NCBI RefSeq assembly: GCF_002156875.1
Contig: NZ_NCSY01000003.1
Location: 186,001 to 250,000, forward strand
Origin: Bacillus sp. EAC
Lineage (GTDB): Bacteria; Bacillota; Bacilli; Bacillales; Bacillaceae_G
Reading direction: 5' to 3'
Length of the DNA: 64,000 nt
The translations under genes and the position numbers were made by a program. Below are positions 1 to 64,000 of the stretch, piece by piece. The notes beneath the pieces are model-generated. The model ran no database searches and was not told the origin of the DNA. It saw only the letters and a program-made list of their open reading frames with translations. The first letter of the stretch is position 1. Each line of letters begins with the position of its first letter.

Positions 1-293
1 GGATTTGATAGTAATTGATAGACAATACTACCTAATAAGGCCTCAGAGTGCTCATGTTTTAACCAATCTCTTTGCGCTTTACTTAAACTTTTCGGAAGCG
101 GAATCGTAATAGTTTGCCTTTGCCTTGAAAATGAATCACTTACTCCATTCATCACGTACTCGGCAATTTTACTAGAAAAATTACGTCGCTCGCTTTCCTT
201 TAGCTTTTGTAACTGCCTTATGATTTGATCAGACGTATCGGAAGGGATTCGAAATGTGATAGGCTGTCCTCTCGTCAATTCTTTATCCTTCAT
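1..293 (-). CDS. Ribbon-helix-helix protein, ParR-like partner of the ParM homologue (partial, cut by window edge)
   Basis: Reading the minus strand from an ATG at 293 gives an open frame that runs out of the window at base 1 (about 97 residues visible, C-terminus missing). It begins MKDKELTRGQPITFRIPSD, a short beta-strand followed by two helices, the pattern of a ribbon-helix-helix DNA-binding fold. A second strand-helix stretch (QTITIPLPKSLSKAQ) follows near residue 58, suggesting a tandem RHH or a dimerisation part. A ribosome site AAGGTGATTCT precedes the ATG, and the gene starts 9 nt after the stop of the ParM-like gene, so the two form an operon. In ParMRC systems the small second gene encodes the centromere-binding adaptor, and that role is inferred here from position and fold only. 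No specific family was recognised. Confidence 0.6.
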   Translation of the reverse strand, partial: MKDKELTRGQPITFRIPSDTSDQIIRQLQKLKESERRNFSSKIAEYVMNGVSDSFSRQRQTITIPLPKSLSKAQRDWLKHEHSEALLGSIVYQLLSN

Positions 294-302
294 AGAATCA
301 CC

Positions 303-1484
303 TTATTTTGTCTTCGCCATTTTTTGTTCTTCGTTTTGTTTCTCTTTTTGATTTCTTCTAGAAAAATCTGCAATCAGTTTATAATAAGCATTCGCCATCA
401 TCCAAATACTTTCTTTTTCGTCTTCAAAGAAATCAATGTTATATCCATCTAAATTATTATTTAACGTTTTAAGATAATCTTTAAGAATAAGGGACCCACC
501 ACCAATGAAATAACATATTTCTGTTTGGGAGTTTTTCTGCCACATATTTCTTAAATGACGATACTGCTTTTTCGCTAACTCTAGAAGAATGCGATCTACA
601 ATATCATGAACGCTTGTCCGGTTACCTTTTACCATAATATGATTTCGATCGCTTTTCTTTGTAATCATTTCAACAACATCTCTACGGCTATCTAGCTCGA
701 TTCCATGTCTTGATCGAATTTCTTCTCGAATTGCTTCTAGCGATTCAGCAACACCTAAATTAAAGCCTTGTGCCTTATCGTCATCAACCTTTCTATTTTT
801 AATAACAGCTATATCAGTTGAAAGTCCACCTATATCTTGAATAAGTATTCTCTTATCAATAAGAGACTTATTAATGATATTTAAATGATTATCCATCACA
901 AGATTTATAAAAGCTGCGAATCCTTCAGGATAGACTTTCACTTCTTCAAATTTGATATTAACCTTCAATCCTTGATGCTTTGGAGTAACCAAAAACTCCA
1001 CTTGATGGACTGAGCTTAATAACTTAGATCGATAACCGACATCTTTTCCTTCCTTTACCTCTCTTAGAGGTAGGCCTGTCCCTAATATATACGTAGCCTC
1101 AATCACATTATTAGCGTTTTTCATAATCTTTTTATTTTCATCTCGTGCCGCATCTAGTGCCAAAGCCGCAAATAACATGATCAGTGTTTGGTCCTCTTCT
1201 GATTTGTTACTTCCTGGATCTAGTTCTGTTGCATTCGTACTTTTTGTTGCTAAGTGTCCGACACGATAAACTGAATTATTATCCTTAAGAGTAGGCGAGT
1301 GAACACGAATATGTATACCATCTACAGGATCTTGATTGTCTAACTCCTCTATTCCAATGATTGGTCGATCCTCTGTATCCCTAGCAATAATATTAGGAAT
1401 ATTAATTTCTGCTTCCAATTTCCCAAAAAAACCTTTGAGTGAATCATTTCCTACATCAATTGCTGCAATACGAGCATTACTCAC
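303..1484 (-). CDS. ParM/StbA-like actin homologue (plasmid-segregation type ATPase)
   Basis: About 393 residues of an actin-fold ATPase of the ParM/Alp type. The N-terminus carries the phosphate-1 loop AAIDVGNDSLKG. A second phosphate loop, LIQDIGGLSTDIAVI, lies near residue 220, and an adenosine-type motif YFIGGGSLILKDYL lies near residue 340. ParM proteins polymerise with ATP and push apart DNA bound through an adaptor. The start chosen is the GTG at 1484 (first residues MSNARIAAID), because AAAGGGATG lies at the right distance upstream; in-frame Met codons further upstream are possible. The gene is followed after 9 nt by a ribbon-helix-helix gene and preceded by an octamer repeat array, the normal layout of a partition locus. 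The C-terminal tail is rich in Lys/Glu/Gln. That it segregates DNA is inference, since similar proteins also occur on chromosomes. Confidence 0.8.
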   Translation of the reverse strand: MSNARIAAIDVGNDSLKGFFGKLEAEINIPNIIARDTEDRPIIGIEELDNQDPVDGIHIRVHSPTLKDNNSVYRVGHLATKSTNATELDPGSNKSEEDQTLIMLFAALALDAARDENKKIMKNANNVIEATYILGTGLPLREVKEGKDVGYRSKLLSSVHQVEFLVTPKHQGLKVNIKFEEVKVYPEGFAAFINLVMDNHLNIINKSLIDKRILIQDIGGLSTDIAVIKNRKVDDDKAQGFNLGVAESLEAIREEIRSRHGIELDSRRDVVEMITKKSDRNHIMVKGNRTSVHDIVDRILLELAKKQYRHLRNMWQKNSQTEICYFIGGGSLILKDYLKTLNNNLDGYNIDFFEDEKESIWMMANAYYKLIADFSRRNQKEKQNEEQKMAKTK

Positions 1485-1651
1485 ATAAATCATCCCTTTC
1501 ATTTTTAATAGATTTACCAACTAATCGACAATTCTGATAATAGGTTATCTAACTATTCGTGGTCGGTCAATCATCCCTACGAAACTATAATGATAATGTA
1601 AACTACACCGCTTAATTGTCATCTAATATACAAAAACGTAAACATATATAC

Positions 1652-1747
1652 TTGTTTACATACTTGTATACCGACTTGTTTACTTGTATACGTTTTTTGT
1701 ATACAAATGTTTACAAATTGTACACGTGTATACAAAAATGTATACAA
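1652..1747. repeat. TTGTWTAC octamer array, candidate parC-like centromere/operator
   Basis: At least eight copies or near copies of TTGTATAC/TTGTTTAC and their complements lie within 96 bp. On the plus strand: TTGTTTAC at 1652 and 1676; TTGTATAC at 1664, 1684 and 1697; TTGTACAC at 1718. GTATACAA occurs at 1699, 1728 and 1740, and GTTTACAA at 1709. The copy at 1697-1706 is a full palindrome, TTGTATACAA. The first three copies start exactly 12 bp apart. The array sits upstream of the ParM-like gene, where ParMRC loci carry the sites bound by ParR that also repress the promoter. The repeats are seen directly; the centromere role is inferred. Confidence 0.65.
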
Positions 1748-1877
1748 CTCTTTTTTATGTAATAAAAAATCACAGGAAGATTATCTTCTACCTGTGGTCC
1801 AAGCTGTCCAAAAAGTCAACAGTCTTTTATTTTGGCTATTTTCGCAAACCTTGATCTACTAATTATGTACTATGTCG

Positions 1878-1996
1878 ATTTCAACTCCAGGATGCGCGCT
1901 TTCCGTGGGGCGTGAGCTGAGCCTCCTCGGCGAGCCTGTGGGGTCTCAAGCCTTCCCGCTACTCCCACAGGAGTCTCGCACCTTCCATTCCAATCA
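1878..1996. repeat. GC-rich dispersed repeat (intact-looking copy) in the gap before queC
   Basis: A GC-rich island in an AT-rich intergenic stretch. It contains the blocks CTCCAGGATGCGCGCTTTCC, GAGCCTCCTCGGCGAG, GTGGGGTCTCAAGC and CCCACAGGAGTCTCGCACC, with internal complementarity (CCCACAGG against CCTGTGGGG). I recall near-identical elements scattered between genes in many Bacillaceae chromosomes, with no open reading frame. Two decayed copies are visible in this window at about 29686-29805 and 31393-31450. The rest of the 1521-2200 gap is AT-rich, and I see no gene in it. Confidence 0.6.
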
Positions 1997-2200
1997 TCCC
2001 CCTTAGCTTATTGTAAAATCTTTTAAAACCAAATATCTTTTAAAAAAAGATGTGTTTTGGAACAATGTACGCTAAAAATCATCAAAAAGTATTAGTATAT
2101 TCAAATCCCTAAAAATTACGTAAGAATTAAAAAATTGTTAGCTTTTTTCCTATTAATTATTCACTTTGATTTGTAAATTTTTACTTTCTTACAAAAGTTT

Positions 2201-2229
2201 TTGTTCTTTTTTCATGAAACGATTATAAT
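2201..2229 (+). promoter_or_regulatory. Sigma-A promoter of the queCDEF operon
   Basis: TTGTTC (2201-2206), a 17-bp spacer and TATAAT (2224-2229) form a good housekeeping promoter. Transcription would start near 2236, leaving a leader of about 190 nt that contains the preQ1 riboswitch. Confidence 0.7.
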
Positions 2230-2308
2230 GGGAATTATGATTGTACTTTTCTAGTACAATTTAATAAGTGTAAAACTAAATAAAAAATCCATAAGTATTT
2301 ACTTATGG

Positions 2309-2379
2309 TAGAGGTCGCAAACTCCCCTCTACAAAAAAATAAGGCGAAAAACAATATTTGTCGTATTGTTTTTATTTTT
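2309..2379 (+). promoter_or_regulatory. preQ1-I riboswitch with downstream terminator
   Basis: The aptamer shows P1 strands TAGAGG (2309-2314) and CCTCTA (2326-2331), a short C-containing loop, and an A-rich tail ending in ATAAGG, which matches the preQ1 class I pseudoknot fold. It is followed by a hairpin, AACAATA (2350-2356) with TATTGTT (2364-2370), and a T-rich run to 2379: an intrinsic terminator serving as expression platform. Binding of the queuosine precursor preQ1 would favour termination and shut off queCDEF. A separate small hairpin at 2289-2308 (CCATAAGT/ACTTATGG) precedes the aptamer. Confidence 0.85.
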
Positions 2380-2429
2380 GTTATTCGGGATGCCCTCTTC
2401 TTTTTAAACACGTAAAGGAGAGAAGAAAT

Positions 2430-3095
2430 ATGAAAAATGAAAAAGCAATCGTAGTATTTAGCGGTGGCCAAGATAGTACTACTTGTTTATTTTGGGCAAT
2501 GCAACAATTTGGAGAAGTTGAGGCCGTTACTTTTAACTACAATCAACGTCATAAATTAGAGCTAGATGTAGCTGCAGATATTTGTAAGGAATTAGATATT
2601 CCACATCATATACTTGATATGTCCTTGTTAAATCAGCTTGCTCCAAATGCTTTAACAAGAACTGATATTGATATAACACATGAAGAAGGTGAATTACCGT
2701 CTACATTCGTTGATGGACGTAATTTATTATTCTTATCTTTTGCTGCCGTTCTTGCTAAGCAAAAAGGTGCAAAACACATCATTACTGGAGTTTGTGAAAC
2801 AGACTTTAGTGGCTATCCAGATTGCCGAGATATTTTCGTTAAATCATTAAATGTAACGCTTAATTTATCAATGGACTACCCTTTTGTTATCCATACACCA
2901 CTTATGTGGATTGATAAAGCTGAAACATGGAAATTAGCTGATGATTTAAACGCATTTGAGTTTGTTAAAAATAAAACTCTTACTTGCTACAATGGCATCA
3001 TTTCAGATGGCTGTGGTGAATGCCCAGCATGTGAACTTCGAAAAGCTGGATTAGATCGTTATCTAGACATGAAAGGAGCCTCAAAACATGTTTGA
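2430..3095 (+). CDS. queC: 7-cyano-7-deazaguanine synthase QueC
   Basis: 221 residues, the usual QueC length. QueC uses ATP and ammonia to convert 7-carboxy-7-deazaguanine to preQ0, a step in queuosine synthesis. The ATP-PPase P-loop [12 protein letters not shown] is at residues 11-22. A zinc-binding set of four cysteines lies near the C-terminus in [20 protein letters not shown]. The start is the ATG at 2430, preceded by AAAGGAG; upstream in-frame codons fall in the riboswitch leader and lack a ribosome site. It is the first gene of queCDEF, and its stop overlaps queD by 8 nt. Confidence 0.97.
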
Positions 3096-3564
3096 TTTTC
3101 GCATAGTGGAGAGACTTCATAAAATTGATGAGCATATTAAAAAAGAAGAATTAAAGTATCATCATAAACGTGTGCTTGTAAATAAAGAATTTGCATTTGA
3201 TGCTGCACATCATCTACATTGTTACGAAGGAAAATGTAAGAATTTACATGGACACACATATAAAGTACTATTTGGGATTAGTGGATTTGTTGATGAGATC
3301 GGGTTAGTGATCGATTTTGGTGATATCAAAGAGATTTGGAAAGAAAAAATAGAAATCTATTTAGATCATCGTTATTTAAATGAGATGCTCCCTCCTATGA
3401 ATACAACTGCTGAAAACATGGTTGTATGGATCTATGAACAAATGGAAAATGCACTTAAAGAGGCTACAAATCCTTCACAAGATATTAGAGTAGAGTTTGT
3501 TCGTTTATTTGAAACGCCTACAAGCTACGCAGAAGCTCGTAGGGAGTGGATGATTCATGAATAA
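3088..3564 (+). CDS. queD: 6-carboxy-5,6,7,8-tetrahydropterin synthase QueD
   Basis: 158 residues of the PTPS/QueD family. It converts 7,8-dihydroneopterin triphosphate to 6-carboxytetrahydropterin, the first committed step of queuosine synthesis. The zinc-ligand histidines are visible in [10 protein letters not shown] and in the CKNLHGH motif, which also holds the catalytic Cys. A C-terminal [12 protein letters not shown] segment carries the substrate-binding Glu. The N-terminus has a short charged extension ([16 protein letters not shown]) before the core. The ATG at 3088 has AAAGGAGCC upstream, inside the end of queC. The gene overlaps queE by 8 nt, so translational coupling through the operon is likely. 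Confidence 0.96.
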
Positions 3565-4276
3565 TAAAATTCCTGTACTAGAAATATTTGGACCAACTGT
3601 ACAAGGTGAAGGCATGGCGATTGGACAAAAAACAATGTTTATTCGTACGGCTGGATGTGATTATTCATGTAGCTGGTGCGATTCATCTTTCACATGGGAC
3701 GGTAGTGAAAAAGAAAATATTAAATGGATGACTGCCGATGAAGTCTGGAATAGTTTAGTAGAGTTAGGTGGAGATACCTTCTCTCATATTACGATTTCAG
3801 GAGGTAACCCTGCCCTTCTACCTTCATTAGGACCTGTTGTTGATTTCTTAAAGGAAAAAGAAATGACTTTAGCTCTTGAAACACAAGGTAGTAAATGGCA
3901 AACTTGGTTACCTTCAATTGATGAAATTACTTTATCACCTAAACCACCTAGCAGTGGAATGGAAACTGATTTTGATATATTAGGAAACATAATTAAAAAT
4001 CTAGCACATCATCCAAAAACTTGTTTAAAAGTTGTCATTTTTGACGAAAAGGATTTTGCTTATGCAGAAACTGTTCATCAAAAATTTCAACACATTCCAT
4101 TTTTCCTTCAAGTAGGAAATAGTTGGTTAAATGCAGATGATGAATCATTATTACAATACATGTTAAAACGTTATGAATGGCTTATAGATGAAACGATGAA
4201 GTCAGAAGTCTTTAAAAATGTAAAAGTTTTACCTCAATTACATGCATTTGTATGGGGAAATAAGAGAGGAGTTTAA
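3557..4276 (+). CDS. queE: 7-carboxy-7-deazaguanine synthase QueE (radical SAM)
   Basis: 239 residues. A radical SAM enzyme that rearranges 6-carboxytetrahydropterin to 7-carboxy-7-deazaguanine. The cluster-binding CxxxCxxC is in [14 protein letters not shown] (residues 33-46), preceded by the substrate loop [13 protein letters not shown] and followed by the SAM-binding SGGNPALLP. Length and insert pattern match the Bacillus QueE group. It overlaps queD by 8 nt and ends 4 nt before the queF start. Confidence 0.96.
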
Positions 4277-4280
4277 CAAA

Positions 4281-4778
4281 ATGGTAGGTAGATCAAAAGG
4301 TTCACTAGAGGAAGTATCATTATTAGGTAGCAATAATACAAAATATTTATTTGAATATGATCCAGCAATTTTAGAAACATTCGATAATACTCACCCAAAT
4401 CGTGATTATTTCGTAAAATTTAATTTCCCAGAATTCACTTCACTTTGCCCAAAAACTGGCCAACCTGATTTTGCGACAATCTATATTAGCTATATTCCTG
4501 AGCAAAAAATGGTAGAAAGTAAATCACTAAAGCTTTATTTCTTTAGCTTCCGTAATCATGGAGATTTTCATGAAGATTGCATGAATATCATTATGGATGA
4601 CTTAATTAAATTAATGGATCCACGTTATATCGAGGTTTGGGGTAAATTCACTCCACGTGGCGGCATTTCAATTGATCCATATTGTAACTACGGTCGCCCT
4701 GGTACAAAATACGAAAAGATGGCTGAACACCGTATGATGAACCACGATTTGTATCCTGAAAAGATTGATAATCGTTAA
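4281..4778 (+). CDS. queF: NADPH-dependent 7-cyano-7-deazaguanine reductase QueF
   Basis: 165 residues, the exact size of the unimodular Bacillus QueF. It reduces the nitrile of preQ0 to the amine of preQ1, the ligand sensed by the upstream riboswitch. The nucleophilic cysteine is in [13 protein letters not shown], and the QueF signature [12 protein letters not shown] is near residue 80. The start is the ATG at 4281 behind AGAGAGGAGTTT; a longer frame would overlap queE without a ribosome site. It is the last gene of the operon, followed by a strong terminator. Confidence 0.97.
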
Positions 4779-4835
4779 TCAGATTAATCTCGTACTTTAT
4801 TAAAATCAGATTAATTGGTTTGTTTTAGGTTTAAT

Positions 4836-4873
4836 AAAAAAGCTCATTTCTAATAGAGAAATGAGCTTTTTTT
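4836..4873 (+). terminator. Intrinsic terminator of queCDEF
   Basis: The perfect 11-bp stem AGCTCATTTCT (4841-4851) with AGAAATGAGCT (4857-4867) is flanked by A and T runs. Confidence 0.9.
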
Positions 4874-5015
4874 ATATAAACTTTATTGGGAACTAAATTT
4901 GATTATTTTTTTACAACAATTAGGATAACGTTTTTAAATCCGGCATACTGTACAACTCACTCTAACTTTTCTAGGAGTTTTTCTATTCTATGTAAATTCT
5001 TCCATAAAATTTGGC

Positions 5016-5059
5016 CATAAAAATACCCCGTAACGTTAGATTGAAACTAACTTACGGGG
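5016..5059 (-). terminator. Intrinsic terminator of the Ig-like surface protein gene
   Basis: The inverted repeat CCCCGTAA-GTTAG / CTAAC-TTACGGGG lies at 5026-5058. Read on the minus strand it ends in a TATTTTTA tract, so it terminates the gene whose stop is at 5128. The rest of the 4779-5127 gap shows nothing else. Confidence 0.75.
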
Positions 5060-5127
5060 GAGACCCTAAAAACATAACTATTTTGTATCTGACAAAATTA
5101 TCTAAACATCAATTATAAAAGTAATCT

Positions 5128-8100
5128 TTATGGTTTTACAATAACAGGTATAATTATTCTAAATCCATCATATTCCGCCATGATAACAGCGGTTCCTTCA
5201 GACTTTGTTAGGATCTTATGATCAGTGGTCATTTCCGCTATTTCCGAATTGGAACTAATCCATTTGACATCAGCTGTAACGTCTTTTAACGTTCCATCGC
5301 TTGACAAAGCATTAATGACTACCTCATTTTTTGAGCCCACTGAATTTACGATATAACCCAGCGAAGAACTTATTCCCCTAGTAAATGTAGGATACTTTGC
5401 TACAACTTCAACATCAATTGTCTTTGACATTCCAAAAACAGTAGCAGTTATCGTCGTTTTTCCAACAGAGTGAGCGATGATATGTCCATCAGCAGAAATC
5501 GTTGCAATCGATTCGTCCGCCACCGTCAATTTTGCATAGCTATTAAGATTAAAACAATCACAATTTCCATCTCTGCCATGATGACCAAAGTATCCATCAA
5601 TTGAGATGTCAGTGGACTTATTAGGTTCTAACATTACATTGCTACCTGTCGATTGACCGTTTTCTTCCCAATATAAATCTACAGGCTTAGTGTTTCTTAC
5701 CCAAACAGCATCTCTCATATTTTCATAAATGAACCAGATGTATGCTTCACCAGGACCGACCCATTTAATGACCCCGTTCTGATCAACAGTTGCTACACTT
5801 TCGTCGGAAGATTCCCATTTCCCTTCTGTATCAACCTGAACGATATTATGATCTGTATATTCAGCAAACGCGTTCGCATCCATAGTTCCTTCTTCAGGGT
5901 GTAATATCATCCCATTGCTAATATTAGTTATCGCTGCTACTAAATTTCCTACTTCAGGCTGTAATACCATCCCCGAGCTAACAATTCCTACTAAATTTAC
6001 TGGTCCAGCTTTTTCTGTTACTTTTACTGGAATATTAATTGAAGAGAAGCCTGCAATTGTTGCACTAACCTTCGTTGTTCCAGTTTTTATTCCAATAAAT
6101 TTCCCGTCTTTAACACTTACAACTTTAGGATTCTCTGTTGTCCATTGGATTGAATTCGTTATTTCTCTTTGAGTTCCATCATTGTATTGAGCAAAAACAT
6201 GTACTGGATAAAGCTTATTTTTTTGTACAATTACATCCAATGAGGTAACAAGCAATGACTCAATTTTTAAATCTTTTATAGTTGCATCATTCCCAGAAAA
6301 AATTGAAACATTCAAGATTTTTGTGCTTGTGCCGTAATCGATAAGTACTTGCGTTTTTCCTGCTGCTACTGCTGTAAGAACACCATTCTTAATGGTAACT
6401 TTGTCTGGGTCTAATGATGTGAATCTTGAGTCTGATGTAACGTCAGCAGTTGAACCATCCTTGTATTTTGCTTTTACAGAGAACGAATGTGTGTGTTCAG
6501 ATAAACTAAATGAGATGTCATTTTCACTAGGAATCAGATCAACAATTTTATTTACAAAATCTTTAGAAGGTTCATTTGAAACGACAATGGTCACCTTCTT
6601 TGAGTAACCAGAGCTATCTACGGTAATAATTGTTGTACCAATGCCTACAGCAGTAAGCAGACCATCCTTATTTACTTTAACAACCTCAGGATTAGACGAT
6701 TTATATCGAGCAAATGAAGTCGAATTTAATGTTGTTCTGTCTGAATAGGCCGATTTTACGTCTAATTGATGTTGTTGATGTACTACCATATTTTTCATAT
6801 CTGATGTTACAGAAATTGATTCCGGAATTGGAGCTATCTTCTGATCGTCACTATCCTTGACTGCTACTGGGATATCTAAGAGGAAACGATCATAAGAATA
6901 AATAGCATGCAAGACAGTTGTTCCACCCAATTGACCAATAACCTTTGATTCACCACTATAATTTTGGAAAACTGAAGCTACGTTGTTTTGGTCGAAGTAG
7001 AATTCAACGGAACCTGTTACATCCTCAGTACTCCCATCACTGTAAATCGCATTTATTTTAATAGGTGTTTCTTCACCTACTCCTAAAGAAATGTTTGGTT
7101 GAGAAGCTGACAAACCAATAACTCTAGGAGTTGTAAGCTTATTTGTAACAGTAACCTCAATCTTTACCGGAGGAATTACATCTGAACGATAGGAAGCTGT
7201 CACAATCGTTTTACCTGTCTTACCTCCAATGATATATCCGGAATCAGTAACCGTTGCAATGCTATTATCTTCCACTGTCCATTTGACATCATTAGGATTT
7301 ACATCTTCAAGTAAAGTCATATCACCTTCTGATATTCCATTAGTGAATACTTCGGTTAAATGAACACGGAAATTTTGATTTGGCAATAGTTCTACCGTAG
7401 GTTCATCTGTTACAAGCTTTGTAGGCTTAACAACATTAACAAGTACAACATCAACCAATTTATCATATTTAAAATAAATATATGCTTGGCCTATTCCAAC
7501 TGGGGTAATTTGACCATCTTTACTAACTGTAGCAACATTTCGATTTGTTGTTGTCCATTCTCCTAAAGAAGTAACCTCTTTACTCTCTGGGCTCCTTGTA
7601 TAAGCTAATACTGGAAATGGTTTATCAGAGGTTTCTAACCTCACCATGGAGCTTGTAAGGTAAAGGGCAGTTATTTTATCTGGAGTATCTCTTATAGAAG
7701 CAAAGAAGTTTATTTGTGGAAAATTTTCGTAAGTTACTCTCATTGAAACATTACCTGGTGATATCCCTTTTAATACCCCTTTTTTAACCAGTGCAATTGA
7801 AGGATCTATAGATTCCCATTTAGCTAATTTTGTTACATCTTTCATCGAGCCATCGCTATAGAGCGCTTTCAAAGAAATAGGATGCTCTTGCCCTTCATCT
7901 AGATAGGTAACTTGATTCGCATTTAATACAAGCGATACAATTTTTTTACTCTTTGAAGGATTTGACAATTGACTTAAAACTTGTGTACTTTTCGTAACAT
8001 TTACTTCTACGTTTAACACTGCATTACCAAGACTGAATTGTACATTTGTAGACCCAACATTTACTGCTGTTAGTTTTCCACTTTCAACAGTTACAACTTT

Positions 8101-8376
8101 TTCATCTATTGATGTCCATTTTCCTTCCGCTGTAACATCTGCTTTACTTCCATCCTTATACTCTGCTTCCACCTTTATAGTGTGGTGACCTTGAGAAAGA
8201 GAGATCGAGACTTTTGATTCACTTGGAGTAAGCTTTACGATCTCTTTTAGTGGTGGATTCTTTGTTGCTCCGGCTGCCTTTTCAGTTGAAGCAAAAACCA
8301 AACTACTGAATAGAGACATGAATAAGGTTAGTACTAGTGTTAATGATGTAATACGTTTTGTCATTTTTGTTCTCAT
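5128..8376 (-). CDS. Secreted multi-domain protein with tandem bacterial Ig-like (Big_2 type) repeats
   Basis: 1082 residues. A signal peptide (RTKMTKR then a hydrophobic stretch ending near VFASTEKAAG) is followed by about eleven tandem modules of 80-100 residues. Most share a core such as YSDGS..DVT...W.S.D..VA.V..G.I.AVG.G.T.I, typical of bacterial Ig-like group 2 domains, which are beta-sandwiches found in surface adhesins and S-layer-associated proteins. No catalytic domain, LPxTG motif, SLH domain or C-terminal membrane anchor is visible, so it is either secreted free or held non-covalently. The only cysteines seen are a CDC pair in module 10. A 20-residue tandem duplication sits at the start of module 9 (SSGMVLQPEVG / SNGMILHPEEG). 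GGAGGT precedes the ATG at 8376. It stands alone between terminators. Binding partner unknown. Confidence 0.85.
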   Translation of the reverse strand: MRTKMTKRITSLTLVLTLFMSLFSSLVFASTEKAAGATKNPPLKEIVKLTPSESKVSISLSQGHHTIKVEAEYKDGSKADVTAEGKWTSIDEKVVTVESGKLTAVNVGSTNVQFSLGNAVLNVEVNVTKSTQVLSQLSNPSKSKKIVSLVLNANQVTYLDEGQEHPISLKALYSDGSMKDVTKLAKWESIDPSIALVKKGVLKGISPGNVSMRVTYENFPQINFFASIRDTPDKITALYLTSSMVRLETSDKPFPVLAYTRSPESKEVTSLGEWTTTNRNVATVSKDGQITPVGIGQAYIYFKYDKLVDVVLVNVVKPTKLVTDEPTVELLPNQNFRVHLTEVFTNGISEGDMTLLEDVNPNDVKWTVEDNSIATVTDSGYIIGGKTGKTIVTASYRSDVIPPVKIEVTVTNKLTTPRVIGLSASQPNISLGVGEETPIKINAIYSDGSTEDVTGSVEFYFDQNNVASVFQNYSGESKVIGQLGGTTVLHAIYSYDRFLLDIPVAVKDSDDQKIAPIPESISVTSDMKNMVVHQQHQLDVKSAYSDRTTLNSTSFARYKSSNPEVVKVNKDGLLTAVGIGTTIITVDSSGYSKKVTIVVSNEPSKDFVNKIVDLIPSENDISFSLSEHTHSFSVKAKYKDGSTADVTSDSRFTSLDPDKVTIKNGVLTAVAAGKTQVLIDYGTSTKILNVSIFSGNDATIKDLKIESLLVTSLDVIVQKNKLYPVHVFAQYNDGTQREITNSIQWTTENPKVVSVKDGKFIGIKTGTTKVSATIAGFSSINIPVKVTEKAGPVNLVGIVSSGMVLQPEVGNLVAAITNISNGMILHPEEGTMDANAFAEYTDHNIVQVDTEGKWESSDESVATVDQNGVIKWVGPGEAYIWFIYENMRDAVWVRNTKPVDLYWEENGQSTGSNVMLEPNKSTDISIDGYFGHHGRDGNCDCFNLNSYAKLTVADESIATISADGHIIAHSVGKTTITATVFGMSKTIDVEVVAKYPTFTRGISSSLGYIVNSVGSKNEVVINALSSDGTLKDVTADVKWISSNSEIAEMTTDHKILTKSEGTAVIMAEYDGFRIIIPVIVKP

Positions 8377-9017
8377 TTTTTAACCTCCATATTTTTTTAT
8401 ATTAATCAACCTGTCAATTCAGATTGATAATATCCGTTTTCTATTCAATGCCTCTTGTAAATCCAATAGTAAATCGTTTTTCTCTTCCTCCTTCTTGCAA
8501 TATTGTAGGACTAGTCATGGGCATCATCAATCTGACAATCGACTAAAATTATCCTGGTCCTTCACAGTTCATAATCGATTGACAAGCTCAACGACTTAAT
8601 ATTATGAGTATTCAGAAACATTAACAATACAGGATTTTAGATGGATTTGATTTAATAAATCGATGGATCGCTGTTTAAATAGGTAGATAGGATGATACCA
8701 CTTCTTTTGACGCATAATTGAAAGGTGAAATCTTTTTAAGAAGGTTTTTAAAAATAAGCTTATTATCCGTGTAAACAAAGAAACTGCTATTCCGTCTTTA
8801 GGAATAACAGGATTTCGCAAATAATTATTATCATATTTACTTCTTTCTATTTAACTTGAAAAATGATTAATATTAACTACAATTAGTTTTCCTCTCACTT
8901 TAGTCACTCGCATTTAATTTGACTACTCACTTATTTTAAATACCAACCGTTTATGGCATTCATAATGATTTTACTTTACAATTAATGGAAAAGATGTAAA
9001 AAGTGGGGTGAATCATT
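8377..9017. other. Intergenic stretch without a convincing gene
   Basis: 641 bp between divergently placed genes. A minus-strand frame of 72 codons (8602-8820) is open, but it has no recognisable family, a composition rich in Lys/Phe/Ile and no clear ribosome site, so I do not call it a gene. The stretch must hold the promoters of the Ig-like protein gene and of the response regulator. No clear -35/-10 pair stands out. Confidence 0.5.
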
Positions 9018-9707
9018 TTGTTTAAACTCTTATTAGTAGAAGATGATTCTTCTCTTTTTAATGAGATTAAAGATAGATTAGTTCAATGGTCTTACGAGGT
9101 TTATGGAATTTCCGATTTTAGTAAAGTGATCCAGGAGTTTACTGAGATTAAGCCTGATTTAGTTGTTATCGATATTCAACTTCCGAAATATGATGGTTTT
9201 CATTGGTGTCGGATGATTCGTTCTCATTCGAATGTACCAATTATATTTTTATCGTCAAGGGATCATCCTTCTGACATGGTTATGTCCATGCAGCTTGGTG
9301 GCGATGATTTTATACAGAAACCATTTCATTTTGATGTCCTTGTTGCAAAAATCCAAGCTACTCTTAGACGAGTTTATAACTATAATACTGAAAAAATCGC
9401 ACTAAAAACTTGGTGTGACTCCACAATTGATTACGAGAAAAATACGGTAACAAATCAAAATGGAGCAATCGAGCTTTCAAAAAATGAAGTGTTTATCTTA
9501 AAACTCCTAATTGAACAGAAAAATAAAATAGTTAGTCGGGAAGAGCTAATCAATGAACTCTGGGATGATAAGCGTTTTATTAGTGATAATACCCTTACAG
9601 TAAATGTAAACCGTTTACGTAAGAGACTTGATGAAATCGGCTTAGGTCGATTTATCGAAACAAAAGTCGGTCAAGGATATATTGCTTTAGAAGAGGACTT
9701 TGTATGA
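9018..9707 (+). CDS. OmpR-family response regulator, BceR-like
   Basis: 229 residues: an N-terminal receiver domain (acidic pocket EDD at 8-10, phospho-acceptor Asp in LVVIDIQLPKYDG, Lys in FIQKPFHFD) and a C-terminal winged-helix output domain (NTLTVNVNRLRKRL). It starts with TTG at 9018 behind GGGGTGA. It overlaps the kinase gene by 4 nt and is followed by an ABC transporter of the BceAB type, so it belongs to a peptide-antibiotic sensing module. In such modules the regulator activates the adjacent transporter promoter through a 7-4-7 inverted repeat, and that site is present at 10704-10721. The B. subtilis paralogues BceR, PsdR and YxdJ cannot be told apart here. Confidence 0.9.
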   Translation: MFKLLLVEDDSSLFNEIKDRLVQWSYEVYGISDFSKVIQEFTEIKPDLVVIDIQLPKYDGFHWCRMIRSHSNVPIIFLSSRDHPSDMVMSMQLGGDDFIQKPFHFDVLVAKIQATLRRVYNYNTEKIALKTWCDSTIDYEKNTVTNQNGAIELSKNEVFILKLLIEQKNKIVSREELINELWDDKRFISDNTLTVNVNRLRKRLDEIGLGRFIETKVGQGYIALEEDFV

Positions 9708-10708
9708 TTAAAAATTTTTTGATTGAAAGACTTAGTTGGATTACTTTTTTTCTGATTACCCAACTTTTAATCCTTTTTGTATCTTATATTGATTCATCGA
9801 TACCATTTAAGTCTCTTCTTTATATTGTATTTTTATCACTGCTTTTGTTCATTTTCTTTTTAGTGATTCGTTACCCAAAAGAAACTAAATTCTATAAAAG
9901 CCTAGAAGAACGTGAGGATAATCTTGATCTATCTAGTATCGCATATCCAGATAGCCCCTTTGAAAGAATAGTGGAAAATAGTTTATCAAATCAAACTATA
10001 CGATTGAAAAGAGTAACTTATCAAAATCAGACCGAATTAGAACAAGAGAAAGATGAACTATTATCTTGGATTCATGAAGTCAAAACCCCTTTAACGGCTA
10101 TGCACTTAATGATTGACCGGATGCAAGATGAAAAACTGAAAACAAACTTAACCTACGAGTGGCTACGAATCCACTTACTTCTTGATCAACAGCTTCACCA
10201 AAAACGAATTCCTTCTATTGAAAACGATTTGTATATCGAAAGACTTCAGCTAGAGGATATTATTTTCCCAGAAATTAAAACATTGAAATCTTGGTGTATA
10301 CATAAAGGAATAGGCTTTGAAATCGAACTAGAGGTGTTTTATGTATATAGTGACGCTAAATGGCTTTCCTATATTATTAGACAGCTTTTAACAAACGCAA
10401 TTAAATATAGTACATCCTTAGATATAACCATTAAAAGCTATCAGAAGCATGGCCAAATAGTTCTTGAAATTGAAGACAATGGACGTGGTATTCATTCAAA
10501 AGATTTACCACGTATCTTTGATAAAGGTTTTACATCAACAACATCACATCAAGACGCCGCTTCAACTGGAATGGGATTATATTTAGCAAATAAAGCAGCT
10601 CAGTCCTTATTTATTATCATCCAAGTGCAATCAGAAATTGATAAAGGAACGAGCTTTACCCTCACTTTTCCGAAACGAAATGAATTTGTAAATATCAAAG
10701 GCATGTGA
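9704..10708 (+). CDS. Intramembrane-sensing histidine kinase, BceS-like
   Basis: 334 residues. Two transmembrane helices near residues 14-30 and 38-58 are separated by only a few residues, so there is almost no extracellular sensor, the hallmark of intramembrane-sensing kinases. The phospho-acceptor His is in SWIHEVKTPLTAM, and the ATPase N, G1 and G2 boxes are seen as QLLTNAIKYS, EIEDNGRGI and GMGLYLAN. Kinases of this group do not sense the drug alone; they receive the signal from their ABC transporter, here encoded just downstream. Its coding end runs into the palindrome that precedes the transporter genes. Confidence 0.9.
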   Translation: MIKNFLIERLSWITFFLITQLLILFVSYIDSSIPFKSLLYIVFLSLLLFIFFLVIRYPKETKFYKSLEEREDNLDLSSIAYPDSPFERIVENSLSNQTIRLKRVTYQNQTELEQEKDELLSWIHEVKTPLTAMHLMIDRMQDEKLKTNLTYEWLRIHLLLDQQLHQKRIPSIENDLYIERLQLEDIIFPEIKTLKSWCIHKGIGFEIELEVFYVYSDAKWLSYIIRQLLTNAIKYSTSLDITIKSYQKHGQIVLEIEDNGRGIHSKDLPRIFDKGFTSTTSHQDAASTGMGLYLANKAAQSLFIIIQVQSEIDKGTSFTLTFPKRNEFVNIKGM

Positions 10709-10778
10709 CAAAATTGTCACATGCTTTTATTGATTGTTCGTTTAATCAAAGGAATCGAATCAAAAAACCACTTATACT
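10701..10778 (+). promoter_or_regulatory. BceR-type operator and promoter of the transporter genes
   Basis: A perfect inverted repeat TGTGACA (10704-10710), AAAT, TGTCACA (10715-10721) has the 7-4-7 layout reported for BceR-like regulators. It overlaps the end of the kinase gene. A -10 element TATACT lies at 10773-10778 with no good -35 box, as expected of an activator-dependent promoter. The hairpin followed by TTTTATTG could also act as a weak terminator of the regulator-kinase transcript. Confidence 0.65.
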
Positions 10779-10813
10779 AATTTTATTGAATGAATACAAA
10801 GGAGTGGAATGGA

Positions 10814-11575
10814 ATGAATATATTAGAAGCAAATAAAATTCATAAAAGCTATGGCACTAAATTTAATAAACAAGAAGTACTAAGCGGCATAGATATCAAT
10901 ATTGGAAAAGGTGAATTCGTAAGTATTATGGGGGCATCTGGTTCTGGTAAAACGACATTACTGAATGTACTATCCTCTATTGATAAAATAAATAGCGGAA
11001 CAATTGCTATTGAGGGAAAAAATATTTCTGATATGAAAGAAAAACAATTGGCTGAATTTCGTAAATACTATTTAGGGTTTATCTTTCAGGAATACAATTT
11101 ATTAGATACTTTAACGGTAAAGGAAAATATTCTTTTACCTTTATCAATTACGAAAACGTCACCTGGTGAAGCAAATCAAAAATTTGAATTAATAGCTAAA
11201 GATCTAGGTATTTATGAAATAAAGGATAAGTATCCAAACGAGATTTCAGGTGGACAAAAACAACGTACATCAGCAGCTCGAGCGTTTATTCATGAGCCTA
11301 GTATTATATTTGCAGACGAACCGACAGGCGCACTTGATTCGAAATCTGCTTCAGATTTATTAAATAAACTAAGTGACCTAAATGAAAAAAGAAAAGCAAC
11401 AATTGTCATGGTTACCCACGATCCTGTAGCTGCTAGTTTCTGCAATAGAGTTATCTTTATAAAAGATGGTCAAATCTACTCCCAACTGCATAAAGGTGAT
11501 GAAACACGACAAAACTTCTTTAAGGATATTATGAAAACACAGGGAGTATTAGGTGGTGTTCATCATGAGCATTAA
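10814..11575 (+). CDS. ABC transporter ATP-binding protein, BceA-like
   Basis: 253 residues, the same length as B. subtilis BceA. Walker [12 protein letters not shown] (about residues 41-51), signature [13 protein letters not shown], Walker [14 protein letters not shown] and the switch His in VMVTHDP are all present. It energises the large permease encoded next to it to remove cell-wall-active peptide antibiotics from their lipid targets. The ATG at 10814 ([10 protein letters not shown]) has GGAGTGG upstream, while an in-frame ATG 24 nt earlier has no ribosome site. It overlaps the permease start by 11 nt. Confidence 0.93.
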
Positions 11576-13508
11576 TCATCTAATCTTTCGTAATTTAAGA
11601 AAGAACTTAAAAAATTATTATCTTTATGTTTTTGCATTAATTTTTAGCTCTGCCCTTTACTTTTCATTTGTCACCTTACAATATGATCCATCTATGGATG
11701 CAACAAAAGGGTCAATAAAAGGAGCAGCTGCAATTCGCTCAGCTTCGATTTTACTTGTTGCAATCGTTTCAATTTTCCTTTTATACGCAAATATGATTTT
11801 TATTAAAAGACGTAGTAAAGAGATTGGTTTATTTCAATTAATTGGAATGACAAAAGACAGGATTTTTCGAATTCTGACAGTTGAGAACTTTATTCTTTAT
11901 TTTAGTTCGCTAGTGCTTGGTGTCTTACTAGGATTTTCTATTTCAAGACTAATCATTATGATTTTATATAAAATCACAGGGATTAAAGCAATTGCTTCTT
12001 TACATTTTTCAACACAGGCATTAGTTCAGACATTGATCGTATTCGTTGTTATTTATGCTTTCATTATGTTAATGAATTATGGTTTCATTAAAAGACAAAC
12101 AATTTTATCCTTATTCCGAGTAGTCTCATCGACTGAAGGTAAGCTGAAAAAAATGTCCATTTTCGAGATTTCAATTGGAATTTTGGGTATTTTATTAATT
12201 ATCTCAGGCTACTTTCTTTCATCCAAATTATTTGATGGCGATTTTACTTCAATGATTGAACTGTTTTCAGCAATGATCTATATTTTAGCATCAGTCATCA
12301 TAGGAACTTACTTAGTTTATAAAAGCTCCGTCCGTTTTATTTTAAATGTAATTCGAAAACAGAAAAACGGATATTTAAATATTAACGATGTACTATCTTT
12401 ATCTTCAATTATGTTTAGAATGAAGTCGAATGCTTTATTACTAACGATTATTACAACTGTATCAGCTTTAGCTATTGGTCTATTATCTTTAAGTTATATA
12501 TCTTACTATTCTGCAGAGAAGACAGCAGAGAACCATGTCCCTGCTAATTTTTTCTTAAAAGATAATAAAGATTTACAAACGTTTACCTCTGCTTTAAATA
12601 AAAATGGCATTAAATTTACTAAAAAGCACACTGAGGTTATTCAAGTAAATACAAATATAAATGATATTCTCGATAAAAAGTTAGAGCAATTTAATAGAGA
12701 TTCAGATACTATGCCACTTGCAGTTGTTAGTGAAAAAGCCGTTAATGTTAATCTTTCTGCTAATGAAACGGTATTTACTGGCTATAATGATTTGCTTCAA
12801 AAATTTATGACATTAAAGGATTCAGGGAATATTGAATTAACTAGTAAAAAGAAGGTCTTTAAACTAAACTATATAGGTTTAAGACGTCAATCGATTATCC
12901 CCTCCTACTTCACAAATGGAGGTTTACCTACTGTAATAGTAGACGACAAAGTTTTTAAAACCTTAAAACAGAATCTTGATTCGTCAATTCAAAAGGACTC
13001 TACTGTTTATAACGGAATTAATATTAGTGATGAGAATTTAATTGAAAAAGCAAATGACATTTATATGAATCATCAATTTGATGAGAATTATCCTAATGCT
13101 TCTCGCCTTGAAATTGTTAATGATCAGAAAAAAACAATGGGACTTATGATGTTCATTGTTGGTTTCTTAGGATTAACATTCTTAATGACATCTGGTTGTA
13201 TTTTATATTTCAAACAAATGGATGAAAGTGCTGACGAAAAGCCTAATTATACAATTTTACGTAAACTAGGCTTCTCCCATAGTGATTTATTACGAGGAAT
13301 CCGTTCGAAGCAACTCTTTAATTTCGGAATTCCATTAATAATTGGACTAGTGCATAGCTATTTCGCTGTCCAATCTGGTTGGTTCTTATTTGGTACTGAA
13401 GTTTATACACCGATGATCATTGTCATGGTTCTATATGCAGTTTTATATTCTGTTTTTGGTGTATTATCAGTTCTTTATTACAAGAAAATAATTAAAGAAG
13501 CACTTTGA
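11565..13508 (+). CDS. ABC transporter permease with large extracellular domain, BceB-like
   Basis: 647 residues, the BceB size. One N-terminal membrane helix is followed by a block of helices to about residue 310. A large extracellular domain (about 325-535) then precedes three more helices, giving the ten-helix FtsX/BceB layout. The extracellular loop is the drug-sensing part in this family and varies most between systems, so the substrate cannot be read from sequence. The ATG at 11565 sits in GGTGGTGTTCATCATG. Last gene of the module, closed by a terminator. Confidence 0.92.
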
Positions 13509-13512
13509 TATA

Positions 13513-13548
13513 AGAAAAGCTCTAGTATTTAACTAGAGCTTTTCTTTC
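13513..13548 (+). terminator. Intrinsic terminator of the Bce-type module
   Basis: A 13-bp perfect stem, AGAAAAGCTCTAG (13513-13525) with CTAGAGCTTTTCT (13533-13545), is followed by TTT. Confidence 0.9.
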
Positions 13549-13573
13549 GTGATAATTTGTCCAATTAGAATAT

Positions 13574-13606
13574 AAGGTCAACCCTCTTACTGGTTGACCT
13601 TTTCAT
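13574..13606. terminator. Second hairpin, probable bidirectional terminator
   Basis: AAGGTCAACC (13574-13583) pairs with GGTTGACCTT (13592-13601). A T-rich tract follows on the plus side, and the hairpin lies just after the stop of the minus-strand TetR gene. Confidence 0.65.
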
Positions 13607-13607
13607 T

Positions 13608-14510
13608 TTATTGAACTGTTGTTTCATTATTTTGTGATAAATTCATCGACACTAGGTCTAATAATTTTTTCAATTCGCTTTCACCAAAAATTTCTTTGCC
13701 TTCCTTTAATGATGAAAGTGCACTTTCAATTAAAAATTTCCGAGGTGTTTTTGTATTAAATAGTTCAGTTTGTACAAAATCAAGTAACTCACTGTACTTT
13801 ATTTGTTCCTCACATTGTATAAGAGCTTTTTTTAGCATACAAATATGTTCATTAAGCTTCTGTTGTATTCCTTCGTCGATATTTTTAGGCGGCAGCCACT
13901 TCTCAATAAATTCCGGTTTAAATAGCTGATCCCCAGATTTTGCAACTTCTTCGACAATATGGACAACACGATTCACACTAAATCGAACAACTTGTTCAAT
14001 CGTGATTCCAAGATTTTCTGCAAGATCATAATACTTTAAATTATGATGTAAAATCCCTGTAAATAAAATTGCACTATCTAACAAGTAAGGCTTCTTTTCT
14101 TCACCGAATAATTCGATAAAACGACTATATACCCAATATAACAATCTGAAGTTGCCTTCTCTAATAAATTGTTTAACATCCAAATCATTCAAGAAAATGA
14201 CTTCCTCGAAAAGTGATATTAACTTGTTGTCCCGATTTGTCTTCATTAGTAATTCAATTTGTTTAATAAAAATCTGAATATCTGACGGATTTTGGCCAAT
14301 AAGCAGCTCATTTCGTTCCTGAGCGAGCTGTTTGTAAATCATGTTAAAAAGAGCGATTATTAAATCACTTTTAGACGAAAAATAATTATAAAACGTCCCT
14401 TTGGAAATTCCGCTATAGTCCAATATATCCTGTATAGATGTAGCTTGATATCCTTTTTCAACAAATAATTCATGGGCTATTTTTATGACATGTTGTTTCC
14501 TATCATTCAT
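13608..14510 (-). CDS. TetR/AcrR-family transcriptional regulator
   Basis: 300 residues, longer than the usual ~200 for TetR proteins. The N-terminal helix-turn-helix is clear (ATSIQDILDYSGISKGTFYNYFSSKSDLI, residues 22-50). The extra length is a helical C-terminal region ending in a low-complexity tail. It is transcribed divergently from an MFS drug exporter, with palindromes in the 210-bp gap, so it most likely represses that exporter and is released by a drug ligand. AGGTGATAAC precedes the ATG at 14510. Confidence 0.88.
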   Translation of the reverse strand: MNDRKQHVIKIAHELFVEKGYQATSIQDILDYSGISKGTFYNYFSSKSDLIIALFNMIYKQLAQERNELLIGQNPSDIQIFIKQIELLMKTNRDNKLISLFEEVIFLNDLDVKQFIREGNFRLLYWVYSRFIELFGEEKKPYLLDSAILFTGILHHNLKYYDLAENLGITIEQVVRFSVNRVVHIVEEVAKSGDQLFKPEFIEKWLPPKNIDEGIQQKLNEHICMLKKALIQCEEQIKYSELLDFVQTELFNTKTPRKFLIESALSSLKEGKEIFGESELKKLLDLVSMNLSQNNETTVQ

Positions 14511-14633
14511 GTTATCACCTTTTATTCCCAGTAAATTGTAAATTTCTGCTTAGAGAACATAGTACATTATTTTCACTGTTTACACTAGTAAATACTCACC
14601 GAAAACATTAAAGATTTTTAATGTACTTAATAA

Positions 14634-14701
14634 TTGCAACAACAGTATGAATGGTATATCATATACTTTTAAATGGAAATAAAGTTCAAAAAAATGAACT
14701 T
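14634..14701 (+). promoter_or_regulatory. Promoter and candidate TetR operators of the MFS exporter
   Basis: TTGCAA (14634-14639), 17 bp, TATCAT (14657-14662) is a plausible sigma-A promoter. Two palindromes overlap the initiation zone: GTATATCATATAC at 14654-14666 across the -10 box, and arms AAGTTCA (14682-14688) / TGAACTT (14695-14701) just downstream of the start point. Either could be bound by the divergent TetR protein. Confidence 0.5.
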
Positions 14702-14724
14702 AGAGTATAAAGGAGGGGAAAAAC

Positions 14725-16251
14725 ATGGAACACACTATTGAAAAATCTGTTCGCCCACCATACGGGATTCTTACAGTCCTAATGATTGCGGCCTTTATTG
14801 CTTTCTTAAATAATACTTTACTTAATATCGCATTGCCGTCTATTATGAAGGACTTAGATGTTGGGCCTTCAACAGTACAATGGCTTTCTACTGGATATAT
14901 GTTAGTTAACGGAATTTTAATTCCGACTACAGCTTTTTTAATCCAAAAATATTCCGTAAGACACTTATTTATCGCAGCACTAATTTTATTTAATATAGGA
15001 ACATTCACAGCTGGATTTGCACATATTTTCCCTTTATTATTAACAGGAAGAATGGTTCAGGCATCAGGATCTGCAATTTTAATGCCATTATTAATGAATG
15101 TTATGTTAACGAGCTTCCCTGTTGAAAAACGAGGAACTGCAATGGGCTTCTTTGGTTTAGTTATGATGGGTGCTCCTGCAATTGGCCCTACTTTATCGGG
15201 TTGGATTGTTGAACATTATGACTGGAGAATGCTTTTCCATTTTATCTCTCCAATTGCATTAGTTGTACTTGTTATTGGATTCTTCTTACTTAAAGATAAA
15301 AAAGCTAAATCAGATAGCAGAATTGATCTCCTTTCCGTTTTATTATCGAGTTTAGGATTTGGTGGATTATTATATGGATTTAGTTCAGCTGGAACAGATG
15401 GCTGGGATAGTCCAAAAGTATATGGCACTTTAATCGTAGGTTTAATTTCATTAATTTCATTTATTGTTCGTCAATTAAAGCTTGATAAACCAATGCTTAA
15501 CTTTAAAATTTACCGCTATCCAATGTTTGCCTTATCTTCAGCGATTTCTATTGTCGTTACTATGGCAATGTTCTCTGCAATGATGCTATTACCGATTTAT
15601 ACGCAAACACTTCGTGGAATTAAACCTTTTGATGCTGGTTTAATGCTACTACCAGGTGCTTTATTAATGGCTATCATGTCACCAATCACTGGTAAGTTAT
15701 TTGATAAAATTGGTGGAAGAATTCTTGCTATAACAGGATTAACGATTATGACTGTTACAACATATTTTTTAAGTAAATTAACGATGGATACCACATATAC
15801 ACATCTAATTGTTTTATACTCTTTACGTATGTTAGGTATGTCAATGGTAATGATGCCTGTTTCAACGAACGGCTTAAATCAATTACCTGCACGTTTTTAT
15901 CCACACGGTACTGCTATGAATAATACATTACAGCAAGTATCTGGAGCTATTGGTACTGCATTATTAATTACAATTATGTCTAATCGAACTGAATCAAAAG
16001 GCAAAGAATTTGCTGCCGAAGCAATGAAACATCTTACAGGTAAACCTACACCTGAAATGTTAGCGCAAATCAAACAACAAGTTACTATGAAGGCAATGTT
16101 AGAAGGAATAAACTTCTCATTTTATGTGACCGTATTTATCGCACTTCTAGCATTAATTCTTGCTTTCTTTATCAAGCGAGCAACGCCTGCAGTAGAAGTT
16201 TCTGCAGCACAAACACAACCAACTTTAGAAAAAAAATTGGCTGAGAATTAA
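14725..16251 (+). CDS. MFS drug exporter, DHA2 (EmrB/QacA) family, 14 TM
   Basis: 508 residues with about fourteen hydrophobic helices, the DHA2 layout. Typical motifs are the first-helix NNTLLNIALPSIMKDL, motif A-like LTGRMVQASGSAILMP and motif C GAPAIGPTLSGWI in helix 5. It would export toxic organic compounds with proton antiport. AGGAGGGG lies before the ATG at 14725. It is divergent from a TetR regulator and ends in a terminator shared with the convergent glycosidase gene. The substrate is unknown; LmrB/EmrB-type pumps are the nearest recognisable relatives. Confidence 0.9.
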   Translation: MEHTIEKSVRPPYGILTVLMIAAFIAFLNNTLLNIALPSIMKDLDVGPSTVQWLSTGYMLVNGILIPTTAFLIQKYSVRHLFIAALILFNIGTFTAGFAHIFPLLLTGRMVQASGSAILMPLLMNVMLTSFPVEKRGTAMGFFGLVMMGAPAIGPTLSGWIVEHYDWRMLFHFISPIALVVLVIGFFLLKDKKAKSDSRIDLLSVLLSSLGFGGLLYGFSSAGTDGWDSPKVYGTLIVGLISLISFIVRQLKLDKPMLNFKIYRYPMFALSSAISIVVTMAMFSAMMLLPIYTQTLRGIKPFDAGLMLLPGALLMAIMSPITGKLFDKIGGRILAITGLTIMTVTTYFLSKLTMDTTYTHLIVLYSLRMLGMSMVMMPVSTNGLNQLPARFYPHGTAMNNTLQQVSGAIGTALLITIMSNRTESKGKEFAAEAMKHLTGKPTPEMLAQIKQQVTMKAMLEGINFSFYVTVFIALLALILAFFIKRATPAVEVSAAQTQPTLEKKLAEN

Positions 16252-16283
16252 TCTGATATTCTCGATTGTTTAAAGATATAAAC

Positions 16284-16318
16284 AAAAAGTTCAACCAGTA
16301 GATGGTTGAACTTTTTTA
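16284..16318. terminator. Bidirectional intrinsic terminator
   Basis: The stem AAAAAGTTCAACCA (16284-16297) / TGGTTGAACTTTTT (16303-16316) has A and T runs on both sides and lies between convergent genes. Confidence 0.88.
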
Positions 16319-17923
16319 TTAATGTTTATAGGTAAAGTAGTCAAAATCTGCATGCAGATTTTGTCCAGTTGTATCTTGGCATTGCATACCAACAAATGCA
16401 CCTGTAAAGAAGCCTCCACCTTGAATATAGTCATCTGATAGCTTATGTGAGTAAAACGTCACTGGTATATCTAGCCAGTTTTCTCCATCAAATGAATAAG
16501 AGTATTGGTAAAGATTCGTATTTACATTTACTCGAAGATACACGTACTCGACATGATCTGGTACTACAATTTCTTCACCTTGAAGAGGTTGAGAAAACGT
16601 AAAATTATCACATGCCACTAATTCTAGAATTCTTCCCCTATCTTCATTCCAAGTTATTTGACATGAAGTCCAATTCTGAGTGTTATAGTAATTTACTAAA
16701 CCTGCCGATTGATGGAATGTAGTAGGATTAAATGCCATTTTTGTCTCTGCCATGAAATTAAAATGCTGCCACCTTCTTGCAACAAAGCTTTGAGTAAATT
16801 TTGACGTTAACGATTCCTTTCCGTATAATCGCAAATGTCCTTGACGATCTTTTAATGAAACAATTTCCTCAGTTAATGGAATTCTTAAATTTTGAAAGTG
16901 AGCATTTAGGGTATCTGAGTCAAAATCGTCTTTCTCAAGGTAATCTCTTTCCCACTTTACTTCTTCAATTTTTGGACCTTCTATTTCTAGTGAAGGATTA
17001 TTTCCTCCTACCACAAATGGCCAATCGTTTTTCCATTCAAGTCTTTGAATAGCCGTTTCTCTTCCAAGTGGACAAAAGCCTCTAGGGTCTAATAATGGTT
17101 GCCCTTCTCTTGGTAAAGGTCTTCCTGTTAAATGAACAAGGAACCATTCATTTGTATGTGTATGGACAATGGATGCATGCCCCGCTTTTTGAAGTGGAAT
17201 TCTCGGTGTGTGAAATGAAGAAATCAACGGATTTTCTGGATGTACTTCATACGGACCTCTCAATTGTTTTGAACGAGAAATTGTGGCCTGGTGATCATAT
17301 TTGGTTCCACCTTCAGCAGTCAATAAGTAGTAGTAATCATTTATTTTATATAGATGTGGAGCCTCAGTTAGTTTAATATCTGTTCCTTTAAAGATTACTT
17401 CTGTCTTCCCTACAAGCTTTCGTTCTTGGGCGCTGTATTCCTGTAACGCAATTCCATAAAAATTATGATGATTTACACGATGATCCCATACCATTTGAAC
17501 AAGATACTTTTTCCCATCCTCATCATGAAATAATGAAGGATCGAAGCCAGTACTGTTTAGATAAATAGGGTCTGACCATTCACCATCAATTGTTTCACAT
17601 GTTGCAAGGTAATTATGGCAATCCTTCCACTGACCTTCAACTACTTTTACATCCGTGTAGATTAACCAGAACTGTCCATCATGGTAAGATAATGCTGGAG
17701 CCCATATACCACCTGAATCTGGATTACCCATCATGTTCAATTGACTTAAACGATTTAATGGTCTAGATGTTAAACGCCAATTTTTTAAATCCTTGGAATG
17801 ATAAATACCAACTCCAGGAAACCATTCAAAAGTTGAAACCGCTATATAATAATCTTCCCCTACTCGACAAATACTTGGATCCGGATTGAATCCTGGTAAA
17901 ATTGGATTGCTAATTGTAGCCAT
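16319..17923 (-). CDS. xynB: Glycoside hydrolase family 43 beta-xylosidase
   Basis: 534 residues, the length of bacterial GH43 beta-xylosidases. The five-bladed propeller catalytic domain carries the expected acids: base Asp in [13 protein letters not shown] (near residue 14), pKa-modulating Asp in [13 protein letters not shown], and acid Glu in [10 protein letters not shown]. The C-terminal third (from about residue 330) is the beta-sandwich that closes the active site in this subfamily ([24 protein letters not shown]). There is no signal peptide, so it acts inside the cell on imported xylo-oligosaccharides. CTGGAGGAGTG precedes the ATG. Last gene of the xylose locus, 62 nt after xylB. Confidence 0.92.
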
Positions 17924-17985
17924 TTTACACTCCTCCAGTTTATGTATTTAGATCTTAAAAAAACGTACTTTTTTGCAAGATTAAT

Positions 17986-19485
17986 TTACCTTCTAAATTC
18001 AGACAACTGACTATTTAGTTCCTTCGTCTGTGTGTACACCTGTTTATATATTTCAAAAAGCTTTTTATATTTTTCTACATTTTCTTTTATTGGCTTAAAT
18101 GCTTTAACTGGCTTGATGAATTTCTCTCCACAAGCTTCTAGTGTTCCAAACCAACCACTTCCGTAAGCTGCTAACATTGAAGCTCCCATACCAGGACCCT
18201 GTTCGCTTGAAAGCTTAATAATGTCTGCATTGAAAATATCAGCTTGCATTTGAAGCCAAACAGGATTTTTTGCTCCTCCACCAATCGAAATAATCGAATT
18301 AATCTTTTTGCCATTTTGTCGGAAGATTTCAATTGATTCATTTAATGAAAATGTTATTCCTTCCATAACAGCTCGTGCAAAATCACTTCTTTTGTGAGCT
18401 GCGTCCATTCCAATAAAACTACCTCTGATCGTCGAATCTGCGTGAGGAGTTCTTTCACCTACTAAGTAAGGCGTAAATATCAAACCATTTGAACCAACTG
18501 AAACCTGCTCAACGTCCTTTAATAACTGTTCAAATTTTTCATTTTCAGCAAATGTATCTTTAAACCAACTTAAAGAATATCCTGCTGCAAGAGTCACACC
18601 CATAGAGTAAAATGCATCTTTTTTACCATGATTAAAATAGTGGACTTTTCCCTTAAAATCCTGATTACCATGTTCTTCGTATGATAGCACTACACCAGAA
18701 GTACCGATGCTACATAGCGTATACCCTTCTGATAAAATACCTGAGCCAATTGCTCCACACGCGTTATCCGCACCACCTGCGAACACCTTAAGTTCTTGAC
18801 TAAGACCGGTCATTTTAACAATTTCAGCTGTAATAGTCCCAACACATTCGTGAGATTCAACTAAAGGCGGACAAAGTTCCAATCGGATAGTAAACTTTTC
18901 GCAAATTTCCTCACTCCACTGCTTTTCTTTTACATTTAAAAGTAAGGTTCCTGCTGCATCTGAGTACTCGCTTTGGACCTTTCCTGTCAGACGAAAGCGA
19001 AGATAATCTTTTGGTAGTAAGAATACAGATGCTTTTGCAAATATTTCAGGTTCAAATTCCTTCACCCACAAAAGCTTTGGTAAAGTAAATCCTTCAAGTG
19101 CTGGATTTTTAGTTATTTCAAGTAATTGATTTTTGCCTACTTTTTCATAGATTTCTTCACATTGCATTGTTGTTCTAGTATCATTCCATAGGATTGCATT
19201 TCGAAGAATATTATTTTCTTTATCCAGTAATACTAGGCCATGCATTTGACCAGAGAAGCTTATTCCTTCAATATCAGTCACATCTCCATCAAATCCGCTA
19301 ACTAATTCAGCAAGGCCATCAATTGTTTTTTCTACCCATTCTTCAGGATTTTGCTCACTGTATCCAGATTTTTCTTGAATAAGAGGATAAGAACGGGATA
19401 TCTCATTACATACTTCCCCACTCTTATTTACTAATAAAATTTTTACTGCACTAGTTCCTAAATCAACACCAATTACATATTTCAT
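17986..19485 (-). CDS. xylB: Xylulokinase
   Basis: 499 residues of the FGGY kinase family, phosphorylating D-xylulose to feed the pentose phosphate pathway. Visible are the N-terminal phosphate loop VIGVDLGTSAVKILLVN, the sugar-binding SFSGQMHGLVLLD (the MHG of xylulokinases) and the second ATP loop ISIGGGAKNPVWLQM. The start chosen is the ATG at 19485 (MKYVIGVDLG) behind AAAGGATG. It lies downstream of xylA, separated by about 100 nt holding a hairpin. Confidence 0.95.
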   Translation of the reverse strand: MKYVIGVDLGTSAVKILLVNKSGEVCNEISRSYPLIQEKSGYSEQNPEEWVEKTIDGLAELVSGFDGDVTDIEGISFSGQMHGLVLLDKENNILRNAILWNDTRTTMQCEEIYEKVGKNQLLEITKNPALEGFTLPKLLWVKEFEPEIFAKASVFLLPKDYLRFRLTGKVQSEYSDAAGTLLLNVKEKQWSEEICEKFTIRLELCPPLVESHECVGTITAEIVKMTGLSQELKVFAGGADNACGAIGSGILSEGYTLCSIGTSGVVLSYEEHGNQDFKGKVHYFNHGKKDAFYSMGVTLAAGYSLSWFKDTFAENEKFEQLLKDVEQVSVGSNGLIFTPYLVGERTPHADSTIRGSFIGMDAAHKRSDFARAVMEGITFSLNESIEIFRQNGKKINSIISIGGGAKNPVWLQMQADIFNADIIKLSSEQGPGMGASMLAAYGSGWFGTLEACGEKFIKPVKAFKPIKENVEKYKKLFEIYKQVYTQTKELNSQLSEFRR

Positions 19486-19528
19486 CAAATCATCCTTTTG
19501 TTGTTTTTGAAGGCACAGATGAGAAAAA

Positions 19529-19558
19529 TGTGCTGGAACCACTCACTTTCCCAGCACA
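19529..19558 (-). terminator. Intra-operon terminator-like hairpin between xylA and xylB
   Basis: TGTGCTGG (19529-19536) pairs with CCAGCACA (19551-19558). On the minus strand a TTTTT tract follows. It could partly terminate after xylA and lower xylB and xynB expression, or protect the xylA message. Confidence 0.6.
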
Positions 19559-19585
19559 CATTTTTATATAAGACTTGTCTTTTAT

Positions 19586-20920
19586 TTATACAGTCGCGAA
19601 TTCAGCAATTGCTTCTAATAAATATTGGTTTAATATTGACTTTAAACGCTCTTCTCTACCAGATTTATTTTGAATGTCACCTAAACCTAGTGCATAGGCT
19701 TCAAGACTATGGAAATTTGCTTTATTCTCAACAATTTCTTTACCGATACCAAAAGTAAAGCTGTTATAGCGATCTTCAATAAAGCTTTCAAACACTTTAT
19801 CTTCAATTAGTTTATTTGCCACTAAAGTTCCAATTGCAAAACTATCCATTCCTGCAATGTGTGCATGGAACAAGTCTTCTACGTCAAATGACCCTCTTCT
19901 TACTTTTGCATCAAAGTTTAATCCGCCTTTGCCTAGTCCGCCATTTTTTAAGATTTCATACATAGCTAGTGTTGTAGAGTAAAGATCTGTAGGGAATTCA
20001 TCAGTATCCCAACCAATTAACTTATCACCTTGGTTTGCATCGACAGATCCAAGCATTCCGTTAATACGTGCAACACGTAATTCATGTTCGAAAGTATGAC
20101 CAGCCAGCGTTGCATGGTTAGCCTCAATATTAAATTTAAAGTTTTTCTCTAAGCCATTAGTTTGTAAAAATGCCAATCCAGTTGCTACATCGAAGTCATA
20201 TTGATGTTTAGTTGGTTCTTTTGGTTTTGGCTCAATTAAGAATTGTCCATCGAATCCTATTTCTTTTGCATAGTCAACCGCCATATGGAAGAAACGTGCT
20301 AAATTGTCTTGTTCAAGCTTCATATCCGTATTCATTAATGTATCGTAACCCTCACGTCCACCCCAGAATACATAGTTTATTGCACCAAGCTCTTTTGCTA
20401 TTTCCAATCCTTTTTTCACTTTTGCTGCAGAATATGCGAATACATCAGCATTATTTGAAGTAGCTGCTCCGTGAACATAGCGAGGATGTGTAAACATATT
20501 AGCTGTATTCCAAAGCAATTTTGTTTTACTCGTTTTCATAGTTTCCTTAATCATGTCAACGATTATATCGAGGTCTCTGTATGTCTCACTCAATGTGTTA
20601 CCTTCTGGAGCAACATCTGAATCATGAAAACAAAAGAATGGTACGTCTAATTTTTCATAAAACTCAAAAGATGCCTCTACTCGAGCTTTAGCAAGGTCCA
20701 TGCCTGTTAGATGATTCCATGGGCGTTGCATTGTTCCTGCACCAAATGGATCGGATCCATCCGCAGTAAATGTATGCCAGTATGCAACTGAAAATCGTAA
20801 TAAGTCTTCCATTTTTTGTCCATTAACAAGTCTTTGTGGATCATAATATTTAAAAGAAAAGGCATTTTTTGATTTTGGACCTTCAAATTTAACTTTGTTA
20901 ATATTAGTAAAATAACTCAT
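19586..20920 (-). CDS. xylA: Xylose isomerase
   Basis: 444 residues, the class II xylose isomerase length. It converts D-xylose to D-xylulose. The catalytic His/Asp pair is in [13 protein letters not shown] (about residue 101), metal ligands are in [16 protein letters not shown] and [19 protein letters not shown], and the signature [17 protein letters not shown] is intact. TTTTAGGAGGAAATAAAC precedes the ATG at 20920. It lies between the epimerase-like gene and xylB. Confidence 0.97.
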
Positions 20921-20962
20921 GTTTATTTCCTCCTAAAATATAAGTTTTGGACTCTATTTTTT

Positions 20963-21925
20963 TCATGAAACAACAATCCATGTTCGTAAAACATTTGTGT
21001 CACCTGGTTCAATTCCTTTGAACCCTGATAATTCGACAGGCACATCTAAGTTAGGAGCATTTGTCACCCAAGTATACGGTTCAGGACAGAGAAAACCACT
21101 CTTTCCATCTTTGTTATAAACAACCCAATGCTTAAAATTGGAGTCGACCGTATAATTAATTTCAACTCCAGTCGAACCATTTCGTATTTGTGCGGTATGC
21201 AAGCCTTGATTGTCTATATTAGAAAGAAATACATCGTCTAGCTCCAAACCAACTAAGCTCATCCCTTCATTTAAATCTTGACGATATGGGATTTCTTCAA
21301 GTTCTCCCGTTGGTAAAAGTCTTTCATTAAGCTTCCAGCGTTTGTCAGCCGGTAGCTTGAACAATGATTTCTCTTCAGGGAATAAAAAGCTAGTATGGTA
21401 CCCAAAGCCAAATGGTAAAACTTCATTACTTTTATTTATAATTTCAGCCTTTTTTGAGAGTGTGTTATCGTTCAACAAATAACTCATTCTTATCATAAAA
21501 TGATGCTGAAACTGATTCATTACTTCTATGTGTTTACTCGAATCAAACTCTGTGATTATCGTAACTATTTGTTCGTTTATATCAACAACAGAGACGTCCC
21601 AATTTCTTGTATGAACAAATCCATGAATGTGATTTTGTTTATCCAACTCATTAATATCGAATTGATACGTTCTATTATCAAAGTTAAATGTTCCTTGATC
21701 AATTCGATTTGGTGGAAATAAGATTGGCGTACCAAATAGGACCGGTTTATCCCAAAATTCCTCCTTGGAGGCTGGAACTCTTAATAACTCAGTATTTGTC
21801 TGTTTCTCAACTATGGAGATCAAATTTGAACCCCATCCAGGAATAATAATAATCTCCAAATATTCGTTACCGGCTTTGATTGCAGGCTCTTCTAAAAAAG
21901 AGATCTCCTCCACATAATTATTCAT
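20963..21925 (-). CDS. Aldose 1-epimerase-family protein
   Basis: 320 residues of the galactose-mutarotase-like fold. Seen are the N-terminal GWGSNLISI strand, the mid-protein His segments HIHGFVHTRNW and GFGYHTSFLFP, and a C-terminal Glu in LCPEPYTWVTNAPN, the positions of the catalytic His pair and Glu in aldose epimerases. Within a xylose operon it probably interconverts xylose anomers for XylA. AAAGAGAGGAATTTCG precedes the ATG. It follows the DUF624 gene by 33 nt. Confidence 0.82.
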   Translation of the reverse strand: MNNYVEEISFLEEPAIKAGNEYLEIIIIPGWGSNLISIVEKQTNTELLRVPASKEEFWDKPVLFGTPILFPPNRIDQGTFNFDNRTYQFDINELDKQNHIHGFVHTRNWDVSVVDINEQIVTIITEFDSSKHIEVMNQFQHHFMIRMSYLLNDNTLSKKAEIINKSNEVLPFGFGYHTSFLFPEEKSLFKLPADKRWKLNERLLPTGELEEIPYRQDLNEGMSLVGLELDDVFLSNIDNQGLHTAQIRNGSTGVEINYTVDSNFKHWVVYNKDGKSGFLCPEPYTWVTNAPNLDVPVELSGFKGIEPGDTNVLRTWIVVS

Positions 21926-21958
21926 CGAAATTCCTCTCTTTAAATAAGTTCATATTTC

Positions 21959-22594
21959 TTAGACCTTATTTACATTACTTTGTCTTGATTCAATTCGATT
22001 AAAACTATATATTCCGCAAAACATTAGAACCCAAGCAACTGATACGATACTAAAGAAAGGCGTTAAACCTGGCTGATATAAAAGTAAAAACAGAATTGCT
22101 GCTACACTAATTAACATTAGTAACGTCATATGAAAATGGTAGATACTTAAAAAGAAAGCATTTTTTAGATATTCGATCAACTTAAATTCGTAATGGACAT
22201 AGACCGGGAAAATATAAAGTAATACCATGAGATAAACAGCAGAAATGATCAGTAACGGTACCTGCAATACTAACTGAAAAGCACCTTCGAGAGTTTGTAT
22301 GAAAAAAGCATCAAATACTAAAAAAGTTCCGCATGAAATCAAGATTAAACCAAGTCTATTAGAATTTTTGAATTCATTCAGATATACACTGAGAAATGTT
22401 TGCCAAATTGGAAAATCGGTTTCTTTCTGTATCCATTTTCGAACAATTGTAAAAAGGGCGACTGTAGCTGGGAAAATTCCGAAAATGATTAAACCTGCTA
22501 TTGAAAAAAGGAACCATAATAGATTTACATATGCAAACCTCATTATCCATTCACATACAGTAAACAACTTCCCCATTGTTTTTCCAATAAGCAT
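21959..22594 (-). CDS. DUF624 (YesL-like) membrane protein
   Basis: 211 residues with about five hydrophobic helices. A start such as GKLFTVCEWIMRFAYVNLLW and the internal LFTIVRKWIQKE are characteristic of the YesL/DUF624 family. These small membrane proteins accompany YesMN-type two-component systems and sugar ABC importers in Bacillus, but their role is not known. AAGGGAGATGG precedes the ATG. It lies between the inner permease gene and the epimerase gene. Confidence 0.8.
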   Translation of the reverse strand: MLIGKTMGKLFTVCEWIMRFAYVNLLWFLFSIAGLIIFGIFPATVALFTIVRKWIQKETDFPIWQTFLSVYLNEFKNSNRLGLILISCGTFLVFDAFFIQTLEGAFQLVLQVPLLIISAVYLMVLLYIFPVYVHYEFKLIEYLKNAFFLSIYHFHMTLLMLISVAAILFLLLYQPGLTPFFSIVSVAWVLMFCGIYSFNRIESRQSNVNKV

Positions 22595-22640
22595 TAAACC
22601 ATCTCCCTTAACTGAATCATAATAGCGTTATCCGTTACCA

Positions 22641-23540
22641 CTAGCCTTTTACGGAACCGGATGCAATTCCTTCAACAATTCGATTACTTAAAATTAAGAA
22701 CGCGATCAGGATAGGCAATATGCTAATAACAAGTGTTGCGCCGATTGCCCCCCAATCTGTTGTATATTGGCCAATAAAGTTTTGAATTCCAACTGTAAGT
22801 GTTTTAAATTTATCTGAACTAATGAACGTATTAACAAAGACAAATTCATTCCAGTTGTAAATCATGTTTATAATCGCTGCCGTGGCAATGACCGGTGATG
22901 TCATCGGCAAGGTTATCTTAAAGAAAATGTGATTAATTGATGCTCCATCCATAATAGCCGCTTCTTCCACTTCACGAGGAAGTGCCTCATAAAAACCTAT
23001 TAGAATCATAATCGTGATTGGCAAATTAAAAGCAGTGTAAGCTAAAATAACCGAAAGAGGATTATCAATTAAGTTAATTTTTGTAAAGGTACTGAATAAT
23101 GGAATTAGTGTCGAATGGACTGGAATCATTAAACCTACCATGAATAATCCCAATACAAGCTTACTCGCTTTCCAATTCATTCTTGTGATTGCAAAAGTCA
23201 CCATACTTGCCAATATAACTGTCAAAATTACTGCAACAATGGTATATGTCACACTATTAAAGAAGTACTGGCTTATGTTACCTTCTGTCCAAACCTTTGT
23301 ATAATTCTCCCATTTTGGGCTTTCTGGTAATGAAAAAGGAGACATATTGAATACTTCTTGGTTATTTTTTAGTGAAAAAAGAAACAGCCAGATAATCGGA
23401 AAAATTTGAAAAACTGCTACAATTATAAGGAAAAGATACATGAGTCCGTAAGCGCTTCGGCTAAGGAAACTATTCGTATTTTGACTAGGTTTCTTTTCGT
23501 TAAGAATATATCGAGATTCAGTAGCTCTTGCCGTATCCAC
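22641..23540 (-). CDS. Carbohydrate ABC transporter permease (MalG/LplC type)
   Basis: 299 residues with six membrane helices. The cytoplasmic EAA loop, EALPREVEEAAIMDGASINHIF, contacts the ATPase. It starts with GTG at 23540 behind AAAGGGGAAATTTAA. It is the second permease of the sugar importer and follows the first by 19 nt. No ATPase gene is present in the locus, as is common in Bacillus, where a shared MsmX-type ATPase serves many sugar importers. Confidence 0.92.
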   Translation of the reverse strand: MDTARATESRYILNEKKPSQNTNSFLSRSAYGLMYLFLIIVAVFQIFPIIWLFLFSLKNNQEVFNMSPFSLPESPKWENYTKVWTEGNISQYFFNSVTYTIVAVILTVILASMVTFAITRMNWKASKLVLGLFMVGLMIPVHSTLIPLFSTFTKINLIDNPLSVILAYTAFNLPITIMILIGFYEALPREVEEAAIMDGASINHIFFKITLPMTSPVIATAAIINMIYNWNEFVFVNTFISSDKFKTLTVGIQNFIGQYTTDWGAIGATLVISILPILIAFLILSNRIVEGIASGSVKG

Positions 23541-23559
23541 TTAAATTTCCCCTTTCCTT

Positions 23560-24435
23560 TTAATAAATGTCATCATTTGATTCTGTAAGCTTACGAATAA
23601 TCCAAGTAACAACTAGACAGATCACCAATAAGAAAAAACCAATTGCACTTGCGTAGCCAAAGTCAAAGCCTTTAAATGCTTTTTGGTACATATATGAAGC
23701 CATTACTTCACTTGCACCATTCGGACCCCCGCCGGTCATGACATAAATTAAATCAAAGTATTTAAGTGATCCAACAACAGCGAGTACAATCGTTACTTTT
23801 ACTACATTCATTATTAATGGTAATTTTATTCTCAGTGCAATTTGTAAAGGTGTTGCCCCATCAATTCTGGCAGCTTCTATTAGTGAATCTGGGATGTTTT
23901 TAAGGGCCGCATAATAAATAAGGATATAAAAACCGGCATATTGCCAAATAATTGGAATGATTATCGCGTATAAAGCTAAATTTGTTTCGGCTAACCAAGC
24001 TGGCGGGTTTTCAATCCCTATTGATATAAGAAGACTATTTAATATCCCATTCGTTGGATGATAAATTTTTAGCCATAACTGCGCGATTGCAACTGATGCA
24101 AGTAACATTGGAATGAGATAAATTTTTCTCAGCAAGTCTGCACCCTTAATTTTTCCGGCAAGTATAAATGAGATGAACAAATAGCCAATTAAACTAACTG
24201 CCGAAAATACTGCTAATAAAAAGGAGTGGAGGGCACTTTTCCAAAATAGAGGATCGTGTATTAAGTGGGAATAATTCTGTAAACCAATGAATTCCTTTTC
24301 CCCGATGCCATTCCATTTCATCAAGCCAAAATATCCCGTTTGTATTATTGGAACGTAAATCAAAGCAAGGATTAGAAAAAGAGCTGGTGCAATATAGAAG
24401 GCGATAATTTTTTTATTTGACATAAATTTATTCAT
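23560..24435 (-). CDS. Carbohydrate ABC transporter permease (MalF/UgpA type)
   Basis: 291 residues with six membrane helices and an EAA loop, KNIPDSLIEAARIDGATPLQI. Helix one starts near KKIIAFYIAPALFLILALIY. It pairs with the downstream permease to form the membrane channel of the sugar importer. AAGGAGTTGAATCGAA precedes the ATG at 24435. A terminator-like hairpin separates it from the binding-protein gene upstream. Confidence 0.92.
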   Translation of the reverse strand: MNKFMSNKKIIAFYIAPALFLILALIYVPIIQTGYFGLMKWNGIGEKEFIGLQNYSHLIHDPLFWKSALHSFLLAVFSAVSLIGYLFISFILAGKIKGADLLRKIYLIPMLLASVAIAQLWLKIYHPTNGILNSLLISIGIENPPAWLAETNLALYAIIIPIIWQYAGFYILIYYAALKNIPDSLIEAARIDGATPLQIALRIKLPLIMNVVKVTIVLAVVGSLKYFDLIYVMTGGGPNGASEVMASYMYQKAFKGFDFGYASAIGFFLLVICLVVTWIIRKLTESNDDIY

Positions 24436-24466
24436 TTCGATTCAACTCCTTCCCTCGTTTTGAAAA

Positions 24467-24503
24467 AAAAGGACATACCCGAAGTAAAGAAATATGTCCT
24501 TTT
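24467..24503 (-). terminator. Attenuating hairpin between binding-protein and permease genes
   Basis: AAAAGGACATA (24467-24477) pairs with TATGTCCTTTT (24493-24503). T-rich sequence follows on the minus strand. Partial termination here would give more binding protein than permease, the usual ratio in such operons. Confidence 0.75.
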
Positions 24504-24517
24504 AATTTTTACAGTAG

Positions 24518-25825
24518 TTATTTATCTTCAGCCTTCAATGCTTCCTCGTGCTGTTTAGCGAAATCTTTTGGCTTGACTTCGTTTCCAAATAAAGACTGAA
24601 TTAAATTTAAGTGCGTTTCTGCTACTGAAGCACTCATTTGAACATCAGCAAATAGAGTTAAGCTACTAGCATTATTTAGCTCATTTAGTACATCAATATA
24701 AAGTGGTGGTAAATTAACTTTTGAAGTGTCCACTTTTGTTGCTGGAATAACACCAGCTTTTTCGACAGATTGCTCTCCCCATTTTTCAACGAAGAATTTA
24801 ACAAAATCTTTTGCTTCTGGTTTTACTTTTGAATTCTCAGATACGAATAATCCAACTCCAGGTCCGCCAACCCAACTATTTTCATTCCCTTTTCCGCCTT
24901 CGTAAGTAGGGAATTTAAAGAAGCCTACATTGTCACGGAAATCTTTTGAAATTTCTTCATTTGTTGTAAAGTTTGGAAGCTCCCATGATCCCATTAGATA
25001 CATAGCTGCATTACCATTTAAGAATTCTGATTTTCCTTCATCGTTAGATAACCCATTAAATCCTTTATTAAATCCATTTTCCTTCACAAGGTTTTGAACC
25101 TCTTCAGCTGCTTTAACTAGTGCAGGATCCTCAAAAGAACCTGTACGATTAATTGCTTTATTTAAAACATCTGAACCACCGATTCTGTCAGCTAAGTACA
25201 TATACCATAATGAACCAGTCCAACGATCCTTGTTTCCTAAAGCAATTGGTGCAACTCCATTTTTAGCCAGCGTTTTTACAACATTTTGAAATTCACTATA
25301 CGTTTTTGGTACTTCAAGATTATATTTATCAAAAATTGATTTATTGTAGTAAATTGGAGCAATGTTCAATTCTAGTGGTAATCCATATGTTTTACCGTCT
25401 ATAGCGTAGGCTTCTGTTGTTCCACTTACAAATGTGTCCTTTAGACCATCATTTAACACATCATCTAAATCTGCAAAAAGTCCGCCTTTTACAAAGGGAG
25501 ACATATATCCAGCTGCCCATGTAAAGCCAACATCAGGGAGTTCGTTAGAAGAAGAAAGAACTTTAATTTTGTTCTTGTATTGCTCATTTTCAAGAACCTC
25601 TACCTCAATTTTTACATCCTTGTGTTCTGATTCGTATTGCTTAATAATGTCAGTTACAATTAAGTTTTGTTGCTTAGAACTTCCTGCTGGCCAAAGGTGC
25701 ATAAATTTAACCACTTTCTTGGAACCGCTTTCAGTTCCGGCCTTATCAGAACTTCCACAGCCAGTTAAAGCAGCCATCAGTACAAGAACAAGTGCTAGCA
25801 TTAATAAATACGCTCTTTTAAACAT
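24518..25825 (-). CDS. Sugar ABC transporter substrate-binding lipoprotein
   Basis: 435 residues. A lipoprotein signal peptide ends in the lipobox LTGC (residues 20-23). The mature part is a family 1 solute-binding protein (FMHLWPAGSSKQQNLIV start, ELNIAPIYYNKSIFDKYNL, GKSEFLNGNAAMYLMGSWE). It captures the sugar outside the membrane. The xylA/xylB/xynB context suggests xylose or short xylo-oligosaccharides, but specificity cannot be read directly. AATGGGGGTTTGAC precedes the ATG. It is the first gene after the regulator pair, behind a terminator. Confidence 0.92.
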   Translation of the reverse strand: MFKRAYLLMLALVLVLMAALTGCGSSDKAGTESGSKKVVKFMHLWPAGSSKQQNLIVTDIIKQYESEHKDVKIEVEVLENEQYKNKIKVLSSSNELPDVGFTWAAGYMSPFVKGGLFADLDDVLNDGLKDTFVSGTTEAYAIDGKTYGLPLELNIAPIYYNKSIFDKYNLEVPKTYSEFQNVVKTLAKNGVAPIALGNKDRWTGSLWYMYLADRIGGSDVLNKAINRTGSFEDPALVKAAEEVQNLVKENGFNKGFNGLSNDEGKSEFLNGNAAMYLMGSWELPNFTTNEEISKDFRDNVGFFKFPTYEGGKGNENSWVGGPGVGLFVSENSKVKPEAKDFVKFFVEKWGEQSVEKAGVIPATKVDTSKVNLPPLYIDVLNELNNASSLTLFADVQMSASVAETHLNLIQSLFGNEVKPKDFAKQHEEALKAEDK

Positions 25826-25876
25826 GTCAAACCCCCATTATTTGAATTTTCAATACAATTAAATTCTAGCATTAAT

Positions 25877-25901
25877 AAAAAACCGCGGTAAGGTAACCGC
25901 G
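25877..25901 (-). terminator. Intrinsic terminator after the regulator gene
   Basis: CGCGGT (25884-25889) pairs with ACCGCG (25896-25901), followed on the minus strand by GTTTTTTA. The transporter promoter must lie in the remaining ~50 bp or overlap this stem; I see only a TAGAAT -10-like element at about 25863-25868. Confidence 0.75.
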
Positions 25902-25917
25902 ATTGGGGAAAATTCCA

Positions 25918-26715
25918 TTATTTTTGGATTAGTGTTTCATCAAGCTCTGATGTTTTTCTAAATTTACTAGGAGTAATACCCTCGTAATTTTTAAAGATTT
26001 TAATAAAATATTTTGCTGTTTGATATCCCACTTCTTGGGCAATTTCCTCGATTTGTAAATCTGTTGTTAATAATCTATTTTTAGCAATTTGCAGTCTTTT
26101 TCTAGTTAAATATTCACTAAAATTTAATCCAATTTGCTCTTTAAATAACACACTAAAATAGCTTGCATTTAAATGGACTGCATCTGCAACTTCTTTTAAA
26201 GAAATCTGACTGCCAAGATTTTGATTAATAAATTTTTTTGCTTCTTTGATTGGATTTGATTGACTAAGTTTACTGTCTATTTTAAGTAACGTTTGATCGG
26301 TGACCTTTTCCATATACTCTATACGTTCAATATTTGCTTCCTTTTCTAAAGCTTGCTCAACGGCTTCAATTAGCTTTTGTTTGCTTACTGGTTTTAAGAG
26401 ATAATTTACGACACCTAGGCGAATGGCTTCCCTAGCATATTCAAAATCCGGGTGTCCTGAAATAATGATGGAAACGAATTTATGTCCCTTACTCTTAAGC
26501 TTTTCTAAGAGCTTCAGGCCGTCCATTTCAGGCATACAAATATCAGTAATTAATAAATGGACTTTTGTTTTACTGATTTTCTCGAATGTCTCTTGACCAT
26601 TTGCAGCACTAAGGATTTCAAATTTACCATTAGACCATTTTTCTAATGTGTTTTTTAGCCCTTGTCTCGTTATTTGCTCATCATCAACAATAAGAATCGT
26701 CTTTGTATCCTCCAT
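25918..26715 (-). CDS. AraC-type response regulator, YesN-like
   Basis: 265 residues: a receiver domain with phospho-acceptor Asp in LLITDICMPEMDG (near residue 57), a linker, and a C-terminal AraC-type double helix-turn-helix (NASYFSVLFKEQIG and EIAQEVGYQTAKYFIKIF). At 265 residues it lacks the long middle domain of some YesN proteins. It starts 2 nt after the kinase stop. It probably activates the adjacent sugar importer and xyl genes when the kinase senses sugar outside. Confidence 0.9.
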   Translation of the reverse strand: MEDTKTILIVDDEQITRQGLKNTLEKWSNGKFEILSAANGQETFEKISKTKVHLLITDICMPEMDGLKLLEKLKSKGHKFVSIIISGHPDFEYAREAIRLGVVNYLLKPVSKQKLIEAVEQALEKEANIERIEYMEKVTDQTLLKIDSKLSQSNPIKEAKKFINQNLGSQISLKEVADAVHLNASYFSVLFKEQIGLNFSEYLTRKRLQIAKNRLLTTDLQIEEIAQEVGYQTAKYFIKIFKNYEGITPSKFRKTSELDETLIQK

Positions 26716-26717
26716 TT

Positions 26718-28472
26718 TTACTCTCCACCTTTGTCTGGAATATCAAATATAACCATCGTTCCTTTTCCGAGTTCACTTTTTAATCGCAGTCCCTTTAAGT
26801 CTAATTCATTGTAATAGAGCTTTATTCTCTTATTTACATTAGTAAGAGCCATTCCCATACCTTTAAAAGAAGATACATTATCATTTTGAATTGCTAGATT
26901 AAGTGTTTTTAATGTTTCTAGTTCAATACCTGGTCCATTATCCTCGACAGTAACTTGAATGCTTGAGGAATTTTTTATCTTTTGTATTTTTACTTGAATA
27001 GTACCTTGTTCTCTACTATTTTCAATGCCATGCATTATTGCATTTTCTACTAATGGTTGAATAATTAATTTAGGAATTTTTACAGATAAAAGTTCAGAAG
27101 GTGCTATTATTTCCCACTCTAATCGGTCTCCAAGTCTCATTTTCATTATTTGTAAATAACGTTCTATTTGTTCTAATGCAGCTTGAATTGTCACCCACTC
27201 ACCGCTTTTTTCATTCCCAATCGTATATCGGAATAACCCCGACATTGCTATAACAATTTCTGCAAGCTCTTCTTCTCCTTTTTCATCCAATGACCAATAT
27301 AAAGCATTTAACGTATTATAGAGAAAATGCGGATCAATCTGGGCTTGGAGTGCTTTTAGTTCTGTCTGACTACGAAGTAACTCTTTTTCATAAACAACTT
27401 GAATTAGATGGTTTGTATTCTCTACCATTTGATTGTAGGTTCTATTTAACTCAACGATTTCCAATGAAGAAGCACTTTCCGAATTGATCTTTAATTCATC
27501 CATTTTTGCATTCTTCATCGTATTTGTTAGTTTTTTAATTGGTCTAGTAATCATAGTTGCTAGAATAATAGAGGATATTAAAAAAATGAAAAAACCTATT
27601 GCTCCGGAATAAAGTGTAGCATTCCGAACAGTCGATACCCGCTCCTTAAGAAAGCTTGTCGGCTTTAATATCACAAGTGTCCAGCCTGTTTTTAACGATG
27701 ACTGTTTAACAATCATGTATTCTTTTTTATTTACTTTTATTGTTTGAAATCCTTCTTGCAAAAAGTATTGAATATTAATTCCATAATTATCTGTTATTGG
27801 AGCTAAATCCCTGTCAAGAAGCATCATATAATCCTTTTCCCCAGGATTTAACGTACTCTCTTCTAAATGAAAATAGCTATTTATTATTTTTACAACCAAA
27901 TAGCCACCATTTGAATACCAACGATCCATTAAGCTAACCCTTCTTATCGCATAAGAATAATTGCTATTCTTTGGATCTTTCCCTACCCATACCAATCTAC
28001 CCTTTTCGCTTTCTGCTTTTTTTACCCACTTATCATCAATCACACTAGATAATTTCTTTTCTCCAAATGGGTACATTCTTTTTCCTTCTTTTGAGTATAG
28101 TTCAAAAGAATAAATACCATCAGAATACGCATGTAAGTTATTAATCACCCTAATTAGTGATTGCCTTTTCGCAAAATCAATACTTTCTCCATTTTGCAAA
28201 TCTAGCAAAGTTTGTTGAACAGTTCCATTCGTAACCAATTGATTAGATAGTGTGTCAATCTGTTTATAAAGCGTTTCCATTCTTCCGTTAGCTTCTATCG
28301 CCGTTTGTTTGATTTGCTTCTCCGTTGTTTCAGTCATCAACTTCCCAACTTGGTTATTTACCATTATTGAAACAATTGTTAAAACTATAATCATAACAAT
28401 CAAGAAAATAGATAGGATTTGATTTCGTAAAGTGTTTAAGTTTTTCAACCGCATTTTGATGTTAACGATCAT
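26718..28472 (-). CDS. Sensor histidine kinase, YesM-like
   Basis: About 584 residues. One N-terminal membrane helix (near 17-38) is followed by an extracellular sensor region of roughly 250 residues, a second helix (near 285-310), HAMP and a coiled linker. Then comes the His_kinase domain with phospho-acceptor His in LQAQIDPHFLYNTLNALYW, and an ATPase domain (NAIMHGIENS, DNGPGIEL, GMGMALTNV). The start chosen is the ATG at 28472, aligned to AGGTGATT; a GTG two codons earlier is also possible. It forms an operon with the AraC-type regulator, divergent from the Gfo/Idh gene. Confidence 0.9.
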   Translation of the reverse strand: MIVNIKMRLKNLNTLRNQILSIFLIVMIIVLTIVSIMVNNQVGKLMTETTEKQIKQTAIEANGRMETLYKQIDTLSNQLVTNGTVQQTLLDLQNGESIDFAKRQSLIRVINNLHAYSDGIYSFELYSKEGKRMYPFGEKKLSSVIDDKWVKKAESEKGRLVWVGKDPKNSNYSYAIRRVSLMDRWYSNGGYLVVKIINSYFHLEESTLNPGEKDYMMLLDRDLAPITDNYGINIQYFLQEGFQTIKVNKKEYMIVKQSSLKTGWTLVILKPTSFLKERVSTVRNATLYSGAIGFFIFLISSIILATMITRPIKKLTNTMKNAKMDELKINSESASSLEIVELNRTYNQMVENTNHLIQVVYEKELLRSQTELKALQAQIDPHFLYNTLNALYWSLDEKGEEELAEIVIAMSGLFRYTIGNEKSGEWVTIQAALEQIERYLQIMKMRLGDRLEWEIIAPSELLSVKIPKLIIQPLVENAIMHGIENSREQGTIQVKIQKIKNSSSIQVTVEDNGPGIELETLKTLNLAIQNDNVSSFKGMGMALTNVNKRIKLYYNELDLKGLRLKSELGKGTMVIFDIPDKGGE

Positions 28473-28694
28473 AATCACCTATTTCATAGTAAAATGATGT
28501 AAGTTCTTTTTTTAATTTTAATCATACTATACTTATCATCAAGCTCAACAAAAAAAATTTTCTTTGATTTAGCTACTAGATTTATACTTACTTTGTAAAT
28601 GTACTTAAATGTCATAAGAATAACAGGTTCCATCTATTTAACCTACTGAACCTGAAACGTCATAGACAACATAATTTCTAATGGGGTGTACTTA

Positions 28695-29663
28695 TTGAAA
28701 ATTGGAATCATCGGCTTAGGCGATATCGCTAAAAAAGCTTACTTACCTGTCCTGTCTGAAAAAGAAGATATAGAATTAGTTCTATGTACAAGAAATAACT
28801 TAGTACTAAATGAACTATCAAAAAAGTACCGAATTGAGGAAAAGGCCCAAACAGTAGAAGAATTAATAACGAAGAATATCGATGCCGCGTTTATTAGTAC
28901 TGCGACGGAAGCGCACTTCGAAACTGCAGAAAAGTTACTTAAAAGCGGAATAAGTGTTTACATTGATAAGCCAATCTCTATGAATTTACATGAAACTGAG
29001 AAAATCGTGAATTTAGCAAAAGAAACTGGCAAAATTGCTATGGTTGGATTTAATAGAAGATTTATCCCTCGTGTTAAAGAGCTAAAGGATCAAGGTAAAG
29101 CCACATTAATAATCATGCAAAAAAATAGATATGCTTCCCCAGATTTTGTAAGAAGATTTGTTGTTGAGGATTTTATTCACGTTGTAGATACTCTTCGATT
29201 CTTAATGAATACAGAAGTGATGGATTTAAAGGTAGAATTCCTTAAAAATGAAGACAAACTTGATCATTTAGTTATTCAACTTATTGGAGAAGGATGCACC
29301 GCAATTGGAATAATGAACAGAAATAGTGGAGTTACCGAGGAAGTAATTGAATATATGACTGCGCAAAATAAGTATGTTGTAAATGCGCTTGTAGAAACAA
29401 CCCGTTACCATGATAAAGAAATCAATCTAATTAAATTCGGAGATTGGGAACCAACCTTGTACAAACGCGGATTTTATCAATTAATAGATCACTTTATTGA
29501 ATGCGTTAGATTTAATAAGAATCCAGCCCTTCCATTGAGGATTCATTACTTACCCATGAAATTTGTGAAAGAATCGTTAAATTTATTGATTCTAAAGCTT
29601 GAGACCATTAATTATTTTCTGGCATCTTCTCAAACCACTTTTAATAAAAGTGGTTTTTTGTAA
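28695..29663 (+). CDS. Gfo/Idh/MocA-family oxidoreductase, probable frameshift near the 3' end
   Basis: 322 residues as read. The N-terminal Rossmann fold is clear (KIGIIGLGDIAKKAYLPVLS), with the family EKP-type Lys in SVYIDKPISMNL near residue 90 and GFNRRF further on. It is an NAD(P)-dependent dehydrogenase acting on a sugar or related polyol, and the substrate is unknown. TTG at 28695 is the best start, 6 nt after GGGGTG. Oddly, the last ~20 codons read through an intrinsic terminator, with the stop in its T tract; a +2 frame reading FIDSKA and stop at 29600-29602 looks more natural, so a 1-nt indel near 29580 is likely. It is divergent from the xylose regulators. Confidence 0.8.
   Translation: MKIGIIGLGDIAKKAYLPVLSEKEDIELVLCTRNNLVLNELSKKYRIEEKAQTVEELITKNIDAAFISTATEAHFETAEKLLKSGISVYIDKPISMNLHETEKIVNLAKETGKIAMVGFNRRFIPRVKELKDQGKATLIIMQKNRYASPDFVRRFVVEDFIHVVDTLRFLMNTEVMDLKVEFLKNEDKLDHLVIQLIGEGCTAIGIMNRNSGVTEEVIEYMTAQNKYVVNALVETTRYHDKEINLIKFGDWEPTLYKRGFYQLIDHFIECVRFNKNPALPLRIHYLPMKFVKESLNLLILKLETINYFLASSQTTFNKSGFL
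29632..29659 (+). terminator. Intrinsic terminator overlapping the Gfo/Idh reading frame
   Basis: The perfect stem AAACCACTTTT (29632-29642) / AAAAGTGGTTT (29646-29656) is followed by TTT. Confidence 0.85.
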
Positions 29664-29685
29664 CCTTAATGCCATTTTTCATATA

Positions 29686-29805
29686 AGTTCCAGGATACTC
29701 GCTTTCTTGAGCTAGGCAATCAGCCTTATTCAGACATCCCACCTGTCCTTTTCACCCACAGGAGTAATTGCATACGCTCCACTACATTCTTACTTAGCAA
29801 ATTCC
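29686..29805. repeat. Decayed copy of the GC-rich dispersed repeat in a gene-free gap
   Basis: Shares short blocks with the copy at 1878-1996 in the same order: TTCCAGGAT(A)CTCGCTTTC, then CCACAGGAGT and a C-rich end. The remainder of the 29664-30108 gap is AT-rich, with a TATAAT at about 29873; I see no gene in it. Confidence 0.45.
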
Positions 29806-30108
29806 CATCAAAAAACGCTCTTCATATTGCTCCCCATTTAAAGTTGGTTTTATGACTGAAAAACAAAATCGGTATAATACAAAATTTATATTCAGTTTAC
29901 ATTTTCCAAGCATTACCGAAAAATTAATATGTTATTTTTAATCTATTGTAAATACTATTTCTTAAGTCGTTGCTTCGTGGTATTCGCTTACACTAATGGT
30001 TCGTGATTTTCATACTTTGAAGCTTATTAAATGCTTTATTGGAGGTTGTTAGATCTGAAATCTCATAAGGATTAAGAGCATAACGTCACTAACAATTAGG
30101 GGTACATC

Positions 30109-31359
30109 ATGAACGTATTTTTTCAACCTTTAAAAAAATTTACATTATTAGAATTAAGCATATTATTATGTTTTCTCTTACCTCCAGTAGGTATTTTAAT
30201 TTTACTTATTATTGGTCTCTATACGATCTATACACAGTGGATTATAAAGAAACGTTTCACTTTTACTCTGTTTTCTTATTTTTTCCTATCCCTTTTTATC
30301 GCTACAGTTGGGGCAACCATATCATTGAAGGAAATATCTTATATAGGCATTAGTGTGATGATTCTAGGTTATTGGGGATTGTATAGTAGAATATTGGAAA
30401 CTGAAAAAAATCAATTATTTAAACATTATCGGATGATTATCATTTTTGGAGGATGTTATAGCTGTGTTATAGGATGGATTTCGAAATTGATTACTTTCCC
30501 TTTAGTACTCAGTTATTTAACAGGCACTGTGCTCTTTGGTGAAGACACACGAAAAGATTATGACCGTCTGATTGGCTGTGAATATAATCCAAACTTTACA
30601 GTGTATATTCTTTTAATCGCAACTTCATTTCTTTTTGCTAATCTCCTGACAAATTTGCGGAACAAACAATTTGTTAAATCCATGTGGCAGATATCGTTAA
30701 TTCTTGTGCTTAGTTTTGGCGTGATTCAAACGGGATCTAGGGCAGGCTTTGCGTCAATGGTTTTGATTTATTTTTTATTTATCTATCGATTAAATCGAGA
30801 CGTATTCTTTATTAGTACAATAATTGGCATATCATTGTCTAAGTGGTTACTTCATGTCATGCCTAGATCTGAGTCGGTCATTCAAGCAAGTGAAATTAGA
30901 CAAGAGATTTGGAAAAAAGCGATTAGTATATGGCAGGATCATCCTTTCTTCGGTGTGACTCCAATTGGATTCGGTCAAGAATATTTGCAGCATTATAATG
31001 AATACGTACCTCATGCTCATAATGTGTTTATTGGAATATTTGTTGAGTATGGGACACTTGGTGGATTAGCCTTTTTATGTGTCATAATTATAAATCTTGT
31101 TAAGTTTATCCAATTATTTTTTTCCATACGAAATAAAAAAAGTTTATTAAACAATTACTTGCTTAGCTTACCTATAATTCTTCTTACTGGAGTGTTTGAT
31201 GAACCTTTATTTTCGCCTCAAATAGGATTTCTAACGGTTATTCTATTAGCTTGTTGGGACAAATATACGAAACGAATCCATCTAGCAGAGTTTCCGTCAT
31301 TATCAAGGATTAATCATTGGATTTATCTACATGTACTAGCCCCGAAGGATCAGTCGTAA
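30109..31359 (+). CDS. O-antigen ligase/Wzy-like polytopic membrane protein
   Basis: 416 residues, strongly hydrophobic with ten or more predicted helices. The motif region IWQDHPFFGVTPIGFGQEYL followed by PHAHNVFIGIFVEYGTLGG matches the O-antigen ligase/polymerase (Wzy_C) family, where the periplasmic loop carries catalytic His and Arg residues. In Gram-positives such proteins polymerise or transfer surface polysaccharides or teichuronic-type chains. It stands alone with no glycosyltransferase neighbours. A weak GGGGTACATC precedes the ATG. Decayed dispersed repeats lie on both sides, which suggests an inserted single gene. Confidence 0.8.
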   Translation: MNVFFQPLKKFTLLELSILLCFLLPPVGILILLIIGLYTIYTQWIIKKRFTFTLFSYFFLSLFIATVGATISLKEISYIGISVMILGYWGLYSRILETEKNQLFKHYRMIIIFGGCYSCVIGWISKLITFPLVLSYLTGTVLFGEDTRKDYDRLIGCEYNPNFTVYILLIATSFLFANLLTNLRNKQFVKSMWQISLILVLSFGVIQTGSRAGFASMVLIYFLFIYRLNRDVFFISTIIGISLSKWLLHVMPRSESVIQASEIRQEIWKKAISIWQDHPFFGVTPIGFGQEYLQHYNEYVPHAHNVFIGIFVEYGTLGGLAFLCVIIINLVKFIQLFFSIRNKKSLLNNYLLSLPIILLTGVFDEPLFSPQIGFLTVILLACWDKYTKRIHLAEFPSLSRINHWIYLHVLAPKDQS

Positions 31360-31392
31360 TAAAAACTTTGTTGCTATTCAAAGGAGGAGAGA

Positions 31393-31450
31393 TCGATTTC
31401 TTCTCCAGGATGCTTTTTCTATGTGATCGGTGAACCTCCTCGCCACAATC
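31393..31450. repeat. Second decayed copy of the GC-rich dispersed repeat
   Basis: GATTTCTTCTCCAGGATGC and GTGAACCTCCTCG match GATTTCAACTCCAGGATGC and GTGAGC..AGCCTCCTCG of the copy at 1878. Length and right end are eroded. Confidence 0.45.
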
Positions 31451-31500
31451 TATTGTTAAGTTGTCTCATCTATCCTACTTGAGAGAAAATCAATAAAGAA

Positions 31501-31545
31501 GAGGAAGCAAAGCGCTGTTTAACATGCTTTACTTCCTCATTTTTT
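31501..31545 (+). terminator. Intrinsic terminator downstream of the O-antigen-ligase-like gene
   Basis: GAGGAAG (31501-31507) pairs with CTTCCTC (31532-31538), extended by AAGC/GCTT and followed by TTTTTT. Confidence 0.8.
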
Positions 31546-31627
31546 ATGATTGCGTTTTAATTGTTACAGTGATCATTACATATAATTTTTATATTGTGTT
31601 GAATAAACGAGTAACTTTAAATCTCGA

Positions 31628-32443
31628 CTATGTTCTTCTCATATAGGCGCTTACTGTTAAAGGCGCAAAGATCGCTACAATGATAGCGGCTCCGATTAGA
31701 GAGATGGATAAATCCCAACCTACCGTTCCAGAGTTAGTCAAGTTTCTGACAGCAGTCACAAGGTGCGAAATCGGATTGAGTTTAACAAACCATTGAAGCC
31801 AGTTAGGCATTGTATCAACCGGTACGAAAGCATTTGAGAGAAACGTAAGTGGGAATAGCACGAGCATTGATATTCCTTGTACGCTTGAAGCAGTACGTGC
31901 AATTACACCAAAGAAAGCAAATATCCAGCTAATTGCCCACGAGCATACAATTACTATAAGCCCGGCTAATATAACATTACCAAGTCCTCCATCAGGTCGG
32001 TAACCCATGATATATCCCATTGAGAACGTGAGTACAGTCGCAATTGTATAACGGATCGTATCTGCCAACAATGCTCCCGCTAGCGGTGCAATTCGTGCGA
32101 TTGGTAGTGACTTGAAGCGGTCAAATACTCCCTTATCCATGTCCTCCCGCAGTTGAACCCCTGTAACAATTGAAGTCGTTATTACGGTCTGTACAAGTAT
32201 CCCAGGAATGATGACAGGCAAGTAACTCTTCACATCTCCAGAAATAGCTCCACCAAAAATATAGGTAAACATCAACGTGAAGATGATTGGTTGTAGCGTG
32301 ACATCAAACAATTGCTCCGGAGTGCGTTTTATTTTCAGTAAACCCCGATAGGCCATCGTAAAAGAATTTCTTAATGATTGACGAAAACTTGTTTTGTTTT
32401 TTAGTTGGCGATGTGCAGTCGGTTTAATTGAAGCGTGGCTCAT
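31628..32443 (-). CDS. ABC-2 type transporter permease, DrrB-like
   Basis: 271 residues with about six helices and the ABC-2 signature LFPLTFLSNAFVPVDTMPNWLQWF near residue 200. It partners the ATPase encoded just upstream (ATGA overlap), giving a two-gene exporter of the daunorubicin-resistance (DrrAB) type. GGAGGTAAGTGT precedes the ATG. Its codon use looks richer in G and C than that of neighbouring genes, which may indicate acquisition. Substrate unknown. Confidence 0.88.
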   Translation of the reverse strand: MSHASIKPTAHRQLKNKTSFRQSLRNSFTMAYRGLLKIKRTPEQLFDVTLQPIIFTLMFTYIFGGAISGDVKSYLPVIIPGILVQTVITTSIVTGVQLREDMDKGVFDRFKSLPIARIAPLAGALLADTIRYTIATVLTFSMGYIMGYRPDGGLGNVILAGLIVIVCSWAISWIFAFFGVIARTASSVQGISMLVLFPLTFLSNAFVPVDTMPNWLQWFVKLNPISHLVTAVRNLTNSGTVGWDLSISLIGAAIIVAIFAPLTVSAYMRRT

Positions 32444-33471
32444 ACACTTACCTCCCCTTTTTCATCTGATCTTACAGCTTCTTTTGAGGTGTCAGCATTT
32501 ATATCGTTGCCTGTAATCGTTAGAAACACTTCGTCCAGAGTCGGCTTCTGCACACTCATTTCAGCTAAATGAATCCCTGCATCACGAAGAGCAATAAGCA
32601 GGTCCGTTACTCTGTCAGCATCCGCCATTGGCGCGGTAATCTTTCCTTCTTCCACTGACACTTTTGACTGGACCTTAAGTACTTGTTCAACAGTCCTACG
32701 GGCGTTTTCGATTTCCTTTAGATTTTCGATTTTCAGATGTAATGATGAGCTACCGACTGATGCTTTTAGCTCATCCACAGTGCCTTCTGCGACAACTCGG
32801 CCGTGATCAATTACAGCAATTCGATCAGCCAGTTCATCTGCTTCTTGTAAATATTGTGTTGTTAGTAATACAGTGGACCCACTATTTACCAATCGGCGAA
32901 TGGTATCCCACATTTGATTTCTCGTGCGTGGATCTAATCCAGTAGTTGGTTCATCCAAGAAGATAAGTGGCGGCTGGGCAATCAGACTTGCAGCTAAATC
33001 AAGCCTACGACGCATCCCTCCAGAGAAATTTTTCAATGGACGCTTCGCTGCTTCAGTTAAACCAAATTCCTCCAATAGCTCGGCTGCCTTTTTTCTTGCT
33101 TCAGCACGTCCTAATCCTAGCAGCCTTGAGAAAATGATAAGATTTTCAGTAGCACTTAGTGACTCATCAACGGATGCATACTGACCTGTTACTCCAATTA
33201 ATTGACGCACAATTTGTGCTTCCTTTACTACATCATGCCCGAAAATGCGTGCGAAACCTGCATCTGCGCGTAGTAAAGTTGCTAGCATTCTAATTGTAGT
33301 TGTTTTTCCCGCACCATTTGGTCCAAGTACACCGTAGATCGAACCCGCTCGTACATTTAGATCTACTCCATCAACTGCACGATTATCGCCAAAAGTTTTA
33401 ACTAGGCCGCGAGCTTCTACAGCCCAATCACCATTCTCTGGCGTAATTATTTTTTTGTTTAAATATTCCAC
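32440..33471 (-). CDS. ABC transporter ATP-binding protein, DrrA-like
   Basis: 343 residues. Walker A GPNGAGKTTTIRML (about 51-64), signature FSGGMRRRLDLAASL, Walker B LIFLDEPTTGLDP and a C-terminal extension of roughly 90 residues ending in SVQKPTLDEVFLTITG, the DrrA-type regulatory tail. It powers the adjacent permease, exporting a hydrophobic drug or lipid. It starts with GTG at 33471 after AGGAGGAAAATAT. A promoter is visible upstream. Confidence 0.92.
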   Translation of the reverse strand: MEYLNKKIITPENGDWAVEARGLVKTFGDNRAVDGVDLNVRAGSIYGVLGPNGAGKTTTIRMLATLLRADAGFARIFGHDVVKEAQIVRQLIGVTGQYASVDESLSATENLIIFSRLLGLGRAEARKKAAELLEEFGLTEAAKRPLKNFSGGMRRRLDLAASLIAQPPLIFLDEPTTGLDPRTRNQMWDTIRRLVNSGSTVLLTTQYLQEADELADRIAVIDHGRVVAEGTVDELKASVGSSSLHLKIENLKEIENARRTVEQVLKVQSKVSVEEGKITAPMADADRVTDLLIALRDAGIHLAEMSVQKPTLDEVFLTITGNDINADTSKEAVRSDEKGEVSV

Positions 33472-33510
33472 ATATTTTCCTCCTCTACAACTTATTACAA
33501 GGTAAATATA

Positions 33511-33539
33511 TCTATAATATATGAAATAAGTATGAACAA
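33511..33539 (-). promoter_or_regulatory. Promoter of the DrrAB-like genes
   Basis: On the minus strand TTGTTC (33539-33534), 17 bp, TATAGA (33516-33511), within a self-complementary ATAT-rich patch. Confidence 0.5.
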
Positions 33540-33744
33540 AAAAGAACCTCTAATTATCAATTTACGATCACTCGATTACTGATAACAAGGGTTCAGTTTC
33601 TAGAAGGCGGCACTTCAATTCAGCTTTTAAATGTCCCATTAATATTAGGTTCTCTTGAAAGCTTAATCTAAAAAATATTCAATTTTAAGTACTTTTATGG
33701 AGAAAGATTATACTTCTTTACAATCAATTACCTATCTTTTCAAT

Positions 33745-35292
33745 TTATTCTAGCTTTAAATTTTTAAATTCAATTCTATATAAATCACGTCGTCGATCGC
33801 GTAATTGTCGTACTGAACCCGTATTACGAGAACGCCTTAATTTCTCAAGATCCACGTCACCGACAACCACAGTGTCGACATTAGCATCACATTCACCAAC
33901 AATCCCATCTCTCGCAAACCCAAAATCTGAAGGTGAGAAAATTCCAGACTGCGCATACTGAATATCCATGTTTTCTACATGTGTTAAGTTACCTACTGTT
34001 CCAGCAATACATGTATATACTTGATTTTCTATTGCGCGTGCTTGAGCACAGTAACGTACACGTAGGTACCCTTGGCGATCATCCGTACAAAATGGGACAA
34101 AAATAATGTTCGCACCTTTATCTACGGCAATACGCGCAAGTTCTGGAAATTCGATGTCGTAACAAATTTGGATAGCAATTTTACCACAGTCCGTATCAAA
34201 CACATGAATTTCGTTCCCCTCGGCAATTCCCCACCACTTTCGTTCGTTAGGCGTTGCGTGAATCTTTGATTGTTTCTCAATCGTTCCATCACGTCTAAAT
34301 AGATACGCTACATTATATATATTTCCATCCTCTTCTACAAAATGAGATCCTCCTACAATATTGACGTTGTATCGTACGGCAAGTTCAGTAAACAGTTCGA
34401 TGTATTGTTCAGTATAGGTTGCAAGTCTACGAACAGCCTGATCTGGTCGTTTTTCTTCGAGAAAAGACATCAATTGGGTCGTAAATAACTCTGGGAACAC
34501 AGCAAAATCCGAACCGAAATCCGCCGCGACATCGACATAGTATTCTATTTGACGAGTGAAATCTGTGAACGAATCAATTTTTTTCATCATATATTGGATT
34601 GCACAAATTCTCACTGGAAATGATGCACGATAGACGCGACGGGACTTAGGAAGATAGTCGATATTGTTCCATTCCATCAAGGTTGCAAATGAATCTGATG
34701 CCTTGTCGTCTGGAAGGTAACGTGTGTTGATACGCTTAATTGTAAACCCTTCAAGGAGCTGGAAGGATAATACCGGATCATAGATGCTATGTTTCTCAAC
34801 TGCTGCCACATACTCACGGGGCGTCATTTCATCTTTGTGCTCATGGTAATTCGGAATACGTCCACCTATGATGATGCTCTGGAGATTTAATTGACGTGCT
34901 AGTTCCTTACGCGCCTCATAAAGACGGTGCCCAATTTTCATACGACGATATTCTGGGTCAACCATGACTTCAATTCCATATAAGTTAAATCCATTAGGAT
35001 CATGATTAGTAATATAGCCGTTGTCTGTGATCACGTTCCAAGTATGCTGATCATCATATTCATCAAAATCGACCAAAAGACTCGAACAAGAACCAACAAT
35101 TTTATCCTCATATTCTACACAGAACTGACCTTCGGGGAAAATTCGAATATGGCTTTCCAGCTGCTCTCTCTTCCATGGTTCCATGCCTGAAAAGCAACGG
35201 ATCCATAAATTCATAATTTCATCAATGTCTTCCATTCGTATGTTGCGAATGATAATTTTCTTTTCATATTTCGACATATCTGTCTCTGACAC
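33745..35292 (-). CDS. GNAT acetyltransferase - carbon-nitrogen hydrolase fusion (YhcX-like)
   Basis: 515 residues with two domains. Residues ~10-190 form a GNAT N-acetyltransferase (MVDPEYRRMKIGHRLYEARK acetyl-CoA loop). Residues ~220-500 form a nitrilase-superfamily amidohydrolase with the catalytic triad Glu in FAVFPELFTTQ, Lys in SKIHATPNERK and Cys in IQICYDIEFPE. The fusion and length match B. subtilis YhcX. The reaction is not established; it probably acts on an amide such as an omega-amidic or carbamoyl substrate. It starts with GTG at 35292 behind AAGGATG. Monocistronic by position. Confidence 0.88.
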   Translation of the reverse strand: MSETDMSKYEKKIIIRNIRMEDIDEIMNLWIRCFSGMEPWKREQLESHIRIFPEGQFCVEYEDKIVGSCSSLLVDFDEYDDQHTWNVITDNGYITNHDPNGFNLYGIEVMVDPEYRRMKIGHRLYEARKELARQLNLQSIIIGGRIPNYHEHKDEMTPREYVAAVEKHSIYDPVLSFQLLEGFTIKRINTRYLPDDKASDSFATLMEWNNIDYLPKSRRVYRASFPVRICAIQYMMKKIDSFTDFTRQIEYYVDVAADFGSDFAVFPELFTTQLMSFLEEKRPDQAVRRLATYTEQYIELFTELAVRYNVNIVGGSHFVEEDGNIYNVAYLFRRDGTIEKQSKIHATPNERKWWGIAEGNEIHVFDTDCGKIAIQICYDIEFPELARIAVDKGANIIFVPFCTDDRQGYLRVRYCAQARAIENQVYTCIAGTVGNLTHVENMDIQYAQSGIFSPSDFGFARDGIVGECDANVDTVVVGDVDLEKLRRSRNTGSVRQLRDRRRDLYRIEFKNLKLE

Positions 35293-35430
35293 GTTCTCAC
35301 ATCCTTATCTCAGATATCAAACTTACAATCTGTTCGTATAAAAATGGAAGTCTCTTAAATTGACCTGCATACCTGTTATAATGCCCACAATTTCCCTTTT
35401 CAAATTACAACAAATACCACTTATAGAATA

Positions 35431-35460
35431 AAAAAATGACCACTCATTAATTGAGTGGTC
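35431..35460 (-). terminator. Intrinsic terminator of the HelD-like gene
   Basis: GACCACTCA (35438-35446) pairs with TGAGTGGTC (35452-35460), followed on the minus strand by ATTTTTTTA. Confidence 0.88.
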
Positions 35461-35474
35461 TGTAATTCTTTGAA

Positions 35475-37811
35475 TTAGTTTTTTAATAAGCTTTCCTTGG
35501 CAATATTGTGTAAAAATGGACTAGGTTCTCCTAAACTGTAAAGCTCCAAATGGTGCATAGCACGAGTACATGCAGTATAAAACAATCTAAGCAAACTCTC
35601 ATCTCCGTATACTTCCGAGGATGCATTATATATGATAACAGCATCGAATTCTATTCCTTTAGCTAGATATGCAGGAATAACGACAATCCCCTGTTCGTAT
35701 TCTACTGAACCGCTCTTTACGAGCTTGATATTATCGATACTTTTTAATGCGTCAAATGCGACTAAAGTTTCTGCAGCAGACTTGCATATAACTGCTATTG
35801 TATTATACTTTTTCTCCATCAAGTCTTCGATTTTAGAAGTGATGCATTGGTGCAATTCATCATGACCTGACACTTGGGTTAATACAGGTTTATTGCCATC
35901 GCGCTCAAAAGCAGTTATCAGTTCACCGTTAGGAACGAGTCCTCGTGTAAATTCCACAATTGGTTTTGTTGATCTATAACTTCGGGTCAGATTTATCGCA
36001 TATGTTTGGTCCGGCCCATATAAGTCTTTAAGAATTTGAAAATCAATTCTTTCACTCGAATAAGTGAATATCGCTTGGTTAAAGTCTCCGAGCACAGTCA
36101 TTCTTGCTGCAGGAAACAAACGTTTTAAAAACTCGAATTGAAATGGAGAATAATCTTGCGCTTCATCTACAAGTACATGTTTAATCGATGCGTTCGTCTG
36201 AAATCCTTGAATCAGCTCTTTTAAAAGTAAAAATGGCGTAGCATCTTCATAAAACAGTTTACCTTCATCTATCATTTTCAACGTTAACAAACAAATATCT
36301 TCCCACTCTTTAGGTACTGTACCATCAATCCATAATTTAATCTGACTTGGATCTTGGAACAGCTGTTTATAAACCCCTTTTATGTCAATAAAACGAAGCA
36401 TGTTGATCCACTCACGTAGCGGTTTTAACTTCCTGCGAATAATCATTTTGCTAAGTACCCTAATTTCACTCTCGTAATCGTCAAATGATTCTTCAGAATT
36501 TCCACTTTTTTTCATTAAGTATTTATAAGCTTTTTGATAATCCTCTTTACTAAGTAATTCAATTTCATCTTTCACCCATGACTTTTTTTGCTCTACTTTT
36601 TCTAACTGGTTAATCCGCTCATTCAGCCATTCTGTCAACTTCTCAATTCTGTTATAAAAACGAAGTGATGTGTTGCTGTTATAAAACTTTTCAGTGATTT
36701 CCTTTGATGAAATGATCGTTTTACCTCTGAATTTAATTCCTCTGAAAATCATACCAGACATTTCTAATGACTGACTGAATGCTTTAATTGTCTCAAAAAA
36801 GCGAGTCGATGCCTTGAATTGGATATTAGCAGTTCTCGTCTTATAGAAAGGTTCATGCATGGCAGTCAAAACATATTCTAGTTGGCTATAATTATCCTCA
36901 ACTTGGAATGAGTCACTTAGGCGATGATTCAAGTATTCCTGGAATGTAACCTGTTGCATATTTTCTTCACCCAGCTCTGGTAAAACTCTAGATACATAGC
37001 TGTTAAACATAGCGTTTGGCGAAAAAAGAATAATTTGATCTGCTCTCAGCCAGTCTCGATGCTTGTATAGCAAGTAGGCGATTCGTTGTAGTGCTGCAGA
37101 TGTCTTCCCACTCCCAGCTGCGCCTTGAACAATAAGTAATCTACCTTTGTCAAACCTGATAACCAAGTTTTGCTCTTGCTGAATACTAGCTACTATACTG
37201 TGCAAATGTTTGTCTGTTCCTTTTCCTAGCACATGCTGTAATATTTCATCTCCAATTGTGAGGCTCGTATCGAACATCGATTCAATTACGCCGTCACGTA
37301 TGACATATTGCAACTTTTGATCCAACATACCACGAACTAATCCACCAGGTGTATCGTACTCTGCCGGACCAGGCGGATAATCATAATAGACACTTGAAAT
37401 AGGTGCTCGCCAGTCATATATTAGAAAGTTTTCTCCGCTTTCATCAGTTAAAGTGGAGACCCCAATATAAATATGCTCTAATTCGGTATTACCTTCTTCA
37501 GTAAAGTCGATACGACCAAAATAAGGTACCTCCTGCATTCGACGCAAAGAAGCCAACCGCTTGGAGGCTTGTTTATGACTATTTTGGCTTACAGATAAAA
37601 CTTGAGCTTGTTGTCTCAAGCTGATAATTGTCTCGAGATAATCATCGAAATTATCTGTATTAACTTTGACTTCATCCCAAAAGTTTTTACGGATATCAAC
37701 TACATCACTCATACGTTGATTTGTTTTGCCTTCAAACTTGTCGATCTGTTCTGTGATTGTTTCTACTATACTGTCTAAACGTTTTTGCTCCAGACGAAGT
37801 TCTTTATTCAT
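35475..37811 (-). CDS. helD: HelD-like superfamily 1 helicase (RNA polymerase recycling factor)
   Basis: 778 residues, close to B. subtilis HelD (YvgS). The N-terminal coiled-coil arm (residues ~1-70), which reaches into RNA polymerase in known HelD structures, is visible as a charged helical region. Walker A is VQGAAGSGKTSAALQR (near 220), Walker B/DEAQ is HVLVDEAQDYSPFQ, motif IV-VI pieces include LTRSYRSTKPI, and the C-terminal LFYTACTRAMHHLELY is present. HelD uses ATP to dislodge stalled polymerase from DNA. The ATG at 37811 lies 8 nt after GGAG and is preferred to the ATG three codons earlier. Some Bacillaceae have more than one paralogue. Confidence 0.87.
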   Translation of the reverse strand: MNKELRLEQKRLDSIVETITEQIDKFEGKTNQRMSDVVDIRKNFWDEVKVNTDNFDDYLETIISLRQQAQVLSVSQNSHKQASKRLASLRRMQEVPYFGRIDFTEEGNTELEHIYIGVSTLTDESGENFLIYDWRAPISSVYYDYPPGPAEYDTPGGLVRGMLDQKLQYVIRDGVIESMFDTSLTIGDEILQHVLGKGTDKHLHSIVASIQQEQNLVIRFDKGRLLIVQGAAGSGKTSAALQRIAYLLYKHRDWLRADQIILFSPNAMFNSYVSRVLPELGEENMQQVTFQEYLNHRLSDSFQVEDNYSQLEYVLTAMHEPFYKTRTANIQFKASTRFFETIKAFSQSLEMSGMIFRGIKFRGKTIISSKEITEKFYNSNTSLRFYNRIEKLTEWLNERINQLEKVEQKKSWVKDEIELLSKEDYQKAYKYLMKKSGNSEESFDDYESEIRVLSKMIIRRKLKPLREWINMLRFIDIKGVYKQLFQDPSQIKLWIDGTVPKEWEDICLLTLKMIDEGKLFYEDATPFLLLKELIQGFQTNASIKHVLVDEAQDYSPFQFEFLKRLFPAARMTVLGDFNQAIFTYSSERIDFQILKDLYGPDQTYAINLTRSYRSTKPIVEFTRGLVPNGELITAFERDGNKPVLTQVSGHDELHQCITSKIEDLMEKKYNTIAVICKSAAETLVAFDALKSIDNIKLVKSGSVEYEQGIVVIPAYLAKGIEFDAVIIYNASSEVYGDESLLRLFYTACTRAMHHLELYSLGEPSPFLHNIAKESLLKN

Positions 37812-38021
37812 AACATGCACTCCTTTAAAAAATTTGAACCAAAGGGTTGACTTATAAGATATTATGTTGTAAAATTATAATAGGGATAATTTACCCTATA
37901 TGAAATTAATACTGCAATCTATATAAATGTACCATGTTTTTTTATTTTAATCAATGTATTTGAAACATCTATTGTTTTTTTGATGTCAATTAAAAAGAAT
38001 TAAATTCTATTCAAACATAAT

Positions 38022-38072
38022 AAGACCATATACTAAGTGAGTTATCATTAAAATCACTTGTTATATGGTCTT
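38022..38072. terminator. Long hairpin in the gap between amidase and HelD genes
   Basis: AAGACCATATA (38022-38032) pairs with TATATGGTCTT (38062-38072), with an inner AGTGA/TCACT stem. It lies after the minus-strand amidase gene; T runs are better on the plus side. Nothing else is seen in 37812-38187. Confidence 0.6.
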
Positions 38073-38187
38073 TTCTATCTTTATTAAAGAGTCTCCCTGA
38101 AGCATTAAATTATTCATATTTAATACCAATGAAAATCATACTTAATGGTTTAATACTCTTATAAACTTTCTAAACATCTTTCGAAGA

Positions 38188-38901
38188 TTATCTTACCGCT
38201 TTTTCGATACCATTTACCATTCCGGTGACTAACTTTGTTTGATACGAATTGGTTGATAAATTTCTATCCTCAATTGAATTGCTCATAAAACCCATTTCAA
38301 CAAGAATAACTGGCGTAGTTGACCAATTAAAACCTGTTAGGTCTGCCCTGGCTACAAGACCTGTTCCATATCCTTTTTTAGCTTTTGTTGATTTTATAAG
38401 TTCATTAAGGACATGTTCCGCAGTCTTCTTACTATATGTATTTACTTTTTTTGTAGATTTCCCACTTGGATATAGAACTGAAAGTCCCTGTACTTTCTTA
38501 TCTGTACTTCCGTCCGCGTGAATTCTAATTGTTAAATCAGCTTTTTTCTTATTACAGTAAGCTGCACGATCAACATTACTCAAGTTAACATCATGCGTAG
38601 TTCTCGTCATAAATACTTTATAATTTTTTTTAATTAAAGCCTCTCGTAATTTAGTAGCAACCTCAAGATTAAGTTTATATTCTGGTTTCTTTGTATAAAT
38701 ACCTGTCGTACCAGAGGAAACCTTTGTTTTTACTATTTTTGATCCTGGAGCAATTGGCTCCTTACCTAGATTTTGCTTTCTTTGATGTCCTGGATCAATA
38801 CAGATCACTTTCTGTTTCTTTTCAGCTACTTTACCAACAGTAACTCCTATTTGAGTAAAGGCAAAAATAAAAATAGCAGTAAATAACAATATTTTTTTCA
38901 T
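38188..38901 (-). CDS. Secreted N-acetylmuramoyl-L-alanine amidase (Amidase_3)
   Basis: 237 residues. A signal peptide (MKKILLFTAIFIFAFTQIGV) is followed directly by the zinc amidase domain: ICIDPGHQ with the first zinc His, the zinc-ligand Glu near KLNLEVATKLR, the second His in LTIRIHADGS and the catalytic Glu in PVILVEMGFMSN. It hydrolyses the bond between MurNAc and the stem peptide. No cell-wall-binding repeats are present, so it is a minimal enzyme, as in spore or cell-separation amidases. The start is the ATG at 38901, chosen because GAGGTATTGAAG and the signal peptide begin there. It stands alone. Confidence 0.92.
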   Translation of the reverse strand: MKKILLFTAIFIFAFTQIGVTVGKVAEKKQKVICIDPGHQRKQNLGKEPIAPGSKIVKTKVSSGTTGIYTKKPEYKLNLEVATKLREALIKKNYKVFMTRTTHDVNLSNVDRAAYCNKKKADLTIRIHADGSTDKKVQGLSVLYPSGKSTKKVNTYSKKTAEHVLNELIKSTKAKKGYGTGLVARADLTGFNWSTTPVILVEMGFMSNSIEDRNLSTNSYQTKLVTGMVNGIEKAVR

Positions 38902-39133
38902 CTTCAATACCTCATAATAATTTTGATTTCGCTTTTTTAAGCATTTGTTTAAAATTAAATTCCCTACCTTGAGTTCATTGTTAATCATTTTAAATATAAA
39001 ACTCTCAACCTTTGTTTTATTTTGATTTCCTCTCTTGTCATAATTATTTATGATAGCGTTTTTTATTTCAATAATAATTTTGGGTTAATTTCCATTTTTA
39101 ATTTTTTAGACATGTAAATTTCTCTGCCATTTT

Positions 39134-39163
39134 AAAAGGCCTCTATATAATTAGAGGTCTTTT
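39134..39163 (-). terminator. Intrinsic terminator of the namA gene
   Basis: AAAAGGCCTCTA (39134-39145) pairs with TAGAGGTCTTTT (39152-39163), with one G-T wobble. The rest of the 38902-39203 gap is AT-rich and has no gene. Confidence 0.75.
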
Positions 39164-39203
39164 AAGTTTCATTATACTATTCACTATATTGTACTAATAT
39201 AGA

Positions 39204-40232
39204 CTAATAAGCCCGGATGTACTGTTTCGGGACATCCAATTCTTCCCTTCCCAATTGACGCGACGCATTGATCGTCCAGTATGGATCACGCAATAGTCCA
39301 CGGGCAATCGCAATAAGGTCAGCATCCTCATTTGCGATAACTGATTCTGCCAGTACAGGATCTTCTAACATTCCCACTGCAATGACAGGAATATTTACTT
39401 CCTTTCGGATCGCACTAGCAAAGGGAACCTGGTAACCTGGATGATTCCCTGGCATTCTCACTCCCGGCTTTCCTTCCCCACCAGAGCTCACGTGAAATAA
39501 ATCTACTCCTGCCTGTTTATAAGCAAGACAAAGCTTAATAGCATGATCGATTTCATACCCTCCATCTGCATATTCCACAGCCGAAATTCGAAAAATGAGT
39601 GGCATATCTGCTGGGATTTCTTTCTTGATCGCTTGGATAATTTCCACGCCGAACTTTTCTAGCCTCTCCCCATATTCATCTGTTCGGTGATTGGTTAAGG
39701 GCGAATGGAATTGGTGAATAAGATATCCATGGGCTCCATGAATTTCAATCACATCTACCCCCGCCTCTACAGCACGACGAGCCGCTGACGCATACAGACC
39801 TACCATTTCTTTGACTTCATCTTCTGTAAGTTCTCTTGGGTTCTTATATCGGGATCCCTCGAAACGAATAGCTGATGGCGCGACAGGTATCTCAGCATCC
39901 TCTGCCTTTCTTCCTGCATGGGCAAGTTGAATACCGATTTTTGCTCCGTGCTGATGGACGCTTTTGATAATACGTGCGAAGTCAGGAATTTGTTCGTCCG
40001 ACCATAACCCTAGATCATAGTTCGTAATCCGTCCATCAGGTTCTACATCTGTCATTTCCATGATGATTAGTCCTACTCCACCAACCGCTCGGCTAACATA
40101 ATGAACATAATGCCAATCATTTGGATGCCCATCCATAGCGGAAACAGAATACTGGCACATAGGAGCCATGACGACACGATTTTTCAATTGGAGACCCTTT
40201 ATTGTAAAAGGAGAAAATAGAGCATTTGCCAA
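39204..40232 (-). CDS. namA: NADPH dehydrogenase / ene-reductase NamA (YqjM, old yellow enzyme)
   Basis: 342 residues, as B. subtilis YqjM. It is an FMN-dependent TIM-barrel enzyme reducing activated C=C bonds, part of the response to electrophiles. The thermophilic-type OYE markers Cys and Tyr are in VVMAPMCQYSVSAMDG (residues 23-38), the His pair is in VIEIHGAHGYLIHQFHSP, and FMN contacts lie in ISAVEYADGGY and IAIARGLLRDPYW. Base composition seems richer in G and C than the neighbouring genes. Monocistronic. Confidence 0.93.
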   Translation of the reverse strand: MANALFSPFTIKGLQLKNRVVMAPMCQYSVSAMDGHPNDWHYVHYVSRAVGGVGLIIMEMTDVEPDGRITNYDLGLWSDEQIPDFARIIKSVHQHGAKIGIQLAHAGRKAEDAEIPVAPSAIRFEGSRYKNPRELTEDEVKEMVGLYASAARRAVEAGVDVIEIHGAHGYLIHQFHSPLTNHRTDEYGERLEKFGVEIIQAIKKEIPADMPLIFRISAVEYADGGYEIDHAIKLCLAYKQAGVDLFHVSSGGEGKPGVRMPGNHPGYQVPFASAIRKEVNIPVIAVGMLEDPVLAESVIANEDADLIAIARGLLRDPYWTINASRQLGREELDVPKQYIRAY

Positions 40233-40336
40233 ATTAAAACACCTCTCAAGTTAGTTTTAGAACTGTTTTATCATTTACACGAGTATTCTAATCTTAATAA
40301 AAGTTTTTATACGGTATGGATTAAAATCCTAATTTA

Positions 40337-40381
40337 GAACTAAGAACCATCAATCAAATGAATGACAATGGTTCTTAGTTC
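40337..40381. terminator. Terminator hairpin downstream of mqo
   Basis: A perfect 14-bp stem, GAACTAAGAACCAT (40337-40350) with ATGGTTCTTAGTTC (40368-40381). T-rich sequence follows on the plus side. Confidence 0.75.
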
Positions 40382-40389
40382 TTTATTTT

Positions 40390-41892
40390 TTAACTGTAGG
40401 CTAGTTCTTTCTCAACTAGACCCAATGTTCGTCCTGTTGAAGTATGAATATCTTGGAGAAGCTCTGGGTTTTCCGCTAGTGACACTCCGTAAGAAGGTAT
40501 CATCTCCATTATTTTTGGTTCCCACTCTTTGAAATGTTGAGGGAAGCATTTTTCGATTATCTCTAGCATGACGTGAACAGCTGTAGAAGCACCTGGAGAT
40601 GCACCTAGCAATGCAGCTATCGATCCGTCTGCAGCACTAATTACCTCTGTACCAAATTGAAGTGTTCCTTTACCGCCTGCCTCAGTATCTTTGATAACTT
40701 GCACACGTTGACCTGCTTCTACTATATCCCAATCCTCGATTCTTGCATTTGGGATAAACTCTCTTAATTCTTCTATACGTTTTTCATTCGTTAACATAAC
40801 TTGCTGGATCAGGTATTTCGTTAATGCCATCTCTTTTACACCAGCCGCTAACATTGTGAAGACATTATTCGGTTTTACTGAACCAATTAAGTCAAAATTT
40901 GAACCCGTTTTTAGGAACTTAGGTGAGAAACCAGCAAATGGTCCAAACAATAAAGATTTTTTGTTATCAATAAATCTTGTATCAAGATGCGGAACAGACA
41001 TCGGAGGAGCACCCACCTTAGCTTTACCGTACACTTTTGCATGGTGCTGTGCTACAACTTCCGGATTGTTACAAACCATAAATAGGCCGCTTACCGGGAA
41101 TCCTCCAATATGTTTTGATTCAGGAATACCGGTCTTTTGTAGTAATGGAAGACTACCCCCACCACCACCGATAAAGACGAATTTCGCAGTATGGAATTCG
41201 GTCTTTCCGCTATTCATATTATGAACTTTCACTTCCCAAGAGCCGTCGCTAGTACGTTTAATATCTTTAACACTATGATTGTAGTTTATCTCGACATTTT
41301 GGCTCTTTAAATGATCAAACAACATGCATGTTAAAGCACCGAAGTTTACATCAGTTCCAGAGTCAATTTTAGTTGCAGCTATTGGTTCATCAGACGTACG
41401 GCCTTCCATTATAAGCGGAATCCATTCTTTTAGTTTTTCAGGGTCATCAGAAAATTCCATCCCTTGAAACAAAGGATTGTTTGACAGCGCTTCAAAACGA
41501 TTTTTCAAAAACGTTACATCTTTTTCCCCTTGTACTAAACTCATATGGGGTATTGGCATAATAAAATCTTGGGGATTACTTATCAGTTTACTGCTTACAA
41601 GGTAAGACCAAAACTGTCTTGAAACCTGAAACTGTTCATTAATCTTGATCGCTTTGCTAATATCTATAGATCCGTCTGAATTTTCGGATGTATAGTTAAG
41701 CTCACAAAGTGCAGAATGCCCAGTACCCGCATTATTCCATTCATTAGAGCTTTCTTCTCCTGCATTTGCAAGCTTCTCAAACACTTTAATTTCCCATTCT
41801 GGTGCTAACTCTTTTAGTAAAGATCCCAAAGTCGCGCTCATGACTCCGGCACCAATTAAGATAACGTCTGTTTTTTTCTGAATGTTGTTCAT
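40390..41892 (-). CDS. mqo: Malate:quinone oxidoreductase
   Basis: 500 residues. A peripheral membrane flavoenzyme that oxidises malate to oxaloacetate and passes electrons to quinone, in parallel to NAD-malate dehydrogenase. The N-terminal FAD-binding fold is [20 protein letters not shown], followed by the family hallmark [15 protein letters not shown], and [20 protein letters not shown] in the middle. The ATG at 41892 follows AAGGATGG. Upstream lies an array of three dyad repeats that probably controls it. B. subtilis lacks mqo; B. cereus-group species and others have it. Confidence 0.95.
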
Positions 41893-42007
41893 GATAACCA
41901 TCCTTATCCCCTATATTTGCAAAAAAGAGGTAGGCGCTCCTGCTTAGGTGTCACAAAAAACCAGGCACGACTTAGGAACACACCTTTTCTGTCTCAATTA
42001 TATCCTA

Positions 42008-42095
42008 TTTAATAGTATATCACTATTAAATCATTAATTAATAATAGTATATCACTTTTAAACAACTACCTATTAATAGTATATCACTTTTATGG
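42008..42095. promoter_or_regulatory. Three tandem dyad operators, exact 32-bp period, upstream of mqo
   Basis: AATAGTATATCACTTTTA (first copy ACTATTA at its end) occurs at 42011-42028, 42043-42060 and 42075-42092. The first copy is a perfect dyad with 9-nt arms TTTAATAGT and ACTATTAAA around ATATC; the other two have one mismatch in the inner arm. On the minus strand each unit contains TATACT. The period of 32 bp equals about three helical turns, so three dimers would bind on one face. The nearest unit ends about 119 bp before the mqo start. The binding protein is not identifiable. Confidence 0.7.
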
Positions 42096-42223
42096 TATTA
42101 ATTTAATATGTGAATGACTATTTTTTATGGATTAAAAATATAAACTTATCAGATAATTATAAACTATTTAAGGCTAGTTAAAAAGTGAAAAGTCTATTAG
42201 AGAGTGCTTAAAAACAAAAAAAC

Positions 42224-42259
42224 AAGCCTTAACTCTGCTTCTTACAAGAGTTAAGGCTT
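42224..42259 (-). terminator. Intrinsic terminator of the VanRS-like two-component operon
   Basis: AAGCCTTAACTCT (42224-42236) pairs perfectly with AGAGTTAAGGCTT (42247-42259), followed on the minus strand by GTTTTTTTG. The rest of the 41893-42292 gap holds the mqo operators and a short C/G-rich patch (41930-41985) resembling dispersed-repeat debris. Confidence 0.88.
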
Positions 42260-42292
42260 TGTTTCATCACTACCATCGAATCAAAGCGATCA

Positions 42293-44362
42293 TTAAAAGT
42301 TTTTTATATGTTTTGGCATACTAATCATAGCCTTAAATAAATCTCCATCAACTTGAATAGTAAATTTCCCTTTTTGAATATCCACTAGACTTTTGGCAAT
42401 TGATAGACCTAATCCACTTCCTTGGCTGTTTCTTGATTCATCGCCCCTTTTAAAGCGTTCCATTAATTCATCAGCAGAGATATTTAGCTCATAAGCAGAA
42501 ATGTTTTTGAAGGTTAGAAGAATTTCATTTCCTAAATCTTCTATATCTATATATACCCTAGACCCTCTAAGTGCGTATTTGAATATATTGGATAATAAAT
42601 TCTCTACGGATCTCCACAATAATTTCCCATCCGCTGTAACATAGAGTTTATCCTGAGGATGGTTTATCTTAATTGTTAAATCCAATGCTTCTATTTTTGC
42701 ATTTACTTCACCAAGACCTTGGGTTAATAGTGATAAAATATCGATACGCTCAAGGTGAACAGGAATCGTTCCACTAGATGCCTTTGCAGCTTCAAATAAA
42801 TCATCTGTCAATAGCTTTAACCTTTGTGATTTTTGATCTAATACCTCTACATATTCTTCTATTTTTGAAGGGTTCTTTTCCTTTTTCAGTAAATCGACAT
42901 ACGTAATGATAGACGTCAGAGGCGTTCTTATATCGTGTGATACGTTAGTAATTAGCTCCGTTTTCATCCTCTCACTCTTTAGTTCTCGATCAACTGCCGT
43001 TTTTAAACCATCCGTAATGCTATTTATATTATTAGAAAGCCTTGCAAACTCGCCCTTTCCATTTAACTCTATACGATGCTGGAAATCGCCTGTTTTTATT
43101 TGCTCGACTCCTTCCTTAATCGCATTGAATTTTTTTATTTGTTTATATGCAAACCATGCTGCAAAACCAATAGTGATTGGGAATATAAAAAGTGTTAACG
43201 CAATCACTACTGGATAACCGACTACGATTAATACGGTCTTTACGCCAGTACCTCCGCTGTTATATACATCTTTAATAAATGCGAAAAACTTATTCAACAA
43301 TAGATAGATTAATGTATGCTTTATTAATGTTCCGTTTTTAATATGCTTTATTATTGATAAAATCAGCAGAAGTGCTACTATAAAAAACGGAATAACTAGG
43401 AAGAAGACCAACTTGTTGATGACTTCAATTGTTAGCGGCTCTACTAATGCCACCCAAGATATGATAAGACATATTAACAGTGCTACGTTAACATCATTAA
43501 ACAATCTATCAATTGGATTCAAATACATTTCTCTATCCTTAAAGGATCTTCTACCAATAATGAATACTAAATACACGAAAGATAGTAAAAATCCTATTGA
43601 ACAACCAATTAAAAGATAGAATTCTTTTGTTGCAATTGCCTTATTTTCTTTCCACTTATTAATTCTTTTATCTAAAGACTCTTGCGTGAACGCCATAGAA
43701 ACTTCCATATTTGTTGGATTTAACTGATCTAAACTTCCGGTAATCCAATTCAAACGCTTGTTCTTTTTAACTTTATCTGGATAAATTTCTCTTTTATAGT
43801 CTTTAAAAATTAAATAAGATGGCTTCGATTTGAATTGCCCTTTTAAAGTGTTATTCGTAAATTCATTAACACCATCACTGGCATAATATAATATGTCTTT
43901 GTTCTCAGCTAAATTTTGTTGCAAAGCATGATATCTTTTTAAATCCTCTGTTATCATCTGACTCTTTGTCTGTTTAATTTCTTCTGCTAAAGTTGTTTGA
44001 AAGTTTTGCTCATCGTTTATACTTGGCTTATCTATTCTCGACTGCCCTATAAAATTTGGATATAATTTTTCTTCAATTGCTCTTATATTCTCATTACTAA
44101 TGGTCCCACCCTTTAAAATATGTTCCTCACTCTTATACTCACCTACTAATAGAGATAGGCTATTAATAACAGTTTCAACTTCCTGCACGTAGGATTTACT
44201 TAAAAAGTAGTTCTCTTCAAAGACAATCCCAAAATCATCATCAGTTAAAGCAGATACATTTGCAATAGACTTAAGGATGCCTGAAAAGAACAAAACTACG
44301 ATTGTAAATACAATTATTTTTGTTATTAATGAATGGCTATATTTTTTCAACTTTATATCCAA
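42293..44362 (-). CDS. Membrane sensor histidine kinase, VanS-like kinase core with long sensor
   Basis: 689 residues. One N-terminal helix (about 13-33) is followed by an extracellular region to ~245, then helices near 247-270, 290-310, 317-340 and 372-402, so this is a multi-helix sensor. HAMP-like segments (GVEQIKTGDFQHRIEL) precede the kinase: phospho-acceptor His in ITNVSHDIRTPLTSIITYVD, N box VENLLSNIFKYAL, and G2 box GSGLGLSIAKSL. The G1 box (LTFKNISAYELN) lacks the usual DxGxG, as in some VanS-related kinases. The start is uncertain: TTG at 44362 or at 44350. It overlaps the regulator gene. Ligand unknown. Confidence 0.85.
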   Translation of the reverse strand: MDIKLKKYSHSLITKIIVFTIVVLFFSGILKSIANVSALTDDDFGIVFEENYFLSKSYVQEVETVINSLSLLVGEYKSEEHILKGGTISNENIRAIEEKLYPNFIGQSRIDKPSINDEQNFQTTLAEEIKQTKSQMITEDLKRYHALQQNLAENKDILYYASDGVNEFTNNTLKGQFKSKPSYLIFKDYKREIYPDKVKKNKRLNWITGSLDQLNPTNMEVSMAFTQESLDKRINKWKENKAIATKEFYLLIGCSIGFLLSFVYLVFIIGRRSFKDREMYLNPIDRLFNDVNVALLICLIISWVALVEPLTIEVINKLVFFLVIPFFIVALLLILSIIKHIKNGTLIKHTLIYLLLNKFFAFIKDVYNSGGTGVKTVLIVVGYPVVIALTLFIFPITIGFAAWFAYKQIKKFNAIKEGVEQIKTGDFQHRIELNGKGEFARLSNNINSITDGLKTAVDRELKSERMKTELITNVSHDIRTPLTSIITYVDLLKKEKNPSKIEEYVEVLDQKSQRLKLLTDDLFEAAKASSGTIPVHLERIDILSLLTQGLGEVNAKIEALDLTIKINHPQDKLYVTADGKLLWRSVENLLSNIFKYALRGSRVYIDIEDLGNEILLTFKNISAYELNISADELMERFKRGDESRNSQGSGLGLSIAKSLVDIQKGKFTIQVDGDLFKAMISMPKHIKNF

Positions 44363-45023
44363 CTCCCCACACCACCTTCAAATATTTAGGTTCTTTCGGA
44401 TTTATTTCAATCTTCTCTCTAATTTTTCGAATATGGACTGTTACTGTATTTTCTGGATTAAACGCTGTTTCGTTCCATACTCTTTCATAAATTTCCTCAA
44501 TGGAAAATACCCTACCAGCATTTTCAGTCAAGAGCTTCATAATCTTATATTGAACTGGAGTAAGATGAACAACTTCCCCATCAACCGTGATCGCTTTACT
44601 TTCATCATCGATTACAAGCCCACCACTTTGATAAACATTGTTCTTACTCTCAAGACTTCCAAATGTCGTATATCTTCGCAGCTGTGATTTCACCCTTGCT
44701 ATAAGCTCTAATGGATTAAATGGTTTTGTTATGTAATCATCTGCTCCTAAATTTAAGCCTAAAATTTTATCCGAATCCTCAGACTTAGCAGAAAGCATAA
44801 TGATAGGTACCTTATTCGTTTCTCTAATCTTCATCGTAGCTCTAATTCCATCTAACTTAGGCATCATAATATCCATAATAATAAGATGGATCTCTTGATT
44901 TTCAATAACCTCAAAAGCTTCTTCTCCGTTATATGCCTTAAATAAGCTATAACCTTCATTTTCTAAATAAATGCAAATCGCCTCTACAATGGATATATCA
45001 TCATCACAAACTAAAATGTTCAT
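44337..45023 (-). CDS. OmpR/VanR-family response regulator
   Basis: 228 residues. The receiver domain has DDD at 8-10, phospho-acceptor Asp in LIIMDIMMPKLDG, Thr in IIMLSAKSED and Lys in YITKPFNPLELIA. The winged-helix C-terminus ends NTVTVHIRKIREKIEINP and WGVGYKVEKI. AGGAGCGAATTTAC precedes the ATG. It forms an operon with the kinase, overlapping it by 26 nt. Direct repeats upstream could be its own binding sites. Confidence 0.9.
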   Translation of the reverse strand: MNILVCDDDISIVEAICIYLENEGYSLFKAYNGEEAFEVIENQEIHLIIMDIMMPKLDGIRATMKIRETNKVPIIMLSAKSEDSDKILGLNLGADDYITKPFNPLELIARVKSQLRRYTTFGSLESKNNVYQSGGLVIDDESKAITVDGEVVHLTPVQYKIMKLLTENAGRVFSIEEIYERVWNETAFNPENTVTVHIRKIREKIEINPKEPKYLKVVWGVGYKVEKI

Positions 45024-45053
45024 GTAAATTCGCTCCTATATATGTTTTTCAAC

Positions 45054-45175
45054 ATTGTATCACCTCTTTATTTTTTGTGATAAGAGGATGATATCAATAA
45101 AATCTTAATAACCGCCTAATGTAAATCTTAAGATTTTCTTAGGATTAATAAAAAACAGCCAGCTTTAGGCTGGCT
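45054..45175 (-). promoter_or_regulatory. Promoter, candidate response-regulator boxes and upstream hairpin of the two-component operon
   Basis: On the minus strand TTATCA (45083-45078), 18 bp, TACAAT (45059-45054) gives a promoter just before the regulator gene. Upstream lie TCCTAAG, TCTTAAG (11 bp apart) and TATTAAG (about 23 bp further), a spacing typical of OmpR-type direct repeats. Further upstream a hairpin AGCCAGC (45157-45163) / GCTGGCT (45169-45175), followed on the minus strand by TTTTTTATT, looks like a terminator with no gene feeding it. No coding sequence is seen in 45024-45343. Confidence 0.45.
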
Positions 45176-45343
45176 AGTTTAAGTTGATTCTATTTTAATG
45201 TACTATCACTACTTTCATAATTTCCAAAGTTAAAGATTCTATTTGAATAACCGAAATTTATTGTATAGTCTTTATCGACAAATTAGCTTCTTAAACTACA
45301 AATAGTTTAATATGTGCGCATAATTAAAGGAGGTACAGCTTAA

Positions 45344-46552
45344 GTGAAAATTACTTTTAAAACAGTCTTCTCACCTATTACTTATATTTTTATTCTTTTG
45401 GGATGTTATTTCTTGATCCAAAAAATCCCATCTTTCACACCTCCTGTTATACTTGTTATTAAGTATTCTTCATATGTTATATTTGGATTAGGAATCACCT
45501 TAAGCATTCGATTTAATCGAGGGAGGGTTTTCCTGATAATTTTACTACTTATCCTATCTCAATTGTTTCTGAACCGTTATTCAGAATTGTCAATAAATAT
45601 TACAAATTATTCTCAGGTCCTTTATCCCCTGATGTGCTTGCTTATACCTCTTAATATCATTACTTTCGCGCACTTAAAGGAAAGAGGCTTATTCTCTTTA
45701 TGGGGAAAAGTACGTATCACTCTTATATTAATCGAGCTGTTTTGTATTTATAAAATTGCTGTGTCCAATAACTCGTCAATACAAAAGGTATTGAATTATA
45801 AATTCATAAATCTCCCTTTAGAGAAAACTATTATGAATCAAACAGCTCTGCTAATATTCATTTTAACGCTTATATTTTTTATAATAAAAGCCTATGTGAA
45901 AAATAGTGTCTTTGAAGTACGATTAGTTGGTGTTATTATCTCTGTTTTCACAGCCCTCTTATTCGTTAATGATAAAATATCTTTTTCTATATTTCTAAGT
46001 GCCGCTGGTTTAATGTTAATTATCAGCATCATTGAGGACTCCTACTCCATGGCATATCTTGATGAACTTACGGGAATTCCTTCACGCCGCGCCCTAAGGG
46101 AGAACTTGATGAAACTAGGCAATAAATATGTTATAGCGATGGTAGATATTGATTTTTTCAAAAAATTCAATGATAAATACGGGCATGATGTTGGAGATGA
46201 TGTTTTAAAATTGGTAGCTTCTAATTTAGTGCAGGTCACAGGTGGTGGGAAAGCCTTTCGTTATGGTGGGGAAGAATTTACAATTCTGTTTCCAGGCAAA
46301 TCTATAAATGACGTAATACCACATTTGGAAAGCTTACGTGAACAAGTATCCAAATCAGGATACACCAAAAAAGCATCAAAAGATCAAAAATCAAAATCAA
46401 AACGTGGAAATTCAAGCCAATTATTTGTTACAATCAGCATGGGAGTATGTGAGAAAAACAGTAAATATAAGGATTCTAACGATGTAATAAAAGGTGCTGA
46501 CAAAGCCCTGTACAGAGCTAAGAAAAAAGGTCGAAACTGTGTCAGTAAATAA
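45344..46552 (+). CDS. Membrane-bound diguanylate cyclase (GGDEF)
   Basis: 402 residues. About seven N-terminal membrane helices (to residue ~235) are followed by a GGDEF domain: substrate Asp in MVDIDFFKKFNDKYGHDVGDD and the active GGEEF in FRYGGEEFTILFPG. It should make cyclic di-GMP from two GTP. The product-inhibition site RxxD expected five residues before GGEEF is missing (TGGGKAF there), so feedback control may be absent. A basic insertion (KKASKDQKSKSKRG) interrupts the domain before VTISMGV. GTG start at 45344 behind AAAGGAGGT. Single gene with its own terminator. Confidence 0.9.
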   Translation: MKITFKTVFSPITYIFILLGCYFLIQKIPSFTPPVILVIKYSSYVIFGLGITLSIRFNRGRVFLIILLLILSQLFLNRYSELSINITNYSQVLYPLMCLLIPLNIITFAHLKERGLFSLWGKVRITLILIELFCIYKIAVSNNSSIQKVLNYKFINLPLEKTIMNQTALLIFILTLIFFIIKAYVKNSVFEVRLVGVIISVFTALLFVNDKISFSIFLSAAGLMLIISIIEDSYSMAYLDELTGIPSRRALRENLMKLGNKYVIAMVDIDFFKKFNDKYGHDVGDDVLKLVASNLVQVTGGGKAFRYGGEEFTILFPGKSINDVIPHLESLREQVSKSGYTKKASKDQKSKSKRGNSSQLFVTISMGVCEKNSKYKDSNDVIKGADKALYRAKKKGRNCVSK

Positions 46553-46581
46553 CAGCTGAATAGTACGATTTTTTCCCATAA

Positions 46582-46637
46582 CAAAAACGCCTCTAATGAA
46601 ATATAGTTTAACTATACGACATTAAAGGTGTTTTTTT
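46582..46637 (+). terminator. Hairpin terminator of the diguanylate cyclase gene
   Basis: AAACGCCTCTAATG pairs imperfectly with CATTAAAGGTGTTT around an inner ATATAGTTTAACTATA hairpin, followed by TTTTTCTT. The 46640-46788 stretch is otherwise featureless. Confidence 0.7.
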
Positions 46638-46788
46638 CTTGAGTCCCACTTTAAGGGTTCATCTAAAGCGCTGGAACCTTTTTATTAGTGGTGAAAGAGC
46701 TTGGGTCTCTCGGAAGGTCATACCCCATTCGCTTATTTTCAAACAAAGGCAAGTATTCTAATTAATATAACTCCCGCAAAAGTCTACA

Positions 46789-47268
46789 TCATTTATGATA
46801 TGGTTCATTTCTGTTAATCCTAAAAGCACGATACACCTGTTCAACCAATATGAGTTTCATTAATTGATGTGGAAATGTCATTTTTGAAAATGATAGAGTA
46901 TCATCCGACCTTTTCATCACCGCTTCACTCAGTCCAAGTGATCCTCCGATAACAAAAGCTACTTTACTATTTCCATACGTTGCTAACTGATCTATTTTTT
47001 TTGCAAGTGATTCTGAAGAATGCTCTTTACCGTTTATGGCAAGCGCAATTACATACGAATCTTCTGAAATTTTACTTAGTATTCTTTCTCCTTCTTTTTC
47101 CTTTACGATTAGCATATCTGCATCACTTAAATTTTCTGGTGCTTTTTCATCTGGAACTTCGATAATTTCCATTTTGGCATAACCAGATAATCGTTTTATG
47201 TATTCATCTATCCCCATTTTTAAATATTTCTCTTTTAACTTTCCAACACTGATTATTGAGATATTCAC
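46789..47268 (-). CDS. rlmH: 23S rRNA (pseudouridine1915-N3)-methyltransferase RlmH
   Basis: 159 residues, the standard RlmH size. A SPOUT-fold methyltransferase that methylates pseudouridine 1915 in helix 69 of 23S rRNA using SAM. The knot region is seen in [18 protein letters not shown] and the C-terminal [18 protein letters not shown], ending in the conserved NEPYHK. It starts with GTG at 47268 behind GTGAGGATACAGT. It is the usual neighbour of the wal cluster; the preceding DNA carries DnaA boxes. Confidence 0.96.
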
Positions 47269-47293
47269 ACTGTATCCTCACTTTACAAACAAG

Positions 47294-47463
47294 TTATCCA
47301 CAAAACTTATCCACATACCCACAATTTCTATCCACATTTAGTGGGAGAATCTATGTTCGATACAATATATATGGCATCATTTTGACAATATTCACAGCTT
47401 GTGGATATTTTTTGAGTTTTTTCGACTTTATTCAACAAAGGTGTTTCATTATACTTATCCACA
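47294..47463. promoter_or_regulatory. DnaA-box cluster
   Basis: Three exact TTATCCACA boxes (47294-47302, 47307-47315, 47455-47463) and two one-mismatch boxes (CTATCCACA 47328-47336; TGTGGATAT on the plus strand 47400-47408) lie in 170 bp, overlapping the small CxxH/CxxC gene and the rlmH upstream region. The boxes are seen directly. From memory, B. subtilis has an origin-proximal DnaA-box cluster near yydA, the older name of rlmH, that helps restrain initiation. The same role is inferred here. Confidence 0.75.
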
Positions 47464-47519
47464 AAATCATCAAGTGCCCATTCTATATGTTCATTGCAAC
47501 TTAATATCTTTTTTTCCAT
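47328..47519 (-). CDS. CxxH/CxxC small zinc-ribbon-type protein
   Basis: 63 residues with SCNEHIEWALDDFVD near the N-terminus (CxxH) and STSCEYCQNDAIYIV near the C-terminus (CxxC). These match the small CxxH/CxxC protein family found next to rlmH in Bacillaceae, which probably binds zinc and has no known function. AAGGAGATGAGCAAAA precedes the ATG at 47519. DnaA boxes fall inside the gene, so the DNA may be under double constraint. Confidence 0.85.
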   Translation of the reverse strand: MEKKILSCNEHIEWALDDFVDKYNETPLLNKVEKTQKISTSCEYCQNDAIYIVSNIDSPTKCG

Positions 47520-47592
47520 TTTTGCTCATCTCCTTATTTTTACACAAAAAAAGAAGGGAAAGTAAACTCTCCCCTTTAGCATACGTTCATTA

Positions 47593-48387
47593 TTATACAT
47601 ACACTATATCTGTCGGTTTTTGAGGATCTGTATGATGAAGTGCAAATTGACTCCCCACTTCAAACCCTTTTCCCTCTAATACCTGAGTAACAGACATTTT
47701 GGCAAGCTCTTTCATGTTATTATCTTGGCTTAAATGCGCAAGATAAATACGCTTCGTTTTATCTCCTATCACATCAGACATTGCTAATGCAGCATCTTCA
47801 TTTGAAACGTGACCAACATCACTTAATATACGTCGTTTAATGCTCCACGGATATTTTCCCATACGTAGCATTTCAACATCATGATTACTTTCAAAAATGT
47901 ACATATCTGCGTTTGATATAATACCTTTCATTCGATCACTTACATAACCTGTATCCGTAATTGTTACAAATTTTTTCCCGTTGTGATGAAACACGTAAAA
48001 CATTGGTTCAGCAGCATCATGTGATACGCCAAAAGATTCGACTTCAATATCCCCAAACTGATGCGTCGTTTCCATATTAAAGATGAACTTTTGCTCCGTT
48101 GGAATATCTCCAATTAAGTGGTTCATTGCTTTCCATGTTTTTTCATTTGCATAAATAGGAACTTGGTATCTCCTAGCAAGTACACCAAGTCCTTTAATAT
48201 GATCACTATGCTCATGTGTAACAAGAATGCCAGAAACTTCTTTGAGATCTCTGTTAATATCTTTCGCTAACGCTTCCATCGCCTTACCGCTTAGTCCCGC
48301 ATCAACTAAAAGTTTTGTTTGCTCCGTCCCAACGTACAACGCATTTCCGGTACTTCCACTTGCAAGTACACTAAAATGCAAACTCAT
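47593..48387 (-). CDS. walJ: Metallo-beta-lactamase-fold hydrolase WalJ (YycJ)
   Basis: 264 residues. The metal-binding signature is [17 protein letters not shown] (near residue 58), with further ligands in [12 protein letters not shown] and [10 protein letters not shown], and the C-terminal [11 protein letters not shown]. WalJ/YycJ has 5'-to-3' exonuclease activity on DNA and is linked to cell-wall and replication coordination. It is the last gene of walRKHIJ. An htrA-like protease gene, present after walJ in B. subtilis, is not here. Confidence 0.95.
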
Positions 48388-48389
48388 TT

Positions 48390-49187
48390 CTATTCACTCC
48401 ATTTTTCATCTTCAATCTTATTTACTTGTCCCTCGATCGCATTGACAAAATAGTCTTGTCTATCATTTACAACTAAATGCCATGCAGGCGCGATGACTTT
48501 TACGCCTGTTGATAACGGAATTAAAGTGTAATATCCAAAATCAACTTTTGTTACACGATCGCTTGGTTTAAGCTCGTCTTTTACATAAAGGTTTTCAATT
48601 GCTTTAATAGCAGGTAATACCTCTTGAACACTTTCTTTATCAATTTCTTTCAAGTCTTCTAAATATCTTTGACGATATGATACAATTTCGTCTTTTTCAT
48701 TGTACTTAATTTCTATAACAGAACTTTCGATATTATAAATTAAACGATCTTTATAAATCTGACAGAAATAGATTGTTTTCGAATTTAAATCTGTCTTACA
48801 GAAACGATAACTTTTTCCATTCCAAACATACTCATTAATAAAATTCTCTAAAAAGAAAATTCGATTTGTATCTGGAAGCTTTACCTTGTTTTTTAATTGA
48901 CTCTGAATGACATCACGATATATTTCAATATCTTGTCCTTTAAGACTCGAAATGGTTTTCTCATTGAAAACTTTACTATTACCAGTAAGATAAGACACCT
49001 TTAATGATTCTTTAGGTAATGGAACATAGGTAATGTCATTGGCTTTTAGTTGTTCTTCTATAGTTGATTCTGCTATTAAGTCTAGCTGATCGCTACTTCT
49101 TTTTTGATAATATTGAATCGCCAAGAAGATATCAAGTACTAAAAAAGTTAATATAAATATTGTTTTGATTCTACTCCAATCCAACAA
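48390..49187 (-). CDS. walI: WalI (YycI), WalK regulator
   Basis: 265 residues: a single N-terminal membrane helix ([20 protein letters not shown]) and an extracellular YycI domain. In Bacillus WalH and WalI interact with WalK in the membrane and restrain its kinase activity. It probably starts with TTG at 49187 behind GGGGTGAATA, overlapping walH by 17 nt. Confidence 0.95.
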
Positions 49188-50526
49188 TATTCACCCCAGT
49201 TCTACTGAGCAAATCTTGATCGATTTTCTTAAAAGAATCTCCATAATAGATGACCCAAACAGGCTTCAACTGGATTGCTCGATTATAATAAAATTTATTA
49301 ATTTGGTCTTCATCACCATCAAATATAGTTTCGTATCCCAAAGTAATATCTTTGATCAGCGATTTATTAATCGACTTATTATTATCTAAAACCTCCATAA
49401 TTTGAGGTCCAGACATTAATTCCATTTCACTTTCTTTTTTCTCCATTTGTAAATTCAGTTTATATAATGGACGTTTATAAGTTTGAATATCATCTTGTTT
49501 TCCCAATTTAGTCGCAATTGTCGCGTTCTTAAAAACAGGTAAATTGTTAATATTAAGCCTATAGAAAATCTCATTGTTTTCAGGCTTAATGCCAGATAAC
49601 ACATATCCGTCTGTCCAACCTCCGTGCCCATTTATAAACTCTACACTTTTTTGGATTAGTACGTTGGGACTTTGGTTTTCATCAGCAGCTATTGTCGGGT
49701 TTACAAACGTAATCGAACGATTTAATGGAGAAACAGTCATTAATCTTGTCCCATCAGTATACGTATCGCCAGAGTCACTACTCTCTTTACGCACATTAGT
49801 AGGGTCGATAAATATTGCATCTTTAAATTTATCTACTTCAATATCAGACGTTAAAAACTCCATCGTTTTTAATTTTACTGTTTGTTTAGGTAAATAGATT
49901 GTTTTTCCTGTTTGCAACTTATATTTAACACTATCTGTATAATGCTTGTAATTGGATTTTATTTTCCCTACCGCTGAAATAATACCCGAATTATCAAACG
50001 TTGCATCATAAAGTAAATTTAGAGAATCATTAACAAAATAGATTTTCGAAGAGGTCTCCTGTTTTTGAGACATTCTTATAACGATTCTGTCGAAAACAAT
50101 ATTTTGCAATCTTTTTGAATCTAATTTAAATATTTTATCTAATGTTTCAATTGGGATTAATGTAGGAAAAATGATTTCAATTTTGTTTTTTCCTTTTGTA
50201 ATTCCCTGGAAATTTTGCTCAGAAGTATCACTGGTCAAGTTTTCAAAATTAGATATTTCTACTTTCTGTAAAGCCTTATAAAGAGGTAATATATTACTTT
50301 GTTTTGATGTTACAAAATGCTTATTGGACTCATGTACAACTACTTGACTTGGAATCACGATATTTTCAAAATCTTTCTGCGCACCAATTTTAACATTTTG
50401 TATATAATCACGTTGGATTGGATCGTAAGTAGGCTTATATGACCAAAGTCTATACGATAAAACTAAGCTTAAAATAACTAAACTAGTAAGTGCAATTGAT
50501 TTGATACGTTCTCTCTTCATCCCCAC
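49171..50526 (-). CDS. walH: WalH (YycH), WalK regulator
   Basis: 451 residues: an N-terminal helix (SIALTSLVILSLVLSYRLW) and a large extracellular YycH domain. It forms a complex with WalI and WalK and negatively tunes the WalRK system. The start may be GTG at 50526 or ATG at 50520 (MKRERIKS). It overlaps walK by about 10 nt. Confidence 0.95.
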   Translation of the reverse strand: MGMKRERIKSIALTSLVILSLVLSYRLWSYKPTYDPIQRDYIQNVKIGAQKDFENIVIPSQVVVHESNKHFVTSKQSNILPLYKALQKVEISNFENLTSDTSEQNFQGITKGKNKIEIIFPTLIPIETLDKIFKLDSKRLQNIVFDRIVIRMSQKQETSSKIYFVNDSLNLLYDATFDNSGIISAVGKIKSNYKHYTDSVKYKLQTGKTIYLPKQTVKLKTMEFLTSDIEVDKFKDAIFIDPTNVRKESSDSGDTYTDGTRLMTVSPLNRSITFVNPTIAADENQSPNVLIQKSVEFINGHGGWTDGYVLSGIKPENNEIFYRLNINNLPVFKNATIATKLGKQDDIQTYKRPLYKLNLQMEKKESEMELMSGPQIMEVLDNNKSINKSLIKDITLGYETIFDGDEDQINKFYYNRAIQLKPVWVIYYGDSFKKIDQDLLSRTGVNIVGLE

Positions 50527-52361
50527 TCATCCTCTTGGTCATCAGCTACTGGAAGTGTAAAATAGACTGTAGTACCCTTTCCTTCTTCACTTTTAGCCCA
50601 AATATGACCATCATGCGCATAAATCATTTCTTTAGCAATTGCGAGTCCAAGACCAGTACCTCCTACTTGTCTAGAACGTGCTTTATCAACTCGGTAAAAA
50701 CGATCAAATATTTTCGCTAAATTATCTTTTGGAATTCCCATACCCTCGTCAGTTATGCTAATCAGTATCTGATCTCTTGATTCCTTAATTCGATAAGTTA
50801 CTTTTCCACCCTCTGGCGAATATTTTAAAGCATTTGAAATGATATTATCTAAAACCTGAGTAATTTTATCTTCGTCAATAAAAACAAAACGGGTTTTGTT
50901 TAAAAACTCTCGCTTGAAAGATACTGCTTGTGATTTACTCATTTCAAAACGATCGATAATACGATTAAATAGATCTGTAAAGTTAACCCAATCTTTCGTT
51001 AATCGATATTCAGTACTATCAAGTTTAGATAATTGCAATAGGTCATTAACCAATCGAATCATTCGTTCAGTTTCATCTTGAGTTACTTGCAGGAATTTAG
51101 GAGCAATTTCCTTATTCTCCCAAGCTCCATCTGATAAAGCCTCTAAATAACTTCTCATAGTTGTTAATGGTGTTCTTAATTCATGTGATACATTAGCAAC
51201 AAATTCTCTTCGCTCTTGTTCTATTTTTTCTTGCTCTGTTACATCATATAGTACAGCAATTAAACCATTTACTTTGCCTGTATCTTTTTGAATCGTCGAG
51301 AAGCTTGCCCTAATAATCATCGGTCTTTTATTTTCACTGTAATCTAGCATAATCGAATCCGGCTCTTCGTATAAATCATCTAATGTATTAACTTTTTCAA
51401 TTCCTAAAACTTCTAAAATTGATTTATTTAATACTGTTTCACGTGAAACATTCAACATCGCTTCAGCTGGATCATTTAATAAGATAATTTTCCCTCTACG
51501 GTCTGTTGCAATTACTCCATCAGTCATATGCTCTAATACCGATTGTAATTTTCTTCTTTCACCTTCCGTAGATGCCCTGGCCTGTTGTAAGTTTCGAGAT
51601 AAATTATTAAATGAAATTGTTAATTCTCCAATTTCATCTTCACTATATGCCTTTAATCGACGTGAGAAATTCCCCTTCGCCATTTCCTGAGCTTGTCTTC
51701 TTATTTCAGAGATTGGCTTTGTAATTGCCTTTGCAAGTAAAATCCCTAAAATCGAAGTAATAGCTACAGCTATAAGTGTACCCGTTGAAAAAATACGATT
51801 GATTAAAGTCATTCTGTCATACGTACTTTCCATGGATGCACTAGTATAAATAGCCGCGACAGTTCCGTCATCTTCTTCAACAGGAACTACAATTATTCTC
51901 ATCCGATGTCCATTTTTAGGATCAATTAATACTTTTTCAGTTGTTGTTCCGACTAATAATGTTCTTGTTATCAATAAATCAGTTGTTCTTTTACCAACAA
52001 TTGAACGATTATTGGAATCTGATGTAGCAATCACTTCACTATTTTGATTTACGACCCTTACATCAGAGATTCCAATATTTCCAACTTCAGAAACAACATC
52101 TGAAACTATTTTTTGTATATTTGTTTTAATTTCTGGATCATCAAGTGTTTTCTTTTTTTCGTACTCCATCTTGATATTATAGGCCAGCATATTGGCACGA
52201 TCGCTAATTGACGCAGAAAAGTTATTAACTAACTGTTTTTCTAGCTCTCTTGAAAAATACACGCTGATAACCTGCATAGCAACTAATATGAGTAAAATGT
52301 ATACTAGTACGAATTTAAATACGATTGATTGAAATAACCCTACTTTATTATAGGCTGCCAT
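50517..52361 (-). CDS. walK: Essential sensor histidine kinase WalK
   Basis: 614 residues with two membrane helices (about 13-33 and 185-205) around an extracellular PAS-like domain, then HAMP (AQEMAKGNFSRRLKAY) and a cytoplasmic PAS (HMTDGVIATDRRGKIILLN). The phospho-acceptor His is in FVANVSHELRTPLTTMRSYL, and the ATPase boxes are DNIISNALKYSPEGG, DEGMGIPKDN and GTGLGLAIAKEM. It controls cell-wall hydrolase genes during growth through WalR. It overlaps walR by one base and walH by 10 nt. Confidence 0.97.
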   Translation of the reverse strand: MAAYNKVGLFQSIVFKFVLVYILLILVAMQVISVYFSRELEKQLVNNFSASISDRANMLAYNIKMEYEKKKTLDDPEIKTNIQKIVSDVVSEVGNIGISDVRVVNQNSEVIATSDSNNRSIVGKRTTDLLITRTLLVGTTTEKVLIDPKNGHRMRIIVVPVEEDDGTVAAIYTSASMESTYDRMTLINRIFSTGTLIAVAITSILGILLAKAITKPISEIRRQAQEMAKGNFSRRLKAYSEDEIGELTISFNNLSRNLQQARASTEGERRKLQSVLEHMTDGVIATDRRGKIILLNDPAEAMLNVSRETVLNKSILEVLGIEKVNTLDDLYEEPDSIMLDYSENKRPMIIRASFSTIQKDTGKVNGLIAVLYDVTEQEKIEQERREFVANVSHELRTPLTTMRSYLEALSDGAWENKEIAPKFLQVTQDETERMIRLVNDLLQLSKLDSTEYRLTKDWVNFTDLFNRIIDRFEMSKSQAVSFKREFLNKTRFVFIDEDKITQVLDNIISNALKYSPEGGKVTYRIKESRDQILISITDEGMGIPKDNLAKIFDRFYRVDKARSRQVGGTGLGLAIAKEMIYAHDGHIWAKSEEGKGTTVYFTLPVADDQEDEWG

Positions 52362-53065
52362 TAATCTTGCTCCGGATCACGTAAGTAGTAGCCTACTCCT
52401 CTTCTTGTTACGATGAATAGCGGATAGCTTGGATTATCCTCAATTTTTTCACGTAATCTTCTAATTGTTACGTCGACAGTACGTACGTCTCCAAAGTAAT
52501 CATATCCCCAAACAGTTTGAAGTAAATGTTCTCTAGTCATTACTTGTCCTATATGCTTAGCTAAATAGTAAAGTAACTCAAATTCACGATGAGTTAACTC
52601 AATCTTTTCTCCTCGTTTTGTAACGATATATGCATTTGGATTAATTACAAGTGAACCAATTACAACTTCTACTGACTCTTCTTTTTCAGCCGTTGCTCCA
52701 GTTTGATGTCTTCTTAGGTTAGCCTTAACTCTGGCAAGCAACTCTCTCGTACTAAACGGTTTAGTTACATAGTCATCTGCTCCCATTTCAAGTCCTAATA
52801 CTTTATCTAATTCTGAGTCCTTCGCTGTAATCATGATAATAGGCATTTCATGATTTTTTCGAATTTCTCTACAAACTTCTAATCCATCTCGAATTGGAAG
52901 CATAATGTCTAGTAATACTAAGTCTGGAAGAAATTCATCAATTTTTTGTAAAGCTTCTTCCCCATCATACGCACAAACTATTTCAAAACCTTCTTTTTCT
53001 AGATTAAACTTTAATATATCTGCAATTGGCTTTTCATCATCGACTATTAATATTTTCTTATTCAT
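52361..53065 (-). CDS. walR: Essential response regulator WalR
   Basis: 234 residues. Receiver with DDE at 9-11, phospho-acceptor Asp in [13 protein letters not shown] and Lys in [11 protein letters not shown]. OmpR-type winged helix with [20 protein letters not shown] and [10 protein letters not shown]. It directs autolysin and wall-metabolism genes. The start is the ATG at 53065 ([10 protein letters not shown]) with AAGGAGTGCGGGGA upstream; longer in-frame extensions lack support. First gene of walRKHIJ. Confidence 0.97.
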
Positions 53066-53273
53066 TCCCCGCACTCCTTTTCTAGTAAGTTCAGCTGCCT
53101 GTTTGTCTATTCTTATCTTTAGCAATTTAATAATAAATTAGGCAACAAATAAACTAATCATAGTAATTTCGTTTTGTAGGATTGTCTCTATAAATATACA
53201 ATACGACTAATAACTAACGTGTCCTTGTTTTTAACAAAAACAATATGAAATTTTATATCTTTTTTAGAAAAAA

Positions 53274-53302
53274 ACCCCTAGCTTGTTGCTAGAGGTTTAA
53301 TT
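53274..53302 (-). terminator. Intrinsic terminator between the rRNA/tRNA cluster and walR
   Basis: ACCCCTAGC (53274-53282) pairs with GCTAGAGGT (53288-53296), followed on the minus strand by TTTTTTTC. With the hairpin at 53412-53439 it isolates walR from ribosomal transcription. The rest of the 53066-53440 gap shows no gene. Confidence 0.8.
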
Positions 53303-53411
53303 CACTTACTTCTATTTTAAATTAAGTATGTTTTTTTGTAAAATACTTCACTAATTTGATCCTATAAATATCGGATAATCCTATGAATTATGAACCCATA
53401 TAGAAATAAAT

Positions 53412-53439
53412 AAAAACTACTGCATACACAGTAGTTTTT
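53412..53439 (-). terminator. Intrinsic terminator of the tRNA cluster
   Basis: AAAAACTACTG (53412-53422) pairs perfectly with CAGTAGTTTTT (53429-53439), followed on the minus strand by TTTTTATTTA, immediately after the tRNA 3' end. Confidence 0.9.
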
Positions 53440-53443
53440 ATGA

Positions 53444-53516
53444 TGGCTCGGGACGGAATCGAACCGCCGACCCCCTGCTTGTAAGGCAGGTGCTCTCCCA
53501 GCTGAGCTAATCCTCC
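53444..53516 (-). tRNA. Chimeric tRNA: Val(TAC) 5' body with Phe-type 3' end
   Basis: On the minus strand the gene begins GGAGGATTAGCTCAGCTGGG, with anticodon loop CTTACAA (anticodon TAC, Val). From the T-arm on it reads GGCGGTTCGATTCCGTC then CCGAGCC-A. A Val tRNA needs ATCCTCC to pair with GGAGGAT; CCGAGCC instead pairs with GGCTCGG, the 5' end of Bacillus tRNA-Phe. The acceptor stem therefore has only about two pairs and the tRNA should not function. tRNA-Val and tRNA-Phe share GTCGGCGGTTCGA, the likely join. The 3' end reads TCA rather than CCA. Confidence 0.8.
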
Positions 53517-53523
53517 ATCAAAA

Positions 53524-53638
53524 CCAAGCGACGTTCTACTCTCACAGGGGGAAACCCCCAACTACCATCGACGCTGAAGAGCTTAACTGCCGTGTTCGGT
53601 ATGGGAACGGGTGTGACCTCTTCGCTATCATCACTTGA
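53524..53638 (-). rRNA. rrf: 5S ribosomal RNA
   Basis: The minus strand carries the conserved Bacillus 5S blocks ATAGCGAAGAGGTCACACCC, CCATACCGAACACGG, AGTTAAGCTCTTCAGC and GTTTCCCCCTGTGAGAGTAG. Terminal strands CAAGTGATG and CGTCGCTTG pair. Length about 115 nt. It appears complete. Confidence 0.93.
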
Positions 53639-53769
53639 TTTATTTGCTTGGGACATTGATTATTATAACAAAATATCAATCAAAGTCAACATTTTTTTAA
53701 AGATATTTTAAAGTTTTTACACTTTTTTATACCTTCAAAACTAGATAATGTCATTATCAAACTTGTTAG

Positions 53770-53952
53770 TTAAGTCCTCGACCGATTAGTATCAGTCAGC
53801 TCCACGTGTCACCACGCTTCCACCTCTGACCTATCAACCTGATCATCTCTCAGGGGTCTTACTAGCTTAACGCTATGGGAAATCTCATCTTGAGGGGGGC
53901 TTCATGCTTAGATGCTTTCAGCACTTATCCCTTCCACACATAGCTACCCAGC
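53770..53952 (-). rRNA. rrl: 23S ribosomal RNA, 3'-terminal fragment only
   Basis: The minus strand matches the last ~183 nt of 23S rRNA: GAAAGCATCTAAGCATGAAG, AGATGAGATTTCCC, GGTTGATAGGTC, GTGGAAGCGTGGTGACACG and the 3' end GGTCGAGGACTTAAC. Similarity stops after GGGTAGCTATGTGTGG toward the 5' side (plus position 53952), where purA sequence begins. About 2.7 kb of 23S and the whole 16S are missing. The 53639-53769 spacer to 5S is a normal AT-rich internal spacer. Confidence 0.9.
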
Positions 53953-53953
53953 C

Positions 53954-54304
53954 TCTGGTCCTACCGAGAACACAGACAAAGGTATACCTACTAATTGAGA
54001 TACACGCTCTACATAGTGTCTTGCGTTAACTGGCAGTTCATTTAGTGTTTTCACACCCGTTATATCTTCTGTCCAGCCTGGAAGTTCTTCGTATACTGGT
54101 TCACACTCTGAAAGTTGTTTTAAGCTAGCAGGGAACTCAGAGATTGTCTCTCCACGGTATTTGTATGCTACACATATCTTAACTGTTTCTAGGCCTGTTA
54201 AAACGTCAATAGAGTTAAGTGATAAATCAGTGATTCCACTTACGCGACGAGCATGACGTACAACAACACTATCAAACCAACCAACACGTCTTGGTCTTCC
54301 TGTA
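53954..54304 (-). pseudogene. Exact 351-bp duplicate of the 3' part of purA (non-functional fragment)
   Basis: Every base of 53954-54304 is identical to 54577-54927, at a constant offset of 623 bp. It codes for an internal to near-C-terminal part of adenylosuccinate synthetase (from [14 protein letters not shown] to LSVFSVGP), without the catalytic N-terminus and without the last 13 residues. An open frame of 130 codons (53944-54336) can be read through it, beginning with unrelated residues from the tRNA-Lys side and ending in rRNA sequence. It is fused on one side to broken 23S rRNA and on the other to the spacer after tRNA-Lys. Confidence 0.9.
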
Positions 54305-54328
54305 AAACCATAATATAAAAATAAAAGA

Positions 54329-54401
54329 TGAGCCATGAAGGATTCGAACCTTCGACCCTCTGATTAAAAGTCAGATGCTCTACCTACTGAGCTAATGGCT
54401 C
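54329..54401 (-). tRNA. tRNA-Lys (TTT)
   Basis: On the minus strand GAGCCAT (acceptor), GCTC..GAGC D-stem, anticodon loop CTTTTAA (anticodon TTT, Lys), T-loop GGTTCGAATCC and ATGGCTC closing the acceptor stem. 73 nt; CCA is not encoded (ATC follows). First gene of the ribosomal cluster downstream of purA, with its own promoter. Confidence 0.95.
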
Positions 54402-54441
54402 GCATAATAATTTTATGTTGTCAGTTATGACGACAAGATTT

Positions 54442-54471
54442 ATCATAACATATAAACCAAATACATTGCAA
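54442..54471 (-). promoter_or_regulatory. Promoter of the tRNA-Lys/rRNA cluster
   Basis: On the minus strand TTGCAA (54471-54466), 18 bp, TATGAT (54447-54442), about 40 bp before tRNA-Lys and just after the purA terminator. Confidence 0.6.
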
Positions 54472-54497
54472 TAGTAATTTTATATTTAAGAAAAATA

Positions 54498-54526
54498 AAA
54501 GCCCTTAAAGAATTTAAGGGCTTTTT
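54498..54526 (-). terminator. Intrinsic terminator of purA
   Basis: AAAGCCCTTAAA (54498-54509) pairs with TTTAAGGGCTTT (54513-54524), followed on the minus strand by TATTTTT. Confidence 0.9.
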
Positions 54527-54533
54527 AGTCAAA

Positions 54534-55902
<1,369 letters not shown>

Positions 55903-55997
55903 TAAAACTCAGCCTTTTTTTCATTTTCAACTTAAATATGTTCGAATTTGCTATCTAATGTCTTACAATAAATAGTTTACCCTTTCTAAAAAAAATA

Positions 55998-56020
55998 ATC
56001 ACATAGAATCTCTATGTGAT
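55998..56020 (-). terminator. Intrinsic terminator of the gdpP-rplI-dnaB operon
   Basis: ATCACATAGA (55998-56007) pairs perfectly with TCTATGTGAT (56011-56020), followed on the minus strand by TATTTTTTTT. Confidence 0.9.
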
Positions 56021-56025
56021 CATTT

Positions 56026-57390
56026 TTATGCACCCGGTGCATGTTCATCGTTAAACCTACGTTCTAAGTTTACGAATTTATTATATTCTTTTACAAATGC
56101 TAATTGAACTGTTCCTACTGGACCATTCCTTTGTTTTGCTATGATAATCTCAATGATATTTTTATTCTCTGATTCTTTATCATAGTAATCGTCACGATAT
56201 AAGAAAGCAACGATATCAGCATCTTGCTCAATACTTCCTGATTCACGAATATCGGACATCATAGGACGTTTATCTTGTCTTGATTCAACGCTACGTGACA
56301 GCTGAGATAACGCGATTACAGGTACTTTTAATTCCCTTGCTAATGCTTTAAGTGAACGTGAGATTTCAGAAACTTCTTGTTGACGATTTTCTCCTCCACC
56401 TCTACCACTACCTTGAATGAGCTGAAGATAATCGATTAAGATCATTCCTAATCCATGCTCTTGTTTTAGCCTTCTACACTTAGCACGTATATCATTTACG
56501 CGTATACCAGGGGTATCATCTATATAAATACCTGTATTCGCTAAGCTACTAGCTGCCATAGTCAGCTTATTCCAATCTTCTTGCTCTAAATTACCCGTTC
56601 TTAAAGCCTGGGCATTAATATTTCCTTCAGCACAAAGCATACGCATTACTAATTGATCAGAACCCATCTCTAGACTAAAGATAGCTACATTTTCATCAGT
56701 TTTTGTTGCCACATTTTGTGCGATATTTAATGCAAACGCTGTTTTACCTACAGAAGGACGCGCTGCAACAATAATTAAATCATTCGGTTGAAATCCAGCT
56801 GTCATACGATCCAGGTCAGTGAAGCCAGTTGGAATACCAGTTATTTCACCGCGTTGATTAAATAGCATTTCAATTTTACTAAATGTATTAAAAACAACGT
56901 CTTTAATATTCTGGAAACCCGATACATTTGTCCGTTGAGCTACTTGTAAAATACTTTTCTCTGCTTCATTAAGAATGACATCTACTGGAACATCCGATAC
57001 ATAACCTTCGGAAGCAATATTAGTAGCTGTTCGAATCAGCCTTCTTAACGTAGATTTTTCTTCTACAATCTTTGCATAGTAGTCTACATTTGATGCTGTT
57101 GGCACAGAAGCCAATAAATCATTTAAATAAGACACTCCTCCTACTTCCTCTAGTAAGCCTTGATTGGCTAATTCAGAAGTTAGAGTGATGACATCTAGAG
57201 GCTCGTTTCTTGAAGAAATATTCAACATTGCTTCAAATAACTTTTGATGAGCAGCTCGATAAAAGTCATCAGGTAAAAGCCGTTCTGTAGTTGGTATTAA
57301 AGCATCTGAATCTAACAGGACTGCTCCTAATACAGCTTGTTCAGCTTCTATATTCTGCGGTGGAGTACGATCATTTAACAAATCACTCAT
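56026..57390 (-). CDS. dnaB: Replicative DNA helicase DnaB (B. subtilis DnaC)
   Basis: 454 residues. The N-terminal DnaB domain (residues ~10-110, NIEAEQAVLGAVLLD) is followed by a RecA-like C-terminal domain with Walker A VAARPSVGKTAFAL (near 210), Walker B GMILIDYLQLIQGSG and the DnaB-specific SQLSRSVESRQDKRP. A hexameric 5'-3' helicase at the replication fork. CTGGAGGACTAAAA precedes the ATG. It follows rplI by 25 nt. Confidence 0.97.
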   Translation of the reverse strand: MSDLLNDRTPPQNIEAEQAVLGAVLLDSDALIPTTERLLPDDFYRAAHQKLFEAMLNISSRNEPLDVITLTSELANQGLLEEVGGVSYLNDLLASVPTASNVDYYAKIVEEKSTLRRLIRTATNIASEGYVSDVPVDVILNEAEKSILQVAQRTNVSGFQNIKDVVFNTFSKIEMLFNQRGEITGIPTGFTDLDRMTAGFQPNDLIIVAARPSVGKTAFALNIAQNVATKTDENVAIFSLEMGSDQLVMRMLCAEGNINAQALRTGNLEQEDWNKLTMAASSLANTGIYIDDTPGIRVNDIRAKCRRLKQEHGLGMILIDYLQLIQGSGRGGGENRQQEVSEISRSLKALARELKVPVIALSQLSRSVESRQDKRPMMSDIRESGSIEQDADIVAFLYRDDYYDKESENKNIIEIIIAKQRNGPVGTVQLAFVKEYNKFVNLERRFNDEHAPGA

Positions 57391-57415
57391 TTTTAGTCCT
57401 CCAGATGCTTATTAC

Positions 57416-57859
57416 TTATTGTTCCTTTACATGAACTTTTAATGTTGCACTCACTTCTGGGTGTAATTTAACTTTAATATTCGTTACACCTAAACCACGA
57501 ATTGCATCATTCATATCAAATTTACGTTTATCTAATTTAATACCATGAGTTTTTTGTAGCTCGTCTGTAATTTGTTTACTAGTAATCGAACCGAAAAGAC
57601 GACCGCCTTCTCCTGATTTTGCTTTCAATTCCACAGTAAGTGCTTCAATTGTCTCTTTCAGTTTTTTACAGTTTTCTAATTCAATCGCAGCATCTTTTGC
57701 TTCTTTGTTCTTTTTCGCATCAAGAGTTTTTAGGTTACCGGCAGTTGCTTCAATTGCATCACCATTTTTAACTAAGAAATTAGCATAACCATCTGCTACA
57801 TTTTTAGTTTCGCCTTTTTTCCCTTTACCTTTTACGTCTTTTAAGAAAATTACTTTCAT
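57416..57859 (-). CDS. rplI: Ribosomal protein bL9
   Basis: 147 residues: the N-terminal globular domain with [20 protein letters not shown], the long central helix ([20 protein letters not shown]) and a C-terminal RNA-binding domain containing [12 protein letters not shown]. It binds 23S rRNA at the L1 stalk base. ATG overlaps the gdpP stop by 4 nt (translational coupling). Confidence 0.97.
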
Positions 57860-59832
57860 TTGTTCGATCTCCCTTCGATATATTGATCAATTATTTGCAA
57901 TAAATTTAATTCTACTTCTCTTATTGAAGTTGCTTCGATTTGTGCCGCTGCATTCGTTAAATGTCCGCCACCACCGAGCTCCTCCATGATTAATTGAACG
58001 TTTATATCACCTAATGATCGGCTACTGATACTAACAAGATTATCAGAACGTTTAGCAATTACGAAGGATGCAATTACATCAGTCATCGTTAATAATGTGT
58101 CGGCAGCCTGCGCGATTAATACTTGCTCATAGTTAATGTTTTCTTTACCGTAGCTAATAGCGAAGCCGTTTTTATACATATAGGCTTCTTCAATTAACTC
58201 TGCTTTACGTATATATTCATTCATATCTTGTTTTAACAGGTTTTGAACGAGAATTGTATCTGCCCCGTTTGATCGTAAGTATGATGCTGCATCGAATGTA
58301 CGAGCTCCCGTACGGAATGTAAAACTCTTCGTATCAACTATAATACCTGCTAATAAAGCTGTTGCTTCAAGCATATTTAATTTGATTTTTTTAGGCTGAT
58401 ATTCTAATAACTCAGTTACTAACTCCGCTGTAGAAGAAGCATAAGGCTCCATATAAACAAGAATAGCATCTTTTATAAAGTCTTCACCTCTACGATGGTG
58501 GTCAATGACAACGATTTTATCCGTTTCATCTAATAATGACTCTACTTCTACCATTGTCGGTCTATGTGTATCAACTACAACTATTAAAGTATCTTCATTC
58601 ACTAATTCTTTTGCTTTTTCAGGCGTAATAAAGCATGTCATATACTGCTCACTTTTAGACATTTCTCTCATCAATCGATTAACGCCTTTATCAACTTCAT
58701 CCTTATTAATAACTACATATCCATTCACATCGTTATGGGTAACCATTTTTAATATCCCTACAGCAGAGCCTAATGCATCCATATCTGGCAATTTATGCCC
58801 CATAATCATAACGTTTGAACTGCTTTTCATTAAATCCCTTAAAGCGTGTGAAATAACCCTTGCTCTAACCCTCGTTCGTTTTTCAACTGGGTTTGTTTTC
58901 CCACCAAAGAATTTCACTTTGCCGTTTATATTTTTTACTGTTACTTGATCTCCACCACGGCCTAACGCTAAGTCTAGACCTGATTGAGCCAAATGTCCAA
59001 GTTCAGGTAAATTCTCACTACCTACCCCAACACCAACACTTAATGTAATGGGCAGATTTCTCTTTGTTGTTTCATCTCTAACAAGATCTAAAATTGCGAA
59101 TTTATTACTTTCTAACGCGCTTAAAATACCTTCATTTAAGACGGCATACAGTCGGTCTGAAGAAACTCTTCTTAAGAAAATACCATGTTTATATGCCCAA
59201 CTATTTAAAATTGTAGTAACAGCACCATTGATACTAGAGCGTTCTTGATCATCTAACCCTTGAGTCATTTCATCATAATTATCAAGTAATATGACTGCAA
59301 TAACAGTTCTTTGATCTTCATACAATTTCTCCATCTGAGCTTGTTCAGTCACATCAAATAAATAAATATATCGTTCTTCTCTTTTAATGACAACTCGATA
59401 AGTTCTTTTATTAATTGTTATTAAATCTTCTTTTTTTTCTTTTTTCGAGATAAGAGCCATTAAGCCATCTGATAAATCATAGATGTGTTTTCCAATTAAA
59501 GTATGATCGTCTAAAATATTAATAATGTATTGGTTACCCCATTCAATTTGATATTCACGATCATATAATAGCACTCCGATTGGCATTTCAGTTATTGCTT
59601 CATTACTTAAATTTTTTACTCTCGACATAACCGATTGAATATACATATCTAAAATATGACGATACTTTATTTCAATCTTTACCACTAAAAAAATAACTAA
59701 CAGAAAGATAATAATAAAGATTATACCTAGTTGTGGACGTATATAAACTACAGTTCCTATCAGAAATATTGCAAGAGCAGTTAATATATAGACGGGAATA
59801 AGAAACACTTGTTTCTTATGAAAATCTTGCAT
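57856..59832 (-). CDS. gdpP: Cyclic-di-AMP phosphodiesterase GdpP (YybT)
   Basis: 658 residues. Two N-terminal membrane helices (about 10-55), a PAS-like heme-binding domain (~70-150), a degenerate GGDEF domain (~170-300, no GGDEF motif) and a DHH-DHHA1 phosphodiesterase: [38 protein letters not shown] and the DHHA1 glycines [15 protein letters not shown]. It hydrolyses c-di-AMP and so affects potassium balance, wall stress and beta-lactam tolerance. In an operon between yybS and rplI. Confidence 0.96.
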
Positions 59833-59908
59833 AAATTCAGCCCCTAAATCAAATAAAATCTAACTTCTTTACAAATTAAGAAATCCATACATACTTAGCT
59901 AAGTACGT

Positions 59909-60835
59909 TTACTTTTTCCTTCTATTAAAAATTCCGATTGAAACGATACCAATCAACAAAACAATGTATATCAAAGGTTGAATGAAAATACACACTATTA
60001 ATATAAGAATTGGTACTGCTTTTGTTAACTTTTTCAAATGACTAAAATAAAAAATCGATGCAAATCCTTGTACGATCAATAGTAACTGTAGTACATAAGT
60101 TAAGTTAATTACAGCGATATATAAAAAACTATTTTCAGCTAATTTAAAAAAGTTAAAGATTAAAACAACTAAAAAGAACCATGAAAATCCTAATGGAATT
60201 CTAAATTCTCTAAAAGGCTTAAACTTAGGCGTCTTAATACCTAATCTTTTTATTATTGGAAATGTAATAGCTTGTGTTAAAAAAGCGTATACAAAACTTG
60301 CCATTAATAATAAAGTTGGAAATATTACTGGAATAAGCTTAAAAGTTTTTGTAAGGCTATCCAAATTTTTCTCATCATAAGAGATACCTAAATCTGAATA
60401 CATCTTCTTACTATTATCAATTGAGTCAATTAACATTGTTGTTATTTTATTAGCCAAATCTGTTTGGAAATAAACCTTGGCCAATATATTCAATAGTACT
60501 ATATGTATTAATACTAAAAACGTACTACTTAATAAAATCTCACCTTTACTTCTTTCGTTTTTAAGTAAATATCCTATCAAAATCCCCAGAGTTGAAAACA
60601 TTACAGTAACTGGAATCATTGTTACACCTGTCATAATGAGTGTTAGACCTATTCCTACACAGGTTATTACGATTGACTCTTTTAAAGGAAATTTAAAACT
60701 AAATCGAATAAATGGTAGCGGAATAAAAAATAGTAAGACAAGTGACATTATAGGTATATATGTGAATAGTAACAATAGGATAGAGTAAATCGCTAATGCT
60801 ACTGCACCTTCAGAAATTAAACGAGCTGATTTCAA
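59909..60835 (-). CDS. yybS: YybS-like DUF2232 membrane protein
   Basis: 308 residues with about eight hydrophobic helices, the DUF2232/YybS family, always found upstream of gdpP in Bacillus. The function is unknown; the fold resembles small S-component-like membrane proteins. TTG start at 60835 behind GAAAGGAGCAACAAA. Separated from gdpP by 76 nt. Confidence 0.9.
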   Translation of the reverse strand: MKSARLISEGAVALAIYSILLLLFTYIPIMSLVLLFFIPLPFIRFSFKFPLKESIVITCVGIGLTLIMTGVTMIPVTVMFSTLGILIGYLLKNERSKGEILLSSTFLVLIHIVLLNILAKVYFQTDLANKITTMLIDSIDNSKKMYSDLGISYDEKNLDSLTKTFKLIPVIFPTLLLMASFVYAFLTQAITFPIIKRLGIKTPKFKPFREFRIPLGFSWFFLVVLIFNFFKLAENSFLYIAVINLTYVLQLLLIVQGFASIFYFSHLKKLTKAVPILILIVCIFIQPLIYIVLLIGIVSIGIFNRRKK

Positions 60836-60939
60836 TTTGTTGCTCCTTTCTACTACACCAACTTAATACCGGTAAGCATACTAACTCCTATTTTACCATA
60901 AAACATTATAAAAAATGAAACCTTCATAAAGACAAAAAA

Positions 60940-60968
60940 AGTACAGCACGAGAATGCTGTACTTTTTT
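60940..60968 (-). terminator. Intrinsic terminator of rpsF-ssb-rpsR
   Basis: AGTACAGCA (60940-60948) pairs with TGCTGTACT (60955-60963), extended by A and T runs on both sides. Confidence 0.9.
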
Positions 60969-60978
60969 ATTATTCAGC

Positions 60979-61218
60979 TTATTCAGCCACGTATGGTAAT
61001 AATGCCATTTGACGAGAGCGTTTGATTGCAATCGTTAATTTACGTTGGTATCTAGCTGAAGTACCAGTTACACGACGAGGTAAAATTTTACCACGCTCTG
61101 ATACGAAACGTTTTAATAACTCTGTATCTTTATAGTCGATTTTAGTTATGCCGTTTGAAGTAAAGTAACAAACTTTACGACGCTTAGCACGTCCACCTTT
61201 ACGTCCACCCATTGCCAT
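60979..61218 (-). CDS. rpsR: Ribosomal protein bS18
   Basis: 79 residues. [20 protein letters not shown] and the core [20 protein letters not shown] are typical of bS18. It pairs with bS6 on the 30S platform; the S6:S18 complex also binds the rpsF leader. Last gene of the operon; AAGGAGGGAAATGAA precedes the ATG. Confidence 0.97.
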
Positions 61219-61286
61219 TTCATTTCCCTCCTTTTTTTTAAGAATTCATTTTTGTAATGTTTACCGTTCAACAATACATTTTATTA

Positions 61287-61772
61287 TTAGAAAGGAAGGT
61301 CATCATCAGTAATATCAATTGTTTTGCTTGTCCCACCGAATGGATCATCATTAAAGCTAGGCTTCCCTGATGGCGCTTCAAAAGGATTTCCAGCGTTAGC
61401 CCCTTGGTTTTGTTGGTTCATTCCAAATGAACCACCTTGGTTGTTTGATGCATTTCTTGGTTCTAAGAATTGGACAGAGTCTGCAACAACTTCTGTTACA
61501 TAAACTTTCTTTCCATCTTGACCATCATAACTTCTAGTTTGTATGCGACCTTCAACGCCCGCTAAGCTTCCTTTTTTCAAGAAGTTCGCAACGTTTTCAG
61601 CAGGTTTTCTCCAGATAACGCAGTTAATAAAATCTGCTTCTCGATCTCCTGACTGATTTGAGAAGGTACGATTTACCGCTAGAGTAAATGTAGCAACAGC
61701 AACCCCAGCTGGTGTATAACGTAAGTCTGGATCCTTTGTTAGACGACCTACAAGCACAACACGATTGATCAT
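61287..61772 (-). CDS. ssb: Single-stranded DNA-binding protein
   Basis: 161 residues: an OB-fold ([20 protein letters not shown] to about residue 105), a Gly/Gln/Asn-rich linker and the acidic tail DITDDDLPF that recruits replication and repair proteins. Its place between rpsF and rpsR identifies it as the main, essential SSB (SsbA type). Translation starts at 61772. Confidence 0.97.
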
Positions 61773-61804
61773 CCGATTCTTACCTCCCTAAGGCATTTCA
61801 AATA

Positions 61805-62095
61805 TTATTTGTCTTCTTCACGGATAACGATATGGCGAATGATATCTTCGCTGATTTTCGCTAAACGATCGAATTCTTGTACTGCTTCTGGTTTACTAGA
61901 AACATTTACAAGCATGTAATGTCCATCACGGAAATCGTTAATTTCATAAGCTAAACGACGTTTACCCCACTCTTTAACGTTTGTGATTTCTGCACCTTGT
62001 TCAGTTAAAACGTTGTTAAAACGCTCAACTAATGCTTTTTGTGCTTCGTCTTCCATATTTGGTCGAACGATGTACATGATTTCGTATTTATTCAT
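61805..62095 (-). CDS. rpsF: Ribosomal protein bS6
   Basis: 96 residues, beginning [19 protein letters not shown]. The ATG at 62095 follows GGAGGTGACATTGTG; a longer frame would run through the leader RNA. The core [20 protein letters not shown] and the ending HIVIREEDK are standard. First gene of rpsF-ssb-rpsR, controlled by the S6:S18 leader. Confidence 0.97.
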
Positions 62096-62105
62096 CACAA
62101 TGTCA

Positions 62106-62144
62106 CCTCCTTTTGGTCTAACGGCCCAATTAAGGGCAAGGAGC
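62106..62144 (-). promoter_or_regulatory. S6:S18 ribosomal-protein leader of rpsF
   Basis: On the minus strand GCTCCTT (62144-62138) pairs with AAGGAGG (62112-62106), which is the rpsF ribosome site. Inside lie GCCC/GGGC strands, with the bulged CCG and the GTTAGACC segment typical of the S6:S18-binding motif. The S6:S18 complex would bind its mimic site and block translation. Confidence 0.75.
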
Positions 62145-62224
62145 AATTTTATTAATCACTCACGAGTTCAAATTATAGCATATAAAAATTTATATAGCAA
62201 ACCAATAATAATTTAGGCTTACTC

Positions 62225-63325
62225 TTAAACATTAAAACGGAAATGCATTACGTCTCCATCTTGAACGATATATTCTTTCCCTTCAAGACGAACTTTTCCA
62301 GCTTCTTTTGCAGTAGTCATTGAGCCATATGATGCTAAATCTTCGTATGAAACAGTTTCTGCACGGATAAACCCACGTTCAAAGTCAGTGTGAATAACTC
62401 CAGCACATTGTGGTGCTTTCATACCTTTTTTGAATGTCCAAGCACGTACCTCTTGAACACCAGCAGTAAAGTATGTTGCTAAGCCTAGTAAATGATACGC
62501 TGCACGAATTAATTGATCTAAACCTGATTCTTCAATTCCGATTTCTTGCAGGAATGAACGCTTTTCTTCATCATCTAATTCTGCAATTTCTTCTTCGATT
62601 TTTGCACTAATGACAATTACCTGAGATCCTTCTGCATCTGCAAAAGCACGAACTTTTTCTACATATTCATTAGAAGATGGGTCAACAATGTCATCTTCAC
62701 CAACATTTGCGATATATAGCATTGGTTTTGTTGTTAATAAATGTAATCCTTTAACAACCTTCATTTGTTCTTCAGTAAATTCAACTGATCGAGCAGGTTT
62801 ATCACTTTCAAACGCATCTCTTAGTTTTACTAAAATTTCATGCTCATATGATGCATCTTTATCTTTCTGTTTAGCTAATTTAGCTACACGATCAATTCTT
62901 TTTTCAACTGACTCTAAATCAGCCAGAATTAATTCCAGATTAATCGTTTCGATATCTGCAATTGGATCTACTTTACCAGAAACGTGCGTGATATTATCAT
63001 CCGCGAAGCAACGTACAACCTGACAAATTGCATCCACTTGGCGAATATGAGATAAGAATTTATTTCCTAAACCTTCACCTTTACTTGCACCTTTTACGAT
63101 CCCTGCAATATCAGTGAACTCAAATGTTGTTGGAACTGTTTTTTTCGGTTGAACTAATTCAGTTAATTTCTCTAAACGATAGTCTGGTACTTCTACTACT
63201 CCTACGTTTGGATCAATTGTACAAAACGGATAGTTTGCTGATTCAGCACCGGCTTGTGTAATTGCATTAAATAATGTTGACTTTCCTACGTTTGGTAAAC
63301 CTACGATACCTGCTGTTAATGCCAT
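62225..63325 (-). CDS. ychF: Redox-regulated ATPase/GTPase YchF (Obg family)
   Basis: 366 residues. G1 GIVGLPNVGKSTLFNAIT, the YchF-type NPNVGVV-like CTIDPNVGVVEVPD, G3 FTDIAGIVKGASKGEGLG, and the C-terminal TGS domain (RAWTFKKGMKAPQCAGVIHT to HFRFNV). Ribosome-associated and prefers ATP; linked to oxidative stress. The start is the ATG at 63325 (MALTAGIVG) behind AGGAGTGGAAATT. Upstream of rpsF and separately transcribed. Confidence 0.96.
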   Translation of the reverse strand: MALTAGIVGLPNVGKSTLFNAITQAGAESANYPFCTIDPNVGVVEVPDYRLEKLTELVQPKKTVPTTFEFTDIAGIVKGASKGEGLGNKFLSHIRQVDAICQVVRCFADDNITHVSGKVDPIADIETINLELILADLESVEKRIDRVAKLAKQKDKDASYEHEILVKLRDAFESDKPARSVEFTEEQMKVVKGLHLLTTKPMLYIANVGEDDIVDPSSNEYVEKVRAFADAEGSQVIVISAKIEEEIAELDDEEKRSFLQEIGIEESGLDQLIRAAYHLLGLATYFTAGVQEVRAWTFKKGMKAPQCAGVIHTDFERGFIRAETVSYEDLASYGSMTTAKEAGKVRLEGKEYIVQDGDVMHFRFNV

Positions 63326-63421
63326 AATTTCCACTCCTATACGAACTTAGTTAATCTTTCACAATTATATTGATTTCAAAAAAAAATAACAAGAATATCC
63401 GAATAATATTTTCAACATACG

Positions 63422-63470
63422 AAAGGTATCTAATAAGAGCGGTAACAAGTTGCTCCTACTAGATACCTTT
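63422..63470. terminator. Long hairpin between the DUF951 gene and ychF
   Basis: AAAGGTATCTA (63422-63432) pairs with TAGATACCTTT (63460-63470), with an inner AGAGC/GCTCCT stem. Position after the DUF951 stop suggests a terminator, though its T tract is short. Confidence 0.6.
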
Positions 63471-63486
63471 TAATATTTGTATAGTA

Positions 63487-63684
63487 CTACTCTTCTGCCT
63501 TAATTAAAACTTTTTTTAATTTTCTTGAAAACTCTCTACGCGGTATAAGAACACTATGCCCACAGCCCTCACATTTGAGGCGAATATCCATACCCATGCG
63601 AATGATTTTCCATTTATTCACACCACAAGGATGTGCTTTTTTCATTTCTACTATATCATTTAAATTAAAAACCTTCTCTTCCAC
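63487..63684 (-). CDS. DUF951 small zinc-ribbon-like protein
   Basis: 65 residues, matching DUF951: NDIVEMKKAHPCGVNKWKI, RLKCEGCGHSVLIPRREFSRK. The cysteines (C20, C39, C42 and a neighbouring His) suggest a small metal site. Function unknown; consistently located between ychF and the mscS-type gene in Bacillus and relatives. It starts with ATG at 63684. Confidence 0.88.
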   Translation of the reverse strand: MEEKVFNLNDIVEMKKAHPCGVNKWKIIRMGMDIRLKCEGCGHSVLIPRREFSRKLKKVLIKAEE

Positions 63685-63718
63685 TGATCATTTCACTTCC
63701 TTAATAGTAGAATAAAGA

Positions 63719-64000
63719 CTAAGCGTTTTCGTTTTTAGCTTCTGGTTGTCTATATAATACCATTTTTGGATAAGGAATTTCTATGTTATTTCTTTCAAGT
63801 ATTTCTTTAATCTCTTTACGAATGGCTCTTGATATTTTAAATTGAGTCATTGGTTTCACTTCTGACGCAATCCTTAAAGTCACTTCAGATGGACCAAGGT
63901 TTTGTATTCCAAGATATTCTGGTGGTTTTACCATCTCTTCATATCTAGCTGGCATCGTTTCTAAATGTTCCTCTATAACCGCTTGTGCGTGTTCAATTTC
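63719..64000 (-). CDS. Small-conductance mechanosensitive channel, MscS family (C-terminal part, cut by window edge)
   Basis: The visible 93 codons are the C-terminal cytoplasmic part: EHAQAVIEEHLETMPARYEE, then the beta-strand region LGIQNLGPSEVTLRIASEV and the end KEILERNNIEIPYPKMVLYR, which matches the last domain of MscS channels. The membrane helices lie outside the window. In B. subtilis a gene of this family occupies the same place next to the DUF951 gene and ychF. Confidence 0.82.
   Translation of the reverse strand, partial: EIEHAQAVIEEHLETMPARYEEMVKPPEYLGIQNLGPSEVTLRIASEVKPMTQFKISRAIRKEIKEILERNNIEIPYPKMVLYRQPEAKNENA

Follow-up and report, generated by a model that had tools for sequence, protein, structure and literature searches.

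A probable assembly chimera of rRNA, tRNA and purA sequences between purA and walR in a Gottfriedia draft genome

Known rRNA mis-joins and the ordinary purA-walR locus

Ribosomal RNA operons are repeats that are hard to resolve with short reads and that are collapsed in short-read assemblies, as described in parts of the riboSeed paper (PMC6009695). For Corynebacterium pseudotuberculosis 1002, a passage of another report describes a mis-assembly between rRNA regions in connection with an optical map (PMC4851793). The locus studied here resembles the former case, in which rRNA repeats collapse and give false joins, and differs from the latter, a large inversion between two rRNA regions. In contrast to these known mis-joins, the one proposed here passes through repeated tRNA genes and, in addition, includes a short stretch copied exactly from a neighbouring gene. 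We consider it very probable, judging from sequence comparison, that positions 53459-54307 of the stretch analysed are an assembly chimera formed at collapsed rRNA/tRNA repeats.

The whole stretch of DNA that was analysed, hereafter the window, comprises 64,000 nucleotides and corresponds to C22:186001-250000 of a draft assembly with 28 contigs and 4,330,675 bases in total. Its histidine kinase was 81-93% identical to those of records named Gottfriedia and 90% identical to those of further Bacillus sp. records. Because the identities fall to 64% or less in the next genera, the genome is, on the evidence of this protein, that of a Gottfriedia species. The response regulator at 52361-53125 is presumably walR, a name suggested by its neighbours, which, as in Bacillus, include the histidine kinase and other genes.

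We compared the locus with 12 genomes of the same genus, 11 of which hold the full interval, while the contig of the twelfth (G003) ends in tRNA-Glu. The order purA, tRNA Lys-Glu-Asp-Phe, walR was observed in all 11 full-interval genomes, and G003 agreed with it as far as tRNA-Glu. No rRNA was detected by Rfam between purA and walR in 10 of these 11 relatives (all except L140) or in the twelfth genome, and the 5S and 23S pieces of the window had no BLAST match in the interval of any of the 12 relatives, L140 included. The window matches the relatives in purA and tRNA-Lys on one side and from the tRNA-Phe T-arm onwards on the other, so that both outer edges (tRNA-Lys, and the tRNA-Phe 3' part with its terminator) are like those of the ordinary Gottfriedia locus. 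On the other hand, the part between them is replaced, approximately from the tRNA-Glu start to the tRNA-Phe T-arm: roughly 220 bp of the ordinary locus have given way to about 850 bp made up of a purA copy and a piece that runs from the 23S end through 5S to the 5' part of tRNA-Val (Table 1). The distance from the tRNA-Glu start to a 13-mer in the tRNA-Phe T-arm is 220-235 nt in all 11 relatives, compared with 838 in the window.

Since the 11 full-interval relatives all carry the tRNA cluster without rRNA, it appears that no rRNA operon was broken at this place and, on the same evidence, that none ever stood there; an ancestral rrn operon at the locus was accordingly rejected. The proposal that an rRNA operon had really been destroyed here by a purA fragment, one of two alternatives in the original prediction, is thus unsupported. 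It is also opposed by the rRNA piece, which is itself misplaced and whose expected sequel could not be located in the assembly.

Table 1. Coordinates of the features between walR and purA in the window
Feature	Position	Strand	Evidence
Authentic tRNA-Phe 3' part from the T-arm on, with the beginning of its terminator; edge of the true locus towards walR	53428..53471	-	44 nt shared without difference with G001 (L131) on its tRNA-Phe/walR side
tRNA-Val(tac) 5' part, misplaced	53459..53516	-	58 nt identical to the tRNA-Val that this assembly has on C7
5S rRNA, complete, misplaced along with the Val part	53523..53638	-	Rfam RF00001, 99.0 bits
23S-5S spacer, rrn-Val operon type	53639..53777	-	inside block 53452-53953 matching G011 and G002 operons
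Truncated 23S rRNA, final 176 nt	53778..53953	-	Rfam RF02541
Exact extra copy of purA 3' part	53954..54304	-	351/351 identical to 54577-54927
AAA, three bases seemingly from neither side	54305..54307	.	read from sequence
Putative Lys-Glu spacer up to first two bases (GG) of tRNA-Glu	54308..54328	-	comparison with L129-L131 and L138
tRNA-Lys(ttt), intact, normal place	54329..54401	-	same place in 12/12 same-genus genomes
Intact purA (429 aa), in which 54577-54927 is the source of the copy	54534..55823	-	Pfam PF00709, 633.1 bits

On the purA side, the stretch that follows tRNA-Lys contains ATTATGG, which is common to L131 only among L129-L131 and L138. As the Lys-Glu spacer varies between relatives, we infer the exact edge to lie near 54308. 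It should be noted that two relatives, G005 and G010, repeat the initial 26 nt of tRNA-Lys exactly between purA and this tRNA (L134:9987-10012 and L139:1428-1453, respectively), at a distance of about 130-140 nt from the gene, possibly the trace of a past event at that tRNA.

The purA copy, the rRNA piece and the hybrid tRNA

The exact 351-bp copy of purA claimed in the original prediction was borne out base for base. The two stretches form a direct repeat in the same orientation with a spacing of 623, and the chance expectation for an exact repeat of 351 bases is about 10^-188. From its coordinates the copy covers about codons 300-416 of the 429 in purA, and the purA genes of the 12 same-genus relatives are 79.4-87.5% identical to the copied stretch. 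A chimeric minus-strand open reading frame of 130 aa (53944-54336) is matched by the Pfam model of adenylosuccinate synthetase (PF00709) with 156.6 bits, and no coding sense was found in the copy beyond its in-frame purA piece. Transposition of purA was rejected, given this lack of extra coding sense and the absence of inverted repeats of at least 20 nt (12-nt seeds) from 51000-57000. The copy adjoins the end of the 23S gene in a blunt join with zero shared bases, and at both purA joins the purA side is not a repeated sequence.

The 23S fragment had been correctly described as abutting the purA copy and as lacking the 16S and most of the 23S, since 23S homology stops at 53953 and neither 16S nor further 23S was found by Rfam scan within the 64-kb window. 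The Rfam match itself spans 53778-54025, but its extension beyond 53953 comes about only because purA sequence is forced to fit the model. On contig C7 of the same assembly the 23S goes on differently after this base; the sequence beyond the cut point is present there (39 nt more, then the contig end) and on C27. The block 53452-53953 was 92.9-94.1% identical to rrn-Val operons of relatives G011 and G002 (L194, L201, L196), where the matching operon is followed by Val-Thr-Lys-Leu(tag)-Gly-Leu(taa)-Arg-Pro-Ala. The junction of 5S with tRNA-Val in the window is the only one found in its own assembly. The Thr-Lys-Leu(tag)-Gly-Leu(taa) array was not found there as an array, and neither was tRNA-Leu(tag), the sole match to which (73%) is the Leu(gag) gene. 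A small contig, C18, starts inside Leu(taa), the tail of this array in the relatives, and continues with Arg-Pro-Ala-Met. For these reasons the rRNA piece is best read, by its sequence matches, as the head of an rrn-Val operon with an unassembled continuation. Neither a second 5S-Val junction nor a Leu(tag) gene that would belong to an intact donor operon could be identified, but the assembly is incomplete there, and such a donor may exist unassembled.

At the walR edge, the Val and Phe parts overlap by a common 13-mer, GTCGGCGGTTCGA, at 53459-53471. The tRNA-Val called by ARAGORN at 53444-53516 is, as its sequence reads, a Val/Phe hybrid, because a Phe-derived 3' part and a Val-derived 5' part meet at this 13-mer. 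With 45.6 bits it had the lowest score among the 59 tRNAs listed for the genome (from 150 of 356 candidates scored). Its predicted fold (71 nt, two bases short at the 3' end) has no acceptor stem, whereas the folds of the tRNA-Val and tRNA-Phe of the same genome have one; by eye, at most two of the seven acceptor pairs could form.

The order and orientation of these pieces, 23S end, 5S and then a tRNA, are normal, and a true rRNA operon might therefore be supposed between purA and walR, collapsed and filled with purA sequence so that only its middle is garbled. However, the walR edge is the tRNA-Phe end of the ordinary cluster with its terminator, joined in mid-tRNA, and the rRNA piece best matches rrn-Val operons that are located elsewhere in the relatives, all 11 of which lack rRNA in this interval. 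We regard such an operon as scarcely credible.

Assembly chimera and recent rearrangement

All the repeated elements involved, namely the tRNA-Glu start, the Val/Phe 13-mer and the 23S end, lie at the junctions and recur elsewhere in the assembly. A 5S search in which all 71 candidates were scored gave nine 5S genes in the whole assembly. For seven of the eight other than that of the window, a contig end lies 2-354 nt away; the eighth is internal, on C27. The rrn operon around it, the middle of which reads N, is probably complete, and the view that all other rrn ends are contig ends was rejected on this account. By comparison, each of two relatives (assemblies of 1 and 3 contigs; 12 candidates scored per genome) has at least 12 complete 23S genes. 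The 23S search of the window's own genome scored the best 12 of 29 candidates, and the 23S ends on C7 and C9 are absent from its list; the corresponding 16S search omitted the 16S starts located at contig ends on C22 and C4, which were found otherwise.

Thus, the other rRNA copies are mostly cut at contig ends and the relatives have an undisturbed locus (11 of 11 full-interval genomes, with the twelfth in agreement). The copy itself is perfect, meets the 23S in a blunt join, keeps the orientation of its source and lies close to the edge, features which further support a chimera. A false join made while assembling a repeated rrn operon, the other alternative of the original prediction, is strongly supported by the relatives, the hybrid tRNA and the cut rRNA copies taken together.

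In the mechanism that we propose, a scaffolding or gap-closing step would have linked the two edges of the locus through repeats, and the rrn-Val operon piece would have been joined to tRNA-Phe through the 13-mer common to Val and Phe. Short inward-facing read pairs may then have been treated as long-insert, outward-facing pairs, and their mates inside the purA contig placed into the gap. Such a mispaired-library origin of the purA copy is suggested because its source is situated about 270-620 bp into the purA region when measured from the edge at 54308, a distance typical of ordinary short-insert read pairs, and both this place and the orientation are those expected. Inward-facing short-insert pairs have been removed by other authors, according to passages in two papers (PMC5199103, PMC7408339). 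A 2500-nt run of N on C27 (85001 to 87500) was rejected as proof of scaffolding, for it starts and stops at exactly those coordinates; we therefore infer the scaffolding and gap filling of this assembly.

A real and very recent event in this one strain would account for the same sequence if pieces of roughly 500 bp (rrn-Val) and 351 bp (purA) had entered the tRNA cluster through end joining or template switching, with the removal of tRNA-Glu, tRNA-Asp and most of tRNA-Phe. The blunt junction, the 3-base insertion and the perfect identity are a possible outcome of very recent end joining; moreover, other copies of the Glu, Asp and Phe tRNA genes exist in the assembly, and the arrangement would thus not be lethal in itself. 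However, three unrelated joins would be required in less than 1 kb, and in each of them one side or both would be a repeated tRNA or 23S sequence. An intact donor operon would also be expected elsewhere, yet the assembly yielded no second 5S-Val junction and no Leu(tag) gene, and all 11 relatives have the ordinary Lys-Glu-Asp-Phe cluster. Such a rearrangement seems to us very unlikely, if less so than a genuine operon at the locus. Under the favoured explanation, an assembly chimera, the real cell most likely carries the ordinary tRNA cluster at this locus, and an intact rrn-Val operon in another place.

Similar artefacts and meaning for draft genomes

We scanned 0.47 of the 4.33 Mb for exact direct repeats of at least 60 nt, including the whole of C22 (271953 nt), about 141 kb of C27 and 58 kb from 12 further contigs. 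No second artefact like the 351-bp copy was found in the 0.47 Mb scanned, and the next longest exact direct repeat in all of C22 was 74 nt. The other repeats of this size comprised six pairs (one on C22 and five on C27) with a spacing of about 125-127 nt or double that, and a 77-nt pair on C4 which corresponds to two tRNA-Gln genes. The short direct repeats with the spacing of about 125-127 nt lie at C22:111143-111343 and at C27:18-288, 64308-64624 and 116112-116313.

Outside the window, near the right end of its contig (C22:271073-271074), gyrA is followed by an open reading frame of 330 aa, which looks HD-domain-like by eye and extends into a cluster of tRNA Arg-Pro-Ala genes with 16S behind it. 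In relative G011, neither this reading frame nor any tRNA lies between gyrA and the first rrn. Judged from this comparison, the junction may be a second false join at a similar repeat, or a true difference.

As biology the arrangement between purA and walR means little, and it is useful as a caution for draft genomes. The chimera would yield a false 130-aa 'adenylosuccinate synthetase' fragment, possibly annotated as a second, truncated purA, along with a spurious hybrid tRNA gene and, next to walR, a spurious rRNA remnant. Contig C22 contains no run of N, so that no scaffold gap is marked there, and it is for this reason the comparison with relatives that exposes the chimera. Three tRNA genes would be hidden by it, and automatic annotation of the draft could inherit these errors.
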